Source: Mycteria americana (lineage: Eukaryota; Chordata; Aves; Ciconiiformes; Ciconiidae). From it: DNA of 64,000 nucleotides. The stretch lies in contig NC_134373.1 of assembly GCF_035582795.1 (NCBI RefSeq), positions 14,530,001 through 14,594,000 on the forward strand, given 5' to 3'. Numbering within the stretch: position 1 is the first letter of the stretch; each line of letters opens with the position of its first letter. Both the position numbers and the translations under genes were made by a program. Shown here in pieces: positions 1-64,000 of the stretch. The notes beneath the pieces were generated by a model that saw nothing but the letters and a program-made list of their open reading frames with translations, was not told the DNA's origin and ran no database searches.

Positions 1-269
1 TCCTTCTGTCCCCTGTGATGTATCTGTGAGGAATTCATGTAGGAACTAGCTTCTGATCAATGCTTCCTTCCTTCCCGCAGTCAGCTTTATAATGTACAGT
101 GTTATCTTATATTCAAATGACTGCTGCTTAGATGTTCCACCGAACCAGCCCATTAAATATTACTCAAAGAGGAAACTCAGCAAAACAGTACTTACTGATG
201 CCTGTGACACAAGAATGACTCTCTTCTTTGAAAAACAGAGCAATCAAAGGGAAACATAAAGAAACTTAC
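1..269. other. CPO intron (partial)
   Basis: Minus-strand sequence after the exon 10 donor. No carboxypeptidase-like coding is readable here, so the terminal CPO exon must lie outside the window. Confidence 0.7.
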
Positions 270-354
270 ATAAAATTAAAGAGGTTGATCCTACTTTGTA
301 GCTGGTCCCGTACTTTCCCATCAGGGCAGCAGCTGCTTCTTCTGCAACATGCAT
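270..354 (-). CDS. CPO: CPO exon 10 (last exon seen)
   Basis: 28 codons plus one base: [19 protein letters not shown], then VGSTSLIL and the first base of a Tyr codon before gtaagt. Acceptor gatcttacag. The next exon (SSRDW to FELRD region) is not found in positions 1-269. Confidence 0.88.
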
Positions 355-3300
355 CTGTAAGATCAAAATGGGAATGGCATTGTCATCAGTACATTGCCAG
401 TACATTTGGCAATTATTTTGAGTGGACCAAAATTTTTGTCTCTTTCAGCTTTCCATTTACATATGATCAGGTTTAAGTTTTGATATTATTAGTTCAGGAC
501 TTTAGAGAAACCCATTACAAACATTTGGGCAAATTGTTCTTGATTTTTTTAATGCAAATTATGTTAAAATTTTAAAAATTACTCTGCAATTAGGTAGAGA
601 AGATATCTGCTTTGTGGTAAGGCTAGAGGGCTGTATTTTGGAGAATTAGTCTATGCTGTATAGCGTACTGATACTGACTACAGCAGCAATTGATCTCTTA
701 CACTTGTTATATTGCCATAGACTCTGTATCCCACCATCTTTAGAAACTGAGCCATAGACAGACTAAATGACTTCTCCAATGACGCATATGAAGTCCAAAC
801 CCAAGTCCCTCACGCTCTTGACTAGGGCTTCAGCTACTGGAATGTTCATAAATACACATGTTAATGAACTCAAATTAGAACACTCAGAAACTGAGGGGAG
901 AAGTAACCAAGAAGTAGGTGCCTACTTTCCTCCCATTCTCCTAGTGAGCACATTTGGAATACCCTTTCTGGACACGATCGTGACAACCATATGTGTATAA
1001 TGTGCTGGCATCCTAAACTGCAAATGTGTTCTTGTATGCAGCAGGAACTTGGTGCTCTTCTCCACTTACCTTGCATTGCAGTAACCCTATCTGTAATAGT
1101 TCAATTTTCCTGATTTAAGATGAAGGATTAGGATTAATTCTGAGGCGAATAAACCTTGCTGATACTGCACAGAGCGGCAATAACTCTGGGAGCCAAGCCC
1201 CTGAATAAGCCCAGCTCCTCTGAAGGAAAGGCAAGAGGGCAAATAGAGTTGTGTCACATGCTGCTGCCTGTACTTGTTCTCTACAAGTGTGGAAGATGAA
1301 TGTTTTGCCCTACCAGTTCTTCACTGTTACTTGGAGGTTTAGTTGTGGAACCATACGGAGTGAGGATGTACTGTCCATAGGAGTGAATTGTTAAATAGCA
1401 CAAAATGTCACTCTTCTTCCTTTCGATAAACTGAGCCACAGCTCTTGTCTCAGGCTCTGATTCTGGTCCAGATCCACAGAAGATTTCACTGCTGCAGTTA
1501 TAAGAAACACCAATACCTGGAGAGGAATACAAAAAGTGAATCCAAGGAGAGACATACAAAAGCCAGTTCAGAGGGAACAAGGAAATTTACCTTGGAGTGT
1601 TAAGGCATGTGTTTATGTGGGCAGGGAGACTAGACAGCTCAGTGGGACTTTAACATTTTACTCCGTTGGTAGCAACTAAAATTTGCTACAAGACTGAAAT
1701 ATTTAATGCACATTTACAGGCTGGCTGCAATGAAAACACTCTGATACCACCACAGTGTACCACCTGCCAGGGAAGATTTGGAGGCTCCTTGAAATTCATG
1801 GCAAACACAAATACTGACTGTTAAGTGACTAACTCCTAACATTGCTGCCTAGAGCTGATGCTTGTTCCTGCAGTGATTTAGAGGTATAGTTATATAAGCA
1901 GCAATTTTCTGCTCACAAAAATAAATGCCAGTTGAAAGTCAATGACTTAATATTTTTACAAACCAGGTTTTTATTTTTACATATGTCTTGATGACAACAA
2001 GATGAGTATTCCTTTCTTATAGGACTTCATCTTATTTCAGACACTAGTTATTACTCTCGCTTTACGTTTGTGTTGCTGATCTGAAATACTTGGAACTTAC
2101 TGCCCCAGGAGGAATTGAAGTTTCGGTTCAGATCTGTCCCATAGCAGGTGCCATTCATATGGGGAGAACGGTTTTTCCTCCACAAACGATCCTAAACAAA
2201 AGTAACTTCAGTTACATAATAACAACTCAATGATCCATAGGACCTAGTGATAATACGGTGTAAAGACTCCTTTATTTTAGACCTCTGCATTCAGAGTAAC
2301 TCTTGCAATGTAAGAGTGCAACTCTGTGTGCGAGGGTGATAAAGTTTAGTGATAGAAGATTTTATCTACTACAGCCAGGCTGTCATATTCCACAAGCCTG
2401 CATGCACCTTCAAATGAGCCTCCTGAACTTTAAAAAAAAAAAGTATACTTTTTCTGGTGTACTCAACTGCTTCCATGCAGTGTTGCACTCCTAAAAAAGA
2501 CTTGGCACTGTGAGGGATACCTCTGTGTCCAAGAGACGATAGCTGAACTTATGTTTGTTTCAGATTCAAGAAGATGAATGCTTTTTGTCAGCTAATCTTG
2601 CTGCTGTTCCTTGGTTCCCTGCTATACTCACTGCTATAGTTGGTTCTCTGCAGACCTCACTGCACTCCCTGGACGAGCTTTCCAGCTGAATTATCTATGC
2701 ATCCAAGTGCAATGTGTGGTGTGCCCCAAACCTGCCGGGGAGCAAGCTGGGAGACAGCAGGATCCACATGGCAGTAGGCTGAGCCTGTTGGGCCATGCTG
2801 AGGTCCTGCATTAAAAAGTGTTTTGACTGGGCTCAGGAGCCTGGAAGCTTGATGAGAGTTGCGGAAGACCAACATTTTGCATTATTCTCCATATCAGAAA
2901 AGGAAGATTGTTTGGGAGGGCACACCTATTTCAAAACCAAATAGCCCAATATTTGACCAGTTCTCCTCCTGTCCCATGCTGCAAAGGTGCTTAGACCCAT
3001 CTGCTAGCTGAGATCTCTTGTGAAGGATGACTGACTCCTCCAGACATGCTTAACTCCATCAACCAAGCCTTGTGCTGTTAGCAGGGAAGTAAGTCCATCC
3101 CCAGAAACCCCAAAGCAATTGATCCTGTGGTTTTGTCCTTCTCTCTTCCCAAGGCTCATGACGTTTGCTAGGAATTTTTAGCCCTATAATCTCAAGTGAC
3201 TGCTGATTTACCAGAAGAAACAAAACCTCTCTGCCATGAGAGGATTTGTGTGAGTAATGATTCTGTCACTGTTCTCTGTTTAAATATAATTGCTATGATT

Positions 3301-6300
3301 GTATCTAAAATTAACAAAACATGCTGTGCACATCTAACTTTCAATCTAGTTCCTGGATTTTCACTACTTACTTTTTCCCAGGAATAGATGTAGCCATCAA
3401 TATTGAGGACTGGCAAGACGTAGAGGTCCAAATTCTGCAGAAATCTGCTTATCTTTGGGTCAGATTTGTAATTTTGAAGAATCTGAAAATAAAAAAATAC
3501 AGAGGACTGAGCAGAGAATCTAGTGGTAATCCCTGGAAAGAGCTAGTTTAGAAGTATCATCAGTTAATCACTATCATCAGGGAATCACTCTCTCCTGGAT
3601 ACCCCCATGGTATCCAAAATCTACTTGATCCCCAGATATGTTGAGATATCTACCTTTTGCCATTAAAAAAGTGACAGTGTATCCTGTTATAGTGTACTTC
3701 ATATGAATATAGTCTTGTAGGTATGAAAGCTGCATGATAGTGTACCTGTGCGCCAGGTACTTTCAGTACACGTGGAACATTGCTATACCATATCTTAGGG
3801 TTGCTTTATTCCAGGGAGACTGTGGCTTTGTGATGCAAAGACGCTTGATCCAAAAGCCACTGTGGGAAATTGAGAGATTGCTATCAAGATCAGTGGCTTT
3901 GGAATCAGTTCAGGTGGAGGAAACAATGCGCTAACAAATATTGTCCCATATCTCATCTCAAACTGTGATTTGGACTTTGGTCTCCACAGGTATCTGTACT
4001 ATGTACTAATTTTGAAAATTATATTTTAACAGAAAAAGCATAATTCTTGGTACCATGATAGAGAAGAGAACTGAAGTATCCAAAGTGATATGTTTTTTTT
4101 ATTATCTAAGTGGAAAAGTGAGGACTCACTTCTTTCACAAACCACTGGCAGAAGGCTGGAGAGATCCATTCTCTGGCATGAATCCCACAGTCCATCCAAA
4201 TGATCTTTTTGGTTTTATCTGATGGTTGACTGATCTGAGAGAGTGTAAAAATGATCATTTGGAAAACTGTTACATTACAATAAAATAGCCTAGCGTAATA
4301 CAGAAAGAAAAGGATGTGCCTTGATATGCTGTTGGGCTATCTGAGATTATTATTATTACAGACATCATTATGTCAAGTTCTTCTTCCTAATAACCCCATC
4401 TCTGTAGTATCGCAGGACAAGAGTTTTAAAGTGTCTGTTGAGCAGGAGTGTCAATAAAACAGTTTCTTTTTCATTTATATTAGTCATTCACAGGACTGGT
4501 TGTTCTTACTTTGAGATTCTTTTTTTTTTTAGAAGGGGAAGCACAAGAAGGCAGGGAATCTAATTTTACTCAGTGATAGGAACAGATTAGACAATAACTA
4601 ACCCAATTATTAAGACTGGTTTTTACTAGAGTGTCCGATAAAAAATGTTATGGAATACTCCTAGCAGAAAGGCTCTATGCTGTAAAAAATAATAAAACCA
4701 ACAAAACAGAACACTTTATCCTCACGCACAGCTGTTGCTAAGCTAGTTTCAGCTTGATTTGTATTTCTAAACAAGACTTCAGTTAAATTTGTTGTTTTCA
4801 CTGCATAATAGCAATAGCAAGGTTATGGTGATAATGTATATGAAAGTTGGCAAATCTTACTGTACTGTAGAGGAGTAAAACCATCTCCTTCTATTTCAGT
4901 GAATTGGGATGAGCACTGTCTTAGGAAAGATCTGAATCCTGTCTTCTCCTGTGTACTTTTTTGTGAAGATACCTTTTATTCATTTTAAGAAAGTTCCTCC
5001 CTTACCTGCAGATAATACATTGTTCGATTCTCGATTGTCTTCCCCAGGTAGTGCTGAGTCACCAGCTCACTGTTGCTTTTCTGGATCTGAGTCATCCATT
5101 GATAAATCTGAAATGGTCACAGAGAATTCTTGGTCTGAAGTGGGAGTTTACTTCTCTTTCCCACCTCCATTTCCAGATTAAAGCATTTTCTTTTGCTTAG
5201 ACAAGCAATGTTTTCCTCAGAGCTTATTTCAATCTCTGAATCACTTAACACTCATGGAAGGCCTTTCACTTGCCTCTGAGCAAAGGCATGGTCATATCTC
5301 ACTGGGTGTTAAAAGATAACATCACTGCAATACAACACTGATACTCTATTCTGGATCTCATTCAACATGCCCATCCTATTGGGCATCTTTCTGTTGACTT
5401 CACCAGACATGGAGCCACACCATCAACTCTTCAAAACAGTATGACAGTCTCTTCTCTATCAGTACTGATTTTCCACATCTGAGTTCAGCAGCAGTTCCCC
5501 AATGGGTAGCTCAAACAAAATATACATGAGGATTGACTCTGCTCTCTCACTCTTATCATGTGGTTAGGAGGAAGAATACCACCATGCTCTGCCTTTGTCC
5601 AGGCTTACCCACTCGTCTGTGAAACATAGCACCAAGAATTCTTCACTACCCACCCTCATGATGTTATTCTCTCCTGAAGTGTCAAAAACCTGTCCTTAAA
5701 TTACTTCTTTCTACGGGTCTCCCACTGTTCACCTCTTCTTCCTCACTGGGATTCTAGAGACCACAATAGTCATTGCACTTCACATTTGACTCAGCATCAA
5801 ACATACTGGGGCTTAAATGAATAAATACTAGAGATAATGATAAAGCATAATAGGGTAAAAAGGTAGCAAACCAATCAACTGAACCCCAGAATATTATTTG
5901 CAAAACAATATGGCTGCTTCATGCAGAGCATTTAGGTTTTGGTCAGGAAGGAATTGAGGATTTAATCAAAATCAATGGCAAATTCATGTTCAATTCAACC
6001 AGGCTGAGATTCTACTCAAAGAGTAAGGACTGATTCTGCAAAGAAGAAAGCCAGAAGGAGCTCCACTGACTTCAGCTGAGCTTTGTGCAAGCACACAGTT
6101 TCTTGCTGTGGCATTTACAAAATAGCATCAACAAAAAAACCAAGCAGACTTGGGTTGCTCTTTACCTCTTCCATTGGATGATATTGGGTGTAGACATAAC
6201 CTTCTGGGACCTGCCTGTGGCTGCTCCTCTCCCTTGGCATGCTCTGATCCACAAGTTCCTGCACGTCAGGTATTAGGACTCTGAGGGAAGGGGGAAAGGG

Positions 6301-9300
6301 GAAGATAGAAAAGAAAACAACCCCTAACAATTACTGCAGAACTATCATGGTGGGTACATTGCTTACATCAACAAATGAAAGGATTTAGCCTCTTCTGTTG
6401 TCGACTGCCTGGCAAATTCATTACCATCAGCATAAAGTACTGAGATTTTCACTGGGTTTTAACAATAAAGTAATAATTTTACCAGATTTTTTTTTTAAAG
6501 ATTGACAATTTTCTACAAAAAAAAAGTTCAATATCTTTTTTTCTTCACCACTTCTACTTCTGGGCAAAACTCTAAAATACCACCTTTTGGGAAAAGGAAA
6601 GAAAAGTGAAAAATTTAAGATTAGTGTTTCATTGTATTTTATGGAGACATTTTCAATTTGCAAAGACTTCACGAAGCATTCATTGCAATTTACAAAGATC
6701 AGAGCAAAACCCCTCTTTCCTTCAAAAAGTTCGTCTTGCTTTTTAGCTACAAATTAGTCCAGAAATGGGTATAGCACAGGCATGATTCCATGATCAAGGG
6801 AGTCAATAAAACCTTTTCCTTGGCTTCAGTGGACGTTGGATCATACACTGTGCTTTCTCACTGCAATCAGCCTCTTGTGACACTATTACAAATCTGTGCT
6901 CATTGTAAACACTTGCGATAAGACAATTGCAAAGGTAGCTTAAACATTGTTGATTTCAAACACTGTAAGTGCTAATAGGCTATTCTGCTGACTGTAGCAC
7001 TGATCCGCATTTCTGGAAACTGCACATAAGAAACTTTTAAGGGTAGTTACAGCTGACTTTCACTCTGAGCTTTGATGTTTATTCACATCTGAACTTCAAA
7101 CTAAAATTCAGGCAGTGCAAATTCCCATGAACTGAAACCACACACGCAAAATGCCTTATCAGAGCTCTGGAGAATTGAAATCCCAGAGTCTGACACAGTC
7201 AGAATATTGATGTCCTGATTATAATTTGTCATTTATGTCTTTATCATTATATACCTAACTGTCATGTTACCTTCCTTGCATGGCAACTGCCTTCTAAAAG
7301 GTGGTTCCTGCTTTGAATCTGTTATAAGAACTTTAACTCTAACATTGCTGTACTCATCTTAATCCTTTTGTAATACAAAGCCAAAATTTCAGCTTGACTA
7401 TTAAATTACCAACCTCTTTCTTTAGGACCCTACATAAGGTGGGTACAGTTCTGGCCCCAATCCAAGTAAAAAAAAAAAAAAGATTAAGCTGCTAACTTCA
7501 GTTTAGTCTTTAAATTTCTACTAGAATCAGTTGAAACCATTGGAAGATGAAGAGCCTTGATACAAATAAGAGGTTAAATATCTTCTGGAACATTGTGTAA
7601 GTCCTGAATACCTAAACCTGATGCTAGATCGTTTGTACTGGTTCCCACCTCATCTCTCTCCATCTCTGGTTGTCAGGGCATCACACTTACTAAAAAGAAT
7701 TTGTCAGGCAAGATGCAGCATGTCAAGATCAGCTTTAACTCTAAACAGCTTTGAAGTGGCACCAATCCTCCTTTAACTTATCTTTGAGTGGTAAATGTCA
7801 GTGTATGTCCATAGGCCATTTGTCACCAGCCCTGAATGACTACAGGATTGTTTATATGAAATATAGCTAGCTACTGGTTACCTGAACAAGTCAGTTCCAA
7901 ATGGGAATGGGACTGTGTGAGGAATAGATCTTATTTAATCCCATTTGGCTTTATAAACACTCTTTGTATCTGGATTAGATCTGATTGGAAGTAGAAGCAT
8001 GGCAGTTAGTGAAGATGTGTGGCTGGGTAGGTGTGATAAAGCATCATGGGCCATTTGCAGCTCACAGCTCCCTATTGTGTGCACAGTGGGGACCTGCCAG
8101 TGGGACCTTTGTCCCAGGCTGGGATGTCTCTGTTTGGCTGGATGGTGCCAGGAAATTCTCACCAGCCTGGCAGGGGGGATAGGGCTAGGAAACTGCAGCT
8201 TTGAAGAAACTAGCTGAATATTCACTTTGAAAGGGCTCTTCTCCAAACCAGAGGAGCAACAAAAGAGAGGGAAGGGAAAAGGAGAGCTACAGAGACTACT
8301 TCTCTGCGGTGACACCGATGAAATGTTTGGGCTCTCCAACATAGGTAGGACCCTGTGTTCAAGTATCCATGCTTTCCAAGAGTAAAGCATGCTCCTATAA
8401 GTAGCGGTTGTACCAAGTTTGGCTTCCTGACTTTAGGCTAAAAAACTGAGTCATACATCTGAATGCCATCCTCTGCCACAGAGAAGGCAACAGCAGGAAA
8501 CAAGACAGATTGGGCTGTCTCAGATCCCGGCTCCAAATTCACAGTCCAGGCTAGTTGGAAGGTGAATAAACAGGGCATAGGGGAATGTGCTTTTAAAACT
8601 CAGAGGTATATATAGCATCTGTGCTTGGGCAGGTCAAGGTAAGTTGGAGGCACTTGGAACAAAGGTTGGGTCCTATCATCAGTACTTGCTGACTGTTCAT
8701 TGGAAAGGGCCAGGACCTTTTGTGATAGCAAGGAAGATTGTTAGAGCCAGCCTTTCCCATCAGGAAATTAGAGGTTGTACTTGTAAGAGATCATATGCTG
8801 ATCTAAGCTGTCTTTCACCTCCTGCACCAGAGGGGCTGGGACCCTTATGTGCAGGTCTTCTCCAGCCCAGATGTCTTCAGGCAGCAGTGGCTTCCACAAA
8901 TCCAGCTGTGCAGAGGAGAAGAAAGAAATGCACAAGTCAAGCTCTGTTTTCAGAACGAGAAAATATATTTAAGATAGAGTTGCTGCATCTCAATAAATGG
9001 AAGAAGTTTTCCTTCAAATTCTCCCCTTAACTATTCTCCAGCCATCTGTTCATAGAGCATGCAGCACAGGCTGAGTGTTTCCATTGACTCGGGCACCACT
9101 GATAAGGAGCAGCACCTTCACAGAGCCATGCAAGGAAACTAACTTCTTCCCATAAATTCCTTCAGGTAGTGGAAGGGCAATTCCACCCTACACTAAGAAA
9201 AAAAAGTTAGGTAAAGCTCTTTCAAGTTTACTTTAACCTTCATTCCTGTCCAAAATTACATGCAAATCTGTTTTACAGCCCAAGACCCCACTCTGCTTTT

Positions 9301-12300
9301 TGGGCACACATGGTTATTCTTACTCACCAGTAAAGTGCTGTAAAGATGCTGAAGATGCTGGACTTGCTGAAGTGTTTCTGGCACAATATGCAAAACCTGA
9401 TCCCTGGAAATTCAGCAGAGAAACAAGATCAGTTTTAATGTCTGTTAAAGTATCCGTGATTTCATAAGCCAAAAGGAGATATTTTGTTACGTAGAAGGAA
9501 GACAGAGCATCTAACTGAGTGCTGTTCCAACAAAAACATGTCTGAGTGATGAATTCCTGGAATGTTGTAGCTACAAATAGGACTAAGTGATGTGAGTTTT
9601 CTGTTGCTAGAGTGCTAGGTTAACTCTGCTTCCTTCCCAGTGGCAATTCTTTATTCACCATACTAGCTTCACTGAAGCCAACTGCTCGCGTGAGCCCTGG
9701 TGTGTGTTTTTGCCTTTGCAGGACCAGGGCCAGAACAAGATCATTGGTAATATATAATAAACTATTTACTTGATAAGATGTCACTTTTTTTTCCCTCCTG
9801 TTCAGGAATTATTCAGTTATTCCAGATAGACTTGGTGCTTTGCTGATCTATCAGCATGCAAAAACATTAGATAGCCATGATAAATGAACATTGCTAAGAG
9901 CTTGAGATGTTCACAAACTACTTGTCATGAGAATAGCCAGTTTATTCCACAAATAGTGAATAGTGTGGTCTCCAGAACTGCATATTCTTACTCAATTCGG
10001 AGGAAACAAAAATTTCTAATACAGGAGCTATCATTTTCTATTTCTAGAAAAGACAAACAGACCTAGTGTCTGAGTATATATTTTCATGAGGCCCCATGAA
10101 AATTTCATTTACTACAGGCTTAATATGAAAACAATATTGAGAGTTTACAAAGAACAAATTAAAATGGTTGGAAATGCAGAAAAAACAAATCTGTATGTTC
10201 TATTAAAAAAACTCTTTTAATTATTTTTCTAATTTTTTTTCAGTGTTCGTTCAGATCAACTTTCCAGGACTGATAGCAAATGTGACATTTCTAATGAAAG
10301 GGTTTCATAATGAGGAGTGGATTTTTACGACTACATTACATTACTCAAAGATGAGATAGCAGTTATCCACTACTGATGTGATAGAATGGGAAACTCGAGA
10401 AATGTTTGCATTGGTTAGTAACTAGTAACTAACTACTGCTTCACAGTCTCCTTCAGTGACTTCAATGGGCCTTGAAGCCTTTACAGGACAAGTATAGAAA
10501 AAGAACATTTTACATTTTAAAGCTTTTGTAACAGAAATTCTTCTTGCAAAAGCCTTGCATGGCTTTTTATTAAAGCCATGGTCATTATGGTCATTAATAT
10601 AATATGCTCTCTTCATCTGAACTGCAACTGCTATCATTTGTGCTTCCATACACAAATGTACAATTATCAGCTTAATATACATGCAAATAGGATTCATTGT
10701 TCATTCACATTATCCACTGAAAAACAGGGGGATTTGGGTTTTTTTACATCTCTCTTGAAAATATCACCTTTGCTGATAGAGAAACGTAGAACTTTATAGT
10801 TAAAATGGGCTGTTTACTACTGGTTCAGGAGATGCCGTTAGCATATAGGACCCTCATCTATGGGGCAAAATGATTACATTTGCATTGCTAACTATTTGAT
10901 ACAACAGCCATGATATCTTTGTAATAAACCTTGTAGATGCAGGATAAACATCTTTGCTAGGAGAATAAACATCTCAGCTGCAGTTCAGAGTTTATTCTCT
11001 CTAAATGCCTGGGCTTGCTTTGCTCTTTGTCTATCAGGAAGGGAAACAATATCCTGTAATATCTCTCTATCCTCATTGACATTATGTCTTAATTACACCA
11101 AATGAAAGAAATGCCAGACAGTCAGATTGCTGCCAGATGGCCAGCTCTTATTTACTGATAAACCTTTTACAATAGCCATTGTGGAGACAAATCATTTTTA
11201 ATAGTAAACTAAGATTAGAAAGCACACACTCGTTTATGATTATGGACTAGGATTCTCAGTGGAGAAGTGCAAAGTCAGCCCATGTGACCACGTGAGAACA
11301 ACAGTTTTTTAAATGCTACAGTTAAGCTTTCTTACCAAATTAAAGGACAGTTCTCAGCACAAGCTGCGTTTCCTTGGATGCTCATAGATCAGATATTTCG
11401 TTTAAGTTGTTGAACAGAGCAAATGACAACAAAAATGGGCTTTACTAGTCATTTCGTCTTTGTGCAGGTGCTGCCCACCCAAAGTCACACTAACCGTTCG
11501 ATTAAATGTGTTTTTAAATCCCATGCAAGTACTCAACAGGTTCAGTCCTGGACAGCAATTAGAAACAAAAATGAACACTACATTACCAAGGGTCTGTTGA
11601 ATTCTATTCAGTGAAATCGACAGGCTGACTGCATCCCTTATACAAATCTAAAGCCTAATATTATCCAAGGGAAATAACACATTTTAAAGAGAGAAGTAGT
11701 GACTCTCTATGCTCTGCCAAGAGCTTTGCCAGGAGAGTTGTTGAATGGGTATACTATGAAGGAATTTGCAGTAGGTATTGCTTGGTTTTCTCTCCTTTTT
11801 AAAACTATATTCTGGGGATATAATTAGTCTAGAGGCATTCAGCACTGGGCTACTTCCTCTGTTTACTTTAGAAAATTCCATGTATAAAGTTATATGTGGA
11901 TAGCTGGCCTCCACACTATATTTGTGCCCCTCCTGCAAATCCCAGCTACCGTAAAGGCAGAGTGACCTATCATTCCTTGTAAAGTTGAGGGTGAATGAAA
12001 CAAAATAGTTTAGACAGGCAAACAGCATAATTTTATATCACTCATTTTCTTATGAAGCAGAACCAAGAATGGAGAATACAGCAAAACTAGACATTTCATA
12101 CTTTTCAAAAACATTAATCAGTAATAAAAAATGTGATAATCTCATTCTCTGAATACCTTGGGGTAAAGATTGTCTGGACCAATTCCATTAGCTTTTTTTT
12201 GTTATTGTTACAGATTTCCAACAGGGGTTCAGTATCTGAGCTGCTTTTGAGACACCATCTTTTTCACATAACCTCAGCTGTCTTTTATTAATGGATATAA

Positions 12301-12749
12301 TTTTGCTCAGTCATCTCCCCTGCTTTATACTCAGAAAAGGCATTTTATTCCTACAGCATCTGATTTCAAAGTTCATTATGAGAGAGGCTAAGCCAAATTA
12401 ATTTCAGCTAATGGAAGCAGAGCATCCTGAGGTGCATTTGAGGGGCATTCTGTGTCTCCTACTGCTGCAGCCATATCTTTGTTGGCTTGGATTTGGTTCA
12501 CTCTTTCTTCAATTCCCATCTTTATATTTTCTTTCCAAATCTTACAAAGATTACAGCTTAGTAACCCTATCTCCAGGTTTTCCGTTCGTAGTTGTTATTA
12601 TTATTCTTACACAGTTCCTGGGAATTTCACTGCATGCACAATTTTTCATGATATTTCATTCACACTCACCCGTCATATTGCAATTTCAAGCTGAGTTTTC
12701 CAGGAATTAGCATCCCCAGAGAAAAGGTGATCCCAAGAAAAAGCCACAT
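270..12749 (-). CDS. CPO: Carboxypeptidase O (partial, 3' end off window)
   Basis: Zinc metallocarboxypeptidase of family M14A. In mammals CPO is a membrane-anchored intestinal brush-border enzyme that trims acidic C-terminal residues (established knowledge). Ten minus-strand coding exons join in phase: 12670-12749, 9328-9403, 8781-8905, 6166-6280, 5006-5107, 4130-4234, 3372-3482, 2101-2191, 1314-1516, 270-354, giving 364 complete codons with no stop. Residues 1-20 form a signal peptide ([14 protein letters not shown]). Residues 27-112 look like a procarboxypeptidase activation domain ending in a basic stretch (RERSSHR). The peptidase domain follows: zinc ligands H185 and E188 (HARE) and H313 (HSYGQ), carboxylate-binding N260-R261 (NRNF), WRK at 242-244. 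The catalytic Tyr and Glu and any GPI signal would be in exon(s) left of position 1. CPO is preferred over CPA or CPB because of the match to remembered human CPO and the position beside FASTKD2. A TATA-type promoter lies upstream. Confidence 0.93.
355..1313. other. CPO intron 9
   Basis: No coding sequence recognised. About 725-830 resembles the 3' part of an old MIR-type SINE, but weakly. Confidence 0.55.
1314..1516 (-). CDS. CPO: CPO exon 9 (third zinc ligand)
   Basis: 67 complete codons, [14 protein letters not shown] to SNSEEL, holding H313 of HSYGQ. C254 of the previous exon and C276 probably form the conserved disulfide. Acceptor ctctccag, donor gtaggg. Confidence 0.95.
2101..2191 (-). 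CDS. CPO: CPO exon 8 (carboxylate-binding residues)
   Basis: 30 codons plus one base: [11 protein letters not shown] to [14 protein letters not shown]260 and R261 correspond to the pair that holds the substrate C-terminal carboxylate. NSS is a possible glycosylation site. Acceptor tgtttag, donor gtaagt. Confidence 0.96.
3372..3482 (-). CDS. CPO: CPO exon 7
   Basis: 37 codons ending in [18 protein letters not shown], a segment shared by carboxypeptidases A, B and O. Acceptor ttattttcag, donor gtaagt. Confidence 0.96.
4130..4234 (-). CDS. CPO: CPO exon 6 (first zinc-binding motif)
   Basis: 35 codons, [10 protein letters not shown] to CQWFVKE. It contains [12 protein letters not shown] with zinc ligands H185 and E188. 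Acceptor ctctcag, donor gtgagt. Confidence 0.96.
5006..5107 (-). CDS. CPO: CPO exon 5
   Basis: 34 codons, IYQWMTQI to MYYLQ, phase 0 at both ends, with tttcag acceptor and gtaagg donor. Confidence 0.93.
6166..6280 (-). CDS. CPO: CPO exon 4 (prodomain end, activation site)
   Basis: Codes [12 protein letters not shown], then a basic linker (PRERSSHR) that is the likely tryptic activation site, then [11 protein letters not shown], the start of the mature enzyme. Acceptor ttccctcag, donor gtaaag. Confidence 0.9.
6281..8780. other. CPO intron 3
   Basis: 2.5 kb. It contains an open minus-strand frame at 7935-8390 with no recognisable protein character. Otherwise nothing is identified. Confidence 0.55.
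8781..8905 (-). CDS. CPO: CPO exon 3 (prodomain)
   Basis: Codes LDLWKP through [12 protein letters not shown] to ISYK, 41 codons plus two bases. The acceptor is ctgcacag and the donor gtacaa; the split Lys codon is completed by the first base of the next exon. Confidence 0.88.
9328..9403 (-). CDS. CPO: CPO exon 2 (prodomain start)
   Basis: Codes [15 protein letters not shown] and continues to a phase-0 gtgagt donor. The acceptor is tttccag. The sequence is typical of the first strand and helix of the M14A activation domain. Confidence 0.88.
9404..12669. other. CPO intron 1
   Basis: 3.3 kb between the signal-peptide exon and the prodomain. No coding exon or clear repeat was recognised on either strand. 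Confidence 0.5.
12670..12749 (-). CDS. CPO: CPO coding exon 1 (signal peptide)
   Basis: ATG at 12749 with A at -3, then 26 codons and two bases of a Gly codon before a gtgagt donor. The segment is hydrophobic ([13 protein letters not shown]) and ends QYDG, joining in phase to DQVLHIVP of the next exon, as in other procarboxypeptidases. Confidence 0.85.
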
Positions 12750-12830
12750 CTTTGTGCAAAGAACCCAGCCCCAGCAGTGCAGGACTAGAGAGGAGGAGGC
12801 TAGATCTGGACTGAACACTTTACTTGTACA

Positions 12831-12846
12831 ATTATAATATATAACC
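12831..12846 (-). promoter_or_regulatory. CPO: Probable CPO TATA-type promoter
   Basis: On the minus strand a TATATATTATAA-like block lies about 90 bases upstream of the CPO ATG. A start site about 30 bases downstream would leave a 5' UTR of roughly 60 bases. A TATA promoter without a CpG island fits a tissue-restricted digestive enzyme. The assignment is inference from motif and spacing. Confidence 0.5.
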
Positions 12847-15059
12847 AGACTTACCCTGGAAGGGAACCTGCCCTTGTTGAATCATTAACTTCACTTTTAA
12901 ATAGTTCTACTTTTTCTTAATTCTCCAAGCTCTCTTCCACACCCCAACATTCTCACTGAAGCACTTCTAAGAAGTAAGAAGATTTTTCTCCATGTCACCT
13001 TCAAATCTTTGAAAATGTTATGTGACAAAGTTGGTAGTCATTGGAGAAAGTGTTACCTGCAAGGTCAGTCCACGGCAACTAGTGAAGATTAGCTTATAAA
13101 AATCATAGGGATGGGAAGAACAAGAGAACAGTGGTAACACAAGCTCCATCCTTGCTCTCTTCCTTCCTGTGTTTGTGTCTTTGTGGAGCACTTCTTTGAC
13201 CTCTTAACTGCAATTCTGTCACTTGCCTAGCCAAAAAGAGGACATGAAAGAAACCACCAACATTCCTGTAAAAGGGAAAGATGGGGACATCAGAGTCTCA
13301 TCTAAACCACTTTCAGTTGGACCAGATCAGTCTCTGGCCACAGAGTATCAGCTTTACACTGTTTTACATAAAGAGTGGTTTTGTTATGTACTCAAAACAG
13401 TGCGCTAGTTACTATCTGAAATATTTAATTTCTTGCTTAATTCATATATCAAGAGTAAACAGTTGAATTCCTTCCTTAATAGACTACAGTTAGACACGTA
13501 GCACAGTTCTTCAGAAAGAAATTGTTTCACTCAGCTTCTCTCTTGGATTAAAGCTATCCCATGGTGATTTAATGCAGAAAACTGCATGGATTTTGGGTGA
13601 AGAGAGTCCAGTAAGTCAGTTTGTTTGTTTACACATGCAATGGACATTAACTATAATTATGGTATCTTTGTAAATCTTTCTCAGCAAAGTGTGAAGTCCT
13701 CTTACATTACTACCAAGGCTGTCATCAAGGAAACAGGCAGCAGAACTGTCCCAGTATAAAAAAGGAGCTTAACTCAAAAGTGTGTTCTCACAAAACCAGT
13801 CTGCATGCAAGAGAAGAATATGTTCTTCTTCATAAATTGCACCAGACCCTTCCCATTTTATTGCCACGCACTATAACCTGCTCAACAGCCTGAACCTGAA
13901 AATGGTGAATATTTCCCTCCATGTAGATATTCAACCCACAGTGACTTCCAGAAGAGCTGAAGGAAGTCCAGTTTACAGGATTAAAGGCAGCTCCATTTGT
14001 GAGGAATCAGAAAAACAAACTCATGTTGGAAGACCATATTCCATATTGACACTCAGCACATCTGCTCAGATAAACTTTGCTTTTGCTTCCTTTGTCTCCA
14101 CCACTGCTATGAGATGGATTAATGTTTTAAAGCCTTCTGCAGTGCTGCCTGTGCCCTTTTACCGGAGCTGGCTTTGAATTGGGGTTCAATCCCTTGACAG
14201 GGACTCAGAATCTAGGAACAAGAAAAATGGAGGCATAAAGGAAAAAACCAAAAGGCTTCATATTTTTTTTTTCTTTGCAAAAAAAATATGCACAAATGGA
14301 GCAAATCATGATACATACTAAAATTCAACTCCAGCCCAAAGCTTACACCTCCACGCTGAAAGCAGAAGCTATTTATTCTGTGGGGAAAACATTACTCCTA
14401 TGATGCCAAATAGTTATGAAGATAGATAGGGTCATTTTACTTAATGGGCATAGGATTCAGAAGAAATGACTGTTGCTCGCTAGGTCTTTGATTCAAATTC
14501 CTTTGAAGTCTAGTTGATTTTAATGGGCTTTAGATGAAAGTCCTGTGCAAATAATCATGGACATTTCTCACTGATTTAAAAAATGGACTTGTTTTGGGAC
14601 TTCAGCAGAAGATTTGTTCATAAAAGATAATACTTAAGTATGTACTTAACGTTCAGCTTGCAAGCAGCACTGCTGAATTCAGAATAAAAGCCATTAGAGA
14701 CATTATTCTGCCACCAATGCAAAAATATCTTGGGATGAACAGTTAACTTCAACAAGCCTATTGCCCTCTTGGGCATAAATAATGTTTCTCTCAGTAATAA
14801 AGTCTGTTCTTTGGTCAAGTTCTTACTGGCAGCTGCTTATCTTTCTAGCAAATGTGGAAGGCAGCTTAATCCATTTATTCCCTCCTCGAAAACTGTGTGC
14901 AAAAAGGCATGGGACATTCTGGGGAGAGGAAAGGTCGTAAACATATGGCACAAACATGCCATATGAAACCATGCAGTGTCCTTTCTTCCAAACAAGTTTA
15001 CTTTGCAGTTCTTCCATACGTTCTTCTTAGAGCTTCAGAGCATTTTTTCAGCATCAGTT

Positions 15060-15215
15060 TAGCCTCTCAAATGCCCTGTGAGACAAGCAAATATTATTTC
15101 CTCTACTTAAAAGATTAAGAAAAACGGGGAAAAAAGTGACTCCCCAAGGTGACATAGGAACACTGCTGCAGAGCCAGGAATAGAATTCAGATCTCCTGAC
15201 TCCCTGTCTGGTGCT
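15060..15215 (+). repeat. Ancient MIR-like SINE fragment
   Basis: Reads like the 3' half of MIR-type elements: CCTCTACTTAAAAGATTAAG, then GTGACTCCCCAAGGTGACAT, GCAGAGCCAGGAATAGAATT and CTCCTGACTCCCTGTCTGGT. The same block order is seen in amniote MIR/CORE-SINE relics. Family assignment is from memory. Confidence 0.5.
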
Positions 15216-18200
15216 TCCTTAAATATATGACCATCTGCTCTCCTGCTGGAAGTATAGATACTATATGCTGACTCCAACAAGCTGGCTGCTAAGCCTGTTA
15301 GCTTATCCTCTTTTTATCCCATACTGATATCATCTCAAGCTAAGCTTTTGGCCTGGAGTCAAAGTGATTTCCAGTGTTTGAATGATTCGACCTGCTTGTT
15401 ATTGTTTTAACCTTGCACCACACATATGCTCAGCTATTTGTGACTTATCTGCCTACAGTCTGTGTAGCAACAGCCGCAAGCTAGAACTGTTTTGTTTAAA
15501 GATTCCATACTGAAGCATACCACATGTTTTAAACAACTATCATATAGCGATAAGTTTGATCCTGGTAGCTGCCTGCACCCAGATTTCCTACTGAGCTGCA
15601 TGTAATTTTCAAGGACAAAGAGCTTATAAAAAAGACAAAAAACTTACACACTTGTGTGTCTCCACAAACATCAGTTCATCATGTTAAGCTTTCCTGGTTC
15701 CACAGCTAAATCCTGCACTGACTCCATCTGAACTAAAAACCAAACTAGAACTAGATGAAATTCAACATGATCAACATTTTTTTAAATCATCACCTTGATT
15801 CTGAGAAAATAATCCTCCAGTAAATCTCCTTCTCTCATTGCTGCAGAAAACTCATGGTATGTGTCCAAGACAGAATCACCACTCAGTAGGGTCAATGGAA
15901 TAGCATGCTAACTAATGTGCCTTAAATCCTACTCTTCTGCTCCACTGAAGAAGCGGGGTGGAAAATTCAGCTGTTTTACTAAAATATGCTCTGGTTATCA
16001 TCGTAGCTTTACTTGGAGGAAGCACACAATGAATTGACAGTTCTGTTTCCCATTGACTTATCATAGGAGATAGCGTATTCTATAGGTATTGTCCTTTTCT
16101 ATGAGTACTAAAAGATATTTCTGTCTTTCTGAGCAATGTTCAAAGTATTCCAATTCATTCTACGATATTAAGTATATGGTCTTAATTCTGTAGTATATGA
16201 ATATTCAGCAATACGTTGTGTGGTCTGCAATGTGAATCATTGTTCCTCTCAGTATGCTAAGTCTTCAGCTTTCACAGCTTTGTTAGAGAAAGGTTTTTCT
16301 GAAATTCTCTGGACTCCATTGTGATTTGACAGTGCTAACTGTTCTCAAGCCTCATTAGCTCCAGCAACAATCCTAGCGTAAGTGGGAAGATACTGGAAGC
16401 TATGCTGAGTTATGGTAATTCTCTTCTAGAGTCATCTTGCTGAGTTTTCCTCTCTCTCTCTTTCTCTGAGATTACACTTAAAACACCCCGTTAACTTTAC
16501 ATTTGGGATTTTAAAATAATCTTAAACCAGAAAGAATTCCAGACAACATACACTAGATTAGAATGACATTACTAACAAATCTTAAAATTAGTTCCATTAA
16601 GCCAACCTTAAGTGTCCTGCATCAGGTGACATAGGATACTTAAGCTTTAGCTTAGTGGAACTAATTTGACGATTGGTACACGATCTAGTAATTTCAAGAA
16701 ATACACATTTACAGATACTTTCAAAGATTTCTCCATAGTTTTTACAGCATTTATACACATGCATACTCACATATTTTGAGCCAAAACTGGAAATATCAGT
16801 GTGTTGTGTCAATGTGGGAAATAACACCTGCCTTTTCTCTACAAGTCCCATGATGCAGTTTTTAGACAGCTTTGTTATCAGAGAGGAGCTTCAAGTACGT
16901 GTTCAGTAAGCTGTTCCTTATGGAATCGGGCTGAAGCAGGCTGACAAAACCTGTATTGGTTTAATTAGGCTGGCAGAGCGGCCTCCTCACACAGCATTTT
17001 CTTGAACCAGGAAAGGAGAATGTTATTAGTGAATTGTCTTTCCTTAATAACAGGTGGCCTGGGTGGTTATTTTTCCTTCATCCTTTAGACAGCAAAATGT
17101 CACTGCTAAGGAACATTAAGCTGGTCCTTTAACATACTATCTGAATACAAGATTATATTTACCACCTGTTACTAAAAGGTAACAAACACTATTGGTTCAG
17201 TTCTGGGAGTTAAGTGTGATCACCTTTACGAGGAGTTGTGCACAAAATCCTACAGTCCTTATGTAAACACTATTCCTATGGGAAATTTGTCTGCATAAGG
17301 ATTGTGCTTTAACTTAAAAAAAATCTAGTAGTATATTTCAGGTGCAACGGTAAATTGCTGAACCCAAAGTCCACACATACAAGCTGCCTGCAAAATATTG
17401 CCCCTGTAGTTTGATCAAAGGAAAGATTCAATTTGCTGACAGTTTTTAATGTGCCTGAATCCACTGTCAGAAAGACCAGTTAGGTTTTCTCACTCACCTT
17501 CTCCAGTCCTGAAAACTTTCCCTCGTAAGAGTACCTTCTGATGACATGATTAGAACTTATGATTTCAAAGGTATTGCTCTGGGGGAAAAGGATTTTCAGA
17601 AGTGTTTCATTCTCTATTGATGTTCTGAGTGGGCAAGAATTAGGCAAGAATCCTTGATTTTGTGAAGAAACAAAAATTCTTGTAAGCCTTTAGCTGTCAA
17701 AGCAATATGTTGTTTGTTTTGATTAGCTCTTTTTAAAGAAGATATCACATAACATTAAAAGCCCATCTTGTATTTTTAAATAAAATAATTACCTTTGTAA
17801 GTAAATAAACTAGTATTACTTTATTGCTACTAGCAGAACTGTAAAGGACAGTGCATAAGTCTCTATTATTGCTTAATGGTTAAAAAACAAGCTTACTGCA
17901 CTGTATTCTAGAATAACCAACATTATTTTTAATGAGTTCTATTACAAGCACTAAAATACTTTATGATTAGATGCAAATATGCTTGCATACGATTTCTTAG
18001 ACCCAAACAATATATACTATATTCACTTTTACTTAAGTAATTAGCTTTTGCAGCTATAAAACATGTTCATATTAATCTTTGGCCTCTGTTCTGTCAACAA
18101 TGATACACTTCGCTTTCTGTTTAATACCAGCACCACTGAGCATAACAGTATTGCTTGCATGCATGCAGTCATGTATGTACATCCATGCAAAGTGAGTAAT

Positions 18201-18929
18201 ACTCCAAACCCCTCAACCAGCATGAGGATCTGTTAAAAATGGTTACGATGTCCCTGAGGAATCTCAGTGATTATTAATGAAACCAGTAGTACCTGACAAA
18301 AGATCTCAAAGCGGATCTCATCTGAGCCAAACAAGTCCGTTCTACGTAACTTAATATTCCGTAGAATTTCTGGTGTATTTTTGCAAATGAGCCTTAAAGA
18401 ATTTATAAGCCGGGTTTGAAGTGTGCTGTGTATATATGGGTGTGACATGCAGTAGAAACAGCTTGTATTTTGGTGTCTGATTTTGTAAAAAATCATTGCT
18501 GCTAATAGTATCTGGGGAAGGGACTGGGTAGGGTAACTTTGAAGTGCTTATTGTGACAGGGCTGGGTAGGTTTGCAGTAAGGCTACGTGCGTTGTGCGTT
18601 GGCTATGTGCGTTGGTCACAAGTTTTGGGGTTCTTCAGCAAAGGGAGCTGTTTCTTTTACAATTAGCCAAGACTTTTCCCACTCTCATGGCTGAACTATT
18701 ACTACTCTTTGTACATGGAGTGGATCTGAAACATCAGCCAGCTCTGCCTGGGAGTGCTTGCAAATCCAAGCAACTCAACATGGGGGCATCCCCATTATAC
18801 GGACAGGGAACACAGACACTTGGCTGCACTTGGACTGTGCCTCTGCTACCAAGCAGGGCATTCCTTTGAGTCACAGCACTACCGAGATGGGTGCAAACAC
18901 CAGGACTCTGGGTGCGCCACGGGGACCTC

Positions 18930-19030
18930 CTGAGTGACTTGTCTGCCCGTGAGCAGACAGATAAGTGGTGCCAAGCAGGGAGCTGAACTCAGATTCCCTA
19001 TGTCTCTGTCTAATGCCTCAGTGTCGGATC
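18930..19030 (+). repeat. Ancient MIR-like SINE fragment
   Basis: GTGACTTGTCTGCCC, then AGGGAGCTGAACTCAGATTC and a CT-rich end follow the same block order as the 15.1 kb fragment, but are more diverged. Confidence 0.35.
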
Positions 19031-21097
19031 ATCTTATCCTCTGTTGAGAGAGAGTGGTTTTGATACCTTCATTGTTGTTCTCTTTTTTTCCCCTTCAAAT
19101 ACTGAGTTATCAGATTCAGCAAATGAATATCAAACCTACCACCAGCAGTGGAAAGTTTGGAAAGTTCTCTTTTTATTCTGCATCAGCAGAAATCAAACCA
19201 ACCTTCATCCTCCTCAGTACTACCTTTTGGGGGGAGTACTGCCTACTGAGAAGGAAGTCTTCTTGCTGACATTAGTGAAGCATTCACCATTTTGTACTGT
19301 TCCTTGAGCATAGACTGATGCAGAGCAAATCTCCAAACACACATGCACACACATGGTTTTTTTGCCTGCCTAACTTTTCAGATCCCCATCATTTTCCTTA
19401 CATTTATGCAGAAGTGACCCAGACTGAAGATTCATTTAGAAAATGGTGTGTCCCTGGGACAAACTATTCATTGGCAAAATGGAGCATATTCTAAAACAAC
19501 GGAGACAAATGCATCAGCAACCTTTACCCTCTTCTTGGCTCATACACTGCAGCGTACAAGGGGTTTAGGTTGTGTTTGTATTTTCCAGAGAATTCCCTGT
19601 GTCAAGGAACTGTCTGTTATTCTGCTAAAGCTGATATCTAACTGCTGAGCCAGCGCAAAGGGCAAGCAACAACCCAGTATTGGTCTTCGATATGTATATT
19701 TAAAAATATTAAATAGCCTTTTATTATGTGACTGACATTTCAAATGTGGGCTCCATGCTTGGTCTCTCCTCCCCCACTAGCTATTGTGTGCAATAACATC
19801 TTAACATACAAATATATAATCTCCTCCACAACAAGCCACTGTATATTTCCTGAATCTCGTCTCATCTGTGTCAGTACACATCAAGACTTCAGTGACAATT
19901 CTCACCGTTTACACCAGCCTCTGTGCAGTTAGAGTCCAATTCACCAGCTGTTCCCTACTGCACAAGGAGAAAACTGGGCTCACAGAACAGTTCAAATTTT
20001 CTCCTTTGAAGTTGTAGAGCCACAGCCTCAGCTGGTGTATATTGCTGTAGTGCCCTGACTTTAATTTAAAGCAGCTGATGAGCCACTCCCCCTTTCCCCA
20101 CACTCCCCACACACTTCCCCACCTTGCTAAAGGGTGGTCGAGTACAGATGACATCTTATGTGCAGCGGAATCTGTACCATGAAAATCAAACAGGCAAATA
20201 CAGAAAATTTAGCAAGTGCCCTTTGTGGATTGAACTGATAAGAGTAAACTATGTCACATACTCAGGAATAACGCAGGGTGTTTGGTAAATTGCCTCTGTC
20301 TGGAGGCATGGATAGAGTGCGTTACCTGTAGCAGTGAAAAGTGGAAAGAAATTATCCTGTTTGTAAAAATTTGCATCTTGCTACATAAAGCAAGAGCATA
20401 TCTGGGTTTTGATGGGTGCCATGGCAACAATGTTGCTGGAGTATAGCATAGGAGCATTTTTGGAGAGAGGGAACAGGATGAATCAAAAAGCTCACTGGTT
20501 ATCTGTGGACACAAGGACTTTTGCTGCAGACCCAGAGACAGATTCTCCTTCTTGTTCCTGGGTGGCTATTTACAGTTGCCACTACATTCATACTTTCACT
20601 TTATACTGCGGTTGTCCAGAAATAATGAAAAAAGGGAAAAACTCCTGCTACAACTAGAAGGACAGATCTTAAACATAGTTCAGAGTTCCATTATGTTTGC
20701 ATCACTTAAAAGAGAAGAACAGTGCAGAACTACTGAAAACCACTATGGTTACTAGCAAAGAACAAAACCACAGGATTACATGTTCAGTAAAACCTATGCT
20801 TAAGTACCATAATTGCTTTAAAAGTATGCATGTAGAGAACAACAGATAACCATGGCTCTGCTTTTGTTCTGAAATAACTAATTTCAGCACATTTTGCCTA
20901 GGAGTGAATGCTTCACCTTTTCTGAGATCTACAAAACACCTGCAATTCTTTTTTAATTCAGATATTCTAGTGTCAGTAAAGAGGTATTGAAACTGGATCT
21001 TCATTCATGCAAGCTTACCTGCTCTGAGATTTGTGTGCAAAGAGAACAGCTTAACATTAACAAATGGCAGTATAAAATAATACCTACTGCAATGGCC

Positions 21098-21121
21098 GGG
21101 GGGGGGGGGGGGGGGGGGGGG
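21098..21121 (+). repeat. Poly(G) tract, about 24 bases
   Basis: An uninterrupted run of G in otherwise AT-rich intergenic DNA, enough for a G-quadruplex. The true length is uncertain because such runs are hard to sequence. Confidence 0.9.
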
Positions 21122-23915
21122 CGTGGGGAGCATTAGAGGGAAGTCTTAGTATTTTCTTCACTTTACCAATTGACCAGAACCACATCTCTAGGTCTCCGCA
21201 TACAAAGCATTATTCAACCTCTTGCCTATGCAGAAACAGTTGCAATACCTCAGAAACAGACTTCCATTCTCTAATTCCAAGCTCCAGTTTATTTAGATTC
21301 TGATTTCTTAACAAAAATCAAATTCTTACAATGTACTTTTAGTCCCTCTTTCCCAGTCACTTTTTAACATCTTGGCCAATTTGAGAGCAAGGTGGAAGTT
21401 TTAAAGAGAGTTCCTGGATGTTTCTTGTGAAGGAGCGGCTGGAATATTTCATACCCTGAGAAGGCTGGAGTTAGGGCTCAAAAGTGTTTTTAGAGATAAG
21501 CAAATCTAAGCAGGAGAGAACTACAGGTCATCACAGTCTGCAAATCCAGCTGCTTATGGAAACAATTTGTTTTTCCAAACACTCGCTGTTCTCATTCTGC
21601 ATTACTTCAGAAACTTTGTTTCATTTTTGCTCAGATGGTACTAGTTTATTTTCTGTTCACGCAAGAGCCTTCTTGATCCTTGCAGCCCACATCTTCTGCC
21701 TTCCTGTGCCTTCCTCTCATTTTAGATCTGTTCACGCATCCTGCAATGCTTAACATCATCCATGGGCCAGTGAAGTTTGCTATATAACTTACATTTGTAA
21801 ATACTTCTCACAGTGTTTTCTTATTGATTGTGTGATACATGACAATGATCTGAGCTTGTCACCCTTTTTTATGTGGATATCCTTCAGATGACCTGGAGAA
21901 TTCAAAGGATGAACAGTATATGCATTATTCTCACGGAAAAAATTACCAGATAAGCCAGCTTTATCATGGCATTTTACTGTTTTGTAATAAGATAAGATTT
22001 ATGAATCAAAAAATGTTTAACAGCAAACAGCATGTAAAAAACAGGAATCATAAAAGGCAGTATCTGTTTCTTTGAGATTAGCAGGACAAATACTTAAGTC
22101 CCGTATTTCATAGCTCAGAATGAAGGAAAGATTTGTATGGATCTACTTTTCAGACTTTGTGGCCCAGGAATAAAATATGCTGCCTTCATACAAGAATCTG
22201 CTTAAATATATGGTTGCTCTCTGCAGCTGAGTCCACTGCCTTTAAGTCATAACTACATAATTACTCTAAGCCCTATACTTGCTTTATCTTCTTTAACAAG
22301 CCTTCAATTCGTGAAGATCCTCCCCTCCCTCAGCAATCTAGTTTACTTAATAAATTACCTATTTTCACTTTACATGGGGTTGAGAACCTTCACCTTGCTA
22401 CAGATGGGATACACCCTTGAAATACCTTTAGTGAGTCAAACACCACAGCAAATGTCTGGGTTCCATCCGTTAATAAGATATACCCATGGACTGTATGAAA
22501 TAAAGCCATATTCAGCTTCCTGGTTCCTCACCCCTTGTTCAGAAAAAATTTCCAGCCGCTGCACTTACGAAGTGTTCCAAGTGTGAATAAAGGTTAGAAA
22601 CACATGTTCCTGAGTCTGCAGGCAGACTGTGAAAATGGTAGGGAAAGGTGCAGCTTGCATCTCCTGTTAGCCTCACTGGCAGGTCAGCTAAAAACATGTT
22701 TAGTATCTGTTTCACTTAAAAAAGGGGATTTTGTACCTTTCGCACTGAGCAATCCATGCAGTGACAAAACCCACAATTACAGGAGCAAAATAATTATTGT
22801 TGATCTTTATTGTGAGTCTCCCACTAATTTTAATAAGCGTGATTCAGGAGAGAGAGAATGGTATTCTAAATACAGATTGTAATGCACAAAACAGGGGATT
22901 AGATCTCCCTTACTGCATGAATTAGCCACCTGAGAAACCTGGGTTTATTTCAGACATTGCAGCAGAATAGCTTTTTAACAGATGTTAAGGATTCAAGAAA
23001 CCCACAGCCCTGAAGTCTCTCTGGCAGCAGCTACATACTGCTTGGAACTATGAATCAGTGTAGGTGACAGTGGCGACTTAAATTATTGTGGTAGCATAAA
23101 GGAAGGTATTTTAATAAGCAAGGTGGTCATTATAGCAGACCACTACACTTCCATACTGCTTGTATAAGTTTCCACCTACTCGTAAGGTGTTTAAAAAAAG
23201 AAAGAAAAGATGATGATCAGCTCATTTAATGTAACGTGCTATGCCATTCTGTGCCCACTGGTGCCTAATTCTGTCCAGGCTGCTGGCACCCAAGGGGACA
23301 GTATACTTCCCTGCCTGGTGTTTTGTCCCTGAAGAGATGGGAGCTACGTACCTGCTACTGAGGACCTGACTGAAAAGCTCGAAGCACAGGAAGCAGTTCC
23401 CCAGCACAGGCGAGAGCCACAGCTGACACTGCATTCGCTTGGTTTGTAGGGCTTCAGCTTTGAAAAGCACCAAATGCTTTCTCAAACACAGCTCTGAGCA
23501 CTACCCGGCTCTCCAGCGCAGAGTATTTCAGACCTCCTCCAGTGCAGGCCGGGACCATGAGTCAGTCAGCCAGCTCAGAACATCAGAATGGCTCTGACCA
23601 GTCTGCTTCACAGATAAATTTGTAAACACAATGCTTTCTTAAAGTAGCAGATCCAAAAACGGGGCACAACAAACTTCTCATCAAGTCAGGCAGATGAACT
23701 CTGCTCTGGTTGTTAAGTTTTACAATTGCATCAAATCTGGTTTTCTGCACGTGCTGCATTTCAGAAACTGAAATGCTGAACAGCTCTCTCTGCTTTTTAT
23801 GCCAGGCTGCTGCGACAACGCTGCTTGGCTGCATAGTTTCCACCATATTCTATCTACATGTTCTGCAAGAAGTTGGGCAGTGAATTTTTTTTAAGCACGT
23901 TGTTTCTTTTCACCT

Positions 23916-23960
23916 TATCTCATCACTGTAATACCTTTTTTATCTCATCATTGTAATACC
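23916..23960 (+). repeat. Short imperfect tandem duplication
   Basis: TATCTCATCACTGTAATACC at 23916 recurs at 23941 with one mismatch, giving a 25-base period. Confidence 0.8.
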
Positions 23961-25104
23961 TCAACCATGTGTCCACGCTACTTCAGAAAGACAAAGAACG
24001 TAGTGCTTGTAGCTTATCAAGTGAAGCAAGGGCACCACCGTTAGGTAGCACACAGTCACTGTAGGAAGTATTGCTGTTTCCCTTCATGCCGATTGGGCTG
24101 CGGCCATGGTACAGCAAAATTGTAACTGAAGATCTGATTACACCGCAGAAACAAGCAAGCTGTTGTTGGCAAACGTATGTATTTTGAGCATTCCAATCCT
24201 CTTACTAAGTACTTCAGCAACTCCAGCACAACAAATGAATTTTACCAGTAAATGTTACCAAGAATGGAAAAGATGTACCAGTTCTCTCTGCTCCTTCAGC
24301 TCAAAGGCCCAAAGCTGCTTTGAACTTCTAGGACTGGCAACATAATCAATTCCACCACTATGTAACAGGCCAGAGGAGATGTATCACCGTATGTAATGAA
24401 CAAATCTGTGTATTGCAACACCTCCTTAAATAGTTATGGAGACACTAATACCAGAAACAGAGAGCAAGAGTCATTTTATAAAGACATGCCAGACCTGTGT
24501 TCTTATAGCACAGAGTCTCAAAATCAATTACAGTAGCAGTGAAGAAAAAGGTTCAAAAGAAAAAGCATACACCTAACAGAACCATTATTGGCCTGAACTT
24601 CTGAAAACTGGGTGAGATTGAGTTCTTCAGAAACTTATTTCACTTTGGATTTTTTCATATACCCCTTAGGCTGTTATTTACTGCTTTACCATCCATAGCT
24701 CTGCATAAAGAACACAGGGGGTGGCAGGGGTGGGATGTTGGGGGGAATCCTTCTAGTGCATATTTGTAGGCCAGGTTTCAACAGCACTTGAAATAGTCAC
24801 TTCCTTTCCCTGACCCAGCTCGAGAGAAGAGAGAAATTCGACTTGGGGCATGGTGGAGGGGAAGCAAAGTGACAATAAAATTAAGAAATTTCAACAGCAA
24901 TAGATGTCAAGATGCTTATTGGATTAAGTGGTTCCTTCCAGTAAAGAAAACCCCCACTATCAGCAGACATTGTTGACTTTACAAACTCTTCTCAATCTGT
25001 AATACTTTGGAGTAGGCAGTTGTGTATAAAACTGCTTAACTCTTCCACTAAAACCTTACATTAATTACACAGGAAAAAGAGATCAGGAGACCCAGAATTG
25101 CTAG

Positions 25105-25110
25105 TTTATT
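25105..25110 (-). terminator. FASTKD2: FASTKD2 polyadenylation signal
   Basis: AATAAA on the minus strand begins directly after the TAA stop codon. A T/GT-rich stretch follows about 30-60 bases downstream (near 25045-25080), so cleavage near 25085-25095 would leave a 3' UTR of roughly 15-30 bases. Confidence 0.6.
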
Positions 25111-25230
25111 TTAATTATTATCCTGCACAGTCACTTCAGAAAAATGTAAAGCATTTTCTGAATAAATTTTTCCTTTCAAAAACTCAACTGCATCTTCATT
25201 TGTCATTTCCTGAAACTTCTTGTTCAGGAC
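25111..25230 (-). CDS. FASTKD2: FASTKD2 terminal coding exon
   Basis: [20 protein letters not shown] to VTVQDNN and TAA, 39 codons plus stop. Acceptor ctttcttccag. Confidence 0.94.
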   Translation of the reverse strand, partial: VLNKKFQEMTNEDAVEFLKGKIYSENALHFSEVTVQDNN

Positions 25231-28200
25231 CTGGAAGAAAGGAAAAGGAAGGGGTACATTAGTTCTGTTGTCTTTAGCAAACTATCCTGTCCCACAAACT
25301 ATCCTGTCCCACTCAGTGATAGGAAGGCCATAGGGAGTTGCTGTATTTTGAAGACAAGTTGACTTGAATAATTCATTCTATTAAAATCAGGGAAATAAGC
25401 CAAAGTCACATAGGTTTTTTAGGTACAAGCAATTCAGTGGCTTCCCCCCCCCCCCGAACTATGATTTTATTTATTTTGCTGATAATGATAAGTGGTAGCT
25501 TGTCTTTTTTAGTTCCTCTGTCCTTTCTCCCTAGTGACACCACCACTACCTTCTAAGCAGAGATGATATACAATTACCACTCTGGAGAAGGCTCATAATT
25601 CCCTACAAGGCCTGTTCTACCAAACAAACATACTCATCACTGTGCTGATAACAGGACCGAAACAGAAAGAATAACAGGACTCGTCTTACCAGAATCACAT
25701 GATAGCCCAGTTTATTTAGATGCCGCTTCTTCATTGCCAGCTTCCCTTGGGGGTGCATTGTACCCACACAGAAGGCAGACAGAGGAACAAAGAGAAAAGC
25801 CAATCTACAACCAAGAAGAGTAGGGAAGACTCCATTGTACAAATGCAGAATAAGCATATTTAGGACAATGGTTCAATTATGTCCTTTAACACTGCAAAAT
25901 ATATAGCTGTCTTTCTGGTAGGCAAAAATATCAGGACTGCACAGATTTCATTACCCTTTTCCTTCTCCAGACTTAAGTAATTTAGACCCTAAATTCACAC
26001 AAGTACTTCACACAAGTACCAGCATTTACACGAATACCTTCAGCAGAAATAAGTCCTTAGATCTCCACTTCTCCCACAATGAGAAGGAAATAGATCATTC
26101 AAAATTCTACATTATTCTGACAGCTTCTGCATTTACTTTGATCCTTTGCTAATATTCAGAATCAGCTACTTCCTGCCATAAAAACCTGCTTGGAAGGGTG
26201 AGGAAAGCTGAATGCCTTGGAAGCCTCACAGTGAGTTTCTGTTACACAATTCACTAGCTCTCCTTTTACCAAAAAGCAAACTATACAAAATACATTGCTG
26301 TGCAGTGACCCAGCACACAAATGTTAAGTATTATCCAACTGTACTTAAGCATTACTTAAATGATGTATGTCCCACTTCAGTTACTGAGAGATCATTCTTC
26401 TACATAAGATTAAATTAATCACCTAAAATGTGGATATGATGATCCTTTTTATTCAAATTATATTTCAGCACCTGAATTAATTGCCATAACATACCATTGA
26501 GATGCACATTTTAGAGACTCTAAGAGAATAACTGAATGTTTAACTGGACACACAAATACTTGGAATTTTAAAACCATAATGTAGCAATTTTTTGGAAGGG
26601 ATTTCAGTCATATTTCAAAACCTGTATCCATTACAAGAGTATCAGACTACTGTGACGTTTCTTGCCTCTTTCTCTGAAATGTTAAGTTTTAGCCTCTGTT
26701 AGAAGAAGGTAGTGAGCTGGATGAGTTGTAGCTCTGAACTGGCATGGCAATTTTTGTATATTTCAGTGATCACAAATAACAAGTTAGTTTTCTACTTTGC
26801 TTCTGCAAATCAGTGAACCAAAGATGTAACTGGATGGAACACATACAAATAAAACTAGCCTGCTAGGAAAAATATGCAGTCAAAAAAGACACCTTTGAGC
26901 ACTTGAGTCAGCATGATCATCTGTTGCAGCTATTGGGAGCACTTTCTTTCTGTCTGAATCCATTCTGATTTCAAAATCTGAAAACAAAACAACAAAACAT
27001 TTAACACTGCAAGAGGTTACAATTAACGTTCTCATTTGAACATTAATTGTTCAAATTGTTTTCAAATGAACAGCTCATTTGAAAAAGTTAACAGACACCG
27101 TCACTGCTCTGTTTCTAATTGCTGTTCTCTAATAATTTACAGATTACTGATGGCTTTTCACTCCCTGCAACCAATGTAAACAGCGATAGCTTGCGCATCT
27201 CCAGAAAAAAAAAATTTGTTTTTGGAAACTGTAGATATAACTTTATGGGAGTGAAATCATAGTTTAAAGAAACTAGACTTGATCACAGTCTGTCATACCT
27301 ACTCAGATTTTCCTGTAATCTGATTCCTCATTAGAAATATTTAGGAAGACAATTATTACAAATACAGGAAAGTTGGTAAGCTAGGTGGCTGGCAAGAAAA
27401 TAAGCAATATCCAAATAGAAAAGAAACCAAATGTTATGATCACCTGTCAAAGAAGGTCATATCCCATTTCATAAATGAAAGTAGAACCCAAACCTTAGCC
27501 CGAGCTTCAGAGAAGAAAAAAGTCAGAGAACAAAAGAAGGCTGCTGTTTGGCTTTGTTTCTAACGTGATTTAGCACTAACATGTCAACTCTCTAAAACAG
27601 TTGGCCATATTGGATTTATGTATAATTAACATCTGCTCGCTGATGCTTAACAAAAAGTCCAAAGCAGTTTTGTAAATAAGAGCAATCAAAGTTTTAGGAA
27701 ATTGACTTAAATACTTTAACAGAAGCATCCTAGAAAGTAGATTCACCAATCAAGGACATCATTTGTTAAAGATTGTGTCCTCAAAGTGTTACACTTTTAA
27801 TCACTTGCACCCTACACAAATTTGTTACCACCTTACTATTTTGAGGATTATAAATCCACATTAAAAAGAATATGACAGTAATTTGGCTTCATACCAATAT
27901 GATATTTATATGGCAGCTGAACATTTTGCCGAAACATGTTCTCATCTCCCAGAAGTTCTATCAGTGCCTCCCGAGCCTTTCTGAGATTAACAGATACTAA
28001 TGAGGAGAAACTCTCAGTCAGCACAGATGCAGGCTTCACGAAGGAAGGGCTATCAAGTTCCATACATGTTTTCACACAGCGAAGCATCATTTCCTTTTGT
28101 TCTTTGTAAAGATCATCTGAAAAAGGATACAAAAAATATTACATGCAATGTATCACCTCACAGAATTTTTCTTTTTATTGTCATTTATAGTCTGTTCTGG

Positions 28201-31200
28201 CAGAGCAAATGAATTTCAACACAGGAATCAAAACCCAATTGTTTTTTCACTAAATATTATTGAGTATCTTCAATACATTGTTAAATATACACCATCAATT
28301 CACTAATTATAATATTAAAGTCTACGGCAAGGACCTGCCCATTTATCCAGTCTTTCCCCTCTACTGTACACAGCTCTGTGCATGCTATCAGTTATTATAG
28401 GAGACTTAAGGAGAACATGGAATGAAAGAGCATGCATAAAAACCATTTATAAAATCCAGACAACTAGAAGGCTGTTTATAAAACAAAGAAGGCATATCAG
28501 ACTTGGCCGTAATTTTGAAACTGTACTTTAAGAGTACTAAGCTGCGCCAACTCTAAGCAGTTACAGCTTTCCAGCTTTCAGGTTCAGCCACAGCAGGCTC
28601 AACAGCAAGACACAGCGTTTTACTCTACATTGAATTCTGCCTGCTGAACTACTCTACTGGCTGTAGAGAACTGTAATGTGAAAACCAAATTCTACTACAA
28701 GCTATTCCAAGCTCCTCATTATAACTCAGAGCAGTCAAAAAAACCTTTTACTCATGATTCCAGGTACTAAAGTGGGTTTACAAAGGTTAAGACTTCCTGT
28801 GTTTTTAAAAACGCCTGAACATCTGACAAAGATTGAACCCCTGGCTCTTACACATTTCTACCGTCTCCACAAATCTCATATTCATCTCTCTCCATGTGCA
28901 CACCTACTATTAAACTGTTGCCACAATGGGGCCCACGACAATAAGCCTGATGCCGTAGTGCAGAAACAGATCACTTAGATTACCATCACTACGTTAGCTT
29001 TGTCTTGAGCACTTCAAATTTAATCGTATTTGCATTCTTTAATTTCTAAACTTTTAACACAATTACAACAAATTATGTACGGAGGCAGACTATCCCTTTT
29101 AAAAGAAGAACACGACGAAGTAAGGCCTGACCTGACAGTAGAAGTTCATCCCTGCTATCCTTTTGCAGCAGCTCCTCAAGTGCACTATGAGGAAGATATC
29201 CTAAGATGCAAAGTGAATACGCTGCCTTCAGCAGTTCAGTGTTGGAAATCTGAGGGAGGTACTTATTCAAGCAGCTATGAAGAGTCTCAAAAAACCTTTT
29301 CCAAAAGCAAGAGAAAAGTATCTAAATACACAATTAAAGCTATATACAATACAGATTTCAAAGAAAAATACAAGTTAGAAATCTTTATTATCTTGTATAA
29401 TCATATGTTGTGTAATCTAACATTAGCTTTTGATTATTCTCTGAGGATACAGCTACCTACGAACAGATTTAGTAGCCTCATCAGTCTAGAATACATGTCT
29501 CCATTTTCAATTACAGAGAAAAATTCCTATGTAGAAAAGATGTGAAAAGACACAGCAACTTTACCTTACAGATTAATAAGACTGGATTATGAACTCTTTC
29601 ACAAATGAAATCAAATACTAGTTGCCATACATTACTCTATAGTGACTACATAACGTATTATCAGGCATTCTAAATGAAAACGTACAGATGCTTTTGGCCT
29701 CTGGGAACATAGTTGAGTCGGGAATACACTCGGAGAACAATCAAAAGGTTTTTCAAGTTGAGGAATTCAGGGTCTTCTGTCACCTTCTCAGCAAAAATAT
29801 CCATCAGCTCACTAGGCTGAAAGCCAAGTGTCTCGAAGGCAGAAAGAAAAAGGATAATCTAAAAGAAAAGATAGTTTTATAACATCGAGAAAGCCAGTAA
29901 AGTGGGTCCTACCTGTTGATTTCATAAAAGGCATTTTTAATGAAAGCAAATTTTTCAAATCGTAACACCCCTTTTATTTCTTATTTCTTTATTAATCAAT
30001 AAATAGAAGAGCATTTTAAAAATTTAACTGCATCAACTTCATCGGATTGGTATTACTAAAAAATCTGTTCTCCAAAGATCAAACACAAACATGAAGAAAG
30101 GTAAGATGGAAAGCACCAGATATTCTACTAGTACTGCTATAAATTATTTGGTCTCAAACTCACCTGTCTTTTATCCCAAAGGCAGGCAGTAGAATTAACA
30201 TAGTCTGCTAATGCTGAAAACAGCTTTACATTACGGTACTGGAGACTGTAACAAGCTTCCAGAATGAGAATTAACTGCCGAAATGGAGCATCGTGGACAT
30301 TCTCTGTAACAGAAGAGCAAAAAAGGACAAATTATAAAAAGCAAAGGGAGCTGTAGGTTAGAGACATTGTGGGAACAGTTTGGCTAAGGGATGGGGGGGG
30401 GGGGGAATCAGATAAGGAACTATGGAACAGACTGAGACTAGGCAGGCAAAGTCAACTGAGCTAAAACACATGAAGAAACTGAGAGGCAGAAGAAATCAAA
30501 CTGAATCAGGATCAAGCTAGAAGGGATAAATCAGCAAAAGGGGACAAATTAACAAAAGAAGCAAGAAGACTGTGTTCCCAGAACATCTTCTGTTCCGGGA
30601 TTCTCGATTTTCAGCACCTCCCTGCACTCAGCATGGAAACCCTCAGGCTAGCCTCTGGGCTTCCAATACCGATTGAGCCTTTGGGCTGTCCACTTCACCA
30701 TGTCAGCTGAGGGAGTAACAAAGAGGTGGATCTAAAGCTGCTAATGAATCACATATTAGCACATGATGAAATTTACATTTTTTTCCCATTTGGTTTTACA
30801 AAACGGCAAGAAACCACAAATATGAATCTACGTCTAAAAAGCACTAAAGGCTGTCAAGCACTAAAGCATTAGTGTATGCCAAACTGGAAAACATGGAACC
30901 ATAACATAACCTCCTGGCATATGAGCAAGATGACACAGATTGAGTGCCAGATGACAACAGACTTCTGCACAGGACTGCTGCTTCATTTGCCACACAAGAT
31001 GGACCTACTCCTGAGATGAAAAAGATTAAGTACTGAAGAACAATGCTCTCTCTTGAACATCCTGCTTTGTTTGCTGCAATAAGGGGCATACATGTCATAA
31101 AAGACAGGGACTGCAAGAGAAAAGAGCACAGTTACAGTAGTAGGATCAGCACCCATCAAAACTAGACTTCCTTTTCCTCTACCAGAGGACTCAAGAGGAT

Positions 31201-34200
31201 AGCAGGAAAACAACTGAATTTAACTCCTCTGAGTTGTGCTCAGTGATTTTCCAGGCTCAGCATAAAACAGTGTTACCTCATTTCTTGAGTGCTGACAACT
31301 GCGATTGAAGCCAATGAGAGCTGTACATCAAATAAAGTGATTTGTAATGCTAGGTATTCTTAAAGAAAACAGGCTAACAGAATCTCGTATTACTGGACAC
31401 TTTGACCTTAATCTCTCTCTTCTGCATAAGTAGAAAATGAGTATCACCACTGGGTCACTCCCTTGCTGCTGCAAAAATTAACTCAGTAAGTATCTATGAA
31501 GTACACAGTTATTACAATTCTGGCCAGGTCCCCAGATATAGGAGAGGGGGCTACGCAGCAGCACAGGAGCTGGAAAACCTGCTGGAGAATTCCTTTGCCC
31601 CATGGGCCCCAAAGCGTGCCCCTTTCTTCTCTTCCTATTCCATCTCCAGCCTCTGATAGGGGTCATTTCTGTTCAGAAATTAATCGCTCTGTCCCCAGAG
31701 CATCATTTGCACCATGTGCAGCATGTAAGTCCTGAGAACATGCACTAAAAAAACGCAGAAAAAAGTACTGAGTAGCTGATTACTCTGTGTATGCCATCTA
31801 GCCTGTGTTCTGAGTGTGGTGAAAGTCCTATAGGAGAAGCCAGTATGTGTAATTACAGACCGTGTCCTAACACATATGAAGAACCAGGACAAATAAAGGC
31901 TGTACAAGCAGCCCAAACACTCCTGGTTCATTTATGGTAAGAATGCTATTTTGTTATTTTAATGTTTTTTAGACACAAATTCATATGTATTTTAAGTGCG
32001 AATCAATATATACTGACCACATATACTTAAGAAATGTATTGTAAAGGTATGGAGAGAGGTGAAAGCATTAGCTTTCATTTAATTTTTTTCTGGGCTGCAG
32101 CATGAGATCAGTTATTAAACAGCATTCAATAATTAAATCCAGTTAACCAGGGAAACACTATGTTCCCTTTAGTTTGTCAACTAATCACACTAAGCCACCA
32201 ATCCATCCTGTAAGATATTCACTTCCAACTCAGATTTGTTTTAAAAATTTATCTGAAATCTATTTTTTCTTGCTAGAATTCAATTCTTTTTCCTAAATTC
32301 TGCATACAGAAAAATGCAATGAAAAATATGTAATTCAGGTAAATGTTAAGAAGGGCAGAGACGACAAGAGCTATTTGCTTTCATTATCCATCAGTAATTT
32401 TCTGTCTTGCTGCTTGTCAAATGACTCCACATTACTATAATATCCTGTAAAACAAAGATGTTTCCTGAGTTTTAAAGGAAATCAGAAAAGGGAGATGAGA
32501 CAATAATTAGGAAGAATTTGGTATAAGGAACGGAAATTTAATAAAGATATTTTTTTCTTACCCTGGATCTTTTTACTGCAGGCATTCAGGATTGGAATGG
32601 AACAATAATTCATTGCAACAAGAGCCAAAAACACACGCAGAGCATTCGGGAAAGTCAGATGGTCTATCTCTTTCAACACTGCCATCTAAAGTGAATTAGA
32701 GTTTATTAAATCCTTCATTCTTCACATATATTATCACTGCTTTCTGGTGAAGGCATTTTCACCAAAACTTTCCCAAATTCCTTAGCCTGTTCAAACTTAT
32801 ATGAAAGAAAAAGGACCAACAAACAGCAAAAGCATGAAGTAACTACTCTCAATTTCTTAATACACAATTATAGCACATCAAGTGTTCTAGAGCCATGTCA
32901 CTATGCAAGTTCCCAGCAATTTGCCTTTATATGGGTTTTTTAAAAGAAAGAAGTCTCAATAAAGCTCATTTCCAAATACTGTGAATATGTATCTTCTACC
33001 AACTGTTAAAAAAGTAGCAGAAATATAATTGGCACAGTTGACATTAAATAGTACTCCAATTACTGTTTTGGATGCACGTGAAAGTTGTAAGCCTTCAAAG
33101 TGATCCAACAGCACACCAAGTGGCATATCTTTAATACAAACACCCAGCTACAAATGTGGACTAAGGCACAGAAGGTCAGCTCTGATGCCACAAAACAGAC
33201 TTCATTTATCAAAGCAGTAATTAGATTGATATAAATGACAGTAAAAATGAGCCTACAAGTATATTGGCTATTAAAATACAATATTCTTACTGCATGCATA
33301 TCAAAGGTTAAATACAAAATGCATCTACAATAGAAATTACACAGTATTAAAAATAGCACCCCGTAGGCTCAGAAAATTAAGAGCTCCCTTCAGTTAACAA
33401 GTGGAAATGTTACTTTCCTCTCAGTTCCATATTCTACCATATCTTCACCCAGTTTCTCACCATCTTGTAAAAAGTGGTACCTTGTCCAAGGTTTTACAAT
33501 TTACTTACAACTAACACACTGCATGAGCCCCTGCACTGCTCTATTCTTGCCCAGTTTCCCATCAGTGGTATCCTCCCTCACTTCCTCATGAATGCTATTT
33601 ACAAACTCTGACCTCAGAGCCCTTCAGCTATGTGATGAAAACACTAGCAGGCCCTGTTTGAATGAAGGTTTCAAAAAGCTTCTTTAAATCAGGGGACAAA
33701 ACCCAGTACGCCCTGCCATAAAACCTACAGCGTGCTCCCAACCACTGTACTTCCCATGGTACCTTTCAGATACACAGAAAGATAAGGCCATGAGCTAGGT
33801 GAGTTCTCCTGGCATCTCACTCCCATCAGTCCTCTAGCTCCGTACCATTATTGGACACAGCCCCATCACAGACTAGTTTTCTGTCTTCTCGTCTTCCAGC
33901 CACCAGCTGGGTAAGGGAATCAGGGAACAGCCTGTAGGTGCTTCTATGAAATACCATGTGGCCAACCCAAACAAGAGGTGAGGGCACTGCCTCAATTCCT
34001 TTTGTACCATCTCCATCGCTTTCTGCCCCCTTTCATGGTGGGATATTCCCAGCCTCCAAATTTAAGTTCTTCCTGTAGATATAGCTGGACTATGATTCAT
34101 ATAGCAAATGCAGTTAACCTTTCTATTATATTTTTCTCTCTGAGTGTCTGGAAAGAACCATACACAATTTATAAACAATGCAAGAGCACAGGCTTTGTGG

Positions 34201-37027
34201 AAGTAAAAATGAGCCTCCAAGTCAATTTACCTCTAATTTCTTTTTCAGAAAGACTGGAGCATCTTTTCCCACACATTTCATCAGGTTTTGCAGTATAAAG
34301 ATGTCTCTGATACTTGGAATGCGCTGCTCCACTAGTAATCTGATGAAGAAGCACACACAAGGCCTTGAGCTAGAGAGAGTAACTGTTTAATAGAGCTTTC
34401 CTCATTTGCAGAAACAGCTAGGTACCCCCATTCTCCTGCACTGATGTACTCCCAAGTTAAAGCTCCTCTCCCACCTCCTTTTTTTCAAGGCTGGCATGAC
34501 TCTACATGATGTAGCTGCAGCACAGCTATTTTGCACATGGAAATAATTATATGTGCTTTCTTAATGTTATCCTGATAGACGAGCGCTGTTGCTGATACAT
34601 TAACAGCAGGGGCACCTGACCAGACTGCACGTGACTGTGCAGGCACGAGTGCTGTTAAGCCTCAAGGAATTAACGCTCTTCTGCAGAAAAAAAAAAAAAT
34701 TGCACATTTTTGTCATAGAATCATCCATGTGCAGGCAAGTTCTGAAACAGCTAGGAAACTTGGGGATGGACACTGACAACAACTTAGTGCAAGTGAGGAA
34801 AAAACCCAAACAAGCAGTGCTGTGGGCTGCAGGAACAGGAGGGGATATCATAATGCAGAGGGATCATAAGCACAAGATGAAGGAGTTCTGCATTCCCAGC
34901 ACCTCCTTTTCTGGCTCAGAGGGAGGTATTGTAATTGTTATGTCTGAATCACCCTTAAGTATACCTGCACAGCTACAAAAATATGAAGTGTCACTTTCCA
35001 AGGCAGTGCACTGCTCTGAAAGTCATGCCTGCAGATAGGCAAGAGCTCCAGACATCAAGACAGAGAAAGAGCTGTAGATGGATCTCCTGCTTTCCACCAA
35101 CTTACAAGAACTGTGCACCTGAGCTTCCAGGAGAACTTGGTTTTAGAATATCACTAACACATCCACCTTCTCAAAGCAGGACCTGACACAGGACCAAAAG
35201 TACTAATCCGTGGCAAGTTTTGTGACAGCCTCAGCAAAAACAATCTCATGGGAGTGAGCAGATTGGTTATCCACATAAATCTCATTGGCCAGAAAAAAAT
35301 CACTGCAGGCAAAGAAGTTATTCTGATAAAGCACTACACAGAAGGCCTTGCTGGATGCGCAGATAAAGTCTAAACTTGTCTTCATCTTAATTTTGACTTA
35401 CTAAATTAAAAGAAAACATTCCCTGGCTGTTAAATAGCATTTTTCAGCATGACAAATCAAAATACTTCACAAAGTAAGCTAGTCTCATTACCTCCTTTCT
35501 ACACATGGGTAAAACAGAGGCATAGATATGCGAAGTGACTTGATCACCATCACAAAAAAACCACAGTGGTGGAGCTGCAGTCAGAATATGAATCCCCTGC
35601 AGAGCAGTCTAGCACCCTATGCCATCGGAAGCCTTTCTGCTTGAAACTGCAAAGACAATGCCAAAAATCACTGTCTTGTATAGCTGTTATCTCACGTGAT
35701 CATTTAAGTCCTAAAACCACAGTATGTCTGTGGTTTACACGCAGACATTCCCTCCATGATTTCTAAAAGACATATATTCAAACAACATGTAAATATGAAG
35801 AACATGTGAAAGATATATTTTTCTCACTGTAATCCAGCTTGAAGAGCGCTCACATTCTTGTCTTTATCCAGCCCTGCTAAAGTAGTTGCCAAAACTGAGA
35901 TACATCGGTTATCAAGTTGATTGAGCTTCTCCTGTTAAAGAGTTTTCACAATGTCAAATAACTTCAGACCAGTAAAAGTTTCAGAAAAGAAAAACTGACC
36001 ACTCTTAATCTGTACGTGCCGTCTTCTCTTTCCCCCCAGAAGTCAATTCATAAACTTTAATTCTGCAGTGATCTACAATGTCTCACATCAGTCAAATTTA
36101 GTTGATTTGAAAAGGGTAATGATTTTTGAGACTTCTCTCTGCTAAATCTGTGTGAAATCAGGCAGTGGTTTCAAAAATGAAGGGAATAGAAGTACACACA
36201 AATTAATTATGGGAGCCCTGTTTCCATTGAACATCAGACTAAACCAGGGACGTAACCCAGCCCTCTCTGATGTTGCACAGACTCCCAGAATTAGCCCTGG
36301 GGTTTTGGCCCAAACTTAGGAGAAAAGGGATTTCGATACTTACTTGGCACACTCTCACCAAAGTCTGGACTAGGAGAGTGTTCTGAGGAACACCTAGGTT
36401 CACCACGGCATGCAGACTGAACACCAGGTCACCCCGCGTCATCCTTCTGGAGTCCCGCAGCAGCTGCTGGCAAAGCTTGACAAAAGCTGGGTGCTCAAAA
36501 ATCAGCTGCTTCTCATAACGCTGCTGGTCTTCCGACAGGTTTTTGAAGAGCCTCCATACTGTAGTTAAACAGTTTGTGAAGTGCTTAATGGAAACAGCAG
36601 ACTCTGACGCCAAGTCCAGCACATCAGAAGGACAGGTACATTTCTGGAGACTATCATAGAATGCTTCTCTGTGATCTATTGCATGCTTCACTTCGAAGCT
36701 CCCACAGTCATCCAGCTTTTCAAGTTCCAAGGAGCTCTGGGGAGCCTGCTCACTCACCAAAGCCTCTGTACTCTTCTCTGGTTGTACTTTAGCACCTGTG
36801 CTAAACACATCTGTCTTTTGAGATAGAAATCGAATAGATGATCCATGCAGAGAAGGACAACTATTTAAAAATAATTTCCTGAAGTTCACATTTTCCAGGG
36901 GATCCCTGTATCTGCCAATCCATAAAATGTGTTTTCTTGTTGTGACTGAAGATTTGGGAGTGAGCACAGAACTGCACCTATGCATGCGTCTAACAGTATT
37001 TAACAAATAACTTATTTTGTTATTCAT
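25111..37027 (-). CDS. FASTKD2: FAST kinase domain-containing protein 2
   Basis: Mitochondrial RNA-granule protein of the FASTK family; in mammals it binds 16S rRNA and supports mitoribosome assembly (established knowledge). Eleven minus-strand coding exons join in phase to 679 codons plus stop: 36344-37027, 35828-35931, 34231-34339, 32562-32685, 30164-30303, 29686-29858, 29132-29295, 27895-28116, 26893-26977, 25690-25804, 25111-25230. Human is about 710 residues. The N-terminus ([17 protein letters not shown]) is basic with no early acidic residue, as in a mitochondrial presequence. The middle carries the FAST repeats, for example [15 protein letters not shown]. The end (602-660: [20 protein letters not shown]) is the RAP domain. 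The start is the first ATG in frame, with A at -3; a 5' non-coding exon ends at 37855 in the CpG promoter shared with MDH1B. No frameshift or stop was seen. Confidence 0.96.
25279..25312 (+). repeat. Perfect 17-base tandem duplication
   Basis: AAACTATCCTGTCCCAC occurs twice head to tail in the last FASTKD2 intron, about 50 bases from the terminal-exon acceptor. Confidence 0.9.
25444..25455 (+). repeat. C12 run
   Basis: Twelve C residues in the last FASTKD2 intron (G on the transcribed sense strand). Confidence 0.9.
25690..25804 (-). CDS. FASTKD2: FASTKD2 coding exon 10 (RAP domain)
   Basis: [20 protein letters not shown], then [18 protein letters not shown]: the RAP domain of FASTK proteins. 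Acceptor ttggttgtag, donor gtaaga. Confidence 0.95.
26893..26977 (-). CDS. FASTKD2: FASTKD2 coding exon 9
   Basis: [20 protein letters not shown] to SSAQ plus two bases. Acceptor gttttcag, donor gtgtct. Confidence 0.93.
27035..27081. repeat. Pair of short inverted repeats
   Basis: TTTGAAC and GTTCAAA flank a 7-base loop at 27035-27055. CAAATGA and TCATTTG flank a 5-base loop at 27063-27081. Both lie in FASTKD2 intron sequence; no function can be inferred. Confidence 0.6.
27895..28116 (-). CDS. FASTKD2: FASTKD2 coding exon 8
   Basis: [20 protein letters not shown] to VQLPYKYHI, 73 codons with split codons at both ends. Matches human DVHLPHNYHIDFEIR across the junction. Acceptor ctttttcag, donor gtatga. 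Confidence 0.94.
28117..29131. other. FASTKD2 intron between coding exons 7 and 8
   Basis: 1 kb, AT-rich. Nothing recognised on either strand. Confidence 0.5.
29132..29295 (-). CDS. FASTKD2: FASTKD2 coding exon 7
   Basis: [18 protein letters not shown] to DELLLS, 54 codons. The donor is a weak GTCAGG inside the direct repeat GTCAGGTCAGG; the second GT is the one that keeps phase with the next exon. Confidence 0.9.
29686..29858 (-). CDS. FASTKD2: FASTKD2 coding exon 6
   Basis: [20 protein letters not shown] to VPRGQKH plus two bases. Matches human LFILILFENLGFRP. Acceptor ttcttttag, donor gtacgt. Confidence 0.94.
30164..30303 (-). CDS. FASTKD2: FASTKD2 coding exon 5
   Basis: Split Glu codon, then [20 protein letters not shown] to CLWDKRQ. 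Acceptor ctgttacag, donor gtgagt. Confidence 0.93.
30304..32561. other. FASTKD2 intron between coding exons 4 and 5
   Basis: 2.3 kb. It holds a G13 run at 30393-30405 and several frames below 100 codons with no protein character. No gene seen. Confidence 0.5.
30393..30405 (+). repeat. G13 run
   Basis: Homopolymer of about 13 G in a FASTKD2 intron. Confidence 0.9.
32562..32685 (-). CDS. FASTKD2: FASTKD2 coding exon 4
   Basis: [19 protein letters not shown] to NACSKKIQ, 41 codons plus one base. Acceptor ttcactttag, donor gtaaga. Confidence 0.92.
32686..34230. other. FASTKD2 intron between coding exons 3 and 4
   Basis: 1.5 kb without recognisable coding sequence or repeat. Confidence 0.5.
34231..34339 (-). 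CDS. FASTKD2: FASTKD2 coding exon 3
   Basis: Completes a Gln codon, then [14 protein letters not shown] to [12 protein letters not shown]. Acceptor cttcatcag, donor gtaaat. Confidence 0.93.
35487..35620 (+). repeat. Ancient MIR-like SINE fragment
   Basis: TTACCTCCTTTCTACACATG, GGTAAAACAGAGGCATAGAT, GCGAAGTGACTTG, then GTGGAGCTGCAGTCAGAATA and a CTAGCACCCTATGCC end. The order is that of MIR-type elements. It lies in the FASTKD2 intron between coding exons 2 and 3. Confidence 0.55.
35828..35931 (-). CDS. FASTKD2: FASTKD2 coding exon 2
   Basis: [20 protein letters not shown] to SALQAGL, 34 codons plus two bases. Acceptor ctttaacag, donor gtgaga. Confidence 0.93.
36344..37027 (-). CDS. FASTKD2: FASTKD2 first coding exon
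   Basis: 228 codons from ATG to VRVCQ and a gtaagt donor. It carries the presequence, a poorly conserved linker, and the first FAST-type repeats ([31 protein letters not shown]). The exon itself begins at 37135 after ttgtttttacag. Confidence 0.95.
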
Positions 37028-37032
37028 TTTTG

Positions 37033-37123
37033 CTAATCTCTCATGAAAAGATTTGAAATGGCAACGCAAAGTAAGGGATGCAATGAAATTCTACCAGTGG
37101 AAACAGTCCTGGAGAAACTGCAT
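37033..37123 (-). promoter_or_regulatory. FASTKD2: Upstream ORFs in the FASTKD2 leader
   Basis: Within the exon that starts at 37135, an ATG at 37123 opens a 10-codon uORF (MQFLQDCFHW) closed by TAG at 37091. It is in the same frame as the main ORF. A second ATG at 37044 opens MRD and stops at 37033, five bases before the main ATG at 37027. The ORFs are seen directly; a role in translation is inference. Confidence 0.7.
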
Positions 37124-37854
37124 AAGATCACTTATCTGTAAAAACAATTGAAAATTATGGATTAGTTACCAGACTTTCAATTCCTAAAGTTTCAATTGCC
37201 AAATGTATAAACACCTTCTACAGGAGAAAAAAACCCACAAAGATTTGGAAAAAGATCCCTGGAAAATGATTTGCAGAGGGCCTTCTATTGGGTCTCCTAC
37301 GTTTTAGTCGAACATCTCAACACAAGGCTAACTCATCCTAGGTGTCAATTCGTTTTCCTCCTTGCTGTTTTAACCAAAAACTATGCCGGGAGGGAGAGTC
37401 TTTTCCTAACTGGCGTTTCTCCAAGCAGACGCGTCTCCTGACAGGGCCCTGGTGGGTCACCGCCAACCTTCACCTCCGGTTAACAGAATCCTGCCCGGCT
37501 GCGGCCACAAACAGCCTGTCCCAGCCTCCCTGCCGCCATCCCACGGGCGAGTCGCCTGCCCGGCGGCCGCGGCACACCCGCGGGCACATTCCCAGGGCCG
37601 GGGGCACCCGGCGGGGGCAAAGCCTCTCGGTTTCGGGCTCGCTTTCTGCAGGCGCAGGGAACGCTGCCCGCAGGGGTACGGTACTAGTGGCGTAGGCCCG
37701 CGGCCCGGCGCCAAGGGAACAGAGGCCTTTCGGCGGCTCCGCGCACCGGCTCCCAACACCCGGGCGCAACGGCGGAGGATCCCGCCGCGCCGCGCCGCCC
37801 GCCTCAGCCGCGCCGGGAAGGGCCGGGCGGGTCTCGCCGCCCGGTAGCTGTTAC

Positions 37855-37874
37855 CTCGCACGCGGCGGCGCCAT
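37855..37874 (-). other. FASTKD2: FASTKD2 non-coding exon 1 (3' part) with split uORF
   Basis: On the minus strand GCGTGCGAG is followed by a gtaaca donor at 37854, a good candidate for the end of the first exon, since the next acceptor is at 37136. It contains ATGGCGCCGCCGCGTGCGAG; after splicing this reads MAPPRAR and stops at TAA. The transcription start is not determinable. Confidence 0.55.
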
Positions 37875-37963
37875 GACACCCGGGCCCCCCGCTCCGCGCG
37901 CTCTCGCCGGGCCTCGCGAGAGGGACGGCGCGGGCCGAAGGACAAACCGCCGTGGCGCGCGGC

Positions 37964-37980
37964 GCGTTGCTGCGCAACGC
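37964..37980. promoter_or_regulatory. X-box-like (RFX) palindrome
   Basis: GCGTTGC-TGC-GCAACGC is a perfect 7-base inverted repeat with a 3-base spacer, 30 bases before the MDH1B ATG. GTTGC/GCAAC half-sites are the core of RFX-binding X-boxes, which mark many genes of ciliated cells. Factor identity is inference. Confidence 0.5.
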
Positions 37981-38009
37981 CGAAGCGACCGTTGGAGGGT
38001 GCCGCGCGC

Positions 38010-38031
38010 ATGGCCAAGCTGGTGCTGGCAG
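38010..38031 (+). CDS. MDH1B: MDH1B exon 1
   Basis: ATG plus six codons (MAKLVLA) and one base before gtgagg. Human begins MAKFVIAG. Confidence 0.92.
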
Positions 38032-41000
38032 GTGAGGCGGCGCGGCACAGCGGCGGGGGCCGGCCGCCGCCGCCGCCTGCCTGTGCCTCTGCCGGCTTCG
38101 TAGCTTTTCGCTCTCTTAGTCTCTCTTGAGAAAGGTCTGTGCGGCACGCTGCCTCGGCTGTGTGCGAACCAGCCTGCTCCCCTTCCTATTCCGCCGGTGA
38201 GGCTTCTGCCTCTCTCTGCTGCTGCCCCTACCCGCCCCTCCCCCCCCCCCCCCCCGGAGTGGCCTCCTCCTCAGCCCCTTAAACGCTGGCTGAAGAGACT
38301 GTTTCAACTCCGAAATTATCCTTTCTTTGCTGGCTCGTACGCTTGTCCTGTTACTTTCTGGGAACCAGCACGGGATGCTGGTTACGGGAGGCTCTTTTTG
38401 AATTGGAACAATTAAAAAACGTTTGGCTTGTTAAGCCCTTATCAGTCAATGTCACAAAATCTTCCATTTGCAGTGTTGTCGCTGTGTTCACAGGTAAGGC
38501 AAACTGCCCTTACTATGCCAAAGCTGAAATCCTGGCTGACTGTCTCCAGGCTAACTTGCCAGACTTCAGGGTTCACAAGATCACTCAGCACCCTGACAAA
38601 TGGGAGGTAAGGGATTGTAAGTCAAGTCGTTGGTAGATGCCCCAGTGCTCTACAAAGCAAGGAACGTCCTTATCTGTAGTATGGCTCTTCTTGTCCTGTA
38701 TTAGTGTTTTGATAGCGTGTGGGTAGAGGTGCTACAGAAGCAGCTTTGGCAATGAGAGCCAGCCAGAGGAAAGGTTTGAATGTTGTCAGAGACTGGCATT
38801 CTCGTGAGTCTTACCACAGAAGATGGGCATGAATGAGGGCCAGCCTAAAGCTGTGTTTTGTCAGTAAGAAGTTCAAGTTTATTGGGTTTTATTATGTATA
38901 AATGGCTGCTCAACCTGTAAATCTTTTGCAAACTGTGATTGCATAGGCCTTCAGAGTTGTTACTTGTCAAGGACATTTCTGGCATTCAAGGGCTTTGAAT
39001 TACAATGGAAGTATGAAATTAAATCTCACATACTGGTTTACAATGTGGATGGGCCTTTCTGAGTACTTTTGCTGTAGACATGTTGCCATGTCTGCACTGT
39101 AGTTCCTATAAGGAACTGAAAAAATTGCAGTATTACTTCATGAGATAGACAGTACTATGATGTTTATTACCTCTTACCTTTTGCTTGACACCTCAGCCAA
39201 GTAACTCAAAGAGTTAACTGAATAGCAATTAACCTCTGCAGCTTACTTACCTTCTGCAGTTAAATAGGGATCCTCAGATTACTCGCTGCTTCACAACATT
39301 GCTATCTTTAGTACCGCTAAGATAATTGAGCAAAATTACGGCAGTAAAATCAAGCAGAAGTAAGACCTGTTGATCTTTTGCTAAGGTATCACAGTGTATC
39401 ACCATGCCTTGCTTTGTGTTATTCCCCCATTTTGTGCACAGTGGTACGTGAATAAGTTGTGAAGCACCTTGTAATTATGTATTGAGAGGAAATAATGTTT
39501 ATAGCTGTAACATTAAGTGTTATCAAGTGTGAAAAAGTATTAAAACCTTTTGGCGGGGATGTTTACATTAGCAGTGGCTTCGTGACATTTGTGAAATGAA
39601 TGGATGGGAACACAGACAGTCTCCTATCGTTTGGAGAGAACTGTTGGACCGTGGAGGGAAGGGTCTGCTTCTGGGAGGAGTTAATGATTTTCTGGAATAC
39701 GCTCAGGTAATGAGCTGCCTTTAATACTGTAAACTCATATTTTACATTTTCTTATAACATTGTTGTTCTTTATTCTTCCTACAAATGTAAAATAAAGCTA
39801 TCCTTTCTAATGTTACCTTGCTGTGTTTGGGTTGTCATTTGATTAGAGATCACCCTTTTTGTTCTTAGCACTATTATGGCATCACCTCAGCGATGTTGAG
39901 TGAGGAAATGTTAGACATTGCTGAGGAGAACCTGCAGGCGCATATTGAAATTGAAAAAGAGGAGGAAGAGAGTAAAAGTCTTATCAAGCCTTTGGAGATC
40001 TGGATCACCAGGTGAGAGTAAAAAGAGTATCTATGGAGTTTCACTCAGCATCAGAAGAATGCATTTTTTCCTATCGCATATAACAGGTGTAACCATCTGA
40101 AGTTATACATGAATCCCTGTGATTTGCTGCTTTGAATTAGGTTCTGCGCCCCTCACTATGAGCATTCAGTGTATAATTTAGAAATTATTTCTACTTTTGT
40201 TACATTTTGCACCAGTTTAAGTGAGGGATGTGAACAGGCAACATTTAGACCCCAGACCACCTTAGGGAAAAGCAAGTATTTACAAAGTAAGCTAGGAATT
40301 TTGTAGTACAACTATCTTGCATTAAATGTTTTTGGAAATATTTAAATAAGTAAAGAGTCTCTTGCAGTTCTAGCTTTAGAAATTTCTGTATTTCTTGTAG
40401 TCCTAACAGAGCACCTTAAAAAAATTGTGATTCTTTAAAGACACCAATTTTTAAGTGATGGTATCTCCTGAAATGTATAGGATGGAAAAACCTTCAAATG
40501 AAAGGAGGACCTAACTGTTTTAATTTCTAGCCTGTTAAAATGACAGAAAGAGCAATAAAGGATATAAGCTAATGGTCTATGTAAACATAATAAAATACAA
40601 AAGAAAGATCTTTGTGTTTATTTATGTAATGCTTCCAAACAAGCAGTGGTTAGTGGTTAACTATAATTTTTCTATATCCTTCTCTTATCAGTGCATCAGC
40701 TTCAATCGGTTATCAGCTGATCCCTCTGTTGGCCAATGGAGAAGTGTTTGGGATGACCACAGAAATCAGTATCCATTTGCTTGACACTGACCAGTTTAAG
40801 GATGTTCTTTGCGGTATTGTAATGGAAGCTGAAGACATGGCGTTCCCACTCCTCCACAGTATTTCAGAGCACACTGAAATAGATGAGGCTTTTATTCAAG
40901 CCGATATTATCATTGTTCTTGATGATGTCCTCTTAAACCATGAAGTCCAATCCCTTGAGAATTACGTCAGAGAAATGAGTGAGATCTGTCAAGTGTATGC

Positions 41001-44000
41001 TCCCCTGATTGAGAAGAATGCCAAGAGTGGGGTCAGAGTAATTTCATCAGGAAAAACCTTTGTAAACCTTAAGGCGATGATGATTATAACATATGGCCCG
41101 TCCATTAAGCCTGAAAATGTCATTGCCGTTGCGACATCCTGGGAAAGTGCAGCTAAAGCCATGCTGGCCAGGAAGCTGAATATGAGTGCAGCAGGTGATA
41201 TTTATGTGTTCTGGTAGCATTTGGGGAGTTCAGTGGGTGGACACCTTTGAGAGTACGTGTTTCATTGCAGAACACTGTTGATGTCCGTGCAGAAATGCAA
41301 GCACAGCAGTGCACCCACTGAATTGCATGGCTGTACAGAATGCCAGGGTGTGACTAGCAGGTGCTACCATTCTCTGTGCTTACCGCTATCTAGATCTGTG
41401 CCTGATCCCATGAACGTCAATTCTTTTGCTAACTCTTGGATGCAGTCCTGCCATTCTGGCGTGTATTTCATGCTGGAAATATACTAAGAAGGACTGAGCT
41501 GTGATGCAGATCAGGAACTAGGACTTCAAGATTGCATTTGCACTCTGCAGCGCATTGTTATTTTGGAGACACACAAACTAGCCATGAATAAATATGACAA
41601 CATACTGCTGTGCAGATAATGAAAGTATAGTAGAACTGTGTTGTAGTGTTATTCCTGGGTTAATTAGCTTGCTTTCTCAGGTCAATAGCTTGGTTATACT
41701 TGCATGGTTCTGCACTGCATAGCAAAGGTGTGCTCCAACAGCCTGCTCAGCATCAGGATTCTTTCAATGTTGCAGGGGTAGGAACTGGTCATCGATGACA
41801 AGTCTAGGTATTTTGAAGCCTAATAAAATAGAAAAGTAAGTTAATAGGCTGAATAACTTATCAGCAGGTTATTTGAGAAATGCCTTTTGCACCGAAGCAG
41901 GTAGGGGGGTTTTTTTAATGATTTTTTACTGTTAGGCATTCTATATTTGCATGTACATGATTTTAAAAGGAACATTGCTATATGTTTGCAATATGATTTT
42001 TTTTTTTGTTTTTAACAGCTAAGTATTTACTAGATTTTGTCTATTATGTACAATAACATGATATAAATTAAAGTTTCTTTTTCAGCTTGTGATGAGGTTT
42101 CATAAGTTATTGAGAACCTTGTTGTATTTTTCAGATCAAATAATTTCTGCTATCAAGGCAGGACACTGAATTGAAGAATAATTCATCTTGAAAGGGACTT
42201 CTGAAGGTCATCTAGTCCAGCCTACATTGGGAAAGTATTTGTCTCTCTTCATTAATTTATGTATTTTCCTCTGTTACAGGAGTTAAAGACGTGATTGTTT
42301 GGGGCAATATTACTGGCTGTAACTACATCGATTTGTCACATGCAAAACTTCATGGATATGACTGTGCTATTTGGGGCCCAGCTAACTTTCGACGTCCTTT
42401 GTTGAATATGATTTATGATAGGTACAGTACAGATTTGGTTTTTTAAAGTAAAACTAAATAACTGCTTTTAATCCATGTTTATCTGAACTGTGTAATAAAC
42501 ATCAAGAAAGGTTTTTGTTTTCAAGATTTTTCTTTACTGACTAGCACTGTACATGAAGGAAAACTCAAGTTGAATTACTCAGTCTGCAAAAGAAGTTGAG
42601 TAGTTCTACTGCTATACATAGTTCTGACTCTCCTGCCAACTTCATTTATATTTTCCAACATATTAAGTGTGTTTCTTTTCTATCATATCATGAGCAGCCT
42701 ATAAGAAGTAATGAAAGTCCAGATAGTGATTCAGATGTCTAGTATGCGTGAAGAAACTTTGAAATAATCTAATAAGTAATAATGAACATACAGCCTGATC
42801 GCACTACTGTTGTCAGTTTCCCAAAACAGACAATTTATTTGTTAACATGTAGGTTACCTGGCAGCTAGATAGCTTCTTGTGGAAAGAGAAGTAGCAGAGG
42901 ATGGGTGGAGTGAGAGGGCAGCAGATGTGACACGCACTTAGGCCTGGCTATACGGAGCTCTCACTTTGGTCTAAACCTAGCATTTACTGGACAGCAGACA
43001 TTTCTTTTGTTCTGTACTTGTACCGTGCCTAGCACAGGGGGATTATGGTTCATGGCTGGGTTCTTACATAAGACAGTAGTACATATAAGTAATAATAATA
43101 GAGGTTATGACTTGAGTAAATGACCTAACTTTCATAGATAAGTAGTGCTGGTTGTTACCTTTTGAAGCACTTTTTGTTAGACCCTATTTTTTCTGGTTTT
43201 AAGTGCCTTGCCTTCAGCAGGGAGGTTTGAATAAGTTTCAACTATTTTCTTCCCTCACGTTTAGTTCTTTTTTCCTCTAGAAAACTACTCTTCATGCAGT
43301 CATCTTAAGTTTTTTCTTCCTTCTTTTTTTTTTCTGCCCTTTTTTGTTGGTAGTAAATGGATCCATTCAGAATTTCTGTCTGCACAGAGTTCACTGAGTT
43401 CCCGGGTCTCTCATTGTGTAGGAATGTTACCTGCTCATGCGGTAGCCACTGTACTGAGATACTGGTATCATGGCTCTCCTCCTGGGGAGATCGTTTCTGT
43501 GGGAGTACTTACTAAAGGTAAATTACTTTTGCTTCACATATTATCTTGTAGCTTTCCCCAGTATGTATAGTGTTATTTTTTAATAAAGATTTTTAATTTA
43601 ATAAAAACTTGTAAAACAAATCATGATATAATGGGAGGTTGAGAGTTTGTTTCAGCATAAGAATGTCCAGATCTAAGCAATTTTGCTCTCCAGAGCTTGT
43701 GATTTGATACTCACTTCTTACAAGCATCTCTTAGGTTAATATTGTCTTATTGCAGATTGTCTCTTAGTCTTTTGATTTAAATGCTTTTCTGGTATATGTG
43801 TTTTGCACAAGGACTCTTTATAGTTCTTAGAGCCTAAGCTATAAAAGCATGTTCTTCATGTTCTTCTTGTGTAGTTATGTGGACCAATAAATGGAATGTT
43901 TCACAACAGCCATTTAACCCTTGTATGAAATAAAAAATTTAGTTTTCCCCCCTTTTTAAGATGTAAAATTGTTACATGTATATCTAACTAAAATACAAAG

Positions 44001-46861
44001 TTACAGTAAAAGGGGAACTCTTTAGTCTTTGACCTGCACACTGAAAAAGGCAGTCTCCATTTATACTGAGATCTTACAGTTGCAGACTTTTGCAAGCCTG
44101 TAGAACTTAATCTTGACACTGGTGAGGATGTGTTTTTTAATCAGAAATAATATGTTTGGGTCATTTTTTCCCTCTTCTTCAGGTCAATTTTGCATTCCTG
44201 AAGGGATTGTCTTCTCTATGCCAGTGAGGTTCCAGAATGGTAACTGGGAAGTCATGACAGAAGTAGAAATTAATGAAACGACCCAAGAAGTTCTGGGACG
44301 CTTAGCCCATGAGCTGATTCAGGTGAGTATGCCCATTCTGCCACCTATGGGTACGTTGCCATATAACTTTGAACACTGAGACCTTTACTCCAAATGTTAG
44401 ACATACAAACTATACACACGCACTTATGCATGATAAATACCAGGTATTTATAAGTGTAAGGTAGTATTTATATATTGAAATGAACAGACGACTGTTCTGT
44501 TGCCCAAAAAGGAGATGATAAAATAAGTTCACCTATGCAAGTGTAGAATTTGCACCCTGAAGTTCTGCAGGCTTTGTGCAAAACAGAAATATTAGCTTTA
44601 ATTTAATGTGTCTACATTCTGTGCTGCTGATGTTGATTTTGCTTGTGTGGCATTCAGAGTAGTTCTATGCCAGGAAACATATCTTTTGGGATCCTTATGG
44701 CTGTGACTCTGCATAAATGAAGGCCAGATTTTACTAGAATTAGGGATTTTTCAGAAAATACAAAATCAGTGAGCAGTAATTGCATCATGAACTTCTTGTC
44801 ACTTAGTGAGACAAAAAGAATTTAATTTGACTAAATATTAAAATATTAAAAAGACTGGTCCCAAACTCTACATTCTAGCTTCAATCAGATTTTGTGATCT
44901 TCAGTCATACTAGTAACATGTAAGGATTATTTTAATTTAACATATTTTAAGTTTATGCTAGAAATGACAGTGGATGAAAAGAATGGGTGATACTAAAACT
45001 GCTTTTTTTTTCCATTCAGGAAAAGCTCATTGCTCTAAAGGAAATAAAAGAAATGCATCCATATGGAGCTGATAAAATCACTAGTGAAAAATATTTGCAT
45101 CAAGGTGGGTTTTTCTCCCCATAAAAGATGAGATAAAGTTTTAAGTGAGAATTTAAGTAATGGATTCTTATTTTTATGTCCCTTTTGTTTAAAATGGATA
45201 TAAGATCCTTCAGGAAGGAACATAAATAACAAGTGCTTGTCTGATGTATCCTGACCATGCCTGGGGCATGGTGATAGGAAGGGCAAGCCTGCATGGTAGC
45301 AACCTTGTTTTGGTAAGTTTCTATTGTGTCATTCACAGATCATGAATATAAAAGCTGAGCATAAATAACACATTTAGCATGACACATTTTATCTTAGGTT
45401 ATTAGTAAATATAAAACCTTTTTAACCCAAGTAACTATTATTAGAAAAGCACTTTCACCATATGGCCTACTATATGTTTTTGAAGCTATTCTTTACTGTA
45501 CTTCACTATTCTTTACTATCTAGAAAAAATGAGTTTAATTTCTAACAGAGAAAAAAATACTGTAAATTGGAACTCAAACTTCTCATTTTTCTGTTTGTTA
45601 CAGTACCAAACAGTTAATTCAATATCTTTAGTCTATAAGCCAGTCAGAAGAAGAAAAGGTTGAGACACCCAAAGACAGTAGGCTAAAAAAAGAGATATTC
45701 CTAGTTACTATAGAGAAGGCAATCTCAGTAAGTGGCAGACACATCTGCCACTTCTTCCAATTACAGTAGATGAAAGGTCTTTTAGAGATCCCTACATTAT
45801 AAATTATTATTAAGTTTGTTGATGACACACCAAGTTTATCATGACTTAAGTTTTTTAAATACACAATGATATGAGAAATTTCAACTAAAAATTTATAACA
45901 ACTCCCGTATCCCTTCTTAATATTTAGGAGCATGTGGGAAGGTTATAGGCTACATGATACTGCCATGCAAAACTCCCCCAAATCCACAATCTACTTTTCC
46001 CATGCAGAATAAAAACATCCACATCTTCTCCCAAGTCTTTCTGTACTGTTTTTCCTATATATTTTGCTTTTCAAGTTCTCTGTCCTCTTAAGATTATATA
46101 ACTGAAAGAAGAATCATTCATCAAAATAAGAACAGATGAACTTTAAAGTGTCTTTTATTGTTGTTTTCTCACTTTTTCCCTATTCTCAGGTTCCCAAATC
46201 CCTGCACTTTCCCAATATTCTAGCCATTTCTTTCTACTTTTAGGTCCTATGGGCCTTTCCCTAGTTAGTTTTCTTTCTCCTTTCCTTCAAATTCTTTCCA
46301 GTACTTTTATATCAGCACTTACCATACTGTGAGCTGTTCTTGTGCATTAAGGGCAGGCTGAAGAACAGGGAAACTATTTGGAGCTTGATGCCCAGGGCCT
46401 TTAGTGAGCACAGAAGCCTTTTGGTTATCCATGCTTGTTTCTCAGGAAAGGACTACAGACACAATAAGATTTTCTTGATAAATGCAGAGTTTAATTATTC
46501 CACTAATCATGACTTTGATTAACCCAGACAGGAGATTCCCAATTAGACAGGAATGTCCTTCCCTGTCTGCTCTCAACTTGTATGGCACTGCTTTTCTGTA
46601 GACCTGTCCCATTCTTCTTGTGGCTGCTTTAAACACTAAGCAGACGGCTTTTCCACTGCTAGCAGCTAACTGCTTAGTTGTGGCCTACTCTTGTGACATT
46701 AGTATCAAGTGTTTTATCAAGTGTGACATTAGTATTCAAGGATTACCTAAGTGCCCTGCTTATCTCCTTGCATGTGTAAGTATTTTAGGAGGTTGGCAAA
46801 AATATGTACTGTTTTTGCTTTTTTTACAGAGATGGAAGCCTTGCCTACTGGCTCACTTTAG
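38010..46861 (+). CDS. MDH1B: Malate dehydrogenase 1B (probable pseudoenzyme)
   Basis: Ten plus-strand exons join in phase to about 492 residues (human about 518): 38010-38031, 38494-38606, 39572-39706, 39869-40011, 40692-41194, 42280-42421, 43354-43517, 44183-44322, 45020-45104, 46830-46861. Residues 1-90 resemble a glutaredoxin fold: [18 protein letters not shown], then SPIVW and [14 protein letters not shown]. Residues about 132-470 align with cytosolic malate dehydrogenase, but the NAD-loop glycines are changed ([10 protein letters not shown] at 136-145), the catalytic His is I316 (VWGNI), and the partner Asp and Arg are W288 and A291. The residues are seen in the sequence; the positional comparison with MDH1 is from memory; loss of activity is inference. 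Human MDH1B, as I recall it, has the same changes. The last exon is the least certain. Confidence 0.93.
38240..38255 (+). repeat. C16 run in MDH1B intron 1
   Basis: Sixteen C residues at the downstream edge of the CpG island; the complementary strand is G-quadruplex-prone. Confidence 0.9.
38494..38606 (+). CDS. MDH1B: MDH1B exon 2 (CPYY motif)
   Basis: [19 protein letters not shown] to HPDKWE. C12-P-Y-Y15 sits where glutaredoxins have CPYC. Acceptor gttcacag, donor gtaagg. Confidence 0.95.
39572..39706 (+). CDS. MDH1B: MDH1B exon 3
   Basis: With the upstream AG of a tandem acceptor (TTAGCAG) the exon begins [12 protein letters not shown], matching human DWLKDVCEKNKW in length. It ends [11 protein letters not shown] before gtaatg. 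Using the second AG (39575) would drop one Gln. Confidence 0.92.
39869..40011 (+). CDS. MDH1B: MDH1B exon 4
   Basis: [20 protein letters not shown], an acidic stretch ([10 protein letters not shown]), then PLEIWIT at the start of the dehydrogenase-like domain. Acceptor tgttcttag, donor gtgaga. Confidence 0.95.
40692..41194 (+). CDS. MDH1B: MDH1B exon 5 (Rossmann-like core)
   Basis: 167 codons from [20 protein letters not shown] to [11 protein letters not shown]. It spans the nucleotide-binding-like half, with IIIVLDDV and [15 protein letters not shown]288 and A291 occupy the positions of the MDH catalytic Asp and substrate Arg. Acceptor cttatcag, donor gtgata. Confidence 0.96.
42165..42235 (-). 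mobile_element. Degraded CR1 LINE 3'-end fragment
   Basis: CATCTTGAAAGGGACTTCTG, then AAGGTCATCTAGTCCAGCC matches the reverse complement of avian CR1 3' ends (compare the clearer copy at 58.9 kb). It ends about 45 bases before the MDH1B exon 6 acceptor. Confidence 0.65.
42280..42421 (+). CDS. MDH1B: MDH1B exon 6
   Basis: [20 protein letters not shown] to LLNMIYD. The MDH signature GNHS reads GNIT here (I316). Acceptor ctgttacag, donor gtacag. Confidence 0.96.
43354..43517 (+). CDS. MDH1B: MDH1B exon 7
   Basis: [20 protein letters not shown] to [14 protein letters not shown], 54 codons. Acceptor ttggtag behind a long T/C tract, donor gtaaat. Confidence 0.95.
44183..44322 (+). CDS. MDH1B: MDH1B exon 8
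   Basis: [20 protein letters not shown] to LAHELIQ, corresponding to the C-terminal sheet of MDH. Acceptor ctcttcttcag, donor gtgagt. Confidence 0.96.
45020..45104 (+). CDS. MDH1B: MDH1B exon 9
   Basis: [20 protein letters not shown] to KYLHQ plus one base. Acceptor tccattcag, donor gtgggt. Confidence 0.92.
45105..46829. other. MDH1B intron 9
   Basis: 1.7 kb before the candidate last exon. No other plausible exon with the required phase was recognised. Confidence 0.45.
46830..46861 (+). CDS. MDH1B: MDH1B candidate terminal exon
   Basis: After a strong acceptor (GCTTTTTTTACAG) the phase from exon 9 gives [10 protein letters not shown] and TAG. An AATAAA follows 79 bases after the stop. Chosen on acceptor, phase, early stop and poly(A) signal, not homology; the human tail is longer. 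The alternative is retention of intron 9, which stops after seven codons. Confidence 0.5.
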
Positions 46862-46940
46862 CTAGATTTGTCTGGAGGAGAAAATGCTGGAAATTCCCAT
46901 ACTAAAACAATGTTTCCATTGCTCAAAAGAGCAAACTACA

Positions 46941-46946
46941 AATAAA
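46941..46946 (+). terminator. MDH1B: Probable MDH1B polyadenylation signal
   Basis: AATAAA 79 bases after the candidate stop at 46859-46861. A second AATAAA at about 47560 could serve a longer 3' UTR. Confidence 0.5.
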
Positions 46947-49027
46947 GGCTAAACATTGTCATAGCTTTTACAGTATCTTCCTCATCAAAAACCTGGAAAT
47001 CCGTAGGCAGAAAAATATTTCAAAAACAGTGTGAATATAACATTCTTAATCTGGAGACCAAAGCAAAGTTCCTACGGACTTTAATGAGTCTAGGATTTCA
47101 TTTACATCCAACTACTTATTTCTTCAGACCAATAAACTGTTTCAAAACCATCTTTTAATGTCTAAAACGTTCATATTAAGACAATTTTGAGCAAGAATGT
47201 CACACATAGAGTAGCAGTTTTATAACTCCAAGTTCATGTTTCAGATGTAATGAAACACAGTACTTGTGTAAGAATGTATATTCTCAGGCAAAATTGATTT
47301 TTAACACAAAAATTTTACTGCATGCATCTCCTTAGTGACAAGATCATTTTTGTCTCCATGTTTTTTATTTACTTCATGAGTTTCATAGGGACTACTCATA
47401 TGCTTTACGTCAACATGCAATTAATTAAGTCCTTGTCTAAACAGGGTTGTTGAGGAACCACTTTCACTTGCATGTGTTCGGTGTCTTAAAAGATGGAGAC
47501 TGTGTTAAATGAAATATTATTGTACTTGCTAATTTTTTATCAGATGTGTTTAAAGCTAAATAAAAAGTTTCCTGTTCTTCGAATCAGATACATACAGTTG
47601 GAATAAATTCATTATTTCTGTTCAAGTGGAGGTTCAAACTCTGAACGGGGGTAGACTTCTTCTTACATGAGGAAACCAAGAGGAGTTTATTTGTTATTTA
47701 TCAGCTGATGTGGACAGAATGAGGAGGGGTGTCTTACTGGTATTAGAAAGAGGAGCTCAGAAAGCTGGGGTATCACAAGGGAGTTGGACGAGTGCAGTTT
47801 CTTATGTGAAATGTATATGGGAGAAGCAACATTTACAGGAACTGAGATATCATTACAAATATCTTCATGGAAGAGCTCACATGGGAGTTGTAGAGGTAGG
47901 TGTTATAAAAAGTCTTGAAGAAAGTGGTTAGGAATCATTCATTTCATGAGGAAGTGGTCTCCAGGGAATTAGTTTCTAGTAGTGTATGCACAGAAAATTG
48001 GCTGAGTCTCTGAGGAGCATCTGGAGGCAGATGTCTCAGGAGAGCATAGCAGGAAAGGATGCTACCAGTACTCTTTACAAACTACCGGGTTTGCTCCGTA
48101 GCTCCTTCTCCAAGACAGGAGAGGAAAACTTATGTCATGGTTTAATTTATTAAACACAGACAGTTAGCTTCTCTAATATGTATTTAACGTTTGGGTTTTT
48201 TTGTATAGAACATGATTTGGCAGTCTTTTACTCTTTGAATTTTTTTATTCTACCTGTGGAGATAGTTCCAACAGACTGCAATTCAAGCACCAACACTTCA
48301 CAGCTGTTAATGAGAAGGAAATTAACTGTTTCTGCAGGCTTACCAGACTTCTGAGTCACTACCTGAAAACCACAGGCAAAGAATTTCTTCTCAGAGACAA
48401 GAAAGACAAAACGAATGTCTTGGATGTCTCTTGTATCCTAAATTATTCTAATTAGATTTGCCTAGTGGCCTGCAGGGAAATTCAGGTCTTTCCTCATGGA
48501 AGCATGATAGAATGGTAACTAAAGTTTCTTTTCCTAGCTTTTGCTTAGGAGAGAAAGAAAGAATAAAAATTATAGGAAAGCTAAAATATGATAACATATT
48601 CAAAGTTGGTTACAGTTGTAATACAGGGGTAGACTTAGTCATCACTAAGTTTGTGTTTTCTATAAGTAATAAGTAATTTCTGGTACACATTTTCTCAGAA
48701 GTTACTGAGTAATGCTATGTATGCAGGACATTCATAGCACTGATGAATCCTGCTACCTGGGTGTTAGAGTAACTGTGGAAAAATTTATGAAAAAGGTCTT
48801 TAAGATAAATGTATGTGTCTTTCAAGTGCAGAATAAACCCTAGCATAAACCCTAGCATTTGGGTATACTGAAGAGTGTGTAAGCTTTCTGGTTGGTCTAA
48901 ACAATTCTTATTCTAGGACGTTACCACTAGGACTTTACTATTTTTCCTCTTTGTGTAGTTGCACCAACTGTTTGTTACAGCACACTGTGCTTTCTGCATT
49001 ATTGTGCCAGCTTCCACCTTATTTTCG

Positions 49028-49057
49028 GTCTCTATAGCAACGCTGTTTCTCAGCAAC
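49028..49057 (+). promoter_or_regulatory. Two adjacent RFX X-box-like motifs
   Basis: GTCTCTATAGCAAC (49028-49041) fits the X-box consensus GTHNYYATRRNAAC at every position. GTTTCTCAGCAAC (49045-49057) has both half-sites with a one-base spacer. A possible promoter for DYTN or an unrecognised transcript. Confidence 0.45.
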
Positions 49058-49340
49058 TGGGAGATGCTTTGTAAAGGCCCCTCAATTTAGAAATATTGCA
49101 CTCCAACCATAAGAAAAAATGGCTTTGAAACAAAGATCAAAGAAGTTTTATCTTTAATAATTCAGGATATTTATTACTAATTAATTAGTGTTCTCTGTTT
49201 TGACTGCTTAGACAATTACCTGATACTTTGATCTGGGCCTTTGCCAGGCATTTGTTGTGAACAGCATTAATTTAAAAGCAAACCTTTAGAACTGTGTCTT
49301 GAAGTCAACTTTTAAGTGCTATAAAACTACTGGACTTCTC

Positions 49341-49390
49341 TGGCGGTGTCGTCGTGACTTCTGGGCCTTTAGTAAGTAGCTGAGAGAAAG
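49341..49390 (+). other. Possible non-coding first exon
   Basis: A short CG-containing patch (GGCGGTGTCGTCGTGACTTC), unusual for this AT-rich area, ends at a good donor (GAGAAAG|gtaagc) about 300 bases downstream of the X-box pair. The 5' limit is arbitrary. It could be the DYTN leader exon; evidence is positional only. Confidence 0.3.
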
Positions 49391-52009
49391 GTAAGCACCA
49401 TTACTATATTTAAGAGGAGACAATAATTTTGGCCTTTGAACACAACATAGAATGTTTTCACCCTTCACAGGAAACAAAAGTAATTGTAGTTTATTTTATG
49501 CATATTTAAAATGTTGATCATATGTTGTCTGATTTCAAAAGAAGGAAGGCCTCTGTGATCAAGTCAATTAATCTATAGGGAGATTTCTGCCTTACTTGAT
49601 CTGGTTTGTCTTTCTCTGTACTTTAACTTAATTCTGTAACATGTTTAAAAATGCATTTTATTTGCTAAAGTACATATTCTGAGAACCTGTATAGGCAAAT
49701 GAAATACATATAAGTAATCAAATATGTTACTTTTCTTGCACATTCCAATAGGATTCAAGAATAAGGCTACTCTTGTTCTGCACATAACTGTATTTGTGTT
49801 AATGGGATCAGAGTTTATAATTGTAAAAATTTATTTCCTGTACATTTGTAATTAATTTTAAAATTCTTTTTTGTTTTGTGGAAGTGTTTTAATTATTAAT
49901 AAAGGGCACGTGTAGCTGAAATACAACACACTGACTGAAATAGTGTATCAATGAGCAGAGTTAGTTCAAATTTGATGTTTTGGCAGGCAGATGTTGCTTC
50001 TACTTTCATGTGATGTGCATTATAAAGTAGATGTGCTAACACTGAAGGTAGGTCCTGTTCATTTCACCTAAGCCCTCGTACTGCAGTCAAGATCTGGTCT
50101 CTCCAGAGTTTTGTGTATAAAAATGTAGACTGTACATATGTTAATAATGCCTTTCATAACTTTTTGGAGAGAGGGTTCATGGGTATGATGTTATGATCTT
50201 GCACAATGACAGCCAGTTCAGTAAAACACATAAACACATACTTAAATTTGGGACCATGAATACCCTAGTACAAGAGTATAGTGTGCTTATCCATATGGGT
50301 AATTTAAAGGTTAGACATTGCACTGTACTGGATAGAGAGCTTGTCATCTTACAGTAAGTATCAAGTGCTAATAGATTATGCATGCTGTATAACTCAGTGA
50401 TGTTGGTGGATCTGTTCTTATTTGAGTGAGCAAATTCTCACAAATGAGTGAGTTCTAATTTGAGTTTAACTTTTGTATTTTTACATTTGTTCTCTTGCTT
50501 TATTTTATGTACCTTTGGCGGAGAGAAAAAAAGGAGGAAAACATGAGGCGAGCTGTGTGTTTGTAAGTCTATCTTTTAGGTTGCTACATGTAGCTTTCAC
50601 TAAACACTTATGTTTAATTCATTGCTTAGAATCTTCTGATTTCATTGATTTCCTTACATTGACTTTTCTGTCAAGCTATGCAGAGGCATATACTGCTGCA
50701 CCCATTTTAGGAGTAATTGTATAAGCAAATTTACATGCCTATGTAAATGTTGGGCAGAACTGCAGTCTTGCAGAACCCAGGGTTGAGTCCAAGCTCTAAA
50801 CCTTAGTAAGGAAGAAAATAGAACAATAGTGAAAAAGAAACATAGTGGTATTTCTTTCAAAGAAGGACTTCAATAAAAACTGTAGCATTGTAGTCTTTAA
50901 TGAAGAAGTTATTAAAGCAAATCTCTATCCCATAATTTTAAATATTTATAGGTTATTTAAAGACTGAAACACAAAGTTGCAGCTTTCACCAATTAAAATG
51001 GTGAGCAGCACATTTATGGTAGACTCAATAATTATAGGTCATTGAATATTTATGCTTCGTAATTGGCCAGTATTCTGTCATGTTTATGACAAATGATCCA
51101 TGACTCTCATTGGAAAAACATAATAGAGTGAAAGTTTGGGTAAGTTCAGATTTAATACCAAATTTACTGCTTAAGTTTTAGATAGTTTCCAATTACTTAA
51201 TTTTTATTTATTCTAGCAAATTTCCTTTTTTTCCCCACTAAAAGCCATATATGTGGCCTTTGGAGTCTTGTGTAACTTAGATCTGTTATACCTAGTGTTT
51301 TTCAACTGTAATACTAACTGAAAGATAGTTACTATACTGAATTCACATTTATATTTTTATGTTTAAAAATAGAATGTAGTTTAGAGCATTAATGAAACAA
51401 ATCCTGAGGGGAGACATTCAATTTCTATTGTTATCAGGGACATAATTACTTTTGCTTTCAGGGTTGTGTAAAGAAGTAGATTCATGTTTATGCTTCCTTT
51501 TTCCCTTCCTTCTCAGCTCAAAAAGAAATAATGTCAGCTCAGCTGAAAAGTTTAGTTCAGTTTGAAAATATTAGAAAATAGACTTGTGAGCAATTGCAAT
51601 CAACGAATCTTGGGAAGAGTCCGGTGTAAAGGTACGCCCTCTCTGACGTGAAATTATACGCTATGGACTGTGTAGTAATCCTGTATGTAAACACTGGACT
51701 CTTCAATAGTGAAAGATCCCATTTCCTGTACTTGAAACTGTTTTGGGGACTGTTTTCGCCCAAATACAATTTTGCATTTACTAGACTTACTCCTACTTTA
51801 TACTTAGCAGAGAGCATGCAGAGCATGCAATTTTCTGGAGTTTCTCTGCACGTGACACCAAAACTATTATGTTGTTTTATGTAATTCTGTTTGATTTCGT
51901 CCCTGAAATGCATCCAGTAAATTGTTCAGATTAAAAGGTTTGATTTGAATGATTCGACATGTCTCTGTTTAGGAAATGTGGTTTTACACTTCGGTTTGTT
52001 TCATTCTAG

Positions 52010-52056
52010 AACGCCTAATGCCATCTGTTCATTTCAAACGGATCCAGACTTGCAGG
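52010..52056 (+). CDS. DYTN: DYTN first recognised exon
   Basis: After tttcattctag the frame reads TPNAICSFQ, then T-DPDLQ and one base before gtaagg. The part from 52038 matches the human N-terminus except that ATG is ACG. Whether the earlier codons are translated is unknown. Confidence 0.6.
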
Positions 52057-55000
52057 GTAAGGATTTTTCTCATATTTTTCCAGCTTTTCTCAAGAGACAT
52101 TTCTGTGTCTGTTTGGACAGAAACTAATGAATTGTAGTGAAGTCATGCCACTTTCAGAATCTCTGTGCTGTAACACATAAATGACAAATTACACAGCTGT
52201 GCTGTCCTACCTTTATTTTTGGATCTGTCCTGGCACCTTCCCTGCCATTATCACCTTGGCTCATGGAATGGTCAGGTGCACAGGGGCCATGTTCCCTAAT
52301 GTATAATATAGGATGAGGTTTTTTCACATATTCTAGAATAGGCATGAAGGATGGACATACATGCCATTTTTGAGTGCAAAATCTTAGCAGATGCTTCATC
52401 TGCTACAGAACAAGTAGCGCAAAATGCAGGACTAGCAAGTAACCAGCTGGAGATATCAGGAAACAATGCACTCTTTTCTATATGTGTAGGAATTCCTTTG
52501 TCAGCTTCTCAACAAAGGGCATTTATAAGTCTTGAGGTGAAATTTGACCCACTACAGAATGATTACATGCTGGTTTTCCATCCAAAAGGGAAACTCCATT
52601 CCTACGAGAAATGGAAGAGTTTAGTGCCCCTAAATAGCCTCTTATAATAATAATCCTAAAATATTTTGTATTTTATTTGGGCTTTTTTTCTTTGCCTGCT
52701 GTTTTACTTCTGTGCTCTTGCGAGTTAATTCTGGAACTACTGCTTGACAGGCACAGAATGCCCTACTTTGAGGCCACATTTTGTCTGTAAGGATGGACTT
52801 GAAGTGAATAGCAAATGGCTACTAAAACAGATTCCCTCCACTTAGAAAGTCATCTTGCACATGGAAGGTGTTTGAGTTGGATCATGTGTATGTTTCTAGC
52901 ATTTGTATTTGAAAATAGGCATTTGGAATTTAATCTATAGCCTACTGAAAACTGTGGGAGTCTGTGACTTTCAAAAGAGCTTTGGATCAGTTTACTGAAG
53001 AAAGAGAACTGATGATGCATGGAAGTCAAAACTAATTTTTCACATTGTATGACATGCTACACTACATCTCCAAATAATATCACAAAACAGAATGACAAGA
53101 GCAGGACTAAACAGATGGTATAGCAGATATTGGCTTATTTCTATATCTTATGCAGCATCTGGGAACCAGCAGAGCCCCTAATTTGCTGATTTTTGCTGAC
53201 TGTTAACGTTAGTCTGGTACATTTGTGGGAAACCATTGCACACAGATTGTCTTATTTCCAGATTAAACAGGTAGAGAGTTTTGTGAGTTATTTCTACTCA
53301 GTTATGCATATTTGTTGCTTATCTTTGACCTTAATCAACTGTGAGTAACTCTTCCTCTCTGAAGGGAGAAAGAGCCTCTGAGGACAGGAGGATAACTGAT
53401 AAATCCCTTTCTAGTTTCTAAAGCTATTGTGAACAAGCCTTTTTTTTTTGTCTTGAAGTTCTAGGTATGTGTGTAAAGTACCAGGTATAGGTCATGTTTG
53501 GAAGCCCTTACTTCCCACTCAGGAAAACATCCTTTAGTCACGTGAAAGGAATGAGCTGAAATCATGTAAAGGTATGGGATTTAGTCGAGCAGCTTGCGTG
53601 GGACTACTAAGCAGAAATGTCAAAAGCCAGTTGCTCTGGTAAATTGCTTATCTTCTTCTGAGGGAGTCCCAGATGTTGATCTTAACAGAAAATTTGTTTA
53701 ATGCTTGAAACAATATCCATCCAAAACAATAACCCTGCTGTGCAGACTGACAAACTGTTCCTTGTAGAAGAGCATCTCTCATCAAGAAACTCTTTTGTGT
53801 GAAGACATATTATTTCATTAGGATCTTGGCTAAAAGTATGCACAGTGAATATCCTTTTTTCTGGTCCATGAATAGACTTGATTCCCAAAGGAGCAGGTGT
53901 GCTCTCTATGTTAAATACTATTTTTACGACTCGTCATGTCACTAGTCATAAGAAGATCATTTTCCCCACAAAGCTATTAGAAAAAAAGAAAATGTTTTAA
54001 TTTTTTTCATTTTTTCAAAATTTCCTTCAAAATATTGTGAGTTTTGATCAAGTCCAAATTTGGTTATTTCGATTTTTAGTTAAACAATTTGTTTTTCTTT
54101 CTTTCCTTTTTTTTTTTAATGAACCACTCTATTGTAATGTGTGTTTGGTTTTTTTCACAGAGGCTTTCAATGATGTTCAGAGCTCCGTCTACAGAACAGC
54201 CCTAAAACTACGCTCAATACAAAGTCTGTGCCAGTGTTAGTAAATGAAGAGAATCCTGTGCTTTGACAGAGAGAAGAATCTGTAAAAATTTTGTGTTGCT
54301 GTCACCATGAGTTATTATGCTACTTTGCTCTCTCATTTTCCACCTGAGAATCTCAGAATGCATTATGAACACTTAAGAGCTAGACAGTACTTCATATACA
54401 AATTGATTTTTTTTCCGCTTTTGAATGTCAGTGGAAATACATTAGTAAAATTCTAAAGGCATGGGAGAATCAAATTATTATTACAGTCTGCAACATTGCT
54501 ATGTAGACATCACTGGCAGTTGTGAATCTTTATCTGTATATAATTATTCTCATTAAATGTCAAATTCTCATGTGTTTCTTAGGAGCTGATTTATTGGAAA
54601 TAATCATGGATCATTGAAAATGCATTGACAGGCATTATTATTAATACTATAAGTATTAATGAGAACAAAATAAAATATGATCGACCAGAAAACTCCTGGC
54701 TAGCACTCATTCTCCCTCTCTTTGAAGTGAGTGAGAATTCTGTGCAAGCAAAGAATTATGGAACAAAGCCCTGGTCACCTAGCTTGCTTTGAAATTACTG
54801 GATGTAAATTCCATATTGAGCTAAAATGCATGGATATCTTGAATTTTCCACCTGAAATAGTCTGTTGCTGAAAATGCACAACATTGCAAGTGAGGTCTTC
54901 AGGGTAGCACAGAAAGGATGACTAGTTTGTTGGCCTTGGCCATATTTTTTCATTTGGGCATGCTCTTCTATGAATGTATTTAGTCTGATCTCAGCCCTGG

Positions 55001-58000
55001 TACAGTAAATCTGCCTGGTGCTATATGCCACAGCGTGGAAGTACCAACTTCCGCAGGTACTGGTTTTCATTAGCTCTGTTGCGTAGTCCTCCATGTCTCC
55101 TCTAGGCACTCAGAGCATCTATCCCAGTTACTCTACCCCTCTTGGAACACTGGTGACCAGAATTGCACATGGGTTTCTGGATTGAGATTCACCAGTGTCT
55201 TACACTGATATTTTCCCATCTGGGTTGGAAAGACCATAGGTGACATACTCTAGGTTCTCTGCTTCTTCAGCAACCTACAACCTTCAATCTACTACAGTCT
55301 TTCTCTTCTGATGTTAATTCTAATTGCTGCAGTACTGAATGTGACCTTTAAGAAGCCATAGCTCTCTCTTCCCACTGGATATTAGTTATTCCATGGCACA
55401 TTCATAACAGCCTGTTTGCCCCTTTCTTGGCCATAGCACCCCCTTCTCTTTGTGTTTGTGCACGAGGAGAAAGCCTACATCAAAGCACAAATTGTTTCCA
55501 CAGTCCCAGCTGAGCTTTATTTTGAAGTACCGAATGGTGCGTAGTTTTATACTATCTATACATAGAATGAAAATTAGGTCTATAATTTGGATGCAGTTAA
55601 TCATGCTATTTTCCTTCCCTTCCTATCTATCCCAAAATCACATCCAGGGAATTTCAGTTGAGCTGTTCTATCTTTGTAGCCTCACAAGTTGTGCTACATC
55701 CATAAACCCAGCAAGACCTTTCCCAGATTATTTCCTTTTTATGTTGCATACTGTTTTAGACTTCATTTTACAGACTTTCTTAGCAAGGCACTTCTAATAA
55801 ATGTCGAGCTTCCATTCATGAAAAGGCAGGGATCCTCATTCATTTCTCCCTTAATTTTCCCACAGTGGATTTGATTGATGTTTCTCTGATTCAGCACATC
55901 CTATCAAGTGAACAGAGCCAGAGGGAAAAGCAGATTTCTCTGAAAGTGCAGCAGATCTCTGGAATGCTGACAGAACTGTTCCAAAGGGCAAGATTAGAAA
56001 AACCAGGCCAGGTAGATCCAAGAGCTGCTGAATTCACATTGAGCCTGCTAGCTGCCATGTATGACAGGTGAGAGGAACAACAAATGTAAATCCATCACGA
56101 AGTGTTGCTAGACCAAGTCTGTTTCTACCACTCTTACACCATTTCTGTATGAAACTCCCATTTTGATGGTATTTTGCTTGGTATACACGATGGGAGTAGT
56201 TCAGCTATAGGAATATGAGGCACAAAGCCTTATCAGAGAAACAGTGGTCAAATGTTTCCAAAATTATCTGGAAGTCCAAATGTCTGCCAGTCCATGCTAA
56301 TTTTTTGTGTGAACAGCTGTACAGAGAGTAGCTCTTCTTTTGACTGCCAAGATATTTTGATACACTCCTGAAAAAGAATCCATATTTGCCTTTGAATGAC
56401 AGCATCCATGCACAGGTCAAGAATTTGCCAGTCACTTTTCATTATTCATTTTTCTCCAGCTTAAAAATTTCATCAACCAATTATGAAACAAAACCACTGT
56501 CTCATAACTAAGCTGATCAGCTAGCTCCTGTGAACAGCAAATAGTTTCTGGGAATAATAAGGAAGCAGCTCGCAGAATGTACTTTTCTCATGTACTGTTT
56601 GTGAATAATGAATTAATTCACTAAAGGCAAGATTGGTTTGTGATTGTATCAGATTTAAAAGGCAAAGGCTAAGTTCATTGTAGCATTTATTCACCACAGG
56701 TTGAAATTTATTCCCTTCTACATCAGAGCAAAGTTTTTTACTGAAAGTGAGTGAGATGTAAGTGGTCTGCAGGACTTTTTCTTGAATCACTATTAATTAA
56801 TAGTATGATCACTACTGCTTAAGGTCCCATGTTATGAATTTTTTTGTACTTAAAAAGATCAGTTAAGGCTAAGAATAAACTGGTGTGTTACGAAACAAAG
56901 CTAGAAACATCAAGAGTATTTTGTAATTTGTGTGCACTGTAGGGAAATAATTTAGAAGCATCTTCTTAACAGGACTATCTTGGTCTTTTTTTCTGTTTTC
57001 TTAGGACAGTGTGTCATTTTCTTTTTGCTGTAATTTCTTTTTAAAAAAAATTCACAAGTTTCTTGCCATGTATATAGGATAGCAAAAGCTTCTTATAATT
57101 TTATTCTAGTCATGTTTTCTCTGTAGAGTGCTGTTGTCCAGTATCATCACTGGAAACTATTTCATGGCAAGAGCACATAAGGGCTTTTCCATGTTTATGT
57201 GGTAGCTTACTTAATAAGCTTATATAAACTATTATAAGGTGTTTTAATTGTATGCTTTAGCTTTAATCTTGGACTTTTTTCTATCAAAGTTCTGGAAAAA
57301 CTATAAATTCAAAATCTAGAAACTTTTGATCAACAATTTCCCATGCAGCTCATACTATCGAGACTATATTGCAGCTTTATGCAGTTTGCTCTGTAAAAAT
57401 GCAGTTTATCTAAAGACTCTTGAAGACAATTTTATGTAATGATATTCTGAAGTGCAATACTGCTTTACAAAAGTAATATCTTAAATATAGAATTCCAGGA
57501 TTTCCTGATTTATGGTTTCCGATTCACGTCTGCTTTGTCTTCACATAAAGAAACATTTTTTCATTAGGTGCCTTTGTTGCAAACTTGGGTTCTAAATTAA
57601 GCTACATTCTTTATGATCTAACGGTCAAAGCTGAAGTCCTGCTTCTGCATATATACTTTTGATTAAATTGAGTTGCAGTGAAATTAAAGGGAATCAGCCC
57701 AAGAGGAGCTCAGGACAGATCTGGGGCCCCAGTGAAGCTGCCTGATCATACAATACAAAAACCAGATTATAATCTTGCTTTCTCTTCCATATTTGGGAAG
57801 GCTTTCCACAAATGAAGAGCAGAATTTTTTCAGGACATGTATTGTAAATGTAAAATTATATTTTACTTGGAATGTGAGGTCTTTGAAGGAGATGCTGGCT
57901 TTTTGTTTTATGATTGCATGGTATCTTGAACAGTTAACTCTGTAGTTATGTTGAGTGACAAAGGGTCCTAGACATAAAATATCACTAAAATGCAACATCA

Positions 58001-61000
58001 GTTATATACATATAAAAGGATATGAGTTTTGACATTGTCTTCCAACATAGCAATATTTTTTTCTTTAGAGGTTTCAGTTTTTACATTCTCAGTGAATGTA
58101 GTGTAAATTATTTTATTTTCCTAGATCTGGAACAGGTTATATCAAAATGAGATCTGCTGCAGCTGCCCTAATTGCCCTTTCAGGAGACACTCTACTGGCA
58201 AAATACAGAGGTGGGAAATGTATTATTTTATACACTGCCTAAAATACTGAACATTGAGAAAAATCTCCATTGTAATTTTTTTTACTTTAAAAGAGAATAC
58301 AGTTCTGCCATGCAAAAAGTAAATTATGTTGACTGCTTCCTTGTAGAGAAAGGCTGATGTAAAAGAATACTTTTCCATCAATGTCCATAGCCATCTTTCC
58401 ATAAAGAATCTCGGAACAAGTCATAGTAAAGTTTAAGATAAATAGAGCTTAAAAATGAAGGCCAAGTTCTATTTGCCTAGCAGAAAAGAACAGAAAACCC
58501 CTAGTTTTAAATTTCAGTAGATTAGAAAACAATTTTATGTATTTGATCCAGGAAGCTTTTGGAGCCCTTTTAACATTAGACAAAAATGCTTAAAGAACTA
58601 AGTATAACAGATAAAGGTAGCCCAGTGCAATGTGCAGCATAAAGATTTCTGCCTGAAATAAATGCTCAGAATGGAGAACAAATGGACCACAAGTGGCATA
58701 TTGTCCTCATACTGTCCCATTGCATAATGTGTATTTCCTTCCAAATTACAATTTGGAGTTAACAATTCACAATTTAAATAGGGCATATCTTGTATAAACA
58801 TATTTAAATATTTTTCTTACAGCTATGAAAATGAGCTCGTTGTTTCATTCATCCTTACCTGTCTTAACTGCCAGGAATAAGGAATTGCCATAGAATCATA
58901 GAATCATTAAGGTTGGAAAAGACCTCTAAGATCATCTAGTCCAACCATCAACCCAACACCTCCATGCCTACTAAACCATGTCCCTAAGTGCCACATCTAC
59001 ACGTTTTTTGAACTCCTCCAGGGATGGTGACTCCACCACCTCTCTGGGTAGCCTGTTCCAATGCTTGACCACCCTTTCAGTAAAGAAATTTTTCCTAATA
59101 TCCAATCTAAACCTCTCCTGATGCAACTTGAGGCCATAATTTCCTTGCTTTTCTTCTCTTTCCCCTGCCTGTAGGAAGAAAGTATTGTCACAGCAGTCAC
59201 TGAATGCCTGTTAGATAGACAATAAAGGGGAACTTTCTTGAGGTGTTTATTTGGTAGGCCAAAGCCATCATGTACATAGTTTGAGAATAAGTAGCTAGAA
59301 GACACTTCAGGCTCTGCCAAGATTCCAGTTTCTTTCCTCTGGTTGTTTTCAGCTTTCTTCCAGTTTTATGCTGTCCCTGATGGAAAGGTGGCCTTGATTA
59401 CCCGTAGTGCCCTGAGAAGCCTACTAACAGACTTAAATCAGGTAATGCCACTGCAGTGCTGTTACACAACAGATCTCATAGGAGTATCCTAATCTAGGAG
59501 GAAAAAATACATGGTTGATATGTTTTATGTTTGATTACATTATGGGACTGAAGTCAGTGGGGCACTCTGTGGGCATAGGGAGCTACCGTGCAAAGTAGGT
59601 AAAAGAATCAAATTCTGTAGCTTTTCTCAGTCAGAGTAACCACTTGCATCAGTGCCTCTATGCATTCATTTTGCCTGAGCTTACAGGTCCTGGGAACACC
59701 TGCATACAGCTTTTGCTAAAGTGACTCCAAACTTCAGATGTCTGTACTCACTAGAATAGCTTGCAGTTGCAGAAAAATGCTTTGGCATACAGGTATTTCC
59801 CGCTGAACTGGTGCTGAAAATGGGATCTGAAAATGACCCCTGAGGTTCAAAGCCAGTGTCCTTCAGTATTCTAGTATGGCAACATAGTATGTTGATCCAT
59901 TTCAGTAAGTGAGCTGGAAGCAAACCATTCCGACACATACTGAACTATGAAATTGCATACTGGTGGTGTGAATATGAACAGGTTTTCTTCAGAACAGTAT
60001 GTAAAATGGCATTTCTATAGATGCTTCACCATCTGTGTGCTGTCACAATCTCAGCAGAGCATGATGGGAACATCTGTTTTTTACTGAGGTGTTTCTGAGC
60101 CTTTCTTCTTGATGCAGATCCCAGCCATTGTGGGAGAAAGGTGCACTCTGTCTTGTGTGGAAATTGCGACTCACAGCTGTTTCCATGGGGTAAGTGAAAT
60201 TCTGATGTCCTGGGAAATGATTTTGAATGTTGCTGGTTGATAAAATTGCAAGTGTATCACCATATAACATCCACCAGTATCTACTTTTAAGGGGCAGGAC
60301 TGTTTGTCAGTCTCACAGTATAGGAGGATTTATATCTATAGAAAAGATGCTCAGTAAGATACTACTGAAGACTCTTGCATTTATTCCAAAACCTTTGGAA
60401 CCCAGTAACATCTTACATGAATGGAAAATCTATGCTAGCATAGACCAATATTAGAGCTTTTATTAGGAATTGTAGATGAGACAGCAGTTCTTTTCAAGTA
60501 AATGGCTAAACTTGAGACATGTATTTTTTCCAGGTTCTGAATTCAGCAATTGTTGAAGAAAAATTCCTGTCTTGGCTGAGATCGGAGCCTGCTGTTCTCC
60601 TGTGGCTCCCTACATGTTACAGATTATCAGCCACAGAAATGGTTTCTCACCAAGCTAGATGTAGAGTCTGCAAAATTTTCCCAATTACAGGCCTCAGGTG
60701 CGTCAGTAATTGCTGTAGTCTATAGCATCCACGTAAATAGTTCTTACCATTGTTTGCATACCCTACAGGCTCTAACTGCTGTATTAAGCAATAAACTTCA
60801 GACATAATCTAATTTAACAAGTAAGACAGGGAAAGAAAGAACCATCACAGGCTAGTGCTCAAGCCTGCATCCTGTTTCTCTTTAGTTTGCTAGCACAGAC
60901 ATGATTATGGAGTCTTACTGAAAGTAAACTGACAGTTCAGTGGTAAAGCTAATTAAACCTGTGTATCTCATTTCTTAGTTCTTTGCCCCATAATTAGGTG

Positions 61001-61692
61001 TATTAACTGGCTAGTTAAGTTGTCCATCTTAGCATCTTATTCATGTAAGTAATGGTATAAAATGGCCTAATGGTATAAAAAGAACACTAGCCGTTACCTA
61101 CTGACCAGAATGCTCAGGAAAGCATTTTACTGTTACTCTCTTATCACTAATAGTAAGCTTGCAGGTTTAGTTTTTTGCATTTTTAGTTTTTTGCAAAGTT
61201 GCGAATCCTACAACAATAGTGTAGTGATATTACAGTTGCATGAGAGCAACAAATAGAGATAAGCTGGTGCATAAGAAGCATATGAAGATGTAACTGCATT
61301 CTCAAAAATGGTACTAGAACAACTGATTCTTTCTTGGACTGAATCTCTATGCAGCAAATAAATAATGTCAAAATCATTAGTGGGTTCTGGAGAATAGTCC
61401 ACTGTCATTTGGACAAAATAACTCTTGCATTCAGAGAATGCTGAGGAAAGTCATTATTCTAACGAAGGTGCTTCTCTGCATTTCAGAACCCAGGGATCTG
61501 GATTTCTCAGTAATCAAGCTCATTTACACCACGTTCTTACTTGTGGGGAAGTAACTTAATCCTTCTGTTTTCCCTCACAGGTATCGCTGTCTGAAGTGCC
61601 TCAATTTTGACCTTTGCCAAGTCTGCTTTTTCACTGGCCGTCTCAGCAAACCACATAAGAGGTCACATCCTGTTATGGAACACTGTGTGCAG
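52010..61692 (+). CDS. DYTN: Dystrotelin (3' part off window; start unclear)
   Basis: Dystrophin-superfamily protein with an EF-hand-like region followed by a ZZ zinc finger. Plus-strand exons 52010-52056, 54161-54235, 55866-56067, 58125-58210, 59353-59441, 60118-60189, 60534-60697, 61581-61692 join in phase and stay open for 273 codons counted from 52038. Residues 8-180 align with remembered human dystrotelin ([32 protein letters not shown]). The ZZ finger has C224, C227, C239, C242, C248, C251, H265, H270. The coiled-coil tail lies beyond 64000. Oddity: the codon where human starts (MDLDKQDA) reads ACG here (T-DPDLQEA). The exon's only ATG, at 52018, is out of frame, and the frame has no ATG back to a TAA. 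So the start is in an unseen exon, is non-AUG, or is lost. No other damage seen. Confidence 0.88.
52057..54160. other. DYTN intron 1
   Basis: 2.1 kb. The frame at 52351-52647 has no recognisable protein character. No repeat identified. Confidence 0.5.
54161..54235 (+). CDS. DYTN: DYTN exon 2
   Basis: [20 protein letters not shown] to SLCQ, 24 complete codons. Acceptor tttttcacag, donor gttagt. The split Leu codon is completed in the next exon. Confidence 0.93.
54236..55865. other. DYTN intron 2
   Basis: 1.6 kb. Apart from the possible CR1 relic near 55.14 kb, nothing is recognised. Confidence 0.5.
55135..55260 (-). mobile_element. Very old CR1-like fragment
   Basis: CCAGAATTGCACATGGGTTT, then CTGGATTGAGATTCACCAGT resembles reverse-complement CR1 3' UTR sequence known from reptiles (accag-aactgcacatagtattccagatgag, as remembered). 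Strongly diverged; limits approximate. Confidence 0.4.
55866..56067 (+). CDS. DYTN: DYTN exon 3
   Basis: [20 protein letters not shown] to LSLLAAMYD, 66 codons plus split ends. Acceptor ttcccacag, donor gtgaga. Confidence 0.95.
56068..58124. other. DYTN intron 3
   Basis: 2.1 kb, AT-rich, no identified content. Confidence 0.5.
58125..58210 (+). CDS. DYTN: DYTN exon 4
   Basis: [20 protein letters not shown] to LLAKYR. Acceptor attttcctag, donor gtggga. Confidence 0.94.
58889..59150 (-). mobile_element. CR1 LINE, 3' end
   Basis: In plus orientation it starts with two copies of the ATAGAATC-type terminal octamer, then AAGGTTGGAAAAGACCTCTA and AGATCATCTAGTCCAACCAT: the reverse complement of a chicken-repeat-1 3' terminus. 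Similarity runs through TTCCTAATATCCAATCTAAA to about 59.15 kb, where the copy is truncated. It lies in DYTN intron 4. Confidence 0.92.
59353..59441 (+). CDS. DYTN: DYTN exon 5
   Basis: [20 protein letters not shown] to LLTDLNQ, phase-0 end. Acceptor ttgttttcag, donor gtaatg. Confidence 0.94.
60118..60189 (+). CDS. DYTN: DYTN exon 6
   Basis: [24 protein letters not shown], 24 codons, phase 0 at both ends. Acceptor cttgatgcag, donor gtaagt. Confidence 0.94.
60534..60697 (+). CDS. DYTN: DYTN exon 7 (start of ZZ finger)
   Basis: [20 protein letters not shown] to ITGL plus two bases. Includes [20 protein letters not shown] and the first Cys pair CRVC. Acceptor tttttccag, donor gtgcgt. Confidence 0.95.
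61581..61692 (+). CDS. DYTN: DYTN exon 8 (ZZ finger)
   Basis: [20 protein letters not shown] to HPVMEHCVQ: the remaining ZZ ligands in CX2C, CX2C and HX4H order. Acceptor ccctcacag, donor gtagag. Confidence 0.96.
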
Positions 61693-61783
61693 GTAGAGTC
61701 CCATTGTACTGATTCATTTCCCTGTTCAGGTTCTTCATGTAGGCAAGTAGGCAGTAGACTCTTGAACTACATTGATTATGAAA

Positions 61784-62520
61784 TTATGTGTGTATTAGCC
61801 ATAATGGCCATGACATATTAGCATTATTAATCTGGGAACAGTGAGTCAGGGGAAGGAAAAGGGGGCTTCTAACTTTAGAAGGAGTGTTTTGTTCTGAAAT
61901 AACTGAATAGGGCCGTGAAATGTCATGGTGCAAGTCCTCTTCCCAAGGAGTTTTATGGCAAGTTTGCCATTTGCAGATCATTCTTAAACCTGTGGAAAGG
62001 GCCCTCAGTGTGTCCTGGTGCTCCTTCTTCCCAATCTCAATGGGGACTCATTCAGAAATTAATTCATCCAAAAGTTGTACAAACTCCTGCGTGAAATTTC
62101 ATTTATTCCACAGCTTTTCCACTTTATTGTAAACCTCTTGGACTCATTTGTCTCTGTGAGTTAGGGATGCAGCACAAAGAGGCAGCATGGGCCCAACTAA
62201 GCTCACCTACTTGTGCTCCATTACAGGGGCAACTTGTGCTTTCATCACACTAGTGGTGAAGTTCAACACTGGGAATTTGTGTTTGGAAGATCAGCCTCTC
62301 CTTTGAGCAGGACATTCCAGATCTTGCCCACAGCAGCAGACAGGTTTTTTTGTGGATCTGTATAACAGTATCTTCTGTTCCAGTAAATGAGCTGAAAAGC
62401 ACCCATGAAAGTTTCCCTAGTAAGCTGTACTTCATGGTCTCCTTCCTGAAACCCTGCACTTAACACCAAAGATATCTGGGTAGCCAGTGTCTGCACCAAA
62501 ACTAAAGAATGTTAGTTAGA
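61784..62520 (-). pseudogene. Unidentified decayed coding-like sequence
   Basis: On the minus strand two stretches look protein-like. 62499-62263 reads LVQTLATQISLVLSAGF, then TRETFMGAFQLIYWNRR and DPQKNLSAAVGKIW. Around 62120-61800 a frame with in-frame stops gives VEKLWNK, NFTQEFVQLLDELISE and KEHQDTLRALSTGL. Stops and no splice logic suggest a dead retrocopy or repeat-derived ORF in a DYTN intron. I do not recognise the parent. Confidence 0.35.
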
Positions 62521-62529
62521 CTGCTCTTG

Positions 62530-63735
62530 CAGTCACCCTTTGTCTGGGGGAACATCAAACTGTAGCCACTTCATTGCTCTCTTTCTGAAAACCTATTGCT
62601 AACACTGTGAGAAACTATATCTGGATGCTTAGTATCTGCATTAAAAATAACAGATAGATGTTCATTCCTCCAAATATTCTTCCTCATCCTCCATCTGTGA
62701 GAAAGTAGGAGAATCAAATGGCAAATGATCTCCTCATGTAGAGATTTCTAATAGAGACATTAAAATCAGTGTGAATGGAGAGTGAATGGGAGTGTGTGGA
62801 TATGGAAGCACCAGAAGGAAGGGCAGGAGGGATATAACAAGGCAGGAGAGGATGCAACCTAGATTAGGTGGTCAGCAAGATCACAGCACTTCCACACACA
62901 GCTTCTCAGGACAACCAAATCAGGAAAACAAAAGGTAGCCTGAAACAAAGGACAAACTGCCATTTGAAGATGCCTTTACAACAGATGATGTGAAGGTAAA
63001 GAACAAGACCTATACCTATGAGACACCCAAATAAGGAGACAAAAGATCACAATCAGTGCCAGCTCCTAAAGGAGCTAAAGGCACATCCAAAAACCAGCAC
63101 ATGGTCACACTAAGAGGAACCCAGGAGGCTTAAAGAGAACTGGCATCTCTTGTCCTCCATGTCACTGTAAGTCATCATGACCATACCATGTGTATACATA
63201 CACCTTGGTGTGTGAATGCTGGAAAAACTACTTGGACACATGTATGTTAGTGCTTGTGAGTGAGTATGAGTGAGTGAAATCAGTTTTGTTTTAAAATGAA
63301 GTCCCCTTCCTCTCCTATACTGTCTGACATTGAGCTTTCCCACATTGTTGCTGCAATATTGCAACTGGATCACTGAACTTATGTTTCCTTTATGAAGCCC
63401 TACTCTAACACTAACCCTGTAAATTTTACTTTCATGGCCAAAATCTATACCAAACTTAAAAAGATAAGCTACTCATTATGACAGATACCGTTTTTATATC
63501 CTTTGTGTGGGACATAAAAGAATCAGTAGTAAGCCACTTCACCCATACCTTCCACTCTTAGCAGATGCTGTCCTTGGCTGGGTAAGTTTTCACATTGTCT
63601 TTATCAGGTAGTGGGCTTCTGAGTGGGGGTTTGAAATATAAACACTGTTTTTCCTTACCGTGCTGACACCTTGTGGTAATGTTATTACCATGTTGAGAAA
63701 TGACTAGGAGGCACGCTGTATCAGGTATATCATGC
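62530..63735. other. DYTN intron / downstream sequence
   Basis: No further DYTN exon (expected to continue after HCVQ in phase 0) was found. A GTGAGTGAGTATGAGTGAGT-like simple stretch lies near 63255. Confidence 0.5.
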
Positions 63736-63739
63736 TGTA

Positions 63740-64000
63740 ATCGGGTATATCAACCAGAAAAGGAAAGCTAAAGAAAGCGTACCTCCACTAATGAACAAGA
63801 ATGGTGACCTAGTATCAACAGACAAGGAGAAGGCTGAGGTACTCAACAAATTTTTTGCTTCAGTCTTCTCTGGCAACCACTCTCCTCACCCCTCCCAAGT
63901 CAATGGACAACATGTTGGGGATCAGGGGGGTAAAGCCCCTCCCACTGTAAGGGAAGATCAGGTTTGTGACCACCTGAGAAACCTGAACATATATAAGTCG
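63740..64000 (+). mobile_element. CR1 LINE ORF2 fragment (runs off window)
   Basis: An open frame of about 87 codons to the window end reads GYINQKRKAKESVPPLMNKN, then GDLVSTDKEKAEVLNKFFAS and VFSGNHSPHP. This is the linker between endonuclease and reverse transcriptase in CR1 ORF2 (typical birds: PLLNETG-LVT-D-EKAE-LN-FFASVF). No stop is present, so the copy is not very old. Confidence 0.88.

Follow-up and report, generated by a model that had tools for sequence, protein, structure and literature searches.

The window, by which we mean the whole 64,000-nucleotide stretch analysed here, carries on its forward strand nine exons of MDH1B, a protein with a front domain followed by a part related to malate dehydrogenase (MDH). 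The features of the locus are as follows.

37401..38200, no strand: CpG-rich stretch between MDH1B and a divergent frame on its left
38010..38031, + strand: MDH1B exon 1, encodes MAKLVLA; the alignment reaches residue 1 in both 9fqr_Xq and 9d2f_F
38494..38606, + strand: MDH1B exon 2; CPYY, residues 12–15 (38505–38516), counterpart of the glutaredoxin CPYC
39572..39706, + strand: MDH1B exon 3; SPI, residues 62–64 (39620–39628), and GG, residues 80–81 (39674–39679)
39869..40011, + strand: MDH1B exon 4, the stretch joining the glutaredoxin-like domain to the MDH part
40692..41194, + strand: MDH1B exon 5, encodes the Rossmann half of the MDH part
Exon 5, lost sites: S138/A141 (NAD glycines), N220/L226 (Arg), K259 (Asn)
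Exon 5, lost sites: W288 at 41140–41142 (Asp), A291 at 41149–41151 (Arg)
42280..42421, + strand: MDH1B exon 6; I316 at 42309–42311 in place of the catalytic His of GNHS
43354..43517, + strand: MDH1B exon 7, encodes a strongly remodelled stretch of the C-terminal MDH domain
44183..44322, + strand: MDH1B exon 8, C-terminal MDH domain, inside the Ldh_1_C match 380–456
45020..45104, + strand: MDH1B exon 9, last exon found; read-through would stop after 6 more residues

Gene model

The nine exons (38010–45104) show GT/AG borders at all eight introns and contain no internal stops, in agreement with the preliminary description, which had called the ORF intact. That description dealt with 40692..42421, which corresponds to exons 5 and 6, and its coordinates and residue numbering hold, with I316, W288 and A291 in place. 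It left out seven of the nine exons, the front domain included, and did not name the radial spoke. A search for the last coding exon gave no convincing candidate, with 51517 as a possible one. No strict RFX X-box was found upstream of MDH1B and around its start (37300–38600), and a loose match at 38353 was not above the window background (7–18 per 8 kb). An AlphaFold2 model of exon 5 alone had a mean pLDDT of 31.8 and was set aside.

The encoded protein is the same as the MDH1B of two PDB entries. It matches chain Xq of 9FQR, from bovine sperm (E 1.4e-177, 594 bits), and chain F of 9D2F (E 3e-175, 587 bits), each over residues 1–472. The 9D2F protein is presumably that of mouse. Both entries contain MDH1B together with MDH1 chains.

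Family membership and lost residues of the MDH part

The MDH part belongs to the LDH/MDH superfamily (E 1.6e-37 to 2.7e-41 against eukaryotic cytosolic MDH structures, residues 130–460) and matches Pfam Ldh_1_C above cut-off (49 bits, best stretch 380–456); the Pfam search of the window protein gave no Ldh_1_N match. Its scores fall below the cut-offs of the MDH families, with 176 against 470 bits for TIGR01758 (MDH_euk_cyt) and 183 against 346 for TIGR01759. The stretch 227–246 of MDH1 is mostly replaced in MDH1B, and four residues are missing inside it (HMMER and one MAFFT alignment) or just after it (the other MAFFT alignment). The earlier statement that the rest of the fold is well kept thus overstates the preservation of the C-terminal domain, although the Ldh_1_C match is there.

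In a tree of 44 MDHs, the three MDH1Bs group together on a very long branch. Cytosolic MDH1, from the same superfamily and the dimer partner of MDH1B in radial spoke 3 (RS3), is ~29% identical in the MDH part, and none of the five MDH-part introns of MDH1B coincides with the seven mapped introns of MDH1. Measured as protein identity, conservation against the two mammalian MDH1Bs is 77–78% for residues 1–90 (77% to cattle over residues 1–90/91), 51% and 46% for residues 91–127 and 48–52% for the MDH parts. The MDH part is 51% identical to that of 9D2F, against 90% in the comparison of MDH1. Such fast evolution would fit a gene copy that is decaying in this genome, but all nine exons are open and canonically spliced, the front domain is at 77% identity to cattle and both mammals show the same losses, which makes decay extremely improbable.

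We compared eight catalytic or NAD-binding sites with those of 41 MDHs with an intact active site: the catalytic His, Asp and Arg, two substrate-loop Arg, the substrate Asn and the first two glycines of the NAD loop. None of the eight is kept in the window MDH1B, and the bovine and 9D2F proteins likewise keep none, whereas the MDH1 of the same genome, which has no front domain, keeps all of them. HMMER against mammalian MDH1 and MAFFT pair H187 of MDH1 with I316, D159 with W288, R162 with A291, R92 with N220, R98 with L226, N131 with K259, G11 with S138 and G14 with A141. Against a plant MDH1 (5nue), HMMER shifted the loop gap and placed R92 on L219, again not an Arg. These pairings bear out what had previously been read by eye, namely that the catalytic His is replaced by Ile316 and the Asp and Arg of the LDHNRA motif by W288 and A291, that the substrate-loop arginines are lost and that the first NAD-loop glycines have become Ser and Ala. 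The accompanying claim that human MDH1B has the same replacements is partly true of the two mammals compared, cattle and 9D2F: the change from His to Ile is common to all three MDH1Bs (window, cattle, 9D2F), but at the Asp and Arg sites cattle and 9D2F have V and Q instead of W288 and A291.

Of the 76 further columns with a conservation of at least 97%, 32 (~42%) are kept, against 0/8 for the catalytic and NAD sites (one-sided Fisher test, p 0.017). Taking the MDH1B rows from the other alignment, in which 8 columns differ, gave 31/76 against 0/8 (p 0.020). The arginine-loop columns are partly conserved by selection, because part of the MDH sample had been searched with two arginine-loop peptides. 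With columns 89–112 left out, the comparison was 0/6 against 30/65 (p 0.03) or 29/65 (p 0.04), and with only the four strictly catalytic columns counted as well, it was 0/4 against 30/65 (p 0.095).

Since a search of the literature found no assay of MDH1B activity, it is from the sequence that we infer that the protein would lack MDH activity. An active MDH whose residues another alignment would restore appears highly improbable: E289, adjoining W288, is acidic in all three proteins, but the two aligners concur, neither the GNH site nor its neighbouring positions hold a His, and the family-model score lies far under the MDH_euk_cyt cut-off.

It is unlikely that the pocket has been repurposed, so that MDH1B would bind NAD(H) without catalysis or catalyse another reaction. 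The Asp of the LLD motif (D42 of MDH1, D169 in the window protein) is retained in all three sequences and G144 preserves the third loop glycine in the window protein; however, G11, G14, N131 and also N105 and Q112 (M233 and Y240 in the window protein) are all replaced. The pocket does not look conserved, because at several of the replaced sites the window protein has other residues than the two mammals (AS, SL and TY at 141–142; W, V and V at 288). A more specific proposal was made in 2015 for human MDH1B, in which the old pocket binds Mg2+ and thiamin diphosphate (PMC4515825). The authors describe the motif G[DE][GA]x(24,30)NN in the human sequence and a fitting conformation mapped on MDH structures, and they report an acidic residue in place of the malate-binding Arg, so that the loss of the pocket is partly in print since then. 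We regard thiamin diphosphate binding as very improbable here, as the motif is found in none of the three sequences (window, cattle, 9D2F), its G[DE][GA] portion is likewise in none, and the window protein has no NN.

The glutaredoxin-like front domain

Profile comparison supports the view that residues 1–91 of MDH1B form a glutaredoxin-like domain. With hhalign, residues 1–95 matched ten glutaredoxins with 92% probability over residues 2–91; none of 300 column shuffles and none of 31 slices of the remaining MDH1B reached this score. The alignment pairs CPYY with CPYC, P63 of SPI (exon 3) with the cis-Pro of the glutaredoxin TVPQIF, and GGVNDF, with G80–G81, with GGYTDF. The glutaredoxin sample excluded 80 viral-scan loci, which are 98–100% identical to E. 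coli GrxA, and this genome's own glutaredoxin exons, which are split. Masking CPYY removed ~40% of the score and lowered the probability to 22%. Against four glutaredoxins only, the probability was 86% with residues 3–33 alone aligned. In NCBIfam, only two families match the front domain, both of them GrxA, and they do so in all three orthologues (best E 0.0044); the curated GrxA cut-off is missed (16.5 vs 84 bits). With a three-sequence profile, E. coli glutaredoxin 1 ranked directly behind MDH1B among the PDB matches (E 0.21), and a BLASTP of GrxA against the 9D2F front domain found 12 of 29 residues identical (E 2e-6, as one single comparison). Neither Pfam (PF00462 included) nor PHROGs matched the front domain to a glutaredoxin.

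Single-sequence searches show the likeness weakly; with the window sequence, E. coli glutaredoxin 1 was among PDB matches at chance level (E 1.0).

The order of elements is identical to that of GrxA-type glutaredoxins such as E. coli glutaredoxin 1 (1EGO), with a CPY start, a Pro segment and a GGxxDF end. MDH1B differs from 1EGO in the Tyr at the second active Cys and in a longer middle, which includes an insert before the GG. The domain looks new: among the matches listed by a loosely matched literature search, none dealt with the front domain or with MDH1B as a pseudoenzyme, and the one paper found to name both MDH1B and glutaredoxin concerns another glutaredoxin protein, GLRX3.

The domain raises the possibility, which we consider rather doubtful, that MDH1B is a redox or metabolite sensor whose monothiol CPYY unit binds glutathione and tunes RS3 or the neighbouring PKA. 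C12, P63 and G80–G81 are kept in all three orthologues and align with the active Cys, the cis-Pro and the GG of glutaredoxins, but the second Cys of CPYC is replaced by Tyr15, and many glutaredoxin-fold proteins are scaffolds only.

MDH1B in radial spoke 3

The published cryo-EM model of 9FQR assigns MDH1B as a subunit of the RS3 head, where it is described as an MDH1A/MDH1B dimer bound by the PKA regulatory subunit, with maps of ~5 A in the PKA context. In mouse testis, CFAP91 immunoprecipitates are reported to be enriched in 45 proteins, MDH1B being one of them, and MDH1B is also named as a candidate ciliary gene that has been validated experimentally. These sources report RS3 membership of MDH1B for mammals only. 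The Tetrahymena protein TTHERM_00770670 is described as resembling mouse MDH1B only in residues 1–66, short of the GG motif; it is diminished in CFAP91-KO and was represented by one peptide only in LRRC23 labelling. Tetrahymena's own MDHs are reported as not found in RS3, so the MDH pair would not be universal.

The pocket lost in three MDH1Bs, the position as an RS3-head subunit paired with MDH1 and the CFAP91 enrichment together support a conserved non-enzymatic, structural role, as the preliminary description had suggested. The conserved core of MDH1B is probably its front domain, which reaches 77% identity against ~50% for the MDH part and is the only region that the Tetrahymena protein resembles.

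We put the probability at about 80% that MDH1B is a pseudo-malate dehydrogenase subunit of RS3, in motile cilia and sperm tails, which holds MDH1 and PKA and carries a glutaredoxin-like, RS3-docking front domain. Its dimer face would hold one live MDH1 subunit together with PKA at the spoke, and its own pocket would be idle. The front domain would dock in RS3 and may be the older RS3 component, as its conservation and the Tetrahymena protein suggest. The pairing of a dead paralogue with a live relative resembles trypanosome AdoMetDC and its prozyme, although there the dead partner is reported to activate the enzyme (PMC5201418). Much more tentatively, the glutaredoxin-like unit of RS3 could be ancient and present in ciliates without the MDH half; animals might have added the dead-MDH adaptor that docks MDH1 and PKA, so that the thiol/glutathione state, the supply of NADH and cAMP signals would converge on a single spoke.

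PDB entries label MDH1B a putative malate dehydrogenase, and PMC10380512 gives its function as malate dehydrogenation in the tricarboxylic acid cycle. Should MDH1B prove to be an inactive adaptor that docks through a glutaredoxin-like domain, gene-set analyses scoring it as an enzyme of this cycle would be misled. The RS3 dimer would then carry one MDH active site, not two, and redox control of ciliary beating could be tested directly at one residue, the conserved cysteine.

The MDH1B gene and its neighbours

In this 1.35 Gb genome, nine exons of MDH1B with canonical splice sites together encode 482 residues; exons 5 and 6 make up the stretch (40692–42421) covered by the preliminary description. 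The features of the region, in window coordinates, are:

36239–37069, - strand: 276-aa open reading frame, running divergently from MDH1B and separated from it by CpG-rich DNA
38010–45104, + strand: MDH1B
55866 onwards, + strand: exon-like frame that scores 23.7 bits for EF-hand_2, under the threshold of 27

By synteny, the 276-aa frame, which has no Pfam match, is presumably FASTKD2. The exon-like frame fits dystrotelin (DYTN), a neighbour of MDH1B. A search of 45105–51600 did not identify the last coding exon of MDH1B; a phase-1 acceptor at 51517, preceded by 20 pyrimidines out of 20, is a candidate.

Identity is clear from the PDB: "Putative malate dehydrogenase 1B" chains match residues 1–472 (9fqr_Xq, 594 bits; 9d2f_F, 587 bits), and MDH structures match less strongly, over residues about 130–460. 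9FQR is from bovine sperm, and we assume that 9D2F is from mouse.

Loss of the active site

The MDH part was aligned with 41 MDHs, namely 38 bacterial sequences, none dropped, and three eukaryotic MDH1s. The MDH1 of the same genome was rebuilt from eight exons (C3:121193464-121199432, complete except for the start Met), and those of 9D2F and 5nue were taken from PDB output. Conservation of at least 97% is reached in 84 columns. Eight of these are annotated catalytic or NAD-loop residues: G11, G14, R92, R98, N131, D159, R162 and H187 (MDH1 numbering). Each is kept in all 41 MDH rows, except for one gap at G11.

The preliminary description was right about the residues it named, and all eight are replaced: the window protein, cattle MDH1B and 9D2F MDH1B each keep 0/8, versus 32/76, 33/76 and 32/76 of the other columns (p 0.015–0.017). 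A weak point of the sample is that its homologue search used two arginine-loop peptides as queries. With columns 89–112 left out, the counts are 0/6 versus 30–32/65 (p 0.02–0.03), and for N131, D159, R162 and H187 alone 0/4 versus 30–32/65 (p 0.08–0.10). A second weak point is that the main alignment places a four-residue gap differently from HMMER and from a second alignment; the placement of the latter gives 0/8 versus 31–32/76 (p 0.017–0.020), or 0/6 versus 29–31/65 without columns 89–112 (p 0.027–0.037). Thus every one of these residues is lost; that the losses cluster in the pocket is likely, on modest statistics. The replacement letter is identical in all three MDH1Bs at four of the eight sites (S138, L226, K259 and I316 of the window protein); the loss is conserved more than the identity of the new residue.

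The MDH part of MDH1B is interrupted by five introns, and no position is shared with the seven introns mapped in MDH1; in the MDH tree, the three MDH1Bs share a very long branch. These sequence comparisons indicate an old or fast-diverged relative, not a recent copy.

The absence of the malate-binding Arg was already recorded in 2015 by PMC4515825, which put forward thiamin diphosphate as a ligand of human MDH1B, held by a motif standing in for that Arg. The motif is present in none of the three sequences tested, so the proposal is unsupported as a conserved feature.

A probable glutaredoxin-like front domain

Residues 1–133 of the window protein have no match in Pfam or PHROGs; two further Pfam families each hit a single other orthologue (E 0.2 and 1.2). 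In NCBIfam, two GrxA glutaredoxin models are the only matches of the front domain (residues 1–91), in all three orthologues, with best E values of 0.0044 and 0.022, far under the curated cut-offs. E. coli glutaredoxin 1 appeared at E 1.0, among chance-level matches, in a single-sequence PDB search; with a three-sequence profile it ranked next after MDH1B (E 0.21).

Profile-profile comparison with four glutaredoxins gave 86%, limited to residues 3–33, and with ten (hhalign, residues 1–95) 92% over residues 2–91 and 76 columns. The latter pairs CPYY, present in all three MDH1Bs, with CPYC, SPIVW with VPQIF, and a 12-residue MDH1B stretch with glutaredoxin HIGGYTDFAAWV. The score of 39.6 compares with a mean of 10.6 and a maximum of 27.0 for column shuffles, and with at most 12.2 for 31 slices from the rest of MDH1B. 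Masking residues 37–95 left 30.1 and masking GG 31.6; masking residues 1–36 (second half alone, 23.1) or CPYY (23.5) left scores more than 5 standard deviations over the shuffle mean, though lower than the highest shuffle score. We regard these results as good but not conclusive evidence that the front domain adopts a glutaredoxin-like fold.

Elsewhere in the same genome, an exon (L138) matches Glutaredoxin family positions 15–59; we take it to resemble an SH3BGRL-type protein, another glutaredoxin-like fold.

MDH1B in radial spoke 3

Published in 2025, the bovine sperm RS3 atomic model (17 proteins assigned; PMC11779644) has a malate dehydrogenase dimer, "MDH1A/MDH1B", at the centre of the RS3 head, with a PKA regulatory subunit bound to it. 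The paper lists dehydrogenases among the enzymatic domains of RS3; its main text nowhere uses the terms glutaredoxin, thioredoxin, redox or NAD. This place in the RS3 head bears out the kind of role foreseen in the preliminary description (conserved, non-enzymatic, structural or regulatory). In mouse testis, MDH1B is one of 45 proteins that co-enrich with CFAP91 (PMC12423330), and a further paper gives it as a candidate ciliary gene with experimental validation (PMC11317154).

Identity to cattle MDH1B is 77% in residues 1–90, 51% in 91–127, 48% in 128–305 and 52% in 306–470. PMC12399478 describes a Tetrahymena protein that resembles mouse MDH1B in residues 1–66 only and is significantly diminished on CFAP91 deletion, although the LRRC23 labelling detected it by just one peptide; Tetrahymena RS3 yielded no true MDHs. 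Together, these observations suggest that the front domain is what stays constant in RS3.

In the portions of the open literature consulted, we found no earlier report of this domain as glutaredoxin-like; the one paper there that mentions both MDH1B and glutaredoxin deals with a different protein. The lost pocket is a known kind of thing, a pseudoenzyme. The specialist interest of MDH1B lies in its putatively glutaredoxin-like front domain with CPYY.
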